DNA of 47,084 nt from a bacterium endosymbiont of Bathymodiolus sp. 5 South (GTDB taxonomy: Bacteria > Pseudomonadota > Gammaproteobacteria > PS1 > Pseudothioglobaceae). Shown here in pieces: positions 1 to 47,084 of the stretch. The notes below the pieces were generated by a model, which was given only the letters and a program-made list of their open reading frames with translations, was not told the origin of the DNA and searched no databases. The DNA lies in assembly GCF_900128535.1 (NCBI RefSeq), contig NZ_FQTR01000003.1, positions 1-47,084 on the forward strand, in the 5' to 3' direction. How positions within the stretch are numbered: the stretch's first letter is position 1; every line of letters starts with the position of its first letter. Position numbers and translations under genes: made by a program.

Positions 1-2
1 GT

Positions 3-1058
3 CGTGCTACGATTAACTTAGGTATTGGTCATCGTCTATTGGTAGAGGACGACATGGCAATTGCCGGTATTAATGTTTTTACTGACTACCAGACCAAGTC
101 CAGTCACAAACGCCTAAGCCTTGGTTTAGAATATCAGCGTGCTAACTTTAGTGCTAATATCAATAAATATCATGCATTTTCAGACAAAAAATTAATCAAC
201 GGTTTACAGAAACAGGAAAGAGCCATGTCAGGTTATGATGTCAAGCTCAGCGGTCAAGCCCCTTATCTACCTTGGGCAAAGATCAAAGGCACTTATTATT
301 ACTGGGACGCTAAACTGGGTCCAGACATTAAGGGTAATATTTTGGGCGTGGATATTGAGCTTACGCCTTCAGTGAGCTTTGAGTTCGGTCAAGAAAACAA
401 CAACACCATGGATGCCAAAAGCTATGGCAAACTCACGGTAAAACTACCACTGGGCAACAAACAAAAATTCACCAACTTTGCGATTGCCAGCAAAGCCTTT
501 AAAGACAGCCACAAAATGGACTTAGGCGCACTTGCTTGGATAGAACGTAGCAATATGATTGAAAATGAAAACGACATACCAGCGTTTACAGGCGGTGTTT
601 TTGATGGGTTAGAATATAAATTGGTCACCTCACCTGTATCACACAGAGTTTGGCTTGATAGAAATCTCGGAGCAAAACAAGTAGCCACTAGCATTAATGA
701 CAGTGATGCTTATGGAGATTACTACCAATTTGGTGAAGCTGAATGCCCAACAGGCTTTCGCGTTCCAACTACTATAGAACTCACAGGAGAGACCCTCGAA
801 ATCCTTCTCAACAATCCGATTACAAATACTGCTGAAGCCTTCTCTAGCCCCCTTAAGTTGCCAGCTGCTGGTCGTCAAAATTCGGCGTTGTCGTCTAAGG
901 ATGACGGCTCTAAGGCTTACTTATGGACTAAGGAGGATAATAACTATTTGATCATCGACTCTAGCAAGACAGAATTCCTCCTCGATACTCAAGGTCTCCG
1001 TCTTAGCGTTCGTTGCATAAAAGATGTGGTGGAATATCATTTAAAAGTAAAAAATTGA
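3..1058 (+). CDS. Inverse autotransporter (intimin/invasin-like), C-terminal part, 5' truncated by window edge
   Basis: The reading frame is open from base 3, so the gene starts outside the window; the first in-window start-like codon (TTG at 39) is not a true start. The first ~170 visible residues have the alternating aromatic/polar pattern and the motif INLGIGHRLL typical of the outer-membrane beta-barrel of inverse autotransporters (intimin/invasin family). The last ~150 residues look different: HRVWLDRNLGAKQ, then GDYYQFGEAECPTGFRVPT, resembles the FISUMP-type domain seen in secreted or surface proteins. By family knowledge the barrel anchors in the outer membrane and the C-terminal passenger is exposed. 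Such proteins are common in mussel-symbiont genomes and are suspected to act in host contact, which is inference here. The barrel assignment is better supported than the passenger. Confidence 0.7.
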   Translation, partial: RATINLGIGHRLLVEDDMAIAGINVFTDYQTKSSHKRLSLGLEYQRANFSANINKYHAFSDKKLINGLQKQERAMSGYDVKLSGQAPYLPWAKIKGTYYYWDAKLGPDIKGNILGVDIELTPSVSFEFGQENNNTMDAKSYGKLTVKLPLGNKQKFTNFAIASKAFKDSHKMDLGALAWIERSNMIENENDIPAFTGGVFDGLEYKLVTSPVSHRVWLDRNLGAKQVATSINDSDAYGDYYQFGEAECPTGFRVPTTIELTGETLEILLNNPITNTAEAFSSPLKLPAAGRQNSALSSKDDGSKAYLWTKEDNNYLIIDSSKTEFLLDTQGLRLSVRCIKDVVEYHLKVKN

Positions 1059-1296
1059 TAAAGACAACTGTAGCAACTGAGCTCATTGCACTTAGTTTGT
1101 TATGCTGCACGAAAATCTCAAAACCAACTAGAGTTTGAGCTTGATTTGGCAACATAGGTGAATAATTGAACTGACCAATCTAAGCCTTTAGTGGTGTTGA
1201 TGCTTAATAAGTCTGTCAAGCGCAAGATTTTTGCCACCGTGTTAAACGACATCAAAAAACGCGATGTTACCACTACTTTATGATAATAGTGTGTGT

Positions 1297-3054
1297 TTAG
1301 AATTGATAATCCAAGCCTATTTCAATTGTTCGGCTTGGTTGGTTGTAACCCTTAGCTATGGTGTAGTTTTTATCAGTCGCGTTTTTAATATTTAATAACA
1401 CTTTAGCATTATTGTTGATAGCATAACTGCTTGATAAGTTAATTAAAGTGTAGCCATCTAATTCAACACCACCATCCAAACTGGATGATTTTCTAATGAC
1501 TTGCGCTCTTGCGTTAAATTTAGCATATTGCTTGGTAATTGTTAAGTCGGTGATATTTTTTGGTCTTCTTACAGGTTGTGTATCGCTATTATTAACACTA
1601 CTTTTAGAATAGGTATGATCAAAGCCGATGTTATATCCAGAGATATTGGCACTTAATGACAGTTCGACACCTTTAGCGCTATATTGATCCTCGTTTGTGT
1701 AAGTAGAGTTCGGCCACCCACCTGTATACTTAATTCCATCTTTTTCTTTAGTTCTAAATAATGATAGGCTCACTTCACCCCAAGTGTGATTTTTGTTTAA
1801 CCCTATATTGATATTTTTTGAAGTTTCTGGTTTTAAATCATTTATTTGAGTGCCAGAGGTTACTTCCTTGAGTGTCGGCGCCTGAAAAGCTGTGTTGTAA
1901 TTACTCGTTAGTCTAATGCCGTTACCTAATTCCTTACCAAATCCCACATTGTAAACAGTATGGTTGCCAAACTTATTATGTTTGATATAACGAAGTCCTG
2001 CATTAATATCTAAGTCGTTAATATTTTTTTGCCAATTTATAAATAAATCTTGACTGGTGTGTTTTAATTTATTTGTTGTGTTCTCACTTTTAACTTGTGA
2101 TAACCCAACATTGAGTAAAGCGTCATCAATTTTTATATCGTTAAATGCAGTTATAGTGGTTTCTTTGTATTTATCACCAATGGTGGTAGCATTCGTTCCA
2201 CTATTTCTTTTGCTTTTAGTTTGTACAAGAGATAATTTGAGTTTCCAAGTGTTACTAAATTTATTGTTTGCATTAATAGTTATTTTGTTTAATTTTCTAT
2301 CGCCTAATTTGTCAGTAGGTGTGCCACCAAAACTATCATATTGTGTTTTATTTCTACTTTTTAAATAACCAATATCAAAGTGCTTATTGCCAGCTTTAAT
2401 TTGTGTCGTTTGATTGTCAATACTATCTTTTTCACCAGTTGTATCGCCAGTTTGAGCATTAATGCCATCGGTTGTGTATTGGTTGTGGGTGAATCTAACA
2501 AAGCCATTTTTACCGCCGTTACTTGCTGATAGTGTGTAAGTTTTAGAATTGTGTGTACCAAATTTAGTGCTTACGGTAGCACTTGCGCCATCTGCACCTT
2601 TTTTTGTAGTAATATTAATCACACCTGCAATAGCGGATGAACCATATAGAACAGAACCTGAGTTTTTGATTATTTCTACTTTTTCAATATCGTTAAGTGC
2701 AATACTTGTCAACCCGTATTCAACGGCACCATTTAATGAGTCAATGCTATTGATACTAACCCCATCAACCAAAACTAAAGTGTGGTCTGAATCACCACCA
2801 CGCATAAAGAGCGCAGGGACATTGCCGTACGGGTTATACAAACCAACACTTGGCACCGTTGCTAAGAAATCTAAAAAGGTGTTGGCACCTGTGGCTTTAA
2901 TATCATCAGCACTAAAGCTAAGAGTTGATGTAATAGAGCCGATCACTGGGCTATCGGTACGGTATTCGGTGTTAAGGTAAATGGGGATAGGGCCTAAAAC
3001 TGCATTGGCATTGAGACTGGCGATGAGTGTTATTATGAGTAAGATTTTTTGCAT
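1297..3054 (-). CDS. btuB: TonB-dependent vitamin B12 receptor, BtuB-like
   Basis: Outer-membrane receptor expected to import cobalamin using TonB energy. The sequence has an N-terminal signal peptide (QKILLIITLIASLNANA), a plug domain with the usual signatures (FMRGGDSDHTLVLVDGVSI; VEIIKNSGSVLYGSSAIAGV) and a C-terminal barrel ending in aromatic Phe (EIGLDYQF). At about 585 aa it is close to E. coli BtuB in length. A canonical TonB box is not obvious before the plug. An ATG at 3063 lies directly against the Shine-Dalgarno AAGGA (3064-3068); the ATG at 3054 sits 8 nt from it and is preferred. The leader carries a cobalamin riboswitch, which supports B12 or another corrinoid as substrate over siderophores. 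The gene is read away from serC. Confidence 0.88.
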   Translation of the reverse strand: MQKILLIITLIASLNANAVLGPIPIYLNTEYRTDSPVIGSITSTLSFSADDIKATGANTFLDFLATVPSVGLYNPYGNVPALFMRGGDSDHTLVLVDGVSINSIDSLNGAVEYGLTSIALNDIEKVEIIKNSGSVLYGSSAIAGVINITTKKGADGASATVSTKFGTHNSKTYTLSASNGGKNGFVRFTHNQYTTDGINAQTGDTTGEKDSIDNQTTQIKAGNKHFDIGYLKSRNKTQYDSFGGTPTDKLGDRKLNKITINANNKFSNTWKLKLSLVQTKSKRNSGTNATTIGDKYKETTITAFNDIKIDDALLNVGLSQVKSENTTNKLKHTSQDLFINWQKNINDLDINAGLRYIKHNKFGNHTVYNVGFGKELGNGIRLTSNYNTAFQAPTLKEVTSGTQINDLKPETSKNINIGLNKNHTWGEVSLSLFRTKEKDGIKYTGGWPNSTYTNEDQYSAKGVELSLSANISGYNIGFDHTYSKSSVNNSDTQPVRRPKNITDLTITKQYAKFNARAQVIRKSSSLDGGVELDGYTLINLSSSYAINNNAKVLLNIKNATDKNYTIAKGYNQPSRTIEIGLDYQF

Positions 3055-3087
3055 GACATTCATCCTTCGTGAGTTTTAAAAAAATTG

Positions 3088-3176
3088 AATTATGTGTCGG
3101 ACTGATGTTTTAAAACAAACAAATACCGTTGCGAGGACAGTGCGGGACTTGCACCCGCTTCCATAATGAAACCAAG
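3088..3176 (-). promoter_or_regulatory. Cobalamin riboswitch in the btuB leader
   Basis: Read leftward, the leader contains GGAAGCGGGTGCAAGTCCC, then GCACTGTCCTCGCAACGGT, which closely matches the conserved cobalamin riboswitch core (GGAA-n-GGTGNNA-NNCC ... GCACTGTCCCGCAACTGT). It is followed about 25 nt later by CAGTCCGACAC, matching the conserved 3' element (AGTCNGGANAC). The aptamer spans under 100 nt, so it is a compact type lacking large peripheral domains. Binding of B12 would be expected to repress btuB, either by masking the Shine-Dalgarno at 3064-3068 or by early termination; no clear terminator is visible, so translational control is the more likely mode (inference). Confidence 0.88.
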
Positions 3177-3180
3177 GCGT

Positions 3181-3186
3181 ATTATA
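3181..3186 (-). promoter_or_regulatory. Candidate -10 box for btuB
   Basis: Read leftward the bases are TATAAT, a perfect sigma70 -10 element, placed so that transcription would start just upstream of the riboswitch core. No good -35 hexamer is seen 16-18 nt further upstream, so the promoter assignment rests mostly on the -10 and its position. Confidence 0.55.
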
Positions 3187-3252
3187 GTCATTAAATAATT
3201 CAGTTCTGATAAAATTATGTTTTTGTTTTAATCAATCAGGGAGTGAGTTTAA

Positions 3253-4332
3253 ATGAGTCAAGTTTATAATTTTAGTGCAGGTCCTGCGATGCTGCCAAAG
3301 CAGGTGTTACAAGTAATGCAAGATGAGCTTCTAGAATACGGTAGTGCCAAAGCATCGGTAATGGAGATATCTCATCGTGGTGCAGATTTTATGGCATTGG
3401 CACAAAAATCTGAACAAGATTTGCGTGATTTAATGAACATTCCTGATAACTATAAAGTTTTGTTTATGCAAGGGGGGGCATCTAGTCAATTTTCCATGGT
3501 GCCGATTAATTTATTGCGTGGTAAAACTAAAGCGAATTACGCCCATACTGGGCATTGGTCAAAGAAGGCGATTGCTGAGGCTCAGCGTTATTGTGGTGTG
3601 AATATTTGCACGGATAGCTCGGATAATAAATATACCAATATTGCTGATTTTGAGCATTGGCATATTGATGAAGACGGCGCTTATTTACACTACACGCCGA
3701 ATGAAACCATTGCAGGTTTAGAGTTCGATTACACACCAGAAGCGGGTATGCTATTGGTGGCAGATATGTCATCTAGTATTTTATCGCGTGAGATTGATGT
3801 GTCAAAATATGGTGTCATTTATGCAGGTGCACAAAAAAATATCGGTATTGCTGGTTTAACGATTGTGATTGTGCGTGAAGATTTGATGGGTAATGTGGTC
3901 AAAAATCAGCCGATTTTATTTGATTATGCAACGCAAGCGAACAATGATTCAATGTACAACACACCATCAACCTACCCTTGGTATGTGGCAAGTCGTGTAT
4001 TTGAATGGTTAAAGGAGCAAGGTGGTTTGTCTGCGATCGCAAAGATTAACGAGCGTAAGGCAAAGACACTGTATGAGGCGATTGACGGATCTGATTTTTA
4101 CTCAAATCCTGTGGCAAAAAAATACCGTTCTTGGATGAATGTGCCATTTTTGTTGGCAAATGAAGATTTAAACTCTTTATTCTTAGAAAAGGCAGCCAAC
4201 AATGGTTTGATTACTTTGAAAGGGCATCGCTCTGTGGGGGGTATGCGTGCGAGTATCTATAATGCTATGCCGCAAAAAGGGGTTGATCAACTGGTTGCAT
4301 TTATGCAAGATTTTGAGAGAGAAAACGGATAA
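3253..4332 (+). CDS. serC: Phosphoserine aminotransferase
   Basis: Converts 3-phosphohydroxypyruvate and glutamate to phosphoserine (serine route), and acts on the analogous intermediate of pyridoxal phosphate synthesis. The N-terminus YNFSAGPAMLP and the loop MQGGASSQF are SerC hallmarks; the PLP-binding lysine is K195 in GAQKNIG. At 359 aa it is full length. A GGGAG-type Shine-Dalgarno (around 3239-3243) precedes the ATG. It is the first gene of a rightward operon; its TAA overlaps the ATG of serA by one base. In many gammaproteobacteria serC likewise heads a cluster with pheA, hisC, tyrA and aroA. Confidence 0.96.
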   Translation: MSQVYNFSAGPAMLPKQVLQVMQDELLEYGSAKASVMEISHRGADFMALAQKSEQDLRDLMNIPDNYKVLFMQGGASSQFSMVPINLLRGKTKANYAHTGHWSKKAIAEAQRYCGVNICTDSSDNKYTNIADFEHWHIDEDGAYLHYTPNETIAGLEFDYTPEAGMLLVADMSSSILSREIDVSKYGVIYAGAQKNIGIAGLTIVIVREDLMGNVVKNQPILFDYATQANNDSMYNTPSTYPWYVASRVFEWLKEQGGLSAIAKINERKAKTLYEAIDGSDFYSNPVAKKYRSWMNVPFLLANEDLNSLFLEKAANNGLITLKGHRSVGGMRASIYNAMPQKGVDQLVAFMQDFERENG

Positions 4333-5489
4333 TGAACAAAATACAAACATTAAATAATATCTCGAGCGTTGGTTTAAAGCAGTTGCCAGCAAAGGATTAT
4401 GAAGTTGCCACTGAAATAACAAACCCTGATGCAATTTTAGTGCGTAGTGCTAGGATGCATGAGTTAGAAATTGGTGACAACCTTAAGGCTGTTGGTCGTG
4501 CGGGTGCGGGTGTGAATAATATTCCATTGGACAAAATGAGTGACAAAGGTGTGGTGGTATTTAACGCACCAGGCGCCAATGCAAATGCGGTAAAAGAGTT
4601 GGTGATATCTTCAATGTTACTTGCCAGTCGTAATATTTGTCAGGCGTGGGATTATGTGAATAGTTTGCCACTTAGCAATCTAAAAACTGCGGTGGAAGAG
4701 GGTAAGAAAAATTATGCAGGCTCAGAATTACCAGGTAAAACACTGGGTATTGTGGGTTTGGGTGCAATTGGTGTGCAGATTGCCAATGCAGCGAGTATGC
4801 TGGGTATGAAAGTGATTGGCTTTGATCCGAGTATCACTATTAAGAGTGCTTGGAAGCTCTCAGCCGATGTTGAGCAGGCGCTGAGTGTTGATGAATTATT
4901 TTCACAAAGTGATTTTGTGTCTTTTCATGTGCCATTAGTCGAAGGCACTAAGCATTTATTAAACGAACAGCGTATTGCCTTGTTACCAAAAGGTGCAACG
5001 GTTTTGAATTTTGCACGAGACGGTATTATTGACGAAGACGCATTAATTAGTGCACTTGAGGCAGGCAAGGTCAAATATTATGTGACGGATTTTCCAATTG
5101 ATGGTAAAAAAGACCACGATAGAGTGATTGCTTTGCCACATTTAGGGGCATCAACAGCTGAGGCAGAAGACAACTGTGCGATGATGGTTGCAAACCAAGT
5201 AAAGGACTATCTTGAAAATGGTAATATTTTAAATTCAGTGAATTTTCCAGAGGCAAAAATGCCGAGAACAGGGGACTCTCGTTTGGCAATTGCGCATCAA
5301 AATATTCCGAATATGGTAGGTCAAATCTCAACCATACTGGCTGAGGAGGGTGCGAATATTGTTGATATGTTAAACAAATCAAGAGACGAAGTTGCCTATA
5401 CTTTAGTTGACATAGAAGGCGGGGTTTCTGATACAGTGGTCAATAATTTAAAACAAGTTGAAGGTATCTTAATGGTAAGGAGTTTGTAA
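4332..5489 (+). CDS. serA: D-3-phosphoglycerate dehydrogenase
   Basis: Oxidises 3-phosphoglycerate to 3-phosphohydroxypyruvate, the entry step of serine synthesis. The NAD-binding glycine motif GLGAIG is at 142-147, a catalytic Arg lies in NFARDGIID near residue 230, and the catalytic His is in LPHLGAST. The last ~70 residues form an ACT domain (HQNIPNMVGQISTILAEEG), which in this family senses serine. At 385 aa it lacks the extra intervening domain of the longest SerA forms. It overlaps serC by one base and ends 8 bases before pheA, so the three are very likely co-transcribed. Confidence 0.95.
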   Translation: MNKIQTLNNISSVGLKQLPAKDYEVATEITNPDAILVRSARMHELEIGDNLKAVGRAGAGVNNIPLDKMSDKGVVVFNAPGANANAVKELVISSMLLASRNICQAWDYVNSLPLSNLKTAVEEGKKNYAGSELPGKTLGIVGLGAIGVQIANAASMLGMKVIGFDPSITIKSAWKLSADVEQALSVDELFSQSDFVSFHVPLVEGTKHLLNEQRIALLPKGATVLNFARDGIIDEDALISALEAGKVKYYVTDFPIDGKKDHDRVIALPHLGASTAEAEDNCAMMVANQVKDYLENGNILNSVNFPEAKMPRTGDSRLAIAHQNIPNMVGQISTILAEEGANIVDMLNKSRDEVAYTLVDIEGGVSDTVVNNLKQVEGILMVRSL

Positions 5490-5497
5490 GCGATAAA

Positions 5498-6574
5498 ATG
5501 GCTAAAGAATTGGAAAAACTAAGAGTTGAAATTGATGCGTTGGACAAGAAGATTCAGTCATTAATTGGTAGTAGAGCCGAACTTGCATCAGCAGTTGCAG
5601 AAGTTAAAAAGACTGCAGAATATAATAGTAGTTTTTACCGCCCAGAGCGTGAAGCGCAAGTGTTGCGCACCATTATTGAGCGCAATGATAACTTGGTTAA
5701 GGACAAAGACATGGCGCATATCTTTCGTGAGATTATGTCCGCTTGTCTTGCACTTGAGCAAGGTATCAATGTCGCTTACCTCGGTCCTGAAGGCACTTTT
5801 ACGCAAGCAGCTGCCCTTAAGCATTTCGGGCATGCGGTATCGACGCTAGATTGTGGTAGTGTTGATGAAATTTTCCATGAAGTAGAAAAAGGCAATGCAA
5901 ATTATGGCGTTGTGCCAATTGAAAATTCGTCTAATGGTGTGATTGGGGCAACGGTTGATATGCTTTATTCTCAAGATTTAAAGATTTGTGGCGAGGTTGA
6001 AGTTTTAATCCATCATCAATTAATGATGGCAGACCAATCTAAGGATATTGCGGTAATTTACGCACATCAGCAAGCACTTGAACAATGCCAACGCTGGTTA
6101 AAAAATCATTATCCAAAAGCACAACTGAAGTCTGTGGCTTCAAATGCTCTAGCAGCTCGACTTGTTAAAGACGAGCCAAATGCTGCAGCGATTGCATCAG
6201 AAGTAGCACTTGGTTTGTATGGTTTAGAGCGTGTTGCTAAAAACATTGAAGACAAAACTGGCAATGTCACACGCTTTTTGGTGCTTGGCAAAGAAGAAGT
6301 TGCACCTTCAGGTAAAGACAAAACCTCTTTATTGGTCGTTGCCAAACACGAAGCAGGGGCATTATTTGATTTGTTATCACCTTTTAAAGATCAAAATATA
6401 AATATACTGCAACTTGCACGCCATCCAATGCCAGGTATAAAGTGGGAATACCTATTCCTCATTGATATTGAGGGTCATCAGCAACAGGCGCATGTGCACA
6501 GCGCCTTGGTGAAGATTGCCAAAAAAGTGCTGAAGGTAGATATCTTAGGTTCTTATCCTGTCACAGTCCTGTAA
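5498..6574 (+). CDS. pheA: Bifunctional chorismate mutase / prephenate dehydratase
   Basis: Makes phenylpyruvate from chorismate via prephenate. Residues 1-90 are the AroQ-type mutase (EIDALDKKIQSLI, YRPEREAQVL, EIMSACLALEQ). The dehydratase follows from VAYLGPEGTFTQAAA (~93), with the typical VPIENSSNG. The C-terminal ACT domain runs from ~275. In that domain the usual ESRP Phe-binding motif reads ARHP (LQLARHPMPGIKWEY), and the GALV-type loop reads GALF, so feedback control may differ. At 358 aa the length is normal. pheA is normally followed directly by hisC; here 6.3 kb of AT-rich defence-like genes intervene. Confidence 0.95.
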   Translation: MAKELEKLRVEIDALDKKIQSLIGSRAELASAVAEVKKTAEYNSSFYRPEREAQVLRTIIERNDNLVKDKDMAHIFREIMSACLALEQGINVAYLGPEGTFTQAAALKHFGHAVSTLDCGSVDEIFHEVEKGNANYGVVPIENSSNGVIGATVDMLYSQDLKICGEVEVLIHHQLMMADQSKDIAVIYAHQQALEQCQRWLKNHYPKAQLKSVASNALAARLVKDEPNAAAIASEVALGLYGLERVAKNIEDKTGNVTRFLVLGKEEVAPSGKDKTSLLVVAKHEAGALFDLLSPFKDQNINILQLARHPMPGIKWEYLFLIDIEGHQQQAHVHSALVKIAKKVLKVDILGSYPVTVL

Positions 6575-6614
6575 TTTTGCAATATGTAGTGTTTATGACT
6601 TTAAACTATAAATT

Positions 6615-7811
6615 ATGAACACTTTTAATGACATTAAAGAATTAGTGTCAGCTCTAAAGAGGGAAGAAAAATTAATCTCCCAGATGTTTGTAAAAAGAAA
6701 ATCTCTTAATTACAAGTTGAGTTACGCTTTAGAATTAGTTGATGATGACGAGGATAGAATTAATTTTCTTTTACAAAGGGCTGTTATTAGAGAGAATGGC
6801 GGGCTTCTTGAAATTGACGATCAATTTATTGAATTCTTTGAACAAGTACTTGATGTTAATGAAGAAATTAACCTTTCATACATTAATGAAAATATCAAAA
6901 GTATTAATGAAAATATAAATTACTATTTCAATGAGAATAATGAAAATAAAAAATACAGCTATCTTAAATTTATAAAAAAGACTTTCAGAAAAATGGGAGT
7001 TATTACATTTAGAAGTGTAGTTGATTTAAGACGAAATATAGAAAACACCTTTAAGAATGAATCAAATTACAAAAACAAACATCTGAAATTAAAAAACCTT
7101 GATGAGAAAAGAACTATTGTTACCGATTTAATCAAACAAACTTTATTATTAATCAATGATGAGGAGTTAACTTTTTTTAAGACAGCAACAGATGAAGAAT
7201 TAAATCAAGTCATTGTAGACTTAAAACACAGTTTAAGTGAATGCTCACATAATTTAATTGAAATAGAGAAGCAAATAATTGATTATCTAAATCAAATAAA
7301 ACATCAAGGAAAGTTTTTAGAAAAACTACGAAGATTAAAATATTTAAAAGATCATTTTCTAATTGAAGGCGAAACAGATATTAAACAAATTCTTACCAAA
7401 AAAAATCAAGTAATTTTTGAAGTTCGTGTAGCCGAACCTTTAAATTTATCAATAGATTTTTTATGTGAAAATGAGAATGCTTTTTCGAGTATTAAAAAAA
7501 TAGCAAAAAAAAATTTAGATCGAATAAACTTTAAGCCATTATTAGCTGAAAGTATTTCTGATGAGCTTTTAGAAAACAGTGTTGAAGAAGAGACAATGAT
7601 AAATTTAGAGGAAGTTAAGAATCGTTTTATTGCAACAAGCGACAATTTATTCAATTTTATTGTTCGCTATGATTTCTTAAAAGAGGTTGATTTTAACGAG
7701 CGGGTAACCATATACTGTCAAGTAGCCTCCCAATACGAATCAGAATTGAACATTGAAAATGAATTTCAAATTGATAATGACATTGAATACACCTTAATTT
7801 ATCCAAAATAG
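6615..7811 (+). CDS. jetA: JetA-like kleisin subunit of a Wadjet-type SMC defence complex
   Basis: Proposed kleisin (MukF-like) subunit of a condensin-type plasmid-restriction complex. No catalytic motif is expected. What is visible is a charged, helical 398-aa protein with a winged-helix-like start (RINFLLQRAVIRENGGLLEIDDQ) and long coiled-coil-prone helices between ~100 and 260. The assignment rests mainly on its place as first gene of a four-gene block with a MukE-like, a MukB/SMC-like and a Toprim protein, the JetABCD order. It is shorter than the roughly 480-residue JetA proteins of well-known Wadjet types and I cannot place it in a subtype. Base composition is far more AT-rich than pheA. 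No Shine-Dalgarno or convincing promoter is seen in the 40 bases after pheA. Confidence 0.6.
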   Translation: MNTFNDIKELVSALKREEKLISQMFVKRKSLNYKLSYALELVDDDEDRINFLLQRAVIRENGGLLEIDDQFIEFFEQVLDVNEEINLSYINENIKSINENINYYFNENNENKKYSYLKFIKKTFRKMGVITFRSVVDLRRNIENTFKNESNYKNKHLKLKNLDEKRTIVTDLIKQTLLLINDEELTFFKTATDEELNQVIVDLKHSLSECSHNLIEIEKQIIDYLNQIKHQGKFLEKLRRLKYLKDHFLIEGETDIKQILTKKNQVIFEVRVAEPLNLSIDFLCENENAFSSIKKIAKKNLDRINFKPLLAESISDELLENSVEEETMINLEEVKNRFIATSDNLFNFIVRYDFLKEVDFNERVTIYCQVASQYESELNIENEFQIDNDIEYTLIYPK

Positions 7812-7818
7812 AATTTTT

Positions 7819-8388
7819 ATGACAAAATATACATCCGACATATTTAAGGTATTGCGTAGAGGGCAATTTATATGTTCTAATAGTCCAGATGATGACATAC
7901 AAACGCTTTACAAAATTCTGGAAGATGAAGATAATTTTGAAGATTTATACGATTATTTTTATCAAATTGACTATATTTTAGAGCAAGGAGATGAGTTTTT
8001 CTATTTTAGTCGTAATGAAAAGAATGCTGATTTAGAAAGAAAAATTGAAAAAGCATTTGGCTGGATTAATACTTTAGATTTTTTTAAAACTTTTGACTCT
8101 TCTTTTGATGTTGGCTTTAGGTTTACTCCTTCTGAAATAGTCAATCAACTCAAAAACAATGCGGATTTAAAAACCAAATTAGATAACCTTAAAAAAATAA
8201 GTACGGATAAAAAAAGTTATTTAGATCAAATAAAAAAACTAATTGAAAAACTGGAAAAAGACAACTATATAACATTAGAAAATGAAATATCTGAAACATA
8301 CAAAGTGCTTACTTCTTTTAACTATTTAAAAGACCTTGTAAACACTATTAACATACCTGAGATAATTGCAAATGAGATACCTGAATAA
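7819..8388 (+). CDS. jetB: JetB-like (MukE-like) subunit of a Wadjet-type complex
   Basis: A 189-aa protein, the size expected for a MukE/JetB winged-helix subunit that bridges kleisin and SMC heads. The central segment (FYQIDYILEQGDEFFYFSR) resembles the mixed helix-strand wing region of MukE-like proteins, and residues ~118-150 form a predicted coiled coil. It begins 7 bases after jetA and overlaps jetC by 17 bases, so it belongs to the same transcription unit. Direct similarity is weak by eye; the role is inferred mostly from operon order and size. Confidence 0.58.
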   Translation: MTKYTSDIFKVLRRGQFICSNSPDDDIQTLYKILEDEDNFEDLYDYFYQIDYILEQGDEFFYFSRNEKNADLERKIEKAFGWINTLDFFKTFDSSFDVGFRFTPSEIVNQLKNNADLKTKLDNLKKISTDKKSYLDQIKKLIEKLEKDNYITLENEISETYKVLTSFNYLKDLVNTINIPEIIANEIPE

Positions 8389-11300
8389 AATAGTCTTTAT
8401 AAATAGTGCATCTGTAAAATACGCAGAGATTGGATTAGATGGAAATGTGCATCTAATTGGAACGCAAGGTGTAGGAAAAAGTACATTACTTAGAGCGATA
8501 TTATTTTTTTATAATGCGAATAAATCTAAATTAGGTATTTCAAGAGAGAAAAAACGTTTTGATGAATATTATTTTGAATATCAAAACTCATACATCATTT
8601 ATGAAATCGTGAAAGATAATATTCCATTTTGTGTTTTGGCTTACAAGGTAAATGGAAAGGCTGCTTTCAGATTTTTTAATTCTGAATACCAAAAAAAATT
8701 CTTTATTGATGAAAATAGCAGGGCTTTCGAAAATTGGGAAAAGACTCGTGACGCCTTGGGTAAAGCTATTTACTATACAAAAATAATATCAAACTACGAA
8801 GAATATAGAAAGATTATTTATGGTGATAATAAAGGGCTGAAATCTGAATTTCGTAAATACGCTTTGATTGAAAGCAAACAATACCAAAACATACCAAGAA
8901 CAATTCAAAATGTATTGTTAAATTCAAATTTAGAGGCTAAGTTTATAAAAGATACTATTATAAATTCTATTAGTGAAGATGAATTTACAATAGATGTGTC
9001 TAATTATTCAAAGAACCATCTTAGGGATTTTGAAACACAAATAAAGGATATTAGAATTTGGTTTAAGAAAAACAAAAAAGGTGAAATAGTTGTAAGAAAT
9101 CAAGCAGATAAAATTATTGATAATTATAGAATACTGAATTTCTTAAAAAAAGAAAAGAAAGGGTTGGCTATTAATTTATCCAGCAGAATAAATTATATAG
9201 AAAGAGAAAAGTCTCAATTATCTACAAATCACTCTATTGAAAACAGCAAGTTAGAAGAGTTATTTCAAAAGAAAGAAAACCTAAAGGGAATCCATTTAAA
9301 AAGAGAGCAAAAGCTTATTTCCAAGATAGATTATATTAACAAGAAACTGACGGAAGCAGAAAACAAGCAAACTGAATTTGAGAGTCAAAACATAAAACTA
9401 TTAATTGAAAAAGTTGCTAAAAAAGAAAGCTTAATAAATAAACAATCAGCCAAAATAGATGAGAAAAATCTTCTCACTTCGCAGTTTGCTGAAATTAGCC
9501 AAAAATATAAGGCTCTAATAACACAAACTAAAAACCAAGAGAAAGAATTCGCTAATGAAAGAAATGCAGAAATCAATCGTTATGAAAGTGAATTTGGAGA
9601 CAGGAAATCTGAGATTTTTGAAAGCTACAATAAGTCAATACAAGAAATTAGGAAGGCAAATCAAGAGCTAGAAGAAAAGGCAAATAATGAAATTGATTCC
9701 TTTATTGACAAAGAAAATAGCTTTAAAAGAGATAAGGCTGAATTGAAACATAAAACATTTTACGATGCTGAGATAAAGGGTTGTGAAGATGAAAAAACGC
9801 AACTCAATAGTAAAATACAAAAATCAAATACCTTAATTCTCAATTCAAATAACGAAAAAAAATTTTTAGGTAAAAAATTGGAATTTGAAGAAAAAGAAAT
9901 TGTAGATAATGCTGAATCAAAAGTTGAAAATGAGCAAATAAATCAAAAAAAGCATTCAACTGAGATAGGGGATATTGAAACAAAAATTAGACAAAGCAAG
10001 TCTTCTCTTTATGGTTGGTTAAATGACAATGTTCCTAATTGGGAAGGTACAATAGGAAAAGTAATTGATGAAAAGTATGTATTGTTTAATACCGAATTAA
10101 GTCCAAAACTTATAGATAACAATACAGCTTCAATTTTCGGTTTAGAAATAAATTTAAATGCCTTAGATAACCGTATTAAAACTGTTAAAGAATATAACCA
10201 AGAAATTGAACTGTTAAAAGCTAAAGTAACTGAAATTCAGAAGTCAATCGCACTAATTAATGGCTCTAAAGAGAGCAGTTTGAAAAATCTAAATGTAAAA
10301 TTTAGAAAAAAACTAAACACTCTAAAAGAAGTTATTTCTACAAATGAATATGTCGTATCTCAAAGTGAACAACATTTAAAAAATAATAAAATCAAATTAG
10401 ATGAGTGGATATTAAAGTCAACATCTGAAAAAGCAGTTGTTTTAAGTAAAATTGAAGAAGATTTAGAGGGTCTTTCAATTCAAAAAGCCAAAGCTAAAGA
10501 GAATTTAGAAAACATTATAAAGGGGGGTGATCGTGAAATAAGCAAAAAAGAGAAAGAAAAGGCAGTAGAAATAAATAATGTTGAGCTTGCAAAAGATGAA
10601 GCCATCAAGACTATTAGCGCCTCAACAACTGAAAATAAAGTTAATGCAGATAAGCGTATAAAAGAATTGAAAAATCAGCAAGATTTGGAGTTAAACAATA
10701 AAGGAGTAGATACAGAAAGATTAAAAATTATTGAAGATTGTTTAACTGAAATTACTGAAGATTTATCTTTTATAAGGAGTAATGAGCGGACAGTTTTTGA
10801 TTACGAAAAAGATAAAAGAGAGCTTTTTGATAAAGTACCCGAATTGAGAGCTGATAAAACTACAAACAGGAAAAAGCAAAATACTCTAAAAAAAGAACAA
10901 AGAATAGAGCAAGAAAAATTTGATAAAAAATACAATCAACAAGATGATATTGTTCAAGCAATACAAACTAAAATTGATGAATTCAATAAAGATGTAGAAA
11001 CATTTAATCAATTTAAAACATCTGATACTTTTTTGTCTATCCAAAATGACTTTTTAAATAAAATTAATGAAAATAATCGTTCTAAAGCTGCTATTTTAAT
11101 TATTGAAGAGCTAAATGATAGACATTATAAGAGTATTAACAAGTTTAACGACTTACAACAATCTGTTAATTCTTTTATTAGTAATTTCAATGAACAGAAT
11201 ATTTTCAGATTTAAAGTTAAATTAAACAAGGATTCTGATTTTATAAATTTTGCCATTGACCTTAAAGAATTTATTGAAGAAGGCAAAATCAATCAATTCG

Positions 11301-12070
11301 AAAAAAGAGTAAACGAACGATTTTCACATATTATTCAGCAAATTGGAAATGAAACAACCGACCTTATTTCTAAAGAAGCTGAAATTGAAAAAATAATCAA
11401 AAAAATTAATAATGACTTCATAAGCAAAAACTTTGTAGAAGCCATTAAAGAGATGGAAATGAGAACTCAAAAAAGTTCAAATCCAGTTGTAAAACTGTTA
11501 ATTAAAATTAAAGAGTTTAACGATGAAAATAGTTTGATATTGGGTGAGAATAATCTTTTCACATCACCAGAGACAGAAAATAAAAATCATAAGGCGGTTG
11601 AATTATTAAAACAATTGGTTAAAGAATTAGAGAAGTATAAAAATTCAGTTCTTACACTGTCAGAATCATTTGATTTACAATTTAGAATTGTTGAAAATGA
11701 TAATGACTCTGGCTGGGTAGAAAAATTATCTAATGTTGGAAGTGAGGGCACTGATGTCCTAGTGAAAGCAATGATTAATATTCTACTTTTAAATGTGTTT
11801 AAAGATAATGCCTCTAAGAAATTTAAAGATTTTAAACTGCATTGCATGATGGATGAAATTGGTCGTTTACACCCAAACAATATAAAAGGAATTTTAAGAT
11901 TTGCAAACGATAGAAATATACTCCTTATTAACGGCTCACCAACAAGTCAAAATGCTATAGATTATCGCTATACTTACAAATTATCTAAGGAACAATCAAA
12001 AACAGATAATAAAAAGTATATAACAAGAATTAAACGTTTAGTAAAAGTAAATACCAGGGTTTTTAATTGA
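8372..12070 (+). CDS. jetC: JetC-like SMC/MukB-type ATPase of a Wadjet-type complex
   Basis: A ~1232-aa SMC-like ATPase. Walker A is GTQGVGKST at 30-38 (counting from the ATG at 8372). The middle ~700 residues are nearly all charged heptad coiled coil, broken by a hinge-like section around 540-620 (LYGWLNDNVPNWEGTIGKV), as in MukB/JetC. The C-terminal head has NVGSEGTDVLVKAM (1121-1134), where the ABC signature belongs, and Walker B LHCMMDEIGRLH with D1161/E1162. The signature reads GSEG rather than a classic SGGE. In Wadjet, JetC dimers extrude plasmid DNA and present it to JetD for cleavage. ATG 8372 is preferred to the in-frame TTG at 8366. The gene is strongly AT-rich (12 G+C in bases 8521-8580). 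Confidence 0.78.
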   Translation: MRYLNKIVFINSASVKYAEIGLDGNVHLIGTQGVGKSTLLRAILFFYNANKSKLGISREKKRFDEYYFEYQNSYIIYEIVKDNIPFCVLAYKVNGKAAFRFFNSEYQKKFFIDENSRAFENWEKTRDALGKAIYYTKIISNYEEYRKIIYGDNKGLKSEFRKYALIESKQYQNIPRTIQNVLLNSNLEAKFIKDTIINSISEDEFTIDVSNYSKNHLRDFETQIKDIRIWFKKNKKGEIVVRNQADKIIDNYRILNFLKKEKKGLAINLSSRINYIEREKSQLSTNHSIENSKLEELFQKKENLKGIHLKREQKLISKIDYINKKLTEAENKQTEFESQNIKLLIEKVAKKESLINKQSAKIDEKNLLTSQFAEISQKYKALITQTKNQEKEFANERNAEINRYESEFGDRKSEIFESYNKSIQEIRKANQELEEKANNEIDSFIDKENSFKRDKAELKHKTFYDAEIKGCEDEKTQLNSKIQKSNTLILNSNNEKKFLGKKLEFEEKEIVDNAESKVENEQINQKKHSTEIGDIETKIRQSKSSLYGWLNDNVPNWEGTIGKVIDEKYVLFNTELSPKLIDNNTASIFGLEINLNALDNRIKTVKEYNQEIELLKAKVTEIQKSIALINGSKESSLKNLNVKFRKKLNTLKEVISTNEYVVSQSEQHLKNNKIKLDEWILKSTSEKAVVLSKIEEDLEGLSIQKAKAKENLENIIKGGDREISKKEKEKAVEINNVELAKDEAIKTISASTTENKVNADKRIKELKNQQDLELNNKGVDTERLKIIEDCLTEITEDLSFIRSNERTVFDYEKDKRELFDKVPELRADKTTNRKKQNTLKKEQRIEQEKFDKKYNQQDDIVQAIQTKIDEFNKDVETFNQFKTSDTFLSIQNDFLNKINENNRSKAAILIIEELNDRHYKSINKFNDLQQSVNSFISNFNEQNIFRFKVKLNKDSDFINFAIDLKEFIEEGKINQFEKRVNERFSHIIQQIGNETTDLISKEAEIEKIIKKINNDFISKNFVEAIKEMEMRTQKSSNPVVKLLIKIKEFNDENSLILGENNLFTSPETENKNHKAVELLKQLVKELEKYKNSVLTLSESFDLQFRIVENDNDSGWVEKLSNVGSEGTDVLVKAMINILLLNVFKDNASKKFKDFKLHCMMDEIGRLHPNNIKGILRFANDRNILLINGSPTSQNAIDYRYTYKLSKEQSKTDNKKYITRIKRLVKVNTRVFN

Positions 12071-12924
12071 TGCGACTAACTCTTAAAATAGGAAAAGTTC
12101 TAATTAAATTATTGAGTGGATATACTGTAACTTTTAGCTCTGCTAAGAGTGCGTTAATTAACGAATTGATCTCTGAAAATATTTTATGTCAAAAAGGAAA
12201 ACATCATAAATCTATACAACTTAGAGATAAAGAGGCGTTAAAGATTTATCTTTCAAATCAATTGCAAATTAATGATTTAGAGGGCTATATTCATGCATTA
12301 GAAAACAAAGATGCAAGTCGTTCTGAATTCGTAAAAATTGCAAGAGACTCAAAAAAATCAAAAGAAAGGGCTTTTAAGGGTTTTTTAGTAAATAGTTATA
12401 GTCCCATTAAAGCGGAATTAAACAGTCAAAAACTAGTCATCAACCCAGTAGAAGGAAGTTTTATTTTTTTTTATGATTTTGATACCTTTAAAATAAGTAA
12501 AGATATTACTATTGTTGGTGTCGAAAATTCAAGAAATTTTAGACATATTGAGGAGCAAAAATATTTGTTTAAAGACATAAGCCCACTTTTTATATCTCGC
12601 TATCCTCAAAATCAAAACAAAGATTTTATTAAGTGGATGAAATCAGTTCCAAATGATTATATTCATTTTGGTGATTTTGATATTTCAGGTATTGGGATTT
12701 ATTTAAATGAATATAAAAAACATTTATTTAGTAAAGCGAAATTTTTTATTCCTAAAGGCATTGAATATACAATTAAAAACAATGGAAGCAGAGAGAGATA
12801 TGATAATCAAAAAGCTAATTTTGATAAAAATAAAATAAAAGAGAGGCAATTGCTAGCGCTTGTTAATATAATTAACACAGAAAAGAAAGGTTTAGACCAA
12901 GAGTATTATATTGAAAATTTATGA
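12070..12924 (+). CDS. jetD: JetD-like Toprim nuclease of a Wadjet-type complex
   Basis: Proposed nuclease that cuts DNA loaded by the SMC complex. The C-terminal half is a Toprim fold: the catalytic Glu in TIVGVENSRNF (E152) and the acidic pair in YIHFGDFDISGIGI (D202, D204), in the spacing seen in JetD and topoisomerase VI A-like proteins. The N-terminal half contains a winged-helix-like stretch (SSAKSALINELISENILCQ). At 284 aa it is about 100 residues shorter than typical JetD. The ATG at 12070 overlaps the jetC stop (TGATG), and the stop overlaps the hisC start (ATGA), so it is likely translationally coupled on both sides. Confidence 0.75.
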   Translation: MRLTLKIGKVLIKLLSGYTVTFSSAKSALINELISENILCQKGKHHKSIQLRDKEALKIYLSNQLQINDLEGYIHALENKDASRSEFVKIARDSKKSKERAFKGFLVNSYSPIKAELNSQKLVINPVEGSFIFFYDFDTFKISKDITIVGVENSRNFRHIEEQKYLFKDISPLFISRYPQNQNKDFIKWMKSVPNDYIHFGDFDISGIGIYLNEYKKHLFSKAKFFIPKGIEYTIKNNGSRERYDNQKANFDKNKIKERQLLALVNIINTEKKGLDQEYYIENL

Positions 12925-14000
12925 AAAAAAATAGCATGCATATTTGTGAGTCTATACTTTCCCTGAAGGTATATCAGGGAGGTAAACCTATTAGCGAGCT
13001 ACAACGCGAGTTGGGCTTGGATGAAGTTGTGAAACTCGCCAGTAATGAAAATCCCTTGCCTGTTAGTAATAAAGTGCGCATGGCAATTGAGCAAGCCATC
13101 ACTGAAGTAGGGCGCTATCCTGATGGCAATGGCTTTGAACTCAAGCAATCAATAGCTAAGTATTTGTCGATATCTAGCGAGCACATTACATTGGGCAATG
13201 GTTCTAACGATATTTTGGAGTTATTGGCTAGAATAAGTCTGTGTCATGCGAGTGATGAGGTGATTTTTTCGCAATATGCTTTTGTGGTTTACCCTTTGGT
13301 TACTAAAGCATTGGGTGCTAAAGCAGTCATCACTCCTGCAAATGACTTTGGTCATGACTTGGATGCGATGCTCTTGGCGATTACCAATAAGACTAAACTA
13401 ATTTTTATTGCCAATCCTAATAATCCGACGGGTACCTTATTGGAAGACGCCGCGGTTTATGCATTTTTGTCAAAAGTGCCAGGTTCAGTCATGGTGGTAT
13501 TAGACCAAGCGTATGTTGAGTATTTAGATATTAATGATATTACTATTGGCTGGCTGCAAGCGTTTGATAATTTAGTGATTACGCGTACTTTTTCTAAGGC
13601 GTATGGCTTGGCAGCTTTGCGGGTGGGGTATTCCCTTTCAAGTGGCGAGATTGCTGATTATTTAAATCGCATTCGTCAGCCTTTTAATGTTAATCAGATT
13701 GCACAAAGTGCAGCAATTGCTGCTTTGGCAGATGAAAATTTTTTGCAAGAATCTATTGTCTCTAATAGGCAAGGACTGTTGCAACTTAGCAATGAATTTG
13801 AGGCGTTAGGTTTATCCTATATTCCATCATCAGCAAACTTTATTGCTGTGAAAGTGGATAAGCCAAATATGGTTTATCAAGCTTTATTGAAAAAAGGCTT
13901 TATTGTGCGTCCTGTGGAAATGGAAGGTTATTTAAGAGTTTCTGTTGGCACAAAAAACGAGAATAAAAAATTCCTTATTGCGTTAAAATCTATCTTATGA
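12921..14000 (+). CDS. hisC: Histidinol-phosphate aminotransferase
   Basis: PLP enzyme that aminates imidazole-acetol phosphate in histidine synthesis; enzymes in this operon position often also transaminate aromatic keto acids. The PLP lysine is K226 in TRTFSKAYGLAALR; NPNNPTG (165-171) and the N-terminal ICESILSLKVYQGGKPISELQ are diagnostic. At 359 aa it is full length. The ATG at 12921 overlaps the jetD stop; an alternative ATG lies at 12936. No Shine-Dalgarno precedes either, so translation may depend on coupling to jetD. GC content returns here to the host level (24 of 60 bases at 13021-13080). Confidence 0.95.
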   Translation: MKKNSMHICESILSLKVYQGGKPISELQRELGLDEVVKLASNENPLPVSNKVRMAIEQAITEVGRYPDGNGFELKQSIAKYLSISSEHITLGNGSNDILELLARISLCHASDEVIFSQYAFVVYPLVTKALGAKAVITPANDFGHDLDAMLLAITNKTKLIFIANPNNPTGTLLEDAAVYAFLSKVPGSVMVVLDQAYVEYLDINDITIGWLQAFDNLVITRTFSKAYGLAALRVGYSLSSGEIADYLNRIRQPFNVNQIAQSAAIAALADENFLQESIVSNRQGLLQLSNEFEALGLSYIPSSANFIAVKVDKPNMVYQALLKKGFIVRPVEMEGYLRVSVGTKNENKKFLIALKSIL

Positions 14001-14845
14001 ATAAGATTTGTATCATCGGTGTTGGATTGATTGGTGGCTCATTTGCCTTAGGCCTAAAAAACACACGAAAAATTGAAATTGCCGGCTTTGGCAGAAATGA
14101 GGCGCATTTACAACAAGCGCAAAAACTGGGTGCAATTGATACCTATAGTTTGGATATTGCACGGGCATTATCTGGGGCAGAATTGGTGCTCATTGCGACA
14201 CCAGTCAACAGTTTTAAAAATATTCTTGAACTTATTAAGCCACACATTAATGATCGTATTATTATCTGTGATGTTGGCAGCACCAAAGGCAGCGTGATTG
14301 CGATTGCTAAAGAAGTATTTGGCGCCATGCCACCTAGGTTTATTCCAGCACACCCCATTGCGGGTAAAGAGCAAAATGGTGTAGTGGCAGCAGAGGGCAG
14401 TTTGTTTAACAATAAACGCGTTATTCTCACACCAACGGATAATGCCGACACACAAGCAATTGAGTATGTGAGTGAATGTTGGCAAGCGCTGGGTGCAAAG
14501 GTGGAGATTATGAATGACAAAATACACGATGATTTATTGGCAATGACCTCGCATTTACCACATATGTTGGCATTTTCATTGATGGATTATTTAATTCAGA
14601 GTCATTCAAATGCGCTTGATTATGCTGCAGGTGGGTTTAAAGATTTCTCTCGTATTGCCTCAAGCGATGCGACAATGTGGCGTGATATTTGTATCAACAA
14701 CCCTAATGAAATTGTTAAGCATATTGCAGGCTTTCAACAAAGCCTAGATAAACTCTCAAATTTGATTAAAGAGGGCAAAGCAAAAGAGATAAAGCAATTG
14801 TTTATTAATGCTAAAACTGCAAGGGATGATTGGTTAAATGAGTAA
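13997..14845 (+). CDS. tyrA: Prephenate (or arogenate) dehydrogenase
   Basis: Oxidative decarboxylation of prephenate (or arogenate) toward tyrosine. The N-terminal Rossmann motif is GVGLIGGS (residues 7-14), followed by PVNSF and CDVGSTKG; HPIAGKEQNG and the active-site segment MTSHLPHMLAFSL fit the TyrA family. At 282 aa it is a monofunctional TyrA without fused mutase or ACT domain. It overlaps hisC by 4 bases and aroA by 8. Substrate choice between prephenate and arogenate cannot be read from the sequence. Confidence 0.94.
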   Translation: MNKICIIGVGLIGGSFALGLKNTRKIEIAGFGRNEAHLQQAQKLGAIDTYSLDIARALSGAELVLIATPVNSFKNILELIKPHINDRIIICDVGSTKGSVIAIAKEVFGAMPPRFIPAHPIAGKEQNGVVAAEGSLFNNKRVILTPTDNADTQAIEYVSECWQALGAKVEIMNDKIHDDLLAMTSHLPHMLAFSLMDYLIQSHSNALDYAAGGFKDFSRIASSDATMWRDICINNPNEIVKHIAGFQQSLDKLSNLIKEGKAKEIKQLFINAKTARDDWLNE

Positions 14846-16139
14846 ATTTATCATTCAACCTGCCAAGAAATTATTAGGCAAGCTCAAAGTACCAGGGGAT
14901 AAGTCTATCTCACATCGTAGTATTATGCTTGGCTCATTGGCAAAGGGTATAACAGAAGTCAGTGGTTTCCTACAAGGAGAAGACGCCCTAGCCACGCTTA
15001 AGGCTTTTCAAAAAATGGGTGTCAAGATTGAACGAGACGTCGACAAAGTAGTGATTCATGGTGTTGGGCTACATGGACTTAAGCAGCCTGATTCAGCGCT
15101 TGATTTGGGCAATTCTGGTACTTCTATGCGCCTGATGTCAGGTATTTTAGCGGCTCAAAATTTTGACGCTGAGTTGGTAGGGGATGAATCCTTATCCAGG
15201 CGTCCGATGGGCAGGGTGATTGATCCATTAACAAAAATGGGTGCAGTGATTGAAAGTAATAACGGTAAACCTCCATTAAAGATTAAAGGTGCGCAGTTGC
15301 TTAAAGGTATTGATTACGATTTGCCAGTAGCATCAGCACAGGTAAAATCTTGCGTATTGTTGGCTGGTTTATATGCACAGGGCAAGACTTGTGTGAGTGA
15401 GCCAGAAACCACGCGTGACCATACTGAACGAATGCTTAAAGGTTTGGGGTATGCTGTAAAGGTAGAGGGTCATAAAATGTGCCTAAGTGGCGGTGGAGCG
15501 TTAACTGCGACGAAAATCCAAGTACCCAGTGATATATCTTCCGCTACATTTTTTATGGTGGCAGCTGCTATTGCCCCACAATCAGACCTCACACTAGAAG
15601 GTGTTAATATTAATCCAACACGCATAGGTGTGATCGATATTTTGCAGTTAATGGGTGCCAGTCTTAGTTTGTCAAATAAACGAGAAATTGGCGGTGAATT
15701 GTTGGCTGATATCCGCGTTCAATCATCACAGTTAAAAGGCATTCATATTCCAGTAGAATTAGTACCTCTTGCTATTGATGAATTTCCAGCGATATTTATT
15801 GCAGCAAGCTGTGCACAGGGTGAGACGGTTTTAACGGGTGCAAAAGAATTACGAGTGAAAGAGAGCGACCGTATTCAAGTCATGGCAGATGGTTTGGATA
15901 TGCTTGGTATTGAAAATGAAGTGTTAGAAGAGGGTATTAAAATTCAAGGCGGTACTTTTCAGCAACCAAAGGGTATGATTGAATCACACCACGACCACCG
16001 TATTTCAATGTCTTTTGCTGTAGCATCACTTAGATGTGAGCATGCCATTGAAATCAACGATGTGGACAATGTCAAAACCTCATTTCCAAATTTTGTTGAA
16101 TTGGCAAATTCTATCGGTATGAATATTGTAGAAATTTAA
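14838..16139 (+). CDS. aroA: 3-phosphoshikimate 1-carboxyvinyltransferase (EPSP synthase)
   Basis: Joins shikimate-3-phosphate and PEP to give EPSP, the penultimate step to chorismate. Signatures are KVPGDKSISHRSIMLGSLA near the N-terminus, LGNSGTSMRLMSGIL, and RVKESDRIQVMADGL with EFPAIFIAA in the second half. The 433-aa length is full. The active-site loop reads LGNSGTS, the form found in class II-like enzymes, where class I has LGNAGTA. It is the last gene of the ser-phe-tyr-aro operon and is followed by a strong hairpin terminator. Confidence 0.95.
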   Translation: MSKFIIQPAKKLLGKLKVPGDKSISHRSIMLGSLAKGITEVSGFLQGEDALATLKAFQKMGVKIERDVDKVVIHGVGLHGLKQPDSALDLGNSGTSMRLMSGILAAQNFDAELVGDESLSRRPMGRVIDPLTKMGAVIESNNGKPPLKIKGAQLLKGIDYDLPVASAQVKSCVLLAGLYAQGKTCVSEPETTRDHTERMLKGLGYAVKVEGHKMCLSGGGALTATKIQVPSDISSATFFMVAAAIAPQSDLTLEGVNINPTRIGVIDILQLMGASLSLSNKREIGGELLADIRVQSSQLKGIHIPVELVPLAIDEFPAIFIAASCAQGETVLTGAKELRVKESDRIQVMADGLDMLGIENEVLEEGIKIQGGTFQQPKGMIESHHDHRISMSFAVASLRCEHAIEINDVDNVKTSFPNFVELANSIGMNIVEI

Positions 16140-16152
16140 AATGATAAATAAT

Positions 16153-16179
16153 AAAAAAGCGCTCAATGAGCGCTTTTTT
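16153..16179. terminator. Bidirectional rho-independent terminator between aroA and the dsrC-like gene
   Basis: A perfect 12-bp inverted repeat, AAAAAAGCGCTC-AAT-GAGCGCTTTTTT, with a 3-base loop. The A and T runs flanking the GC core give a U-tract in either direction, so it can end aroA transcription (rightward) and that of the convergent dsrC-like gene (leftward). Confidence 0.9.
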
Positions 16180-16195
16180 ATTGAAAATTTTAAAT

Positions 16196-16522
16196 TTAGT
16201 AGCCGCCTTTGCGCTTAGTTTCAGGTAGCCCTGCAATTTTCCCTGCTTGTTTAGCGGGGCCTTTTGGGAAGAGTGTGTAAAGTTCTTTGGTGGTTAGTTT
16301 ACCTTCCCAGTCGCCTTTCAAACCTTTAACCATATTGCGCTCATTAGGCTGGTTGGCGTTGTTATTAATGTATTCATCACGCAAGAAGTTGATGAGTTTA
16401 AGACTTTCATCTGTTAAATTAACCCCTTCTTCTTCTGCAAGTTCTGCAGCGATACTCTCGTCCCATTGGTTGAGGTCAACTAAGTAACCATGTCCGTCTC
16501 TTTCTAAATCTGCTAATGCCAT
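16196..16522 (-). CDS. DsrC/TusE-family protein without cysteines
   Basis: Small 108-aa protein of the DsrC/TusE sulfur-relay fold: N-terminal DGHGYLVDLNQWDESIAAELA and C-terminal LFPKGPAKQAGKIAGLP are classic. Genuine DsrC carries sulfur on a penultimate C-terminal Cys, with a second Cys about ten residues before. Here the tail is GLPETKRKGGY and the protein has no Cys at all, so it cannot act as a persulfide or trisulfide carrier. Cys-less DsrC homologues are known in sulfur oxidisers and sulfate reducers and have been proposed to be regulatory. The start is ATG 16522 behind GGAG (16529-16532); an upstream in-frame TTG at 16534 is less likely. It converges on aroA. Confidence 0.9.
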   Translation of the reverse strand: MALADLERDGHGYLVDLNQWDESIAAELAEEEGVNLTDESLKLINFLRDEYINNNANQPNERNMVKGLKGDWEGKLTTKELYTLFPKGPAKQAGKIAGLPETKRKGGY

Positions 16523-16590
16523 CTTGTTCTCCAAAACAATAAAAGAAATTATTATATAATAAACAACTTTATCTTTTCCTTATTTTTTAT

Positions 16591-17514
16591 ATGACTATTG
16601 AAAACGCATCATCATTCCTTGCTTGGGATGTTTCTTCTTACTTAGCAGTATTTCTGGTTTTGGCATTTATTATCGTGCTTGCTGATCATTTTTTTATGGG
16701 CGAGGCAGAGGCAGAAGTGAACACACACTCAGAGAAAAAATCTTTGCTGAGTAAATGGCTGTACTTTGCCTGTTTTTTGAAGTTTAATAAAGCAGAAAAA
16801 TATGCGCATCGCTCTAAAATTGTGCAATTAGCAGCAGAGTTTTATCCGGTATTGTTGCTGGTTTTTTTACTGAGAGGTTTTATAGTAGAGCCTTTTAGGA
16901 TCCCGTCTAACTCAATGATGCCAACATTTCTAACTTATGATTTTTTATTAGTGGATAAAATTTCTTATGGCATTCACTTGCCAGTGTTAAACACTGAGTT
17001 GGTGGATATTGGTGACCCACAGCGTGGTGATGTCGTGGTGTTTAGGTACCCTAATTATGAGCGGGGTAAAGCTTACAAAGGTGCAGATTTTATCAAGCGT
17101 GTGATTGGACTCCCAGGTGATAGGATTGAATACATTAAAGACAGACTTACGGTAAATGGCAGAGTGATTGAACGCCAAAAAATCGGCACCTATACAGGGT
17201 TTGAGAAAGGTATTGAAATGACGGGACATGGGCGTTATCGTGAGTTGCTAGATAACAATCCACACGATATTTTGTTACGGCCTTATGTTAGTTCTCGTAG
17301 TGTGAGAATCACTGTCCCTGAAGGGCATTATTTTGTTATGGGTGATAACCGAAATCACAGTAGTGACAGTCGCTTCTGGGGTTTTGTCCCTGAGGAGTAT
17401 ATTATCGGTAGAGCCTTTTATATTTGGGCACATGGTGATATTGGTGGGTTATTTTCCAATCCTATCAAAGCATTGAAAACTTTCACCTTTAGCCGTAATG
17501 GCGTCATTGATTAA
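16591..17514 (+). CDS. lepB: Signal peptidase I
   Basis: Membrane serine protease that removes signal peptides from exported proteins. Two N-terminal hydrophobic segments are visible (~17-35 and ~84-97). The catalytic Ser is S108 in IPSNSMMPTF and the general-base Lys is K169 in DFIKRVIGLPGD. The C-terminal box MGDNRNHSSDSRFWG is the family's GDN.xxSxDSR motif. At 307 aa it is a full proteobacterial LepB. It usually follows lepA and precedes rnc; here lepA is 15 kb away and rnc 9 kb away, so the ancestral order has been broken. Confidence 0.95.
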   Translation: MTIENASSFLAWDVSSYLAVFLVLAFIIVLADHFFMGEAEAEVNTHSEKKSLLSKWLYFACFLKFNKAEKYAHRSKIVQLAAEFYPVLLLVFLLRGFIVEPFRIPSNSMMPTFLTYDFLLVDKISYGIHLPVLNTELVDIGDPQRGDVVVFRYPNYERGKAYKGADFIKRVIGLPGDRIEYIKDRLTVNGRVIERQKIGTYTGFEKGIEMTGHGRYRELLDNNPHDILLRPYVSSRSVRITVPEGHYFVMGDNRNHSSDSRFWGFVPEEYIIGRAFYIWAHGDIGGLFSNPIKALKTFTFSRNGVID

Positions 17515-17557
17515 AAGCGCTTAGCTGTATTGCTCTTGCTAGAAAGGAAATAAAAAA

Positions 17558-18397
17558 TTATTTGATATGGTTTAGGATATTATTAAGTTCATCTTCAGAT
17601 TGATAATGAATAATAATTCTACCTTTGTTATCATTGTCTTTAATCTCAGTTTTTGAGTTAAGTTTTTTGCTTAAAGAATCCATATGTATTTTAATATGAG
17701 GTTCAATTGTATTAGATATAGCCGGCTTTGGATTTAGCACTCTTTTAACCAATTCTTCCGTTTGGCGCACAGACAAAGATTTTTGCACGACCTGATTGCC
17801 AACTTCAAACTGTTGCTCATTGCTCAAGGGTAGCAAGGCACGCCCATGGCCCATTTCTATATCGCCATTACTGAGTAATTGCTTGGCATTATCGCCCAGT
17901 TGCAATAGGCGGATTAAATTACTAACGCTAGAACGAGAACGACCGACCACATGTGAGATTTCCTCATGTGTCATTTTAAAATCTTCAATTAACTGGCGTA
18001 GTGCTTTGGCTTCTTCAAGTGGCGTTAGTGCCTCACGCTGGATATTTTCAATCAGACCAATGGCTAAGGCAACTTGGTCGTTAATTTCACGAACAATGAC
18101 TGGGACTGTTGTTAGTCCAGCAATCTTAGCGGCGCGCCAGCGTCGTTCTCCAGCGATGATTTCATATTTATCGTAGGTAATTTTGCGAGCAACTAGCGGC
18201 TGAATAATACCTTGCGCTGAGATTGAGTTAGCAAGTTCGTTTAGCGTATCAGGGTTAATATCATCTCTGGGCTGGAATTGACCACGCTGCAACTCATTAA
18301 CGCCTAAGATTTTGAGGTTGTTATCGGATTTTTCGTTGCTGGATGCTTGTCCTAGTAAGATATCTAATCCACGACCTAATTTTGAAGAGTTTGCCAT
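17558..18397 (-). CDS. parB: Chromosome-partitioning protein ParB
   Basis: Binds parS sites and spreads, working with ParA in origin segregation. It starts with the conserved SKLGRGLDILLGQ and has the CTPase/nuclease-like N-terminal domain with the GERRWRAAKIAGL motif, followed by an HTH (THEEISHVVGRSRSSVSNLIRLLQL). The length of 279 aa is typical of chromosomal ParB. It lies 2 bases after parA in the same leftward operon. No parS sequence was noticed nearby. Confidence 0.95.
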   Translation of the reverse strand: MANSSKLGRGLDILLGQASSNEKSDNNLKILGVNELQRGQFQPRDDINPDTLNELANSISAQGIIQPLVARKITYDKYEIIAGERRWRAAKIAGLTTVPVIVREINDQVALAIGLIENIQREALTPLEEAKALRQLIEDFKMTHEEISHVVGRSRSSVSNLIRLLQLGDNAKQLLSNGDIEMGHGRALLPLSNEQQFEVGNQVVQKSLSVRQTEELVKRVLNPKPAISNTIEPHIKIHMDSLSKKLNSKTEIKDNDNKGRIIIHYQSEDELNNILNHIK

Positions 18398-18399
18398 AC

Positions 18400-19173
18400 T
18401 TAATTTAACATTTTTTGTTTTCCAACAATCTCACTTGCCAGTGAAACATAGGAAATTGCACCTTTGGAGGATCTTGCGTAATTAATTGCCGCTTGACCGA
18501 AACTTGGTGCTTCTGCTAATTTTATATTTCTAGGGATAATGGTTTTAAATACTTTTTTTGAAAAGTATTGTTGTAGTTGTACTGAAACTTCATTTGACAG
18601 TCTATTGCGTGTGTCATACATAGTTCTTATTAAGCCGGTGATTTCTAAATCAGGGTTGGTGGTTGCCTGAATTCTTTCAATCGTTTGTATGAGTGCACTA
18701 AGACCTTCTAATGCATAATACTCGCATTGCATTGGAATAAGAATACCATCAGATGCAGTAAATGCATTAATAGTCAGCATATTTAGTGAAGGCGGACAGT
18801 CAATAATAATGTAATCGTATTTGTTGCTAACTTTGGCAAGCGCTTCTTTTAATAGATATTCTGAGTTGCCGTTTCTTATTAAGGCAATTTCAGCGGCGAT
18901 TAAATCGGTATTGGAAGGAATAACATCAATTTTTACTTTGTCTGAATGCATAATAGCATCTTCAATGCTACATTCGCCTAATAATAATTCGCAAGTGGAT
19001 TTTTTTAAGTCGTGTTTATTGATGCCGCAACCCATTGTCGCATTGCCTTGTGGGTCAATATCAACCATTAATACACGCTTCCTGATAGCTCGAAGTGCAG
19101 CACTTAGATTGACTGCGGTCGTCGTCTTGCCAACGCCCCCTTTTTGATTTGCAACTGAAAAAACGACGGACAT
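18400..19173 (-). CDS. parA: Chromosome-partitioning ATPase ParA/Soj
   Basis: Deviant Walker ATPase that moves ParB-parS complexes over the nucleoid. The Walker A motif KGGVGKTTTAVNLS starts near residue 11; MVDIDPQGNAT and DYIIIDCPPSLNMLT give the A' and B motifs. At 257 aa with no N-terminal HTH it is of the chromosomal Soj type. Its ATG overlaps the ctpA stop by one base. parAB usually sits next to gidAB near the origin; here it follows a protease gene. Confidence 0.95.
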   Translation of the reverse strand: MSVVFSVANQKGGVGKTTTAVNLSAALRAIRKRVLMVDIDPQGNATMGCGINKHDLKKSTCELLLGECSIEDAIMHSDKVKIDVIPSNTDLIAAEIALIRNGNSEYLLKEALAKVSNKYDYIIIDCPPSLNMLTINAFTASDGILIPMQCEYYALEGLSALIQTIERIQATTNPDLEITGLIRTMYDTRNRLSNEVSVQLQQYFSKKVFKTIIPRNIKLAEAPSFGQAAINYARSSKGAISYVSLASEIVGKQKMLN

Positions 19174-20534
19174 TACTTTTGTAATACTGTCAGCGCTTTA
19201 AGTAAGTTGCGTGCTTCATGCACAAAATAATCTTTTTCAAGTCTTTCAAGTACCTTTTTATCTGTCTCTGTTTTCTTCTTATCTTGTGCATCTAAGATTT
19301 CTTTAGAAGACAATTTAGAAGGATCTTCCACTTCCAAATGACCATCCAAATCACTTTCTTTGGTGTTGGTGATTTCGTCTTTCTTTTCATCCTCTAGACT
19401 GATATTTTTCAGTTCAACATCAGGCACAATACCTTTAGCTTGAATAGAGCGCCCGTTTGGCGTGTAGTATCTTGCAGTGGTGATTTTAAGTCCGTAACCA
19501 CCTTCAAGCTCAAGAATAGTTTGCACTGAGCCTTTACCGAATGAAGTCTTACCCATGATGATTGCGCGTTTATGGTCTTGCAATGCACCTGAAACAATCT
19601 CTGAGGCTGAAGCAGAGCCTTCATTAATTAAGACTACCATTGGTGCACCATTTAATACATCGCCTGGGTCGGCGCTAAATTTAATGTTGTTGTTTTTAAG
19701 TCTACTCTTGGTATAAACAATCAAGCCAGCATCATCAAGGAATAGATTAGAAATATCAACTGCACCATCTAAAATACCCCCTGGGTTGTTTCTTAAATCA
19801 AGAATGAGCGATTTTAAATCACCTTTGTTTTCATCAACTAGGCGCTTAAGGGTTTCTTGTAATAAATTAGCGCTTGGTTTTTGAAAACTGGAAACACGAA
19901 CATAACCAATGCCATCTTTAAGTAAGTAGCCTTTGACTGAGATAATGGTGATAATTTCGCGAGTAATTTTTACCACGAATGGCTTGGTATTTTTACGCAC
20001 AATCGTAACTTTAATATCGCTACCTGGCTTACCACGCATCAATTTAACGCCATCCTCTAACGACATACCGTTGACAGGTTTGTTACCAATTTTAACAATC
20101 TTATCACCCGCTTGAATGCCAGCTTTATAAGCAGGAGTGTCATCAATCGGTGAGATGACTTGAATAAGATTGTCTTTTTTGTTGATGACGATACCCAATC
20201 CGCCAAACTTACCCGATGCACTTTCTAATAAAGACTTTTGCGCTTTTGGCTCTAAATAAGTCGAGTGTGGGTCTAAGCCACTCACCATACCTTTGATGGC
20301 GTTGGTGAATAGTTTTTTATTGTCAACATCTTCCACATACAGTCTTTTAATCTGACTGTAAACTTGGGTAAATGCTTCAAGATCACTGAAAAATGCTTCT
20401 AACTTTTGTTTTTCTGTGGTAGTTAGTTTTTTACTTTCCGCGTTTTTTTCTGTGGCATTACAGGCGCTAAGTACAAAAAAAGTACAAAAAATTATTAGAG
20501 ATAACGGGTGTTTTAAGGGATTCAAGAAAATCAT
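19173..20534 (-). CDS. ctpA: Carboxyl-terminal processing protease (S41), lipoprotein
   Basis: Periplasmic S41-family protease. A type II signal with lipobox VLSAC puts the lipidated Cys at residue 25. A PDZ domain follows (~105-185; KFGGLGIVINKK, AGDKIVKIG), then the protease core with the catalytic dyad: Ser (probably S309) in NEGSASASEIVSG and Lys K334 in SFGKGSVQT. The C-terminus is charged and repetitive in K, D and E (380-430). In Proteobacteria such enzymes trim lipoproteins and regulate cell-wall hydrolases; the exact substrates cannot be told from sequence. It is the first gene of the ctpA-parA-parB unit and is divergent from the mlaC-like gene. Confidence 0.93.
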   Translation of the reverse strand: MIFLNPLKHPLSLIIFCTFFVLSACNATEKNAESKKLTTTEKQKLEAFFSDLEAFTQVYSQIKRLYVEDVDNKKLFTNAIKGMVSGLDPHSTYLEPKAQKSLLESASGKFGGLGIVINKKDNLIQVISPIDDTPAYKAGIQAGDKIVKIGNKPVNGMSLEDGVKLMRGKPGSDIKVTIVRKNTKPFVVKITREIITIISVKGYLLKDGIGYVRVSSFQKPSANLLQETLKRLVDENKGDLKSLILDLRNNPGGILDGAVDISNLFLDDAGLIVYTKSRLKNNNIKFSADPGDVLNGAPMVVLINEGSASASEIVSGALQDHKRAIIMGKTSFGKGSVQTILELEGGYGLKITTARYYTPNGRSIQAKGIVPDVELKNISLEDEKKDEITNTKESDLDGHLEVEDPSKLSSKEILDAQDKKKTETDKKVLERLEKDYFVHEARNLLKALTVLQK

Positions 20535-20617
20535 AATATAATTATTCGTTTAATAAAGGATATAATAACAAGGTTGTGAATTTTACTTGTTTTATTTGTT
20601 AGATAATGGAGAAAAAT

Positions 20618-21235
20618 ATGAAAAAATTAAATATAATTCTATTGGTATTTAGTATGTTGGTGTCATCGCTTGTGTTTGCCTATGAGAATCCCTCTTTTTA
20701 TGAAGCGGCAACAAACGAAACGCCAATACTAAAAGATAGCCCTGTTAAAGCGATACAAACAACTATCATTAAACTCAATCAATTAACCAATGTAGCTACT
20801 TACTCGCCACAAATGATGGGTTTCCTTGTTAATCGGGAAATTACACCGTTATTTGATTTTGAGTATATTGCTGATGAAGTCTTGTCAGCGAGCCATGTAA
20901 ATCTAAATAACGAAGAAGTTGAATATTTTGCTAATTCATTGAGGCAAAATGTTATCAACACCTTGTTAACGAAATTAGCACAAGGTCGTTCAAGTTCGCT
21001 TGATTTTGTTTATGCAAGACCAATGGATGGTAATATGATTGTTGTTAGATTAAACGCCAAGGGTTATTCTAGATACGGTTTTAATGTTGATTTGTCCTTC
21101 CACAAAAGCAAATCAGGTAAATGGCAGATTTTTGATGTGGCACTTGGGCACGACAATTTGATTAATTACTATCAAAGAATGGTATTGATTAAAGTAAGAA
21201 GATATGGCGTGTATGGTATGTTAGGTAGAATTTAA
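20618..21235 (+). CDS. MlaC/Ttg2D-family periplasmic protein (paralogue outside mla operon)
   Basis: Signal peptide KKLNIILLVFSMLVSSLVFA, then a ~180-residue domain with the MlaC/Ttg2D pattern (ITPLFDFEYIADEVL; WQIFDVALGHDNLINYYQRM), which binds phospholipids in the periplasm. A second, more typical copy lies next to murA at 43056. The ATG at 20618 is preferred to 20606 because GGAG at 20608-20611 then serves as Shine-Dalgarno. A regulator of the ArsR family follows after 11 bases, suggesting an inducible function different from housekeeping lipid transport (inference). Confidence 0.78.
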   Translation: MKKLNIILLVFSMLVSSLVFAYENPSFYEAATNETPILKDSPVKAIQTTIIKLNQLTNVATYSPQMMGFLVNREITPLFDFEYIADEVLSASHVNLNNEEVEYFANSLRQNVINTLLTKLAQGRSSSLDFVYARPMDGNMIVVRLNAKGYSRYGFNVDLSFHKSKSGKWQIFDVALGHDNLINYYQRMVLIKVRRYGVYGMLGRI

Positions 21236-21246
21236 AAAACAAAATT

Positions 21247-21552
21247 ATGATGAAATTATTAGAAAAAGATGAAGATATTAATAAGGCAACCAAAGCGCTA
21301 AAAGCGATGGCACACCCCCTGCGTTTAAAGATTTTATGTGTATTGAAGAGTGATGAATTACCAGTGTTAGAAATTGTAGAGCAAGTTGGCTCTTCTCAGT
21401 CTAACATTTCTCAGCATATTGATATCCTGAGAACCAAAGGTATTATTGAATCACGGCGTGATGGTAATAAGATTTTATGCAAAGTAAAAGATGAGAAAAT
21501 TTTGAAATTAGTTGCCAATATGCAAGCGGTTTTTTGTTCTAAAAACGACTAA
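21247..21552 (+). CDS. ArsR-family winged-helix repressor
   Basis: A 101-aa regulator with the ArsR fold: KALKAMAHPLRLKILCVL, recognition helix SSQSNISQHIDILRTKGII, and wing ESRRDGNKILCKV. The metal-binding ELCVCDL motif of arsenic sensors is absent. Three Cys residues remain (in ILCVL, ILCKV and near the C-terminus), reminiscent of the Cys-pair sulfide/persulfide sensors of this family (BigR/SqrR type), though the exact pattern was not verified. It follows the MlaC-like gene by 11 bases, probably co-transcribed. Confidence 0.85.
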   Translation: MMKLLEKDEDINKATKALKAMAHPLRLKILCVLKSDELPVLEIVEQVGSSQSNISQHIDILRTKGIIESRRDGNKILCKVKDEKILKLVANMQAVFCSKND

Positions 21553-21572
21553 TTTAAACACTTTTGTATACT

Positions 21573-21723
21573 GAGACCTTTGCATAAATATGAATAATCA
21601 TCAAAATGCCATTTTTCACCAACTTGACAATTTTATGAACTTTGCTATGACTGTATTTCATAAAATCACCAAGTCGGCAAAACTTGTCATTTTGCTAATC
21701 ATCCCTACTTATGCAAAAGTCTC
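21573..21723. mobile_element. MITE-like element 1 (151 bp)
   Basis: Non-coding element bounded by inverted repeats GAGACCTTTGCATAA (left) and its near-perfect complement TTATGCAAAAGTCTC-like end (right, 1-2 mismatches in ~15). It is flanked on both sides by ATACT (21568-21572 and 21724-21728), a plausible target duplication. The interior is itself an imperfect inverted repeat. The ends match the second element at 35416 and the left end of the transposase-bearing element at 46900, so it is probably a non-autonomous derivative of that IS. Confidence 0.8.
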
Positions 21724-21740
21724 ATACTAATACTAATTAT

Positions 21741-21817
21741 GCGCTCGTAGCTCAATTGGATAGAGTCTTGGCCTCCGAAGCCAAATGTTGGGTGTTCAAA
21801 TCACCTCGAGCGCACCA
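21741..21817 (+). tRNA. tRNA-Arg (anticodon CCG)
   Basis: A 77-nt cloverleaf: acceptor arms GCGCTCG and CGAGCGC pair fully, D-arm GCTCAATTGGATAGAGT, anticodon stem TTGGC/GCCAA around loop CTCCGAA (anticodon CCG, reading CGG), T-loop GTTCAAATC, and an encoded 3' CCA at 21815-21817. The lgt start codon follows only 6 bases later, so the tRNA and lgt are probably transcribed together and separated by processing. Confidence 0.95.
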
Positions 21818-21823
21818 TACTAT

Positions 21824-22597
21824 ATGACATACCCTGATATCAATCCAATCGCATTAGACTTAGGCTTTGTCCAGATTTACTGGTACGGCATAATGTATCT
21901 ATTGGCTTTTTTGAGTGCTTACTTATTGGCAAGTTATCGCACTAAGCAACTGAATGATTGGAGCAAACAGCAAGTAGAAGATATGATTTTCTACGGCGCC
22001 ATAGGTGTTGTTTTTGGCGGTCGTATAGGTTATATGTTGTTTTATAATTTTGCTGCTTTGTTGTCAGACCCATTGTCTATCTTGGCTGTGCAAGATGGCG
22101 GCATGTCATTTCATGGTGGATTTTTAGGCGTGTTGTTGGGGATGGCATTATTTAATCGTAAATACAACAAAACCTTTTTTGCGACGATGGATTTTGTTGC
22201 ACCACTTGTACCGTTAGGTTTAGGTTTTGGTCGACTGGGTAATTTTATCAATAGCGAGCTTTGGGGTAAGGTAACCACGAGTCCGTTTGGGCTCTATATT
22301 CAAGAGCAGGGTGTTGCGCGCTATCCATCACAATTGTATGAAGCCTTTTTAGAAGGCTTGGTATTATTCGTCGTTCTGTGGATATTTAGCAAGAAACCGC
22401 GTGCACCGATGACAATTTCTGCGTTATTTTTAATTTTGTATGGGTTGTTTAGATTTATAATTGAGTTTGTTAGAGTGCCTGATGTGCAGTTGGGTTATCT
22501 GGCATTTGGCTGGCTTACTATGGGGCAGTTATTAAGTTTACCAATGGTCATGTTGGGCATCTACTTACTTTTAAAAGCCAACAGAGCGTTGAGATGA
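21824..22597 (+). CDS. lgt: Prolipoprotein diacylglyceryl transferase
   Basis: Inner-membrane enzyme that transfers diacylglycerol to the lipobox Cys of prelipoproteins. Several hydrophobic helices are visible, plus MSFHGGFLGVL and the Lgt signature GFGRLGNFINSELWG. At 257 aa it is near the usual length. The ATG at 21824 is chosen because the longer in-frame extension (from 21785) lies inside tRNA-Arg. No Shine-Dalgarno fits between the tRNA CCA and the ATG. The stop overlaps the thyA start by ATGA. Confidence 0.94.
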   Translation: MTYPDINPIALDLGFVQIYWYGIMYLLAFLSAYLLASYRTKQLNDWSKQQVEDMIFYGAIGVVFGGRIGYMLFYNFAALLSDPLSILAVQDGGMSFHGGFLGVLLGMALFNRKYNKTFFATMDFVAPLVPLGLGFGRLGNFINSELWGKVTTSPFGLYIQEQGVARYPSQLYEAFLEGLVLFVVLWIFSKKPRAPMTISALFLILYGLFRFIIEFVRVPDVQLGYLAFGWLTMGQLLSLPMVMLGIYLLLKANRALR

Positions 22598-23448
22598 AAG
22601 CATATATTGATATTGGCAGACGAATCTTAGACGAAGGTGTATGGCTGTCTAATGTGCGTACTGGGCAAAAAACCTTGGCCATTATTGGCACCACCTTTGA
22701 ATATGACTTGTCTGCTGGCACAGTGCCAGTGGTTACCACCAAACAGCTCTTTTGGAAATTAGCCATTGCTGAAATGTTGGGTTATATTCGTGGCTATCAA
22801 AGTGCAGCTCAATTTAGAGCATTGGGTTGCAACACTTGGAATGCCAATGCTAATAAAAACCAAGCATGGTTAGATAACCCGCATAGAAAAGGTGAAGATG
22901 ATATGGGGCTTTGTTACGGTGTGATTGGTCGTGCTTTCCCTGGTATTGAAGACGATGAGCCACTGGACCAATACAAAAAGATTGTGAGTGATTTATCTCG
23001 TGGTATTGACGACAGGCGTGAAATTATGACCTTCAATCACCCTAATCTTATTCATCGTGCATGTTTGCCAGCGTGTTTGCACACGCATCACTTTAATTTA
23101 TTAGGCGATGATTTGTATCTTGAGAGTTATCAGCGTAGTAGTGATTATGTACTTGGGCAGCCATTTAATCATTTTCAAGTGGCGTTTTTATTATTAATTA
23201 CCGCGCAAATTACGGGCAAGAAGGCTAAGAAGATGCGTCACCATTTGTCAAATGTACATCTGTACGAAAATCAAGTTGAAATTTTTAAAAATGAGCAGAT
23301 GAATCGTGAGCCATTACCTCTGCCAAAACTTAACATCAATCCAGAAATTAAAACCTTGCAAGATTTAGAAACTTGGGTGACAATTGATGATTTTGAACTG
23401 CTTGATTATGAGCATCATCCAGCAGTGAAATACCCATTCACAGTATGA
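22594..23448 (+). CDS. thyA: Thymidylate synthase (divergent ThyA)
   Basis: Methylates dUMP to dTMP with methylene-tetrahydrofolate. The nucleophile Cys is C161 in [10 protein letters not shown]; the phosphate/dUMP motif [16 protein letters not shown] and HLYENQVE follow. Compared with E. coli ThyA, the residue after the catalytic Cys is Leu rather than His and the following FFQF-like segment reads THHF. The 80-120 segment ([19 protein letters not shown]) is also unlike standard ThyA. At 284 aa it is ~20 residues longer than the E. coli enzyme. It overlaps lgt and yjdM by 4 bases each. Confidence 0.9.
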
Positions 23449-23774
23449 ACCTACCTCAATGCCCAAAATGCAGTTCCAAATATGTTTATGAAGATGGCAA
23501 TCTTTTGGTGTGTCCTGAGTGTGCTTACGAGTTCTCAGTGGATGATTTAGACGAGAAAGAGCGTGTTATTAAAGATGCAAATGGCAATGTTTTGAAGGAT
23601 GGCGATACAGTAAGCGTTATCAAAGATTTAAAAATTAAAGGCTCTCAATCGGTGGTGAAAGTGGGCACTAAAGTTAAAAATATTCGCCTGTGTGATGGCG
23701 ACCACGATATTGATTGTAAAATTCCAAGCTTTGGTGGAATGAAGCTTAAATCCGAATTTGTCAAGAAAGTATAG
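23445..23774 (+). CDS. yjdM: YjdM/PhnA-family zinc-ribbon protein
   Basis: A 109-aa protein with an N-terminal zinc ribbon ([21 protein letters not shown], two CxxC pairs at 6-9 and 24-27) and the compact C-terminal domain typical of YjdM, historically called PhnA. The name suggests phosphonate use, but the molecular role in most bacteria is unknown. The ATG overlaps the thyA stop, and its own stop abuts that of the convergent thioredoxin gene with no spacer. Confidence 0.9.
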
Positions 23775-24806
23775 TTACTTCCAAATATCAACTGTAATCC
23801 CTTGTTCTCTTAACTTGTCAGACTTATGCTCAATATAGCGCTGAAAGTTTGACTGAGTTTTGTATGCACCTGTCAAAACATAATCCATAATGCTATGCAA
23901 GTGATACTGCTTGAAATAAGCATCTTTGCGAATAATTTCATGACCAGCCTTGTCAAAGAAAACAATGGCAGGTTTGTAGGTAAGTTTTAACGCCTCATAC
24001 CAATCTTTGGCGGTGGTGCGCTGGCCTGATGGGGTAATCAATTTTTCATTAGACAGAGCATCCAAACGCACGACTTGCATTTGTTGTAAGTAGTCTTGTG
24101 TTTGCTTTAATGGCATTAATTGAGTATGAAAAAAATCACATTGCGTGCAGTTTGGTTCTTCAAAAAAGACAGCTAAAACTTTTTGTGCTGGTCGGTTTTT
24201 GCTCCGCATTAATAAATGCGGAGGTGAGGCAAAGATTGTATGCGAGTTAAGCTTACCAGTCTTGTTTTTCTTTAACTTGTTAAGGTAGTCGGCGTAAGAT
24301 TCTGTGAGATAGACTTGGCTGGCAATATAATCTAGCGTGGTGTGCATTTTATCAATAGATTGATAACCATTGAGTCTGAGTAGAGTTCTCCCCTGAGGAT
24401 TTAAAAAAACAAGGGTAGGGGTAAACTGGATTTTCATATGTGCTGAAAATTCCTTTTCAGTAAAATCTTTACCTGTCCAATCGCTCAAAGTTGTATCGCC
24501 CCACATATTGATTTCAATCACATCAAAATCTTTTTGTAATTTGGCAACTAATTTCTTATCATGAAAGTTATCTTTGACTAATTTAGCGCAGTAAGGGCAG
24601 CCATTTTGATGAAAATAAATCATGACGTGACGACCTTTGTCATAGGCTTCTTCTAAGTCTTCAGAAAAATCCATAAAGGTTGTTTTGAACCAGTCAGGCA
24701 AAATATCAATGGTTTCTGCACCTAAAAAATCCCCTTGTTTGAGCACTTCTTGAGCAACAGACATGGATGAAAGACATAAAGAAAATATTAGAAATACAAT
24801 GCGCAT
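23775..24806 (-). CDS. Periplasmic double-thioredoxin protein, SoxW-like
   Basis: A 343-aa exported protein: signal peptide RIVFLIFSLCLSSMSVAQ, then two thioredoxin-fold domains. The first has CPYC at 70-73 (FHQNGCPYCAKL) and the cis-Pro segment KIQFTPTLVF. The second has CTQC near residue 218 (FFEEPNCTQCDFF) and LTYKPAIVFF. Such thioredoxins act in reductive thiol chemistry in the periplasm; in sulfur oxidisers SoxW-type proteins reduce Sox intermediates. No sox genes are in the window, so the SoxW link is inference from fold and organism type. Confidence 0.82.
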   Translation of the reverse strand: MRIVFLIFSLCLSSMSVAQEVLKQGDFLGAETIDILPDWFKTTFMDFSEDLEEAYDKGRHVMIYFHQNGCPYCAKLVKDNFHDKKLVAKLQKDFDVIEINMWGDTTLSDWTGKDFTEKEFSAHMKIQFTPTLVFLNPQGRTLLRLNGYQSIDKMHTTLDYIASQVYLTESYADYLNKLKKNKTGKLNSHTIFASPPHLLMRSKNRPAQKVLAVFFEEPNCTQCDFFHTQLMPLKQTQDYLQQMQVVRLDALSNEKLITPSGQRTTAKDWYEALKLTYKPAIVFFDKAGHEIIRKDAYFKQYHLHSIMDYVLTGAYKTQSNFQRYIEHKSDKLREQGITVDIWK

Positions 24807-24896
24807 GCGTTGATTGTAGTCCTAAAGTTAAGCCAATGCAAATTTGGGGTTAAATACCACTAAAAAATATTTAACTGCTAAGCTAGAAAAGTCTTG

Positions 24897-25568
24897 CTAG
24901 ACTGCATTAACACTTTCAATGCCTTTTTGTGGCAAAAATAGTCCACAACCTAGTAGGCGATGCTTGCCAATGCCTATTTCTTGGAGTTTGACAGATTCTG
25001 CTTTTCTGAGGTCGGCTATCATCAAAGAGCGTGTATGAATGGCACCTTCTGGCATTGATATTTTGCGTTTTAAACCTGCCATCATCTTTTTAGGTTGAAT
25101 ACCTAGTGCTTGAAGTTGTGTGAATGAGGTTTGTAAAAAGGTTTCTTCACTGGCATTTTTGTCACACATAATATGTTTGGCAAAAACGATTTGCATATCA
25201 CTCATCAGTTTTGACTTTAACGCCTTGACTATGTCAATCTGATAGTCGCCTAAATTTAGTGTTTTTCCAACCAAAACCTCCGCCTCAGCTAACTTTTCTT
25301 GAGGCATTCGAATATTAAGTTTAGAGCGTTTAGAAGGGTAGTAAAAGCCAGATTCATGGTTTTGTTCCCAGCCATTGCCATCAGCCACACTAATATCAAA
25401 CACACCAGCATTGGCTTCTTTTAGCCAAGGTAGGTGTTTGAGTAATGCCTGAGACAGAAAATAAGCATGGTCAATGGGTAAAATTTTGGCGTGAATAGTA
25501 AACACAGCATCTTGAATCGTCTCAGGAAGCGTAAAATGCTCTTCTTTAATATCTTCTTGCCAAAACAT
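24897..25568 (-). CDS. Stand-alone Cas6/Cmx6-like protein
   Basis: A 223-aa protein resembling the Cas6/Cmx6 family (type I-MYXAN-named CRISPR RNA endonucleases). The best evidence is the C-terminal glycine-rich loop GIGKHRLLGCGLFLPQKGI, the RNA-binding feature of Cas6 RAMP proteins. The N-terminal half (IHAKILPIDHAYFLSQALL; SGFYYPSKRSKLNIRMP) fits a first ferredoxin-like fold. No cas genes or repeat array exist in the window, so it is an orphan here. It may process other RNAs or an array elsewhere. It is divergent from rnc. Confidence 0.72.
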   Translation of the reverse strand: MFWQEDIKEEHFTLPETIQDAVFTIHAKILPIDHAYFLSQALLKHLPWLKEANAGVFDISVADGNGWEQNHESGFYYPSKRSKLNIRMPQEKLAEAEVLVGKTLNLGDYQIDIVKALKSKLMSDMQIVFAKHIMCDKNASEETFLQTSFTQLQALGIQPKKMMAGLKRKISMPEGAIHTRSLMIADLRKAESVKLQEIGIGKHRLLGCGLFLPQKGIESVNAV

Positions 25569-25622
25569 AAGAATAATTGGATTTTATAATGGCGTTAATT
25601 ATATATAGACACCTATTAAACA

Positions 25623-26297
25623 ATGAACGAATTACAGAAAAAAATTAATTATCAATTTAAAGACATTGCTTTATTGAGGCAGGCATTGACGCATCGTAGC
25701 ATGGGCAAGGGTAATAATGAGCGTCTTGAGTTCTTGGGCGATAGCGTATTGGGTGTGGTGGTTTCTCGTGAGTTGTATAAGCGTTTTCCAAGTATTGCTG
25801 AGGGTAAGCTGTCTCGATTTAAGTCTTATGTGGTTAGAGGACAAACGCTATCGTTGATTGCAACCAAACTGGAGTTATCAAATTTATTAATTTTGGGTTC
25901 GGGCGAGTTGAAAAGTGGCGGACACAATCGTAAATCTATTCAATCTGATGCAGTAGAGGCTATCTTGGGTGCTATTTTCTTGGAAGCAGATTTTGATATT
26001 GTTAATCGGGTAATTCTAGATTTGTTTAAAGAATACATAGAGAGCATTAATCCAAATGACACTCTAAAAGATTTTAAAACGCAGTTGCAAGAACGCTTGC
26101 AAAAGTTTGGGCAAACACTACCACAGTATGACCTAATCAAAACTGTAGGCAAAGACCATAATGCAAAATTTACGATTAATTGCTTTTTAAAAGACCAATC
26201 AATACAAGTTCAACAAGAAGCCAAAAGCATCAAGAGAGCAGAACAAATGTGTGCTGAGGTTTTGCTAGAAAAATTAAAAGAGCAAAAAGCCTCATGA
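25623..26297 (+). CDS. rnc: Ribonuclease III
   Basis: Double-strand RNA endonuclease for rRNA and mRNA processing. The nuclease signature NERLEFLGDSVLG puts the catalytic acidic residues at E36 and D40 with the second acid pair in DAVEAILGAIFLE (~111-118). The C-terminal dsRNA-binding domain runs from ~150 (DFKTQLQERLQKFG ... AEQMCAEVLLEKL). At 224 aa it is full length. It overlaps era by 4 bases and opens the rnc-era-recO-pdxJ-acpS unit. Confidence 0.95.
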   Translation: MNELQKKINYQFKDIALLRQALTHRSMGKGNNERLEFLGDSVLGVVVSRELYKRFPSIAEGKLSRFKSYVVRGQTLSLIATKLELSNLLILGSGELKSGGHNRKSIQSDAVEAILGAIFLEADFDIVNRVILDLFKEYIESINPNDTLKDFKTQLQERLQKFGQTLPQYDLIKTVGKDHNAKFTINCFLKDQSIQVQQEAKSIKRAEQMCAEVLLEKLKEQKAS

Positions 26298-27178
26298 ATC
26301 ATAAGGCAGGTTTTATTGCAGTTATAGGTCGCCCAAATGTGGGTAAATCGACTTTAACCAATGAGCTTATTGGTCAAAAACTCTCCATTACCTCGCACCG
26401 ACCGCAAACCACACGCCACCGTATTCATGCTATTGACACCACTGATGATTATCAAATGGTGTTTGTTGATACACCAGGTATGCATATTGGCAACACTAAG
26501 GCTATTAATGCTTATATGAACAGAGCTGCCAGTTCTAGCATTAATGATGTTGATATTATTTTGTGGTTAGTTGAGGCAGGTAAATGGACCAAAGAAGATG
26601 CTCGTGCTTTGGAGCATGTAGCAAAAGCGCAAGTACCCGTTATACTGTGTGTGAATAAGATTGACAAACTCAAAGACAAGAGCGCAGTTTTGCCTTTTTT
26701 AGCAGAAATTGGAAAAAAATATCAACCTGATGATTTGTTCCCACTTTCAGCGTTTAACAAGCCTGATACCAAAGCACTGCGAGCATTAATTTTAAAATAT
26801 TTACCAGAGCGGGATAATATTTTTGATGCCGATTATGTAACCGATAGAAGTGAAAAATTTGTCGTTGCTGAATTTATCCGTGAAAAGCTAATGCGCCATT
26901 TGACGGATGAATTACCTTACGATATTACTGTTGAAATTGAACAATATGAATTAGAGGGTGAAATGCAAAGGATTGCTGCCAGAATTTTTGTTGATAAAAT
27001 CTCACAAAAAAGCATCGTTATCGGCAATAAAGGCGAGATGTTAAAGCTCATTGGCACCGAATCTCGTCAAAGTATCGAAGGTTTTTTGCAGCGTAAAGTA
27101 TTTTTAAAACTTTGGGTTAAAGTCAAACAAGGCTGGTCTGATGACAAGCGTTCACTCGCTTCATTGGGATATGATTAA
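26294..27178 (+). CDS. era: GTPase Era
   Basis: Ribosome-associated GTPase needed for 30S maturation. The G1 motif is GRPNVGKSTL (12-21), G3 DTPGMH and G4 NKIDKL. The C-terminal KH domain contains VIGNKGEMLKLIGTESR. The 294-aa length is typical. It starts inside the last codons of rnc (ATGA). Confidence 0.96.
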   Translation: MNHKAGFIAVIGRPNVGKSTLTNELIGQKLSITSHRPQTTRHRIHAIDTTDDYQMVFVDTPGMHIGNTKAINAYMNRAASSSINDVDIILWLVEAGKWTKEDARALEHVAKAQVPVILCVNKIDKLKDKSAVLPFLAEIGKKYQPDDLFPLSAFNKPDTKALRALILKYLPERDNIFDADYVTDRSEKFVVAEFIREKLMRHLTDELPYDITVEIEQYELEGEMQRIAARIFVDKISQKSIVIGNKGEMLKLIGTESRQSIEGFLQRKVFLKLWVKVKQGWSDDKRSLASLGYD

Positions 27179-27292
27179 TTAAAAGATATTTGTCAATGAC
27201 GCAATTTAGTTTTGAGGTAGTTACATACAGCACATACAACCTTGTAGATACCCAATTAAAATTAATATTAGCACAGTATTTGGTGGTTAATT

Positions 27293-27982
27293 ATGACTAA
27301 GATTGATTTAACCTCCGCTTTTTTGATTCATCGTCGAGCGTTTAAAGAGTCTTCTTTATTGTTAGATTTTTTTACCCAAGAGCACGGCAAGATTCGTCTA
27401 GTGGGGCGAGGCTTGCGCAAGTCAAAAACACCCTTGCAAATGTTTCAACATATGAAAATCTCTTTTTCTGGTAGAGGTGAACTTAAAACATTAACGACTT
27501 GGGAGGCAGATGATGAGCCAAGAAATTTACAAGGAGAAACGCTGATACTGGGAATATATACAAATGAGTTGATTGCTAGATTATTACAAGAACAAGACCC
27601 GCATGCTGCATTGTTTGATGCTTATAAGGCATTCATCAGTCAGATTACCAAACTAGATCAGCAAGCAAGATACTGGTCGCTCAGATTGTTTGAAAACAAT
27701 CTATTGTTTCAATTAGGTTACGGCTATGATTTAGAGAGTGATGTGCATGGCGATGACATTGCACAAGGGGCTTATTATGAATATCAGTCGCAATCTGGTT
27801 TTGTGCGTAGCGACATAGGTAAAATATCGGGAAACACAATTCAACGGATGTTGGCAAAAGATATATTAAATAGGCCGGATGTTGAGCAATTAAAATTATG
27901 TAGAAATTTAAACAGGGCGAGATTGCAACCGTTACTCGGCAACAAACCCTTGCAAAGTCGCTCTTTATTCTTTACCAAGTAG
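27293..27982 (+). CDS. recO: DNA repair protein RecO
   Basis: Recombination mediator that loads RecA on SSB-coated gaps. It has the N-terminal OB-fold pattern ([37 protein letters not shown]) and a helical C-terminal domain. The 229-aa length is typical. The four-Cys zinc site of some RecO proteins is absent, as in E. coli. It lies 114 bases after era and 5 bases before pdxJ. Synteny with era and pdxJ supports the call. Confidence 0.93.
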
Positions 27983-27987
27983 ACAAA

Positions 27988-28713
27988 ATGAGTATTTATT
28001 TAGGGGTCAATATTGACCATATAGCCACAATTAGACAAGCCAGAGGCACAAACTATCCATCCCCAGTAGCAGGCGCGTTGTTATGCGAAAAATCAGGTGC
28101 AGACAGTATTACTTTGCACCTGCGTGAAGACAGACGCCATATTCAAGATGAGGATGTGGTTGTCTTGCGCGAGAAACTCACCACTAAAATGAATTTAGAA
28201 ATGGCAAGTACCGATGAGATGATTGCTATTGCTGGCAGAATAAAACCGCAAGATTGTTGTCTAGTACCAGAAAAACGCGAAGAACTCACCACCGAGGGCG
28301 GGCTAGATGTTGTGAGTCAAATTTCAAGAATGACAGATGTTTGTGCACAGCTTAAAGCCTCTGATGTTGTTGTCTCCTTGTTTATTGATGCACAAAAAGA
28401 CCAAATTGACGCCGCCAAGCAATGCGGTGCACCCGTGATTGAGCTGCATACTGGACATTACGCCGACACCACAGGCGCTGAACAACAAGCTGAATTTGAA
28501 CGCATTAAAAATATGGCAACTTATGCCCATTCAATTGGCTTACAAGTCAATGCAGGACACGGACTAACACTAGAAAACACCAGAGCAATTGCACAATTAC
28601 CTGAGATTGTTGAGCTTAATATTGGTCATTCAATTATTGCCAGAGCGGTATTTGTTGGGCTTGAGTCTGCTACTAATGAGATGAAAAATCTAATGTTGGA
28701 GGCAAGAGTATGA
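27988..28713 (+). CDS. pdxJ: Pyridoxine 5'-phosphate synthase
   Basis: Condenses 1-deoxyxylulose-5-phosphate with 3-amino-2-oxopropyl phosphate, the last ring-forming step of the DXP-dependent vitamin B6 route, which also uses serC. Signatures are [17 protein letters not shown] at the N-terminus, [26 protein letters not shown], and GHGLTLEN near the C-terminus. At 241 aa it is full length. It overlaps acpS by 4 bases. Confidence 0.96.
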
Positions 28714-29132
28714 TTTATGGCGTCGGCACTGATATTATTAATATTGAGCGAGTTGAGCAAATATTAAATAAAAACAAAGACGGCTTTGTACACCGTGTAC
28801 TGTCTGAACACGAACAAGCGCTATTTGCCAACAAAGGCGATAGTGCTGCGTATTGTGCCAAACGCTTTGCTGCCAAAGAAGCTTTTGCTAAAGCCCTAGG
28901 CACAGGCATTGGCAGGATTGTCAGTTTTCAAGATTTAACCATTAGAAACAACGAACAAGGCAAACCCTATTTTATTCCCAGTGAAAAACTACGCTTATAT
29001 CTCGTCGATCGAAACATCAAACAGGCACATTTAAGCCTATCTGATGAAAAATTTAATGCCGTGGCATTTGTGGTCTTAGAATTAGGCGAAAAAAACGAAG
29101 CCGAAAAAGACGAATACGGCACAACTTTCTAG
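28710..29132 (+). CDS. acpS: Holo-[acyl-carrier-protein] synthase
   Basis: Transfers 4'-phosphopantetheine from CoA to acyl carrier protein. The N-terminal [16 protein letters not shown] carries the Mg-binding Asp and [20 protein letters not shown] is the second family motif. At 140 aa it has a ~15-residue charged tail ([15 protein letters not shown]) beyond the usual ~126 aa. It is last in the rnc-acpS block. Confidence 0.94.
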
Positions 29133-29167
29133 CCCCAAAAACCCCAGTGTGATTTAGGGCGCACCCT

Positions 29168-29473
29168 CTAGTTAATGTATTGACCAAACCCCGCTTTGTA
29201 AGCCTCTCGCTTTGTGCCTTCACAGCCAAACTTTTTTGCAGTTTGGTAGCTTGATACCGCTAAGGGATGTTGTTCCAGCACAGGCACAGGCGTTCTGTGC
29301 ATTTTAAAACGCTTTAGCCCTTGGTTCATTTTGCGATAACCCGCTGTATTTAACCCAGCACAGTTTTCGTTGTAATATTTTACTGCACCTATCATTATCA
29401 GCATTTCGTTAGGCGACAAGGCTTTAACTGTCAATGTTGTTGTTAATAATAAAAATAGAAATATTTTTTTCAT
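29168..29473 (-). CDS. Small exported protein of unknown function
   Basis: A 101-aa protein with an N-terminal signal peptide (KKIFLFLLLTTTLTVKA) and a basic mature region with two Cys residues (ENCAGL and KFGCEG) that could form a disulfide. I do not recognise the family. It follows the pentapeptide gene by 3 bases on the same strand and is likely co-transcribed with it; the pair lies between acpS and ubiG. Confidence 0.7.
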   Translation of the reverse strand: MKKIFLFLLLTTTLTVKALSPNEMLIMIGAVKYYNENCAGLNTAGYRKMNQGLKRFKMHRTPVPVLEQHPLAVSSYQTAKKFGCEGTKREAYKAGFGQYIN

Positions 29474-29476
29474 TGT

Positions 29477-30697
29477 TTAAATGTTTTTAATGTAGCGGGA
29501 AAGTGTTTTGATACTAGCAGACAGTTCTCCTTCTTTGTCTAACGATTCTTGGTTGTTTGTGTTGTTAGATGAAGTGTTTTCTTTGAATAATAAGGCTTGA
29601 CGCACGCTGGTAAAACTGTCTCTGAGGAGTGATAACTCCTCTTTTTCGATATTGTCAATTCTGGTTAGATTTAAGGAGGCAGTTAAAATGCCTGTGGCAA
29701 TATCAATGTGGTTATTTTGAGTGATCAGTTGTTGGGTTAATTGGCGAATTTTCCAATCGTGCCTTAGGAGTGCTGTGCCAGCAAATGCCAAGACAAAACT
29801 GGGGGAAAATAGAACCAAATGGAAGGAGGATAGGTTGCTAATATCAACTGAAAAAATCTTGCTGTAGTAAATATACCCTGCTATTAGTATTGCCGAGAAA
29901 AACAAAATAATGCCAAACTGCATTAAGAATGTTGAGTTTTTTTTATAGGTTTTAAGCGTGTCAGAGCCATCTTTATTGGAATTTGATATTTTTTCGATTG
30001 CGTCCTCTAATTCTTTGTCTTGACTCTCATCGCGTTGTACTGTTGCGTTCTTTAATTTGATTTTTAAAAGGGCTACTTGTTCGGCTTCCGCTGTTTTTTC
30101 CTCTAATTTTTCCTCTAATTTATCTATTTCAATTTGCTTATCTTTTTGATTTTGAGTGTTGTCTTCTAATTGTTGTATTTTTCTCTTTAATTCTTTCTTT
30201 TCTTGAATAGCTTGTTCGGCGTGTTTTATTTGTTGTTGTAATTGTGTTACTGTGTCATCATCAGTTAATCCTAATATTGCTCGTTGTGCCTGATCAACAA
30301 AGGCGTGTTCTGTATTTATAGCCCCTCGCAAATCCACCCCTCGCAAATCCACCTCTCGCAAATCCACCTCGTATAAATTTGCCCTTCGCAAATTTGCCCT
30401 TCGCAAATCCACCTCTCGCAAATTCGCCCCTCGCAAATCCACCTCTCGCAAATCCACCTCTCGCAAATCCGCCCCTCGCAAATTCGCCCTTTGCAAATTC
30501 GTTCTTCGCAAATCCACCTCTCGCAAATCCGCCCCTCGCAAATCCGCCCCTCGCAAATTCGCCCTTTGCAAATTCGTTCTTCGCAAATCCACTCCTCGCA
30601 AATTCGCCCTTTTACCTTTATCCCCCCCGCCTGTGTGTAACCAAAATTGATGTTCAGATAAGATTTCCCTCAGTTGCTCGGCGCTAATTTCTCTCAT
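29477..30697 (-). CDS. Pentapeptide-repeat protein with coiled coil and two membrane helices
   Basis: A 406-aa protein of unusual build. Residues 1-30 are a leader seen in pentapeptide proteins ([13 protein letters not shown]). About 19 consecutive pentapeptides of the A(N/D)LxX type follow, ending near GAINTEH (~residue 131), predicted to form a right-handed beta helix. Residues ~155-245 are a long heptad coiled coil. Two hydrophobic segments come next ([18 protein letters not shown] and [18 protein letters not shown]), then a helical tail. No signal peptide is seen, so the helix is probably cytoplasmic. Function unknown. The repeats are nearly identical in DNA, indicating recent expansion. 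Confidence 0.85.
30310..30615. repeat. 15-bp tandem repeat array encoding the pentapeptides
   Basis: About 19 copies of a 15-base unit, consensus on the + strand close to CGCAAATCCACCTCT. A higher-order unit of 75 bases (five pentapeptides) is visible: the 53-base block beginning at 30465 recurs at 30540 without change. Such uniformity points to slippage or unequal exchange. Confidence 0.9.
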
Positions 30698-30709
30698 AAA
30701 CTGTTTAGA

Positions 30710-31408
30710 TTATTTCTGATAAAAACACAGATAATTCACACTCACATCACTTTCAAGCTTATAAGTTTTTGTAAAAGGGTTGTAAGTCATGCCAATCATG
30801 CTTTTTAGGGTTAAATCTGAGTGTCTTGCCCATTCGTCCATTTCGCTCGGTTTGATGAACTTGTCCCAGTCATGAGTGCCTTGTGGCAGGAGTTTGAGGA
30901 TGTATTCTGCGCCAATAATGGCAAATAAGTAAGATTTTGCATTGCGGTTAAGGGTGGAGAAAAATAGCTGCCCATCAGCTTTAACGAGCGCACTACAAGC
31001 TTTGATGATTGAGGATGGGTCAGGCACATGTTCTAGCATTTCTAGGCAGGTTACAATATCAAAGGCTTGAGCGTTATCTTTGGCAAAATCTTCGACAGGG
31101 ATTTTTTGATAATCTACTTCTAAACCCGACTCAAGTAAGTGTAGTTTGGCAACTTCTAAGCCTGCTTCTGCCATATCAATACCGGTAACAATCGCACCTT
31201 CTAGAGCGAGGGATTCTGCTAAGATGCCACCACCACAGCCAACATCAAGGATTTTTTTGTCTTTTAACGAGCCACCACATTTTTCTTTAATGTAGTTTAG
31301 GCGTAGTGGATTAATGTCATGTAGTGGTTTGAATTCAGAGTTTTTATCCCACCAGCGCGATGCTAATGCGGCAAACTTATTAACTTCATCAATATCTACA
31401 TTGCTCAT
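30710..31408 (-). CDS. ubiG: Ubiquinone biosynthesis O-methyltransferase
   Basis: SAM-dependent enzyme for both O-methylations of ubiquinone synthesis. It has the UbiG N-terminus ([31 protein letters not shown]), motif [13 protein letters not shown] (~57-68), and the later segment [14 protein letters not shown]. At 232 aa it is typical. The ATG overlaps the bcp stop (TTATGA). It implies a quinone-based respiratory chain. Confidence 0.95.
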
Positions 31409-31854
31409 AATGCTTGCACTGCTTGCAAAACCTCTTCAACATGACCTTTAACTTTAACTTTATCCCAGGCTTTAAGAATATTACCTTTGGCATCAATGAT
31501 AAAGGTAGAGCGCACAATGCCCATATATTCACGCCCCATGAATTTTTTTAGCTGCCAAACATCAAATGCTTCACATAAATCTCCCTCTACATCGGCAATC
31601 AATTCAAATGGAAATGCTTGCTTGGTCTTGAATTTTTCATGTTTGGTTAAATCGTCTTTTGAGACACCATAAATGATGGTATTGGCGTCTAAAAATGCTT
31701 GATGATTGTCTCTAAAATCTTGCCCTTCAGTGGTGCATCCTGGCGTGGCATCTTTGGGGTAAAAATACAAAACGATATTGTGCCCTTGCGTATCAGGAAT
31801 GCTAATTTCTAAATTGCTTGTGGCTTGGCAGGTAGTTGGTTGGACTTTATTCAT
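31405..31854 (-). CDS. bcp: Peroxiredoxin of the Bcp/PrxQ type
   Basis: Thiol peroxidase reducing H2O2 and organic peroxides. The peroxidatic Cys sits in [15 protein letters not shown]; the position five residues later that often carries the resolving Cys is not Cys. Other family marks are [14 protein letters not shown] and [14 protein letters not shown]. At 149 aa it is normal. It is read toward ubiG with a 4-base overlap and is divergent from lepA. Confidence 0.92.
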
Positions 31855-31898
31855 AACGGTATAATTTCGGGTTTAAAAATTCCAATTTTAACACCTAC

Positions 31899-33686
31899 AT
31901 GAAAAACATTCGTAATTTTTCAATTATTGCCCATATTGACCATGGAAAATCGACCATTGCCGATCGATTCATTCAATTCTGTGGCGGTTTAAGCGATCGA
32001 GAGATGTCAGCACAAGTATTAGATTCAATGGATATTGAAAAAGAACGCGGTATCACCATCAAATCGCAAAGTGTAACACTGGACTATCATGCCAAAAATG
32101 GTGAAACTTATCAGCTCAACTTTATTGACACACCAGGGCATGTGGATTTTTCTTATGAAGTCTCGCGTTCACTGTCTGCTTGTGAAGGTGCACTACTCAT
32201 TGTTGATGCCTCGCAAGGGGTAGAAGCACAAACGGTGGCTAATTGTTATACTGCCATTGAGCAAGGCTTAGAAGTGGTAACAGTACTAAATAAAATTGAC
32301 CTGCCAGCGGCAGACCCTGAGCGCGTGGTGGATGAAATTGAAGATGTGATTGGTGTTGAAGCGCAAGACGCCGTTCACGCCAGTGCCAAATCGGGTGTGG
32401 GTATTGAGGATATCTTAGAGCAAATTGTTGAAAGAATTCCCGCGCCAAAAGGCAGCGTAGAGGCCACAACTAAGGCATTAATTATTGATTCTTGGTTTGA
32501 TAATTATCTAGGGGTTGTCTCTCTTGTTCGCGTTATGGATGGCGAGATTAAGCCAAAAGATAAGATTAAAATTTTCTCTAATGGCCATGAGCATTTGGTG
32601 GATGAAGTCGGTGTGTTTACGCCTAAGCGGGTCAAAACCACAAGCTTAAAAGCAGGTGAAGTGGGTTTCTTAATCGCCAATATTAAAAACATTGACGGTG
32701 CACCAGTGGGCGACACGATTACCAGTATTAAAAATCCAGTAACCGAGCCTTTAGAGGGTTTTAAACCAGTGCAGCCTCGTGTATTTGCAGGTTTGTTTCC
32801 CATCTCAGGTGAAGATTATGAAAAATTCCGCGATGCGTTGGCAAAACTTAGACTCAATGATGCAGCATTACAATACGAGCCTGAAAATTCTGATGCCCTA
32901 GGCTTTGGTTTTAGGATTGGTTTCTTGGGTTTGCTGCATATGGAAATCGTTCAAGAGCGCTTAGAGCGGGAATATGATTTGGATTTAATCACCACCGCAC
33001 CCACTGTGGTGTATGAGATTTTAGACACTAAGGGCAATACATTGCGTGTTGATAGCCCATCAAAAATGCCAGAAAATCAATTTATTGACGAGTTTAGAGA
33101 GCCAATTATTACTGCCAATATTTTAGTAACAGATGAGTTTGTCGGTAATGTGATTAGCCTGTGTGTTTCAAAACGAGGTGTGCAAAAGAACCTAACTTAT
33201 ATGGGTAAGCAAGTCTCAATGGTATATGAGTTACCACTCAATGAAGTGGTGCTTGATTTCTTTGATAGATTAAAATCGGTATCACGAGGTTTTGCCTCAA
33301 TGGATTACCAGTTTGCACGCTACCAAGCCTCGGATTTAATCCGTCTTGATATTCAAATTAATCAAGAATCGGTCGATGCCTTGGCGCTTATTATTCACCG
33401 TGAAGACTCCGTGCGCAAAGGCAGGGAGATTGCCGAAAAAATGAAAGAGCTGGTGCCAAGACAAATGTTTGATGTTGCTATTCAAGCCTGTATTGGCGTC
33501 AAAGTGATTGCCAGAACCAATGTTAAAGCCCTTAGAAAAAATGTAACTGCCAAGTGTTATGGTGGCGATGTTTCTCGCAAACGCAAATTACTTGATAAAC
33601 AGAAAAAAGGTAAGAAGCGTATGCGCAGCGTTGGCAGAGTAGATATTCCTCAAGAGGCGTTTTTGGCAGTTTTGCATATTGATTAG
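31899..33686 (+). CDS. lepA: Elongation factor 4 (LepA)
   Basis: Ribosomal back-translocating GTPase. G1 is [14 protein letters not shown]2 RGITIKSQ, G3 DTPGHVDF, G4 NKIDLP. The LepA-specific C-terminal domain is present ([22 protein letters not shown]). At 595 aa it is full length. lepA is normally followed by lepB; here it is followed by a restriction-type gene. Confidence 0.96.
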
Positions 33687-33724
33687 TATTAGTATAGAAT
33701 ATTTTCTTTAAAACACCTAAAATT

Positions 33725-35380
33725 ATGGGAAATAAACTAAAAATAAACACAGACGACCTAAATCTCAGAGACTTGTTGGGCAATGGCAAGAAATACCTTG
33801 TACCAAAATTTCAAAGAGATTATTCATGGGGGCAAGAGCAATGGCAAGATTTGTGGGAAGACATTGAATTTATTCATGAGAATGTTGATGAATACCATTA
33901 TATGGGGTATTTGGTTTTACAAGAAAAAGAAGACAGCGTCTTTAGTGTCATTGATGGACAACAGCGATTTACTACATTCTCACTGATTGTTTTAGCGGCC
34001 ATTAAAAGATTAAAAGAGATTAATGATGAGGAAAGAGCAAACCTGCTACTCAGAACCTTTATAGGCACTGAAGATTTAACTTATCTAACAATAGAAAATA
34101 AGTTAACACTTAATCGTAACAATGATTATTATTATAACCAAGCAGTTTCAGGACAGCCGATACCCAAAAGAAGTGTTAATAAAACTACTAGATTGATGCA
34201 CGATGCATTAGACTTCTTTTATGAAAATTTTTGTCATGAGCAATTCTCACAAGGTGAAAAGATTAACGCCTTAATTGGAAATGTTGCTAGAAAGACCTTG
34301 TTTACTACTATATTTATTGGCGATGAACTTAATGCATATAAAGTTTTTGAAACATTAAATGCTAGGGGCGTGAGATTGTCATCAGCAGATCTGCTAAAAA
34401 ATTACTTGTTCTCAACAATTGACATCAGTCAAGATATGCCTGATAAATTCATAGATAAACTGGATGAACAATGGGAAAAAATTGGTGTCAATATTTTTGG
34501 TAAAAACTACACCGATTACCTTCTAACAGAATGGAACAGTCGTCATAAAAAAGTAAGGCAAAATTTATTGTTTAAATCAATAAAAAAAGAAATAACAAAC
34601 GACACTCTTGCTAGAAAGTATTTAAATCAATTGAGTAGCCATTGTTATCTTTATGCAGCATTAATCAATCCAGAAGAAGAGTTTTGGAAAGATTTTCCAG
34701 AATATAAAGAAATAAAGAGAGACTTGTTGTTTCTGAAAATGTTTGGTATTAGCCAACCAATTAGCCTGTTATTTTCCAGTTGCCTAAATTTTGAATCAGA
34801 ATTTCATCGTATTCTAAAGTGGATTAAAAATCTGTCATTGCGCTACAATGTTATTTGCAGAGAACACACTGGAGAGCAAGAAAATCTTTATAGTAAAATT
34901 TGCGTTGATATACAAGATGGGTGTGGAATTCAAGAGATTAAACAAAAATTACTCACCTTGTACCCAAGCGACGAACGCTTTAAAAGTGATTTTACTGAAA
35001 AAACCTTTCCGACCAAACAGTCAAATAAAAAGGCGCGTTATTTATTAGCTCGGTTGGAGGAATACAACAGTAACAATAGTGCAGTAGACGAAAGTAAATT
35101 AACCGTTGAGCACATATTACCTGAAGAGTCTGATAATCATTGGTGTGAATATTTTGGAAAGAATTATGCTGTCTTTAATCAGCGTTTAGGCAACATGGCG
35201 TTAGTCTCATCTCAAGACAATATGGCTCAAGAGCCATTTTCAGAAAAGAAACCAAAAATATCAAACACAAAATATCAAATTAATGATATTGACTCATATT
35301 CGGATTGGGATGAGGTTGCTATCAATTCTAGGCAAAGCGATTTAGCGGATATCGCAGTTTTGTTATGGAAAATACAATAA
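33725..35380 (+). CDS. GmrSD-type DUF262/DUF1524 nuclease (type IV restriction-like)
   Basis: A single-chain protein with both halves of the GmrSD family. The N-terminal DUF262 (ParB-like fold) has PKFQRDYSW (27-35) and IDGQQRFTTF (76-85). The C-terminal DUF1524 HNH-like domain has TVEHILPEE with H463 and FNQRLGNMALVSS. GmrSD enzymes cut phage DNA carrying glucosylated hydroxymethylcytosine; other DUF262 fusions target other modified or foreign DNA, so the substrate here is unknown. It lies between lepA and MITE 2 and is separated from its neighbours by non-coding DNA. Confidence 0.85.
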   Translation: MGNKLKINTDDLNLRDLLGNGKKYLVPKFQRDYSWGQEQWQDLWEDIEFIHENVDEYHYMGYLVLQEKEDSVFSVIDGQQRFTTFSLIVLAAIKRLKEINDEERANLLLRTFIGTEDLTYLTIENKLTLNRNNDYYYNQAVSGQPIPKRSVNKTTRLMHDALDFFYENFCHEQFSQGEKINALIGNVARKTLFTTIFIGDELNAYKVFETLNARGVRLSSADLLKNYLFSTIDISQDMPDKFIDKLDEQWEKIGVNIFGKNYTDYLLTEWNSRHKKVRQNLLFKSIKKEITNDTLARKYLNQLSSHCYLYAALINPEEEFWKDFPEYKEIKRDLLFLKMFGISQPISLLFSSCLNFESEFHRILKWIKNLSLRYNVICREHTGEQENLYSKICVDIQDGCGIQEIKQKLLTLYPSDERFKSDFTEKTFPTKQSNKKARYLLARLEEYNSNNSAVDESKLTVEHILPEESDNHWCEYFGKNYAVFNQRLGNMALVSSQDNMAQEPFSEKKPKISNTKYQINDIDSYSDWDEVAINSRQSDLADIAVLLWKIQ

Positions 35381-35415
35381 CGACCCAATGCTATTTTCAA
35401 AAAAATAATTACTTA

Positions 35416-35577
35416 GAGATCTTTGCATAAATAGGAATAACCATCAAAAACCCACTTTTCACCCACTTGGCGATTTTTTTAAATCCAGCCTTAGCTCTGC
35501 TAGGACAAGCTTTAAAAAAATCGCCAAGTAGGTGAAAAGTGGGTTTTTCCAATCCTCTCTATTTATACAAAGGTCTC
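35416..35577. mobile_element. MITE-like element 2 (about 162 bp) with long internal palindrome
   Basis: Ends are GAGATCTTTGCATAAATA (left) and TATTTATACAAAGGTCTC (right), an imperfect inverted repeat. The interior (about 35446-35547) is a near-perfect inverted repeat with arms of ~37 bases (AAACCCACTTTTCACC ... GGTGAAAAGTGGGTTT) around a short loop, so the element could form one long hairpin. The sequence is related to MITE 1 at 21573 (same terminal motif, similar CATCAAAA interior start). No open reading frame is inside. Confidence 0.82.
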
Positions 35578-35608
35578 TCTAGTTAAATATTTGTCTTTGT
35601 AATATTTT

Positions 35609-35664
35609 TAAAAACCCGATAGAGAGTCCAAAACTTATATAGACTCTAAAGAGAAGGGGTTTTC
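35609..35664 (-). terminator. Possible terminator after the S1/P1 nuclease gene
   Basis: Read leftward, the sequence forms a two-part stem: AAAACCC pairs with GGGTTTT, and inside it AGAGTC with GACTCT around a 13-base loop; a T run follows. Position is directly after the nuclease stop. The stem has internal mismatches, so strength is uncertain. Confidence 0.5.
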
Positions 35665-36675
35665 TTAATAGATAGAATTAAGAATATAACCCAAACGCAA
35701 TCCTGCTAAGTACACTAAATTAATGGTAGTTTGTTTAACATTGTTTAAATAATCATCTGTTAAAACAATACTGTCTTTAGGGTCTTTTAATTTAACAATA
35801 TCAGCGTCTATGGCGGAAAATACATTTTTATCAAATTGTTGTAAATCGTTTATCCAGGCTTTAGTGCTAAAACCCATTTGATATTTTTTTGGGTCTATTG
35901 TGGTACTTTTTACTATATTGGCAACGAAATCTTTAACTAGGTTTTTAGCAAAAAACTTTTCAGCATTGATGAAATATTCTTGAATGTTTCCTGTTTCTGG
36001 TGGGTATTGCTTTCTTGCTGCATCGGTTAAACATCCCATGCCATCCCAAATTGCGTGTAATTCTCTTGTTCTTAAACATTTGCCAGTTGCAGATGTTTTA
36101 ACAAGAATTGAATTGGCGCCATAGGTTTCTCCATAAGGATTTCTTTTGGTTTTATACACTTTATATAAAGGCTCTATCACATGTAGCGGTTGATGAGCAT
36201 CTCCGACTAAATGCACTAAATACATTAATAATAAAGACTGTTTAAATTTGCTTAGAGGATTGTCTTTTGGGTTTAATTTGTGTTTTTTGAATGCATGTAA
36301 AACCTTTTCAAGGTTCCAGTATAGGTCTAATTTGTAAAAAAGAACTTCGTTTGCATTCTTCGGAAGAGGAATCTTTTGGGGGTTGTGTATTGTTCTGCCA
36401 GAAAAATGTGCCTTGCTTAACACCTCAATATTGTGCATATTGTCTAACCAACTAGCGGATATAATGGGATTAAGATTCTTTTCAGAATCGCTAAGTTGAT
36501 CAAGGATATCTGACAACAAAGGGGTGATTTTTGCTCGTTTTTCTACAGAAAGTTGATTAAGTGCAATATTTAAAATACTTAAGTGACCCTCTAGCCCATA
36601 GGCTTTGACCATAGACGGGGCGAATAGCAATGATTGAAATAATAGTACAGAGATAATTTTTTTTATAGGTTTCAT
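35665..36675 (-). CDS. Exported S1/P1-family nuclease
   Basis: Zinc-dependent nuclease of the S1/P1 class. A signal peptide (KKIISVLLFQSLLFAPSMVKA) precedes YGLEGH, matching the N-terminal metal-binding segment, though the usual first Trp is Tyr. Further metal ligands are visible: SASWLDNM, AHFSGRT, HLVGDAHQPLH and ELHAIWDG. About 336 aa from ATG 36675; a second in-frame ATG at 36693 arises from an 18-base tandem duplication of the start region and would add six residues repeating MKPIKN. Likely cleaves single-stranded DNA/RNA in the periplasm or outside the cell, perhaps for phosphate or nucleotide scavenging (inference). Confidence 0.88.
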   Translation of the reverse strand: MKPIKKIISVLLFQSLLFAPSMVKAYGLEGHLSILNIALNQLSVEKRAKITPLLSDILDQLSDSEKNLNPIISASWLDNMHNIEVLSKAHFSGRTIHNPQKIPLPKNANEVLFYKLDLYWNLEKVLHAFKKHKLNPKDNPLSKFKQSLLLMYLVHLVGDAHQPLHVIEPLYKVYKTKRNPYGETYGANSILVKTSATGKCLRTRELHAIWDGMGCLTDAARKQYPPETGNIQEYFINAEKFFAKNLVKDFVANIVKSTTIDPKKYQMGFSTKAWINDLQQFDKNVFSAIDADIVKLKDPKDSIVLTDDYLNNVKQTTINLVYLAGLRLGYILNSIY

Positions 36676-36755
36676 ATTTTTTATAGGTTTCATTGTTGTT
36701 ATTGTGAGATTCTATCATATTTTATAAATTGTGTTGGGATTTTTAAGGGTGTTCT

Positions 36756-37541
36756 TTAAGACAGCAAACGCTCTAAGACAAACTTAGAGCCAAAATAAGC
36801 CAACAACAACACACTAAACCCTAACTGTATGGCGGTAATGGCTTGTTTTCCACGCCAGCCAAAGAGTTTGTGCCCAAAGATTAACACAGCGAAAATAATC
36901 CAAGCCACTAATGAAAGCACTGTTTTGTGAATAAGGTGTTGTGCAAAGAAATCGTCAATAAAGATAAAGCCGGTAATAAGTGATAAAGTTAGCAGGTAAA
37001 AACCAACTCGTAAACCTTGAAACATTAGTCTTTCCATGGTTTGCAATGATGGAAGTTTATTGATAAAACTGTTGATTTTTTTGGCGTGTAAGTAGTTTTC
37101 TTGGATTTTTAGTAACACTGATTGACACACTGCCAAAGCAAGCAGAGCGTAGGCAGTAATAGATAAAAATACATGTGAGGCAATGCTTAACGAGATGGTT
37201 TTGCCAGCAGTATCAGGGAATAAAAGACTAAAGGCAAGTGATAAAGCAGTCAGTGGATAAACCAAAACACCCAGTGCATGTACGGGCTTGGAGAGTGAGG
37301 ATAAGAATAACAAAACCGAGATTAACCAAGCAGAAAAAGAGGCGCTGTTGGCAAGCCCAAAGAATACACCGTTAGTCGTCCAAAAATTTGTGAAAGTTAA
37401 GGTGTGTGTGATTATGGCAAAACTGAGCAATAAAAAAACGCTTTTTTGGTGTTTGTGCTGAGCGTTGTCTTGTGTGAAAAAACGCATTAATAATAGGGCT
37501 GCTAATAAATAAGCGATGATTGCGAAATAAGATAAAAGCAT
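36756..37541 (-). CDS. ypjD: YpjD/CcsA-like integral membrane protein
   Basis: A membrane protein of about eight helices related to the CcsA/HemX cytochrome c assembly family. Placement beside ffh, divergently, is the usual position of the ypjD gene in gammaproteobacteria. A WWD-type haem motif, expected in true CcsA, is not seen; the related SASFSAW and ITAYALLAL segments fit YpjD. The ATG at 37541 is favoured; the TTG at 37547 would add two residues. Precise function unknown. Confidence 0.8.
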   Translation of the reverse strand: MLLSYFAIIAYLLAALLLMRFFTQDNAQHKHQKSVFLLLSFAIITHTLTFTNFWTTNGVFFGLANSASFSAWLISVLLFLSSLSKPVHALGVLVYPLTALSLAFSLLFPDTAGKTISLSIASHVFLSITAYALLALAVCQSVLLKIQENYLHAKKINSFINKLPSLQTMERLMFQGLRVGFYLLTLSLITGFIFIDDFFAQHLIHKTVLSLVAWIIFAVLIFGHKLFGWRGKQAITAIQLGFSVLLLAYFGSKFVLERLLS

Positions 37542-37607
37542 AATCAACTTTGCGTAGGTAAATATAAGTCATTATAATAGTATATTTACCTCTTATTAAC
37601 ACAAAAA

Positions 37608-39023
37608 ATGTTTAACAACTTAACCGATAGACTCTCCAACAGTTTTAAAGCTTTACAAGGCAAAAATAAACTCTCCGAATCCAATATTAAAGACGCTATT
37701 CGTCAGGTGCGCCGTGCTTTGCTAGAGGCAGATGTTGCACTTGAGGTGATTAAAGTATTCCTTGATAAGGTACAAGAAAAAGCCTTAGGTTTGAAAGTCG
37801 GCGAGGGGCTAAACCCATCACAGGCTTTTATTAAGTTAGTTGAATCAGAATTAACACAGATTATTGGCGGTGAGAACAAAACTCTAGATCTCAAAGCACA
37901 ACCACCAGCAGTGGTAATGGTAGCAGGTTTGCAAGGTGCGGGTAAAACCACTTCAATTGCCAAGCTGGCGCGTTACTTAAAAGAGCGTGAAAACAAAAAA
38001 GTCTTAGTCGTCAGTGCTGATGTTTATCGTCCAGCAGCGATCAAACAATTGGCAGTGTTGGCACAACAAGTTGGCGTGGACTTCTTCCCGTCTAATATTA
38101 ATGAAAAGCCCGTAAGTATTGTTGCCAAGGCTAAGAAACACGCACAAAAACAATTTTTTGATGTGCTTTTAGTTGACACCGCAGGTCGATTGCATGTGGA
38201 TAGTGAGATGATGGATGAAATCCAAGTCTTGCAGAAAAAAGTTAATCCGATTGAAACCTTATTTGTGGTTGATTCAATGACCGGTCAAGATGCAGCACAT
38301 ACTGCCAAAGTTTTTGCTGATGCTTTGCCATTGACAGGTATTATTTTAACCAAAACTGATGGTGATGCACGAGGTGGTGCGGCGCTTTCAGTACGCCATA
38401 TCACCGGCAAGCCAATTAAGTTTTTAGGTGTGGGTGAAAAAGTTGACGCACTAGAGCCATTCCACCCAGATAGAATTGTCTCACGCCTATTAGGCATGGG
38501 CGATGTTTTGTCATTGATTGAAGAAATTGGACAAAAAGTTGACCATAAAAAAGCAGAAAAAGTCGCCAAGAAAATGGCAAAAGGGCAGTTTGATTTGGAA
38601 GATATGCGTGATCAACTGCTGCAAATGGAACAAATGGGTGGTATAGAAGCCTTGATGGATAAAATGCCAGGCATGGGGCAAATACCTCAAAGTGTTAAGA
38701 ATCAAATGATGGGGGCAGTAGAAAGTAAAAAAATGGTGGCTATTATTAATTCTATGACACCTAAAGAACGCACGCACACCAAACTTATCAAGGGTTCACG
38801 CAAAAATCGTATTGCTAGAGGCTCTGGTACAGGACCACAAGATGTTAATAAACTACTCAAACAGTTTGAAAAAATGCAAAAACAAATGAAGAAAATGGGT
38901 GGCGGAAAAATGCAAAAAATGATACAAAAGATGGGCGGTATGCAGGGCGCTGAGGGTGGACTACCAGACCTGTCTAAAATGAAATTACCGCCTATGGGTG
39001 GTGGTAACAAGTTCCCTTTTTGA
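37608..39023 (+). CDS. ffh: Signal recognition particle protein Ffh
   Basis: SRP54-type GTPase that brings nascent membrane proteins to FtsY. The N-domain is followed by G1 GLQGAGKTTSIAKLA (~106), DTAGRLHVD and the G4 motif TKTDGDARGG. The C-terminal M-domain is Met-rich (DMRDQLLQMEQMGG; KMQKQMKKMGGGKMQKM). At 471 aa it is full length. Confidence 0.96.
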   Translation: MFNNLTDRLSNSFKALQGKNKLSESNIKDAIRQVRRALLEADVALEVIKVFLDKVQEKALGLKVGEGLNPSQAFIKLVESELTQIIGGENKTLDLKAQPPAVVMVAGLQGAGKTTSIAKLARYLKERENKKVLVVSADVYRPAAIKQLAVLAQQVGVDFFPSNINEKPVSIVAKAKKHAQKQFFDVLLVDTAGRLHVDSEMMDEIQVLQKKVNPIETLFVVDSMTGQDAAHTAKVFADALPLTGIILTKTDGDARGGAALSVRHITGKPIKFLGVGEKVDALEPFHPDRIVSRLLGMGDVLSLIEEIGQKVDHKKAEKVAKKMAKGQFDLEDMRDQLLQMEQMGGIEALMDKMPGMGQIPQSVKNQMMGAVESKKMVAIINSMTPKERTHTKLIKGSRKNRIARGSGTGPQDVNKLLKQFEKMQKQMKKMGGGKMQKMIQKMGGMQGAEGGLPDLSKMKLPPMGGGNKFPF

Positions 39024-39032
39024 AATTTTGTG

Positions 39033-39686
39033 TTAAGATTGTTTTGAAAAAGCAGCCGAAAAGTGCTCAATACTGTTTTTAGCGCGACTATCTGTGTTAA
39101 TTGTCTTTAATATTTTTTTAGCGTGTGATTTATAATTTTTATTACCAGTAATTAAAAATGCTCTTTTTAGATAATCTATTGCCAAGATGGGCTCCTGTTC
39201 CAAAAGTTCTGATAGTTCTTCATAATGATCTGCCTGTACTTGGGTGGCTTTTAAGAATTTTTTAAACTCTTCTTTAAAATTATTGTTAAATTCTATGTAT
39301 TCTGATCGATTGAAATCTGATGGCATTTCAGCTCTAGGTGTTTTAATAATGACAGTTTCTTTCCCCAGTGCTTGTGCTACACCAAGTTCGTAATATAAGT
39401 TTGCTTGGGTTTTGATGGGCGTATCTTCGTGAATAATAACAATACATACTGGTACAGATTCAATAATTTTCCATATTTTTAATAAAAAATCTCTACCAGT
39501 TCTTTCCGCACTTGCATCTATAACTTTATATTCAAACGATTGACAGCAATCTTTTATAGATTGCTCAATATCTGAAACTAGTTTGGGTTTTGTTTTTCCT
39601 AGTTGGGTAATTAAAAAACAATGTTTTGGACGAAATTTAATCAAATAATTGATGGCATCGCCATCAATAGGACTGTAAATAATCAC
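39033..39686 (-). CDS. Nucleoside 2-deoxyribosyltransferase/TIR-like domain protein
   Basis: A 217-aa protein. Residues ~1-110 have the Rossmann-like pattern of nucleoside deoxyribosyltransferase and TIR-like domains: FLITQLGK, RDFLLKIWKII, CIVIIHEDTP, and the signature ANLYYELGVAQALGKETVII, in which the Glu of YYELG would be catalytic. The rest is a helical tail resembling tetratricopeptide-type packing (AIDYLKRAFLITGNKNYKSHAKKI). Related domains act in nucleotide salvage and as NAD-consuming defence effectors; which applies is unknown. Start is GTG 39686, overlapping the stop of the upstream 45-aa gene (GTGA). Confidence 0.6.
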   Translation of the reverse strand: MIIYSPIDGDAINYLIKFRPKHCFLITQLGKTKPKLVSDIEQSIKDCCQSFEYKVIDASAERTGRDFLLKIWKIIESVPVCIVIIHEDTPIKTQANLYYELGVAQALGKETVIIKTPRAEMPSDFNRSEYIEFNNNFKEEFKKFLKATQVQADHYEELSELLEQEPILAIDYLKRAFLITGNKNYKSHAKKILKTINTDSRAKNSIEHFSAAFSKQS

Positions 39687-39820
39687 TTACGCTTTTTTGC
39701 CACAGGTACTTTAGCATACGGACCATCACTTTTTTTGTGTGAAAGAATACGACCCTTGTCGCGATCAATTTTGACATAACGATTAGTGCGTGGATTTTTA
39801 ACTTGAATAATATCTGCCAT
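39683..39820 (-). CDS. Conserved-looking 45-aa basic protein
   Basis: A short frame read leftward, beginning MADIIQVKNPRTNRYVKID and ending PVAKKRK, with a good Shine-Dalgarno (AAGGA at 39824-39828) 3-7 bases before the ATG. Composition is basic and it has no membrane segment. It lies 34 bases after hisD on the same strand and overlaps the next gene by 4 bases. The well-placed ribosome site and tight packing argue it is real. Function unknown; a nucleic-acid-binding role is only a guess from charge. Confidence 0.75.
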   Translation of the reverse strand: MADIIQVKNPRTNRYVKIDRDKGRILSHKKSDGPYAKVPVAKKRK

Positions 39821-39854
39821 AATCCTTATTATAGATAATTTTATTTATAATTGT

Positions 39855-41153
39855 TTATGATTTTTGAATACGATAGCGGGCAGATCGCGCGTGAGCCTGT
39901 AAACCCTCACCATCAGCCAAGGTAGCAGCGATCTCACCGAGCGTGTTTGCGCCTTTATCAGACATCATAATTAGAGAGGATTTTTTCTGAAAGTCATAAA
40001 CGCCGAGTGGTGATGAAAAACGCGCCGTGCCTGAGGTAGGCAGTACATGATTAGGCCCTGCACAATAATCACCGATTGCCTCACAGGTATTTCTACCCAT
40101 AAAGATAGCGCCAGCGTGCTTAATATCATCAAGCATGGATTCTGGGTCTTCAACACAGAACTCTAAATGCTCAGGGGCAATTTGATTGGAAATCTTAATT
40201 GCCTCAGTTATGTCTTTGGTGTGGATTAAAGCGCCACGCTCTTTAAGTGCCTTGGCAATAATCGTTTTTCTAGTCATGGTTGGTAAAAGTTTAGCAATGC
40301 TTGCTTCTACTTGAGCGATAAAGTCTGCATCAGGACACAATAAAATGGATTGTGCGTCTTCGTCGTGTTCAGCTTGTGAGAATAAATCCATGGCAATCCA
40401 ATCAGGGTCGGTTTTGCCATCACAAATAATCAATATCTCGCTCGGTCCAGCAATCATATCAATGCCAACTTGCCCAAATACTGCGCGTTTAGCAGTTGCC
40501 ACATAAATATTACCAGGACCGACGATTTTATCAACCTTTGGCACTGTTTCAGTACCATGAGCAAGGGCTGCAATCGCTTGTGCACCACCCACGGTATAAA
40601 CGCTGTCTACGCCTGAGAGGTGAGCTGCTGCCAATACCAGTGGTACAATGACACCGTTTGGCGTAGGTACCACCATGATTAATTCTTCAACGCCAGCCAC
40701 TTTAGCAGGAATAGCATTCATCAAGACCGAAGAAGGATAAGCGGCTTTACCCCCAGGTACATACAAGCCAACACGCTCAATCGGGGTGATTTTTTGCCCC
40801 AACATTGTGCCGTTGTCTTCTCTGTAAGTCCAAGTGGTTTGCTTTTGCTTTTCGTGATAGGTGCGTACTCTGTTGGCTGCAACTTGTAATGCGGTTTTTT
40901 CTTTGTCGCCTAAGTTGTCAAAGGCAGTTTTTAGCATGTCCGCATCAAGGGTTAAATCTGCCATACTGCTAGCATTAACACCATCGAACTTAATACTGTA
41001 GTCAATCAGTGCTGCGTCGCCTTTGGCTTTGATGTTGGCAATAATGTTATCAACGGTATTGATAACTTCTTTGTTTGAAACATCATTCCAAGCGAGTAAT
41101 TTCGACAGTTTGTGTTGAAAATCAGATTGAGTTGAACTAAGATTGGTTATCAT
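39855..41153 (-). CDS. hisD: Histidinol dehydrogenase
   Basis: Zinc enzyme that oxidises histidinol to histidine in the final two steps of the pathway. Family signatures are [20 protein letters not shown], the long [15 protein letters not shown] segment, [15 protein letters not shown] and [21 protein letters not shown] with the metal and catalytic residues. At 432 aa it is full length. It overlaps the hisG stop by 4 bases. Confidence 0.96.
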
Positions 41154-41767
41154 AGATTTCTCTCAATACTTTCAATCCAAGTTTTGATTTGTGTATTTTT
41201 GGTTTTGAATGATGCAGCGTTCACCACAAGGCGAGAGCTAATGTCCTCAATGTGCTCAAGTGGCATAAGACCGTTTGCCTTTAGTGTGTTACCCGTGTCA
41301 ACCAAATCAACAATACAGTGCGCCAAACCAACGACGGGTGCGAGCTCCATTGCACCGTAGAGTTTAATAATTTCAGTTTGTTGGTTTTTAGCGTCAAAAT
41401 AGCGTTTGGCAGAATTGACATATTTGGTGGCAATTTTCAAGGTGTCTTGTTTTAATTTTTCTTTGTCACTTGCTGCTACCATTAGTTTGCATTGGGCAAT
41501 ATTCAAGTCTAACAATTCAAATAAGCCATTAGCACCATGTTCAAGTAAGACATCTTTGCCAGCGATACCCATATCAGCTGCACCGTGTTGCACGAATACG
41601 GGAACATCAGTGGCACGAATAACGATTACCTTGACCTCATCAAGGTTGGTGTCTAGAATTAATTTTCTGGAATTCAGCTCTTTATCGGCAATTTCTAACC
41701 CTGCTTTTTTTAGCAATGGTAGGGTTTGTTTAAGAATTCTGCCTTTAGACAATGCGATTGTTAACAT
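41150..41767 (-). CDS. hisG: ATP phosphoribosyltransferase, short form
   Basis: First enzyme of histidine synthesis, joining ATP and PRPP. It has [18 protein letters not shown] at the N-terminus, [13 protein letters not shown], and the PRPP-binding [21 protein letters not shown]. At 205 aa it lacks the C-terminal regulatory domain, so it is the short HisGS form that works with HisZ. No hisZ is in this window. It follows murA by 15 bases. Confidence 0.95.
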
Positions 41768-41782
41768 AATTTATACTCTTAA

Positions 41783-43042
41783 TTAATCTTGGACTCTTTC
41801 AATGTCAGCGCCCAATGATTTTAATTTCTCTTCAATGGTTTCATAGCCACGGTCAAGGTGATAAACACGCTCAATCGTGGTGGTGCCTTTAGCGGCCAAC
41901 CCTGCCAGCACTAATGATGCCGAAGCCCTTAAATCAGTTGCCATCAAGTGCGCACCAGTGAGTGATTTTACGCCTTTACAAACCACCGTATTGCCCTCTA
42001 ATGTTAGGTCAGCCCCCATACGCATTAACTCAGGAATGTGCATGAAACGATTTTCAAAAATATTTTCAGTAATGCTACTATGACCTTTTGCAATCGTATT
42101 TAATGCGGTAAATTGTGCTTGCATATCGGTTGGAAAATTTGGATAAGTGCCGGTTTTAATACTGACGGCTTTTGGTCGCTTGCCTTTCATGTTAAGGCTG
42201 ATTGATTCTTTTTCAGTTTTAATGTCAGCACCGATTTCAATTAATTTTCCAAGCACTGAACGCATTGTTTGAGGATTGGCATTTTTAACAGTAATAGAGC
42301 CACCAGTAATGGCAGCAGCGATCAAGTAAGTGCCTACTTCAATACGATCTGAGCAGACTGAATACTCTATACTGTTTAATTTACTCACACCTTCAACTGT
42401 GATAATTGAGGTGCCAATACCGCTAATTTTTGCACCCATTTTATTAAGGAAATAGCACAAGTCAGAGACTTCTGGCTCTTGTGCAGCGTTGTTAATTATG
42501 CTCGTACCTTTGGCTAAAGTGGCAGCCATAATGACATTTTCTGTGGCGGTTACAGTTACTTGGTCAAAATGAATATTTGCACCTATCAAGCCATCAGTTT
42601 TTGCGTAAATATAGCCATTTCCAACGCTAATACTAGCACCCAACTCTTCTAATGCTTTCAAGTGAAGATTAACAGGGCGTGTACCAATAGCGCAACCGCC
42701 TGGTAGCGACACTTTGGCTTCGCCATATTTTGTCAACATAGGTCCTAGCACCAAGATTGATGCACGCATGGTTTTAACCAAATTGTAATCGGCAACCAAA
42801 TTATTGAGTTTTGATGAATCAACAAACAAGGAAGAGTTTGATTCTAAAATAAAATCAGCACCCATGCTCATTAACAATCTGAGCGTGGTAGATATGTCGC
42901 TCAGCTGCGGTGTATTATTAAGCGTTATTGGACCATCTGCCAAAATAGAGGCAAATAAAATAGGCAATGAGGAGTTTTTAGAGCCTGAAGCTTTAATGGC
43001 GCCTTGCAGGGGTTTGCCACCTTGGATAACTAATTTATACAT
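41783..43042 (-). CDS. murA: UDP-N-acetylglucosamine 1-carboxyvinyltransferase
   Basis: First committed step of peptidoglycan synthesis, adding PEP to UDP-GlcNAc. Signatures are IKASGSKNSSLPILFASIL near the start, MRASILVLGPMLTKYGEAKVSLPGGCAIGTRP with the catalytic Cys in GGCAIG, and FPTDMQAQFTALNT. At 419 aa it is full length. It lies between mlaC and hisG, a common arrangement. Confidence 0.96.
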   Translation of the reverse strand: MYKLVIQGGKPLQGAIKASGSKNSSLPILFASILADGPITLNNTPQLSDISTTLRLLMSMGADFILESNSSLFVDSSKLNNLVADYNLVKTMRASILVLGPMLTKYGEAKVSLPGGCAIGTRPVNLHLKALEELGASISVGNGYIYAKTDGLIGANIHFDQVTVTATENVIMAATLAKGTSIINNAAQEPEVSDLCYFLNKMGAKISGIGTSIITVEGVSKLNSIEYSVCSDRIEVGTYLIAAAITGGSITVKNANPQTMRSVLGKLIEIGADIKTEKESISLNMKGKRPKAVSIKTGTYPNFPTDMQAQFTALNTIAKGHSSITENIFENRFMHIPELMRMGADLTLEGNTVVCKGVKSLTGAHLMATDLRASASLVLAGLAAKGTTTIERVYHLDRGYETIEEKLKSLGADIERVQD

Positions 43043-43055
43043 TTATATGGTGAGT

Positions 43056-43682
43056 TTAATTTTGCGCAAGTTTTTTGATCAATTTTTTAGTTAGGCTATC
43101 AATTCCCTTGCGTTTAATATGTGAATCAAATTGTGCCTTGTAAGTTTTAATCAAACTAATACCTGAAAACACTACATCATACACACGCCACTGTTGCGAA
43201 TAAATCATTTTTATAGAAATACGAATAGGCTTCGGGTCGTTGTTAAGATTGATAGATAACTTGACGATCGACTTGTCATCTTTGCGTTTTACATTAGGAT
43301 CGGCTGAAATCTTAAGGCTATCAAATTTATCATAAGAACTAAGAGCGCCAGCGTAATCTTTGATTAAAGATTTTACGATATAGTCTTGGAAGATTTGTTG
43401 TTGTTGATGATCTAAATTATGCCAGTGTTTTTTTAGCGTCAGTTGCGTTGAAAATTTTATCGCAATATTGGGTAATAATTTTTCCTTGATTAACCCCTTG
43501 ATATTTTCAGGTGTGGCTTTTTGTTGTGTTCTAAGATCTTGAATTGACGATAGTGTGTTTTCGAAAATACTAAGTGCAGCTGCACTTGGTGTATTAAAGT
43601 CGTTAATTGACAAGATATTGTTTGTTGCTAAAGCCATATTCATCGATAAAATAGACCCTATAATAAGTAGCGTTTTAATCAT
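43056..43682 (-). CDS. mlaC: MlaC, periplasmic phospholipid shuttle
   Basis: Periplasmic carrier between the outer-membrane MlaA complex and the inner-membrane MlaFEDB transporter. A signal peptide (IKTLLIIGSILSMNMALA) precedes a ~190-aa MlaC domain: LLPNIAIKFSTQLTLKKHW, QQIFQDYIVKSLIKDYAGAL and YDVVFSGISLIKTYKAQF. Its place just upstream of murA matches the mla-murA layout. The genes for MlaF, E, D and B are not in the window on this strand, since uvrC follows divergently. Confidence 0.9.
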   Translation of the reverse strand: MIKTLLIIGSILSMNMALATNNILSINDFNTPSAAALSIFENTLSSIQDLRTQQKATPENIKGLIKEKLLPNIAIKFSTQLTLKKHWHNLDHQQQQIFQDYIVKSLIKDYAGALSSYDKFDSLKISADPNVKRKDDKSIVKLSINLNNDPKPIRISIKMIYSQQWRVYDVVFSGISLIKTYKAQFDSHIKRKGIDSLTKKLIKKLAQN

Positions 43683-43725
43683 TTTTTAATTACATAGACT
43701 TTTTAAAAGTTTTTTATTTTACCCG

Positions 43726-45504
43726 ATGGCGCCAGAAAAACTAAAAAATTTAACAACGCAACCCGGTGTTTATCAAATGCTTGATAAACAAGGCATGGTG
43801 ATTTATGTCGGTAAGGCAAAAAATTTAAAAAAACGCGTATCCAGTTATTTTAGTAAAACCCATCAAGACGATAAAACCAGAGTGCTGGTTGCTAATATTG
43901 ATGATTTTGATGTGGTGATTACCGACACAGAAACACAAGCATTGTTGTTAGAAAACGAGCTGATTAAGCAGCACAAACCCAGATATAACATTTTGCTAAA
44001 AGATGCAAAGAGCTACCCCTATATTTATATCACCAATGACAAGCACCCAAAAGTGGGTTTTTATCGAGGCACAAGGCATAAAAATTATCAATTTTTTGGT
44101 CCTTATCCATCCGCACATGTGGTGCGAGACTCGCTGAATTTATTAAAGAAAATTTTTAAAGTTAGGCAATGCGCTAACGCCACCTATCGCGCTCGCTCAC
44201 GACCTTGTTTAGAATATCAGATCGCGTTATGTAGCGCACCATGTGTGAATAAAATCAGCGATAAAGATTACGCACAAGATGTCAAAATGATGTCGCTTTT
44301 TTTATCAGGAAAGAGTGTGCAAACGCTGGACAACATCTCACAAAAAATGCAAGCAGCCGCCAAAAATCAAGAATTTGAATTAGCAGCGCACTTGCGTGAC
44401 CAAATGATTGGACTACGCACGATTCAAGAACAGCACAGCTCTCAAAGTATGGGTAATATGGATGTTATTAGTGTCGCCACGCAAGAGGGCGTTCATGCTG
44501 TCGAAGTGTTATTTGTACGCTCAGGCAAGCAAATTGGTCAAGAATGTATTTTTCCAAAACACACCAAAGGCAAAGACACCACAGAAGTTTTGTCGGCCTT
44601 TTTGCCCTTGTATTATTTAGGCAAAGACACCCCTACGCAACTATTACTCAGTGAAAAATTATCAGATAAAACATTGATCGCCCAAGCGCTATCTACCAAA
44701 ATTATTGACACACCACAAAAAGACAAGCGCCACTTTCTAAAAATTGCCGATTTAACCGCACAGGAAAACCTAAAACAACATCTGGCTTCTAAATTCACCA
44801 AACGCGTACAACTAAAGCAACTACAAACCACGCTTAATCTTAAAACCCTACCAAACACCATGGAGTGTTTTGATATCAGCCACACCATGGGTGAGGCAAC
44901 TACCGCATCCTGCGTGGTGTTTGACAAAGGATTGCCAAAGATTAAAAAATATCGCCAATTTAATATCAAAAATATCACCCCAGGTGATGACTACGCAGCC
45001 ATGAATCAGGCAGTTTTTAGGCGTTATTCGCGTTTATTGAAAGATAAAAAACCCTTACCTGATGTGGTGTTTATTGATGGTGGTTTGGGACAACTCAATC
45101 AAGCGATTATGGTGATGGACTCCATTGGTGTTGAATCTATTCAACTCGTTGGCGTGGCAAAGGGCGAAGGGAGAAAAGCAGGGCTGGAAACTTTGATACT
45201 GGTTAAAGACGGCAAAACACAAAAAATCAACCTACCACCACACGACCAAGCCCTGATGTTGATTAACCATATTCGTGACGAATCACATCGCTTTGCCATT
45301 AAAAACCACCGACAAAAGCGCGGTAAAAAACGCACAACCTCAGCACTTGAAGGCATTGAAGGTATCGGCAAAGCACGCCGAACAGCACTACTTAATCATT
45401 TTGGTGGTTTGCAAGAGCTCAAGCAAGCCTCTGTTGAAGAAATGCAAAAAGTCAACGGCATTAGCCTTACCTTAGCGACTAAAATAGCCAAAACCCTTAA
45501 ATAA
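43726..45504 (+). CDS. uvrC: UvrABC system protein C
   Basis: Nuclease that makes both incisions in nucleotide excision repair. An N-terminal GIY-YIG domain (TTQPGVYQMLDKQGMVIYVGKAKNLKKRV), a Cys-containing segment (RSRPCLEYQIALCSAPC), a UVR motif (AAAKNQEFELAAHLRDQM), the RNase H-like C-terminal nuclease (FDISHTMGEATTASCVVF; DVVFIDGGLGQL) and HhH repeats at the end are all visible. At 592 aa it is full length. Confidence 0.96.
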   Translation: MAPEKLKNLTTQPGVYQMLDKQGMVIYVGKAKNLKKRVSSYFSKTHQDDKTRVLVANIDDFDVVITDTETQALLLENELIKQHKPRYNILLKDAKSYPYIYITNDKHPKVGFYRGTRHKNYQFFGPYPSAHVVRDSLNLLKKIFKVRQCANATYRARSRPCLEYQIALCSAPCVNKISDKDYAQDVKMMSLFLSGKSVQTLDNISQKMQAAAKNQEFELAAHLRDQMIGLRTIQEQHSSQSMGNMDVISVATQEGVHAVEVLFVRSGKQIGQECIFPKHTKGKDTTEVLSAFLPLYYLGKDTPTQLLLSEKLSDKTLIAQALSTKIIDTPQKDKRHFLKIADLTAQENLKQHLASKFTKRVQLKQLQTTLNLKTLPNTMECFDISHTMGEATTASCVVFDKGLPKIKKYRQFNIKNITPGDDYAAMNQAVFRRYSRLLKDKKPLPDVVFIDGGLGQLNQAIMVMDSIGVESIQLVGVAKGEGRKAGLETLILVKDGKTQKINLPPHDQALMLINHIRDESHRFAIKNHRQKRGKKRTTSALEGIEGIGKARRTALLNHFGGLQELKQASVEEMQKVNGISLTLATKIAKTLK

Positions 45505-45515
45505 TCAATTCAGCC

Positions 45516-45692
45516 ATGTTTATCCTTCGTCTTTTAGTTATCGCATTTATTATTGGTTATGTTGTTTGGAAGATAAACAATAAACTACTGGGTAAAAATC
45601 TCAAACTTGCTCAAGTGATTGCTGCAGCTTTGGTGGTGACTTCATTGGTGTATTTAGTGCTTGGGATTTTATCGTATTTGATTGAGCCTTAA
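45516..45692 (+). CDS. 58-aa membrane protein
   Basis: A frame starting 11 bases after the uvrC stop: MFILRLLVIAFIIGYVVW, a short basic loop (KINNKLLGKNLK), then a second hydrophobic helix to LIEP. Two transmembrane helices are predicted. There is no distinct Shine-Dalgarno, so it may depend on read-through from uvrC. The family is not recognised. Confidence 0.6.
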   Translation: MFILRLLVIAFIIGYVVWKINNKLLGKNLKLAQVIAAALVVTSLVYLVLGILSYLIEP

Positions 45693-46127
45693 ATCAAGCA
45701 AAGCTTAATTATTTTTTAATCTTGTCGCTGCGTGGCAACGCTCGGTACTTTTTCTACTTGTCTAGAGAAAGTACCCAAAAAGAAGACATCCACTAAAAGC
45801 TATCTAAAGCACTCTAAACTTGTTGCGCTACCTTTGTAAACAACAGCACAAGGGATTATCACTCCACTTCGTCAAGATTGCTTTGATGATTTTTATCAGA
45901 CCTTTAGAAAATACACCAGGAAATTATAAACATAAAGAGGGTTGATTGATTTTCTATCAATTGGCACTGCATTAAAACCAATTATGCTAAATGTACGAGG
46001 GATTTTGATTGTTAGTTTTGTTAAAGAAATAATTAGTGTCAGAGTGTTGTTTTTTATAAAAACCAGCTAACAAACAAATCCCTTTTATGATATACTTTTG
46101 ATATACATAAAAATAAAGCAAAGAAAT
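45693..46127. other. 435-bp non-coding stretch with a hairpin repeat and the mazEF control region
   Basis: No convincing gene was found. It contains an inverted repeat with 13-base arms and one mismatch (45744-45756 and 45763-45775; GGTACTTTTTCTA / TAGAGAAAGTACC), which lacks a following T run and is therefore unlike a terminator, more like a dispersed repeat. The right end holds the mazEF promoter region. Confidence 0.6.
46088..46106. promoter_or_regulatory. Probable mazEF operator (paired TGATATAC)
   Basis: Two identical octamers TGATATAC at 46088-46095 and 46099-46106, 11 bases apart (one helical turn), lie 22 bases before the antitoxin ATG. This is the typical spacing for autoregulation by a MazE or MazEF complex. 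A -10-like TATACT overlaps the first copy. Confidence 0.5.
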
Positions 46128-46370
46128 ATGCAAACAACCGTTTCCAAATGGGGTAATTCAGCAGGGTTAAGATTATCAAAATCAATTACAAGTCAACTGC
46201 ACATTTCTATAGGGGATAAGTTGGATATTAATATTGACAAAGGTAGAATTATCATTAAACCTGTGGTTAAAAAACACAAGCATAATCTCGATGAATTATT
46301 GGCACAGGTGCCTAGTGATTACCAAGTGAGTGAGGTTTTTTCAGATACTCAAGGCATAGAAAAATTGTGA
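46128..46370 (+). CDS. mazE: MazE-type AbrB-fold antitoxin
   Basis: An 80-aa protein with the swapped-hairpin AbrB DNA-binding motif (TVSKWGNSAGLRLSKSITSQL ... GDKLDINIDKGRIIIKPV), then an acidic C-terminal tail (LDELLAQVPSDYQVSEVFS) that would block the toxin. ATG 46128 is chosen over the longer TTG frame at 46098, which lies in the operator. It overlaps mazF by 4 bases. Confidence 0.92.
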   Translation: MQTTVSKWGNSAGLRLSKSITSQLHISIGDKLDINIDKGRIIIKPVVKKHKHNLDELLAQVPSDYQVSEVFSDTQGIEKL

Positions 46371-46699
46371 GTTATATTCCTAAAAAGGGTGATTTTGTCG
46401 TCCTTAGTTTTAATCCACAATCAGGACATGAGCAACAGGGAAGAAGACCCGCTTTGGTGATTAGCAATACAAGTTTTAACAAAAGAATGGGGTTGGCTGT
46501 TGTTTGTCCTATTACCAATACTGATAGAAAAAATCCTTTTCATGTTCCTGTTGATAGTGATAAATTAACAGGGTTTGTGATGAGTGAGCAGGTTAAATCG
46601 ATAGATTACAAAACTAGAAAAGTTCAATTTGTCGCACCAGCAAAACCAAAACTGGTTAACAATGTGTTAGGTATTGTTGACAGTATTATTCAAACATAG
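46367..46699 (+). CDS. mazF: MazF-type mRNA interferase toxin
   Basis: Sequence-specific endoribonuclease. N-terminal PKKGDFVVLSFNPQSGHEQQGRRPALVIS is the MazF hallmark (active-site Arg in the GRRPALV segment), followed by VVCPITNTDRKNPFHVPV. At 110 aa it is full length. The start is GTG within the mazE stop (GTGA), typical for toxin expression held below that of the antitoxin. Confidence 0.92.
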   Translation: MSYIPKKGDFVVLSFNPQSGHEQQGRRPALVISNTSFNKRMGLAVVCPITNTDRKNPFHVPVDSDKLTGFVMSEQVKSIDYKTRKVQFVAPAKPKLVNNVLGIVDSIIQT

Positions 46700-46711
46700 A
46701 TAGATTTAATC

Positions 46712-46780
46712 ATGATTCATTCTGATAAAGGGGATGCCATGCGTTTAATTGGTGTTCTTACTGCGGACTTGAAAAATTAA
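46712..46780 (+). pseudogene. Remnant of an integrase-type (rve) transposase
   Basis: A 22-codon frame, MIHSDKGDAMRLIGVLTADLK, resembles the catalytic segment HSDxGxxM of IS3/IS481-type transposases. Nothing before or after it continues the match, so it appears to be a decayed scrap. Very short, hence the moderate confidence. Confidence 0.45.
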
Positions 46781-46855
46781 TGATGTAATACCAAATTCAA
46801 AAAATAACAATACCATAAATAGTGTATAATAATCATTTTTTTCACCAACAAAACA

Positions 46856-46899
46856 ATGCCAAAAAGAATTCAACTACCTGATGATTTTTATAAACACGA
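46856..46899 (+). pseudogene. Start of a gene apparently cut by the IS5-like element
   Basis: An ATG followed by PKRIQLPDDFYKH runs directly into the IS end at ~46900. A TATAAT lies at 46825-46830, 25 bases upstream. The frame then crosses the IS terminal repeat and stops at 46957. The natural reading is an interrupted gene; its product is unknown. Confidence 0.4.
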
Positions 46900-47084
46900 G
46901 AGACCTTTGTATAACCCAACAAAAAAAACCCAATCTGCTAAAATAACACCCATCTAAAACAACCATAAAACACCCAAAATGTCTTGGAAAAACACCCAAC
47001 AAAATTCATTTGCAGATTCTCTTGTTATTGAACATAAATCTCTATCAGAACTAGACGATGTGCATAACATCATTAACTGGGGCG
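46900..47084 (+). mobile_element. Left end of an IS5-like insertion sequence (runs off window)
   Basis: The left terminal repeat GAGACCTTTGTATAA matches the ends of both MITEs. A transposase frame begins 79 bases inside. The right end is beyond the window, so size and target duplication cannot be seen. The group name is from memory of the transposase start, not a search. Confidence 0.75.
46979..47084 (+). CDS. IS5-family transposase, N-terminal fragment
   Basis: Open frame from ATG 46979 to the window edge, beginning MSWKNTQQNSFADSLV and continuing IEHKSLSELDDVHNIINW. The FADSLV ... ELDxVHxIINW pattern is the N-terminal segment of IS5-group DDE transposases. The catalytic core is outside the window. 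Confidence 0.75.
   Translation, partial: MSWKNTQQNSFADSLVIEHKSLSELDDVHNIINWG

Follow-up and report, generated by a model that had tools for sequence, protein, structure and literature searches.

The window, by which we mean the whole 47,084-nt stretch of DNA analysed here, encodes a Cas6 homologue that is a long-kept companion of the genes for reverse dissimilatory sulfite reductase (Dsr) and stands outside CRISPR immunity. In gammaproteobacteria the presence of this protein is almost certainly tied to sulfur oxidation through reverse Dsr, and outside the window's own family, which we read as Thioglobaceae from its named members, its gene lies in an operon divergent from dsrAB, a context missed by the initial annotation of this DNA. 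We consider it probable that the protein is a Cas6-type endoribonuclease working outside CRISPR as an accessory of reverse Dsr, possibly by way of a stem-loop in the dsrAB leader. The features of the window on which the analysis rests are collected in Table 1.

Table 1. Features of the window relevant to the dsr-linked Cas6 homologue
Feature	Position	Strand	Evidence or remark
dsr-linked Cas6 homologue, 223 aa	24897..25568	-	PF09559, TIGR02807, AF2 model, dN/dS
Codon of His34, catalytic-type histidine, start of helix 1	25467..25469	-	Homologue alignment
Glycine-rich loop, residues 199-213 (GIGKHRLLGCGLFLP)	24930..24974	-	Alignment; near C terminus
Cysteine-free DsrC/TusE paralogue, ends KGGY	16196..16522	-	PF04358 3.9e-29; TIGR03342 above cut-off
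rnc (RNase III), divergent neighbour of cas6	25623..26297	+	Synteny
Protein with two thioredoxin-like stretches	23775..24806	-	PF13098 1.2e-30, two stretches

Identity, fold and conserved residues of the Cas6 homologue

The open reading frame is intact, and profile searches bear out the initial description of its product as a Cas6/Cmx6-like protein: it matches the Pfam Cas6 family PF09559 (E 4e-45, 154.6 bits against a cut-off of 26.7), the NCBIfam equivalog TIGR02807 cas6_cmx6 (105.6 bits, above the cut-off of 98.85) and the PADLOC Cas6 models (E 7e-56). The structural comparison that had been proposed gave the same answer. An AlphaFold (AF2) model built from 71 homologues, with a mean pLDDT of 89.9, aligned best, among PDB structures, with Cas6 from the type I-B CAST (8fcu_B, TM 0.78). 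At E <= 0.001 there were 35 PDB matches, each a Cas6-type chain or a Cascade entry, which assigns the model to the Cas6 fold. The product is thus confirmed as a true Cas6 homologue. Its gene is under purifying selection, with dN/dS values of about 0.08-0.25 against relatives.

The residue at position 34 is His in 88 of the 89 homologues, being Asn in the remaining one, and it is also His in all six cyanobacterial PF09559 Cas6 proteins compared; His34 is regarded as the putative catalytic residue. The CAST Cas6, which is the closest solved structure, carries Asn at this position, so that some members may be able to do without the histidine. The glycine-rich RNA-binding loop that had been recognized from the sequence is real: its glycines G199, G201, G207 and G209 are almost invariant across 71-89 homologues and, in the alignment denoted A1, G207 and G209 are invariant, while G199, G201, C208, F211 and P213 are conserved at 90% or more. 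This loop is present in CRISPR-type Cas6 proteins as well. The residues of the dsr-type proteins that are invariant in A1 include W3, P47, G66, W67, R81, R87, Q196, G207 and G209; three further members, drawn from the phylum sample described below, keep the histidine and the loop and differ at some of these positions. His34, Arg87, Gln196 and the glycine loop are common to the dsr-type proteins and the six cyanobacterial homologues, whereas the invariant W3 and W67 and the near-invariant E141, K161 and K215 are found in the dsr-type proteins only.

In a phylogenetic tree, the 89 dsr-type rows form one side of a branch with 100/99 support, opposite the six cyanobacterial homologues, five of which lie beside cas3 (the three phylum-sample members were left out of this tree). 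Long branches meet at this point, so that a single origin of the dsr-type Cas6, while likely, is not proven. The direction of the takeover, from CRISPR to dsr, is assumed.

Independence from CRISPR

As had been stated initially, no CRISPR-like array was found by scanning the window and no cas gene other than cas6 was seen among the listed window ORFs. The type I-MYXAN cas3/cas8/cas7/cas5 operon is not found beside cas6, in contrast to most cyanobacterial Cas6 loci.

Type II CRISPR systems rely on tracrRNA and RNase III, not on Cas6. The host genome (G000, 427 contigs) contains three cas1-bearing CRISPR loci, and all are type II: one is II-B, with Cas9/Csx12, cas4 and a large array, and two have other type II Cas9s. 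The CRISPR arrays at the examined loci adjoin type II genes. A complete CRISPR locus elsewhere lacking its own cas6, which the initial annotation regarded as evidence against a stand-alone protein, is therefore formally present three times, but in a type that uses no Cas6. Searches for cas3 gave nothing above the cut-off in the host genome, and in Thioglobaceae only G019, itself without cas6, exceeded it (each of the 58 genomes searched as relatives gave cas3_core matches, mostly weak helicase cross-matches, with five over the cut-off). These 58 genomes include 34 that keep cas6, and cas1 is missing from most of the relatives that do so. In the closed 1.03-Mb genome of one cas6-bearing relative (G033), no CRISPR-like array was found when the whole genome was scanned in 52 overlapping pieces, nor any match to the seed Cas1, Cas2, Cas3, Cas5, Cas7 or Cas9 proteins; there was one Cas8 match, at E 0.74. 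The array scan used on G033, applied as a control to three known arrays, detected two, the missed one having two repeats in the examined stretch. Since the cas1 loci of the host are all of a type needing no Cas6, and since the closed relative keeps cas6 while having neither an array nor cas1, the gene is not a CRISPR leftover, and its earlier description as a stand-alone, stably kept Cas6 relative stands, no CRISPR partner having been found.

Two loci deserve mention in their own right. In the type II-B locus of the host (L034, on G000:C63), an ORF at 5921-6619, between cas9 and cas1, encodes 232 aa with a Fic-like motif (FYDGNKRTGR) and has no NCBIfam match. A PF09559-type Cas6 is also encoded on a plasmid of Gloeobacter morelensis (L129, 5974-6765). 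No cas gene is listed near it, the neighbours including instead a PAPS-reductase-family protein and a cupin protein, and it is possibly another CRISPR-free Cas6.

Co-occurrence of cas6 with dsrA

The distribution of cas6 follows that of dsrA closely. Among 369 gammaproteobacterial species, cas6 was found in 123 and dsrA, with our own presence threshold of E below 1e-40, in 122; both genes occur in 116 species, cas6 only in 7, dsrA only in 6 and neither in 240 (phi 0.92). The corresponding Fisher p of 9e-79 overstates independence, as the species are related, and is not to be taken literally. The 13 exceptions include several assemblies that are incomplete or in fragments; the six dsrA-bearing gammaproteobacteria without a cas6 match, one of which (G236) is 99% complete, count against the function proposed below. 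A sample of 299 genomes across the phylum yielded cas6 in four, all of them Gammaproteobacteria and all carrying dsrA. In three of these the two genes are divergent and adjacent, and the fourth is the window's own genome. No cas6 was detected in any of the 33 dsrA-bearing genomes of other classes in this sample.

Within Thioglobaceae, cas6 is missing from all five genomes without a convincing dsrA (G013, G019, G023, G030 and G034, four of genus g3 and one of g9). Three genomes have dsrA and no cas6 match (G025, G028 and G032, with completeness of 87, 86 and 93%, respectively), and two have cas6 with dsrA in fragmentary form only (G015 and G016). Named carriers of cas6 include the Bathymodiolus symbionts, Ruthia, Vesicomyosocius, Parabeggiatoa, Cocleimonas, Sedimenticola and Thiohalocapsa.

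Genomic neighbourhood of cas6

Outside Thioglobaceae, 94 loci were compared, several of them too short to show all genes. In 72, dsrA is divergent from cas6. Upstream, on the cas6 strand, lie a TauD-like dioxygenase (66/94), an ORF of about 65 aa, orf65 (83/94), and a protein of about 240 aa (34/94), and downstream of cas6 there is a DsrC paralogue in 73 loci. The small ORF is conserved (for instance, L092 5231-5428) and has no match over the cut-off in Pfam or NCBIfam. The DsrC paralogues adjacent to cas6 lack both C-terminal cysteines in 98 of 99 cases, whereas the DsrC proteins of the dsr operon possess both in 52 of 52. The window contains, 8.4 kb from cas6, a cysteine-free paralogue of this kind that likely corresponds to the gene immediately following cas6 in other families; the start of this paralogue was placed at the ATG at 16522 in preference to the TTG at 16534, located by the ribosome-binding site.

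In the window, the neighbours of cas6 are rnc/era and the thioredoxin-like gene, in agreement with the earlier remark that it sits beside RNase III among housekeeping genes. Conservation of this arrangement in relatives, which had been suggested as a check, is complete: cas6 adjoins rnc, in divergent orientation, in 45 of 45 Thioglobaceae loci (some species being counted in two collections), and in other families rnc is not a neighbour. In the window's own family, then, cas6 has moved beside rnc and its physical linkage to dsrAB has been lost. The thioredoxin-like gene lies on the same strand, directly downstream of cas6, in most Thioglobaceae loci, the exceptions being L038 and L053. Elsewhere in the window, a tRNA-Arg(CCG) identified by ARAGORN at 21741-21817 overlaps the start of the ORF listed at 21785, whose true start is probably further down.

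Viral contigs of SUP05 have been described to carry a dsrC variant without the second C-terminal cysteine, beside viral genes such as a 2OG-Fe(II) oxygenase (PMC4164917), a pair reminiscent of the DsrC-like and TauD-like genes near cas6. No dsr-type cas6 carried by phage was found in viral contigs or phage collections.

A hairpin in the dsrA leader as candidate RNA

The dsrA leader of Thioglobaceae contains a stem-loop between GTTCAY and TTTATTAAA, just past a -10-like TATAAT. In an alignment of 27 distinct leaders (excluding L219, from G033, in which the stem is offset by one base, and L243, which has a different anchor), 96.3% of the cells of the 7-bp stem are paired compared to 83.7% after shuffling, and double-change cells number 30 as opposed to 9.7 in shuffles, with none of 500 shuffles as high. 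Relatedness inflates these shuffle comparisons but is kept in the control in which the stem is slid along the alignment, and there the signal drops steeply. A model of the hairpin, R1, matches the dsrA leader in 28 of the 58 genomes, with one extra weak match (G010); having been built from Thioglobaceae leaders, it is expected to match there, and the informative result is the near absence of further matches. No Rfam family matched in the dsr stretch. The folding energies of the leaders are only modestly better than those of shuffled sequences (mean z -1.1 outside Thioglobaceae and -0.86 within), and for this reason we rely on covariation and not on energy.

Outside Thioglobaceae, neither the sequence nor the position of the leader hairpin is constant; in two small leader clusters from these other families, hairpins of different sequence occur at similar places, which is only suggestive. 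Genome G032, already mentioned as having dsrA and no cas6 match at 93% completeness, still has the leader hairpin, and this counts against its being the substrate. The hairpin could also serve a leader-binding factor other than Cas6. On balance, the dsrA leader hairpin is a plausible, albeit tentative, candidate for a Cas6 substrate. Other candidates were discarded: no hairpin beside cas6 itself is conserved in Thioglobaceae, and hairpins between dsrA and dsrB or between dsrC and dsrM, although strong in many genomes, are absent from several that carry cas6 and could not be universal substrates. Upstream of the putative dsrA promoter of Thioglobaceae (for example, in L212) there is a conserved DNA stretch of the type CCCCTAAGGGATAG, perhaps an operator.

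Proposed function and alternative explanations

Taking these observations together, we infer that Cas6 would act on RNA in vivo by binding the leader stem-loop of dsrAB mRNA, which it would probably cut through His34, and that binding or cutting would set the stability or the translation of this message, with the cysteine-free DsrC paralogue as a likely partner or sensor. The components of this proposal differ in strength. An RNA-acting role of the dsr-linked Cas6 is quite likely, and the initial idea that the target is a non-CRISPR RNA hairpin is probably correct, the dsrA leader hairpin being the candidate. The scheme in its entirety, that is, a CRISPR-type ribonuclease taken over as a dedicated post-transcriptional regulator of dsr that cuts the leader hairpin and has the cysteine-free DsrC as sensor, is rather doubtful. 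One alternative is that the protein is a regulator or chaperone that binds dsr messages and does not cut them. Such binding would likewise account for the operon linkage, it agrees with the retention of the fold and the glycine loop, and the CAST Cas6 does without the histidine; however, the maintenance of His34 in 88 of 89 highly diverged members is more than binding should need, and we regard this explanation as unlikely. The linkage between cas6 and dsr could also reflect a non-RNA role, in which the two-domain RNA-binding fold is reused at the protein level in sulfur trafficking or Dsr assembly, for instance to bind the DsrC paralogue. The neighbouring genes encode protein-level factors (the DsrC paralogue and the TauD-like dioxygenase), and the dsr-specific W3 and W67 could make a protein contact, but what is shared with the CRISPR members is the RNA-handling signature (His34, the glycine loop, Arg87 and Gln196), which makes such a role improbable.

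Two further explanations fare worse in view of the distribution of the gene, which follows dsrA. The family name, the fold, the catalytic-type residues and the existence of CRISPR arrays in the host would fit an enzyme that processes crRNA in trans for CRISPR loci. Nevertheless, the exclusively type II nature of the cas1-bearing host loci, the absence of cas1 from most cas6-bearing relatives, the restriction of above-cut-off cas3 in the family to the cas6-less G019 and the lack of arrays in the closed G033 render it very improbable. The initial annotation had speculated that the protein might process transcripts of the palindromic MITEs of the window. MITE-like palindromes do exist at 21572-21724 and 35446-35548, and several relatives have diverged copies; even so, blastn found no match to them in the complete genome of G033, which has cas6, and this suggestion can practically be dismissed.

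Significance and comparison with known systems

No report of a link between Cas6 and dsrA or reverse Dsr, or of Cas6 as a dsr gene, was found in the open-access literature, and an earlier mention elsewhere is possible. In these genomes, the type I-MYXAN label that automatic annotation gives to Cas6 is misleading. If the proposed role is correct, a widespread gene, carried by roughly one third of the sampled gammaproteobacterial species and now annotated as CRISPR, would join core sulfur metabolism, in vent symbionts as in other sulfur oxidizers. The case would further show that a CRISPR ribonuclease can be recruited on its own to regulate energy metabolism, yielding a metabolic control system made out of a CRISPR component, and the regulation of the reverse Dsr operon would be testable through one gene and one RNA element.

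The dsr-type Cas6 belongs to the same family as the Cas6 of type I-MYXAN/I-B systems (PF09559, TIGR02807) and of the type I-B CAST (PDB 8fcj and 8fcu), with which it shares the fold (TM 0.78) and the glycine loop; the helix 1 histidine is also common to these proteins, except for that of the CAST. It differs from these proteins in having no cas operon, in being encoded by a single chromosomal copy, in its tie to dsrAB and in its own invariant residues W3 and W67 and near-invariant E141, K161 and K215. As in the CreTA addiction modules (PMC9458426) and other exaptations (PMC8730458, PMC12669027), a CRISPR part is found in another use, but here the part is a single Cas6, tied to core energy metabolism, for which neither an effector complex nor repeats were found. 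Finally, cas6 resembles the dsr accessory genes (dsrEFH, dsrL, dsrN, dsrR and dsrS) in that it tracks reverse Dsr and often adjoins it, although what it encodes is an RNA-processing fold and not a sulfur carrier or a redox protein.
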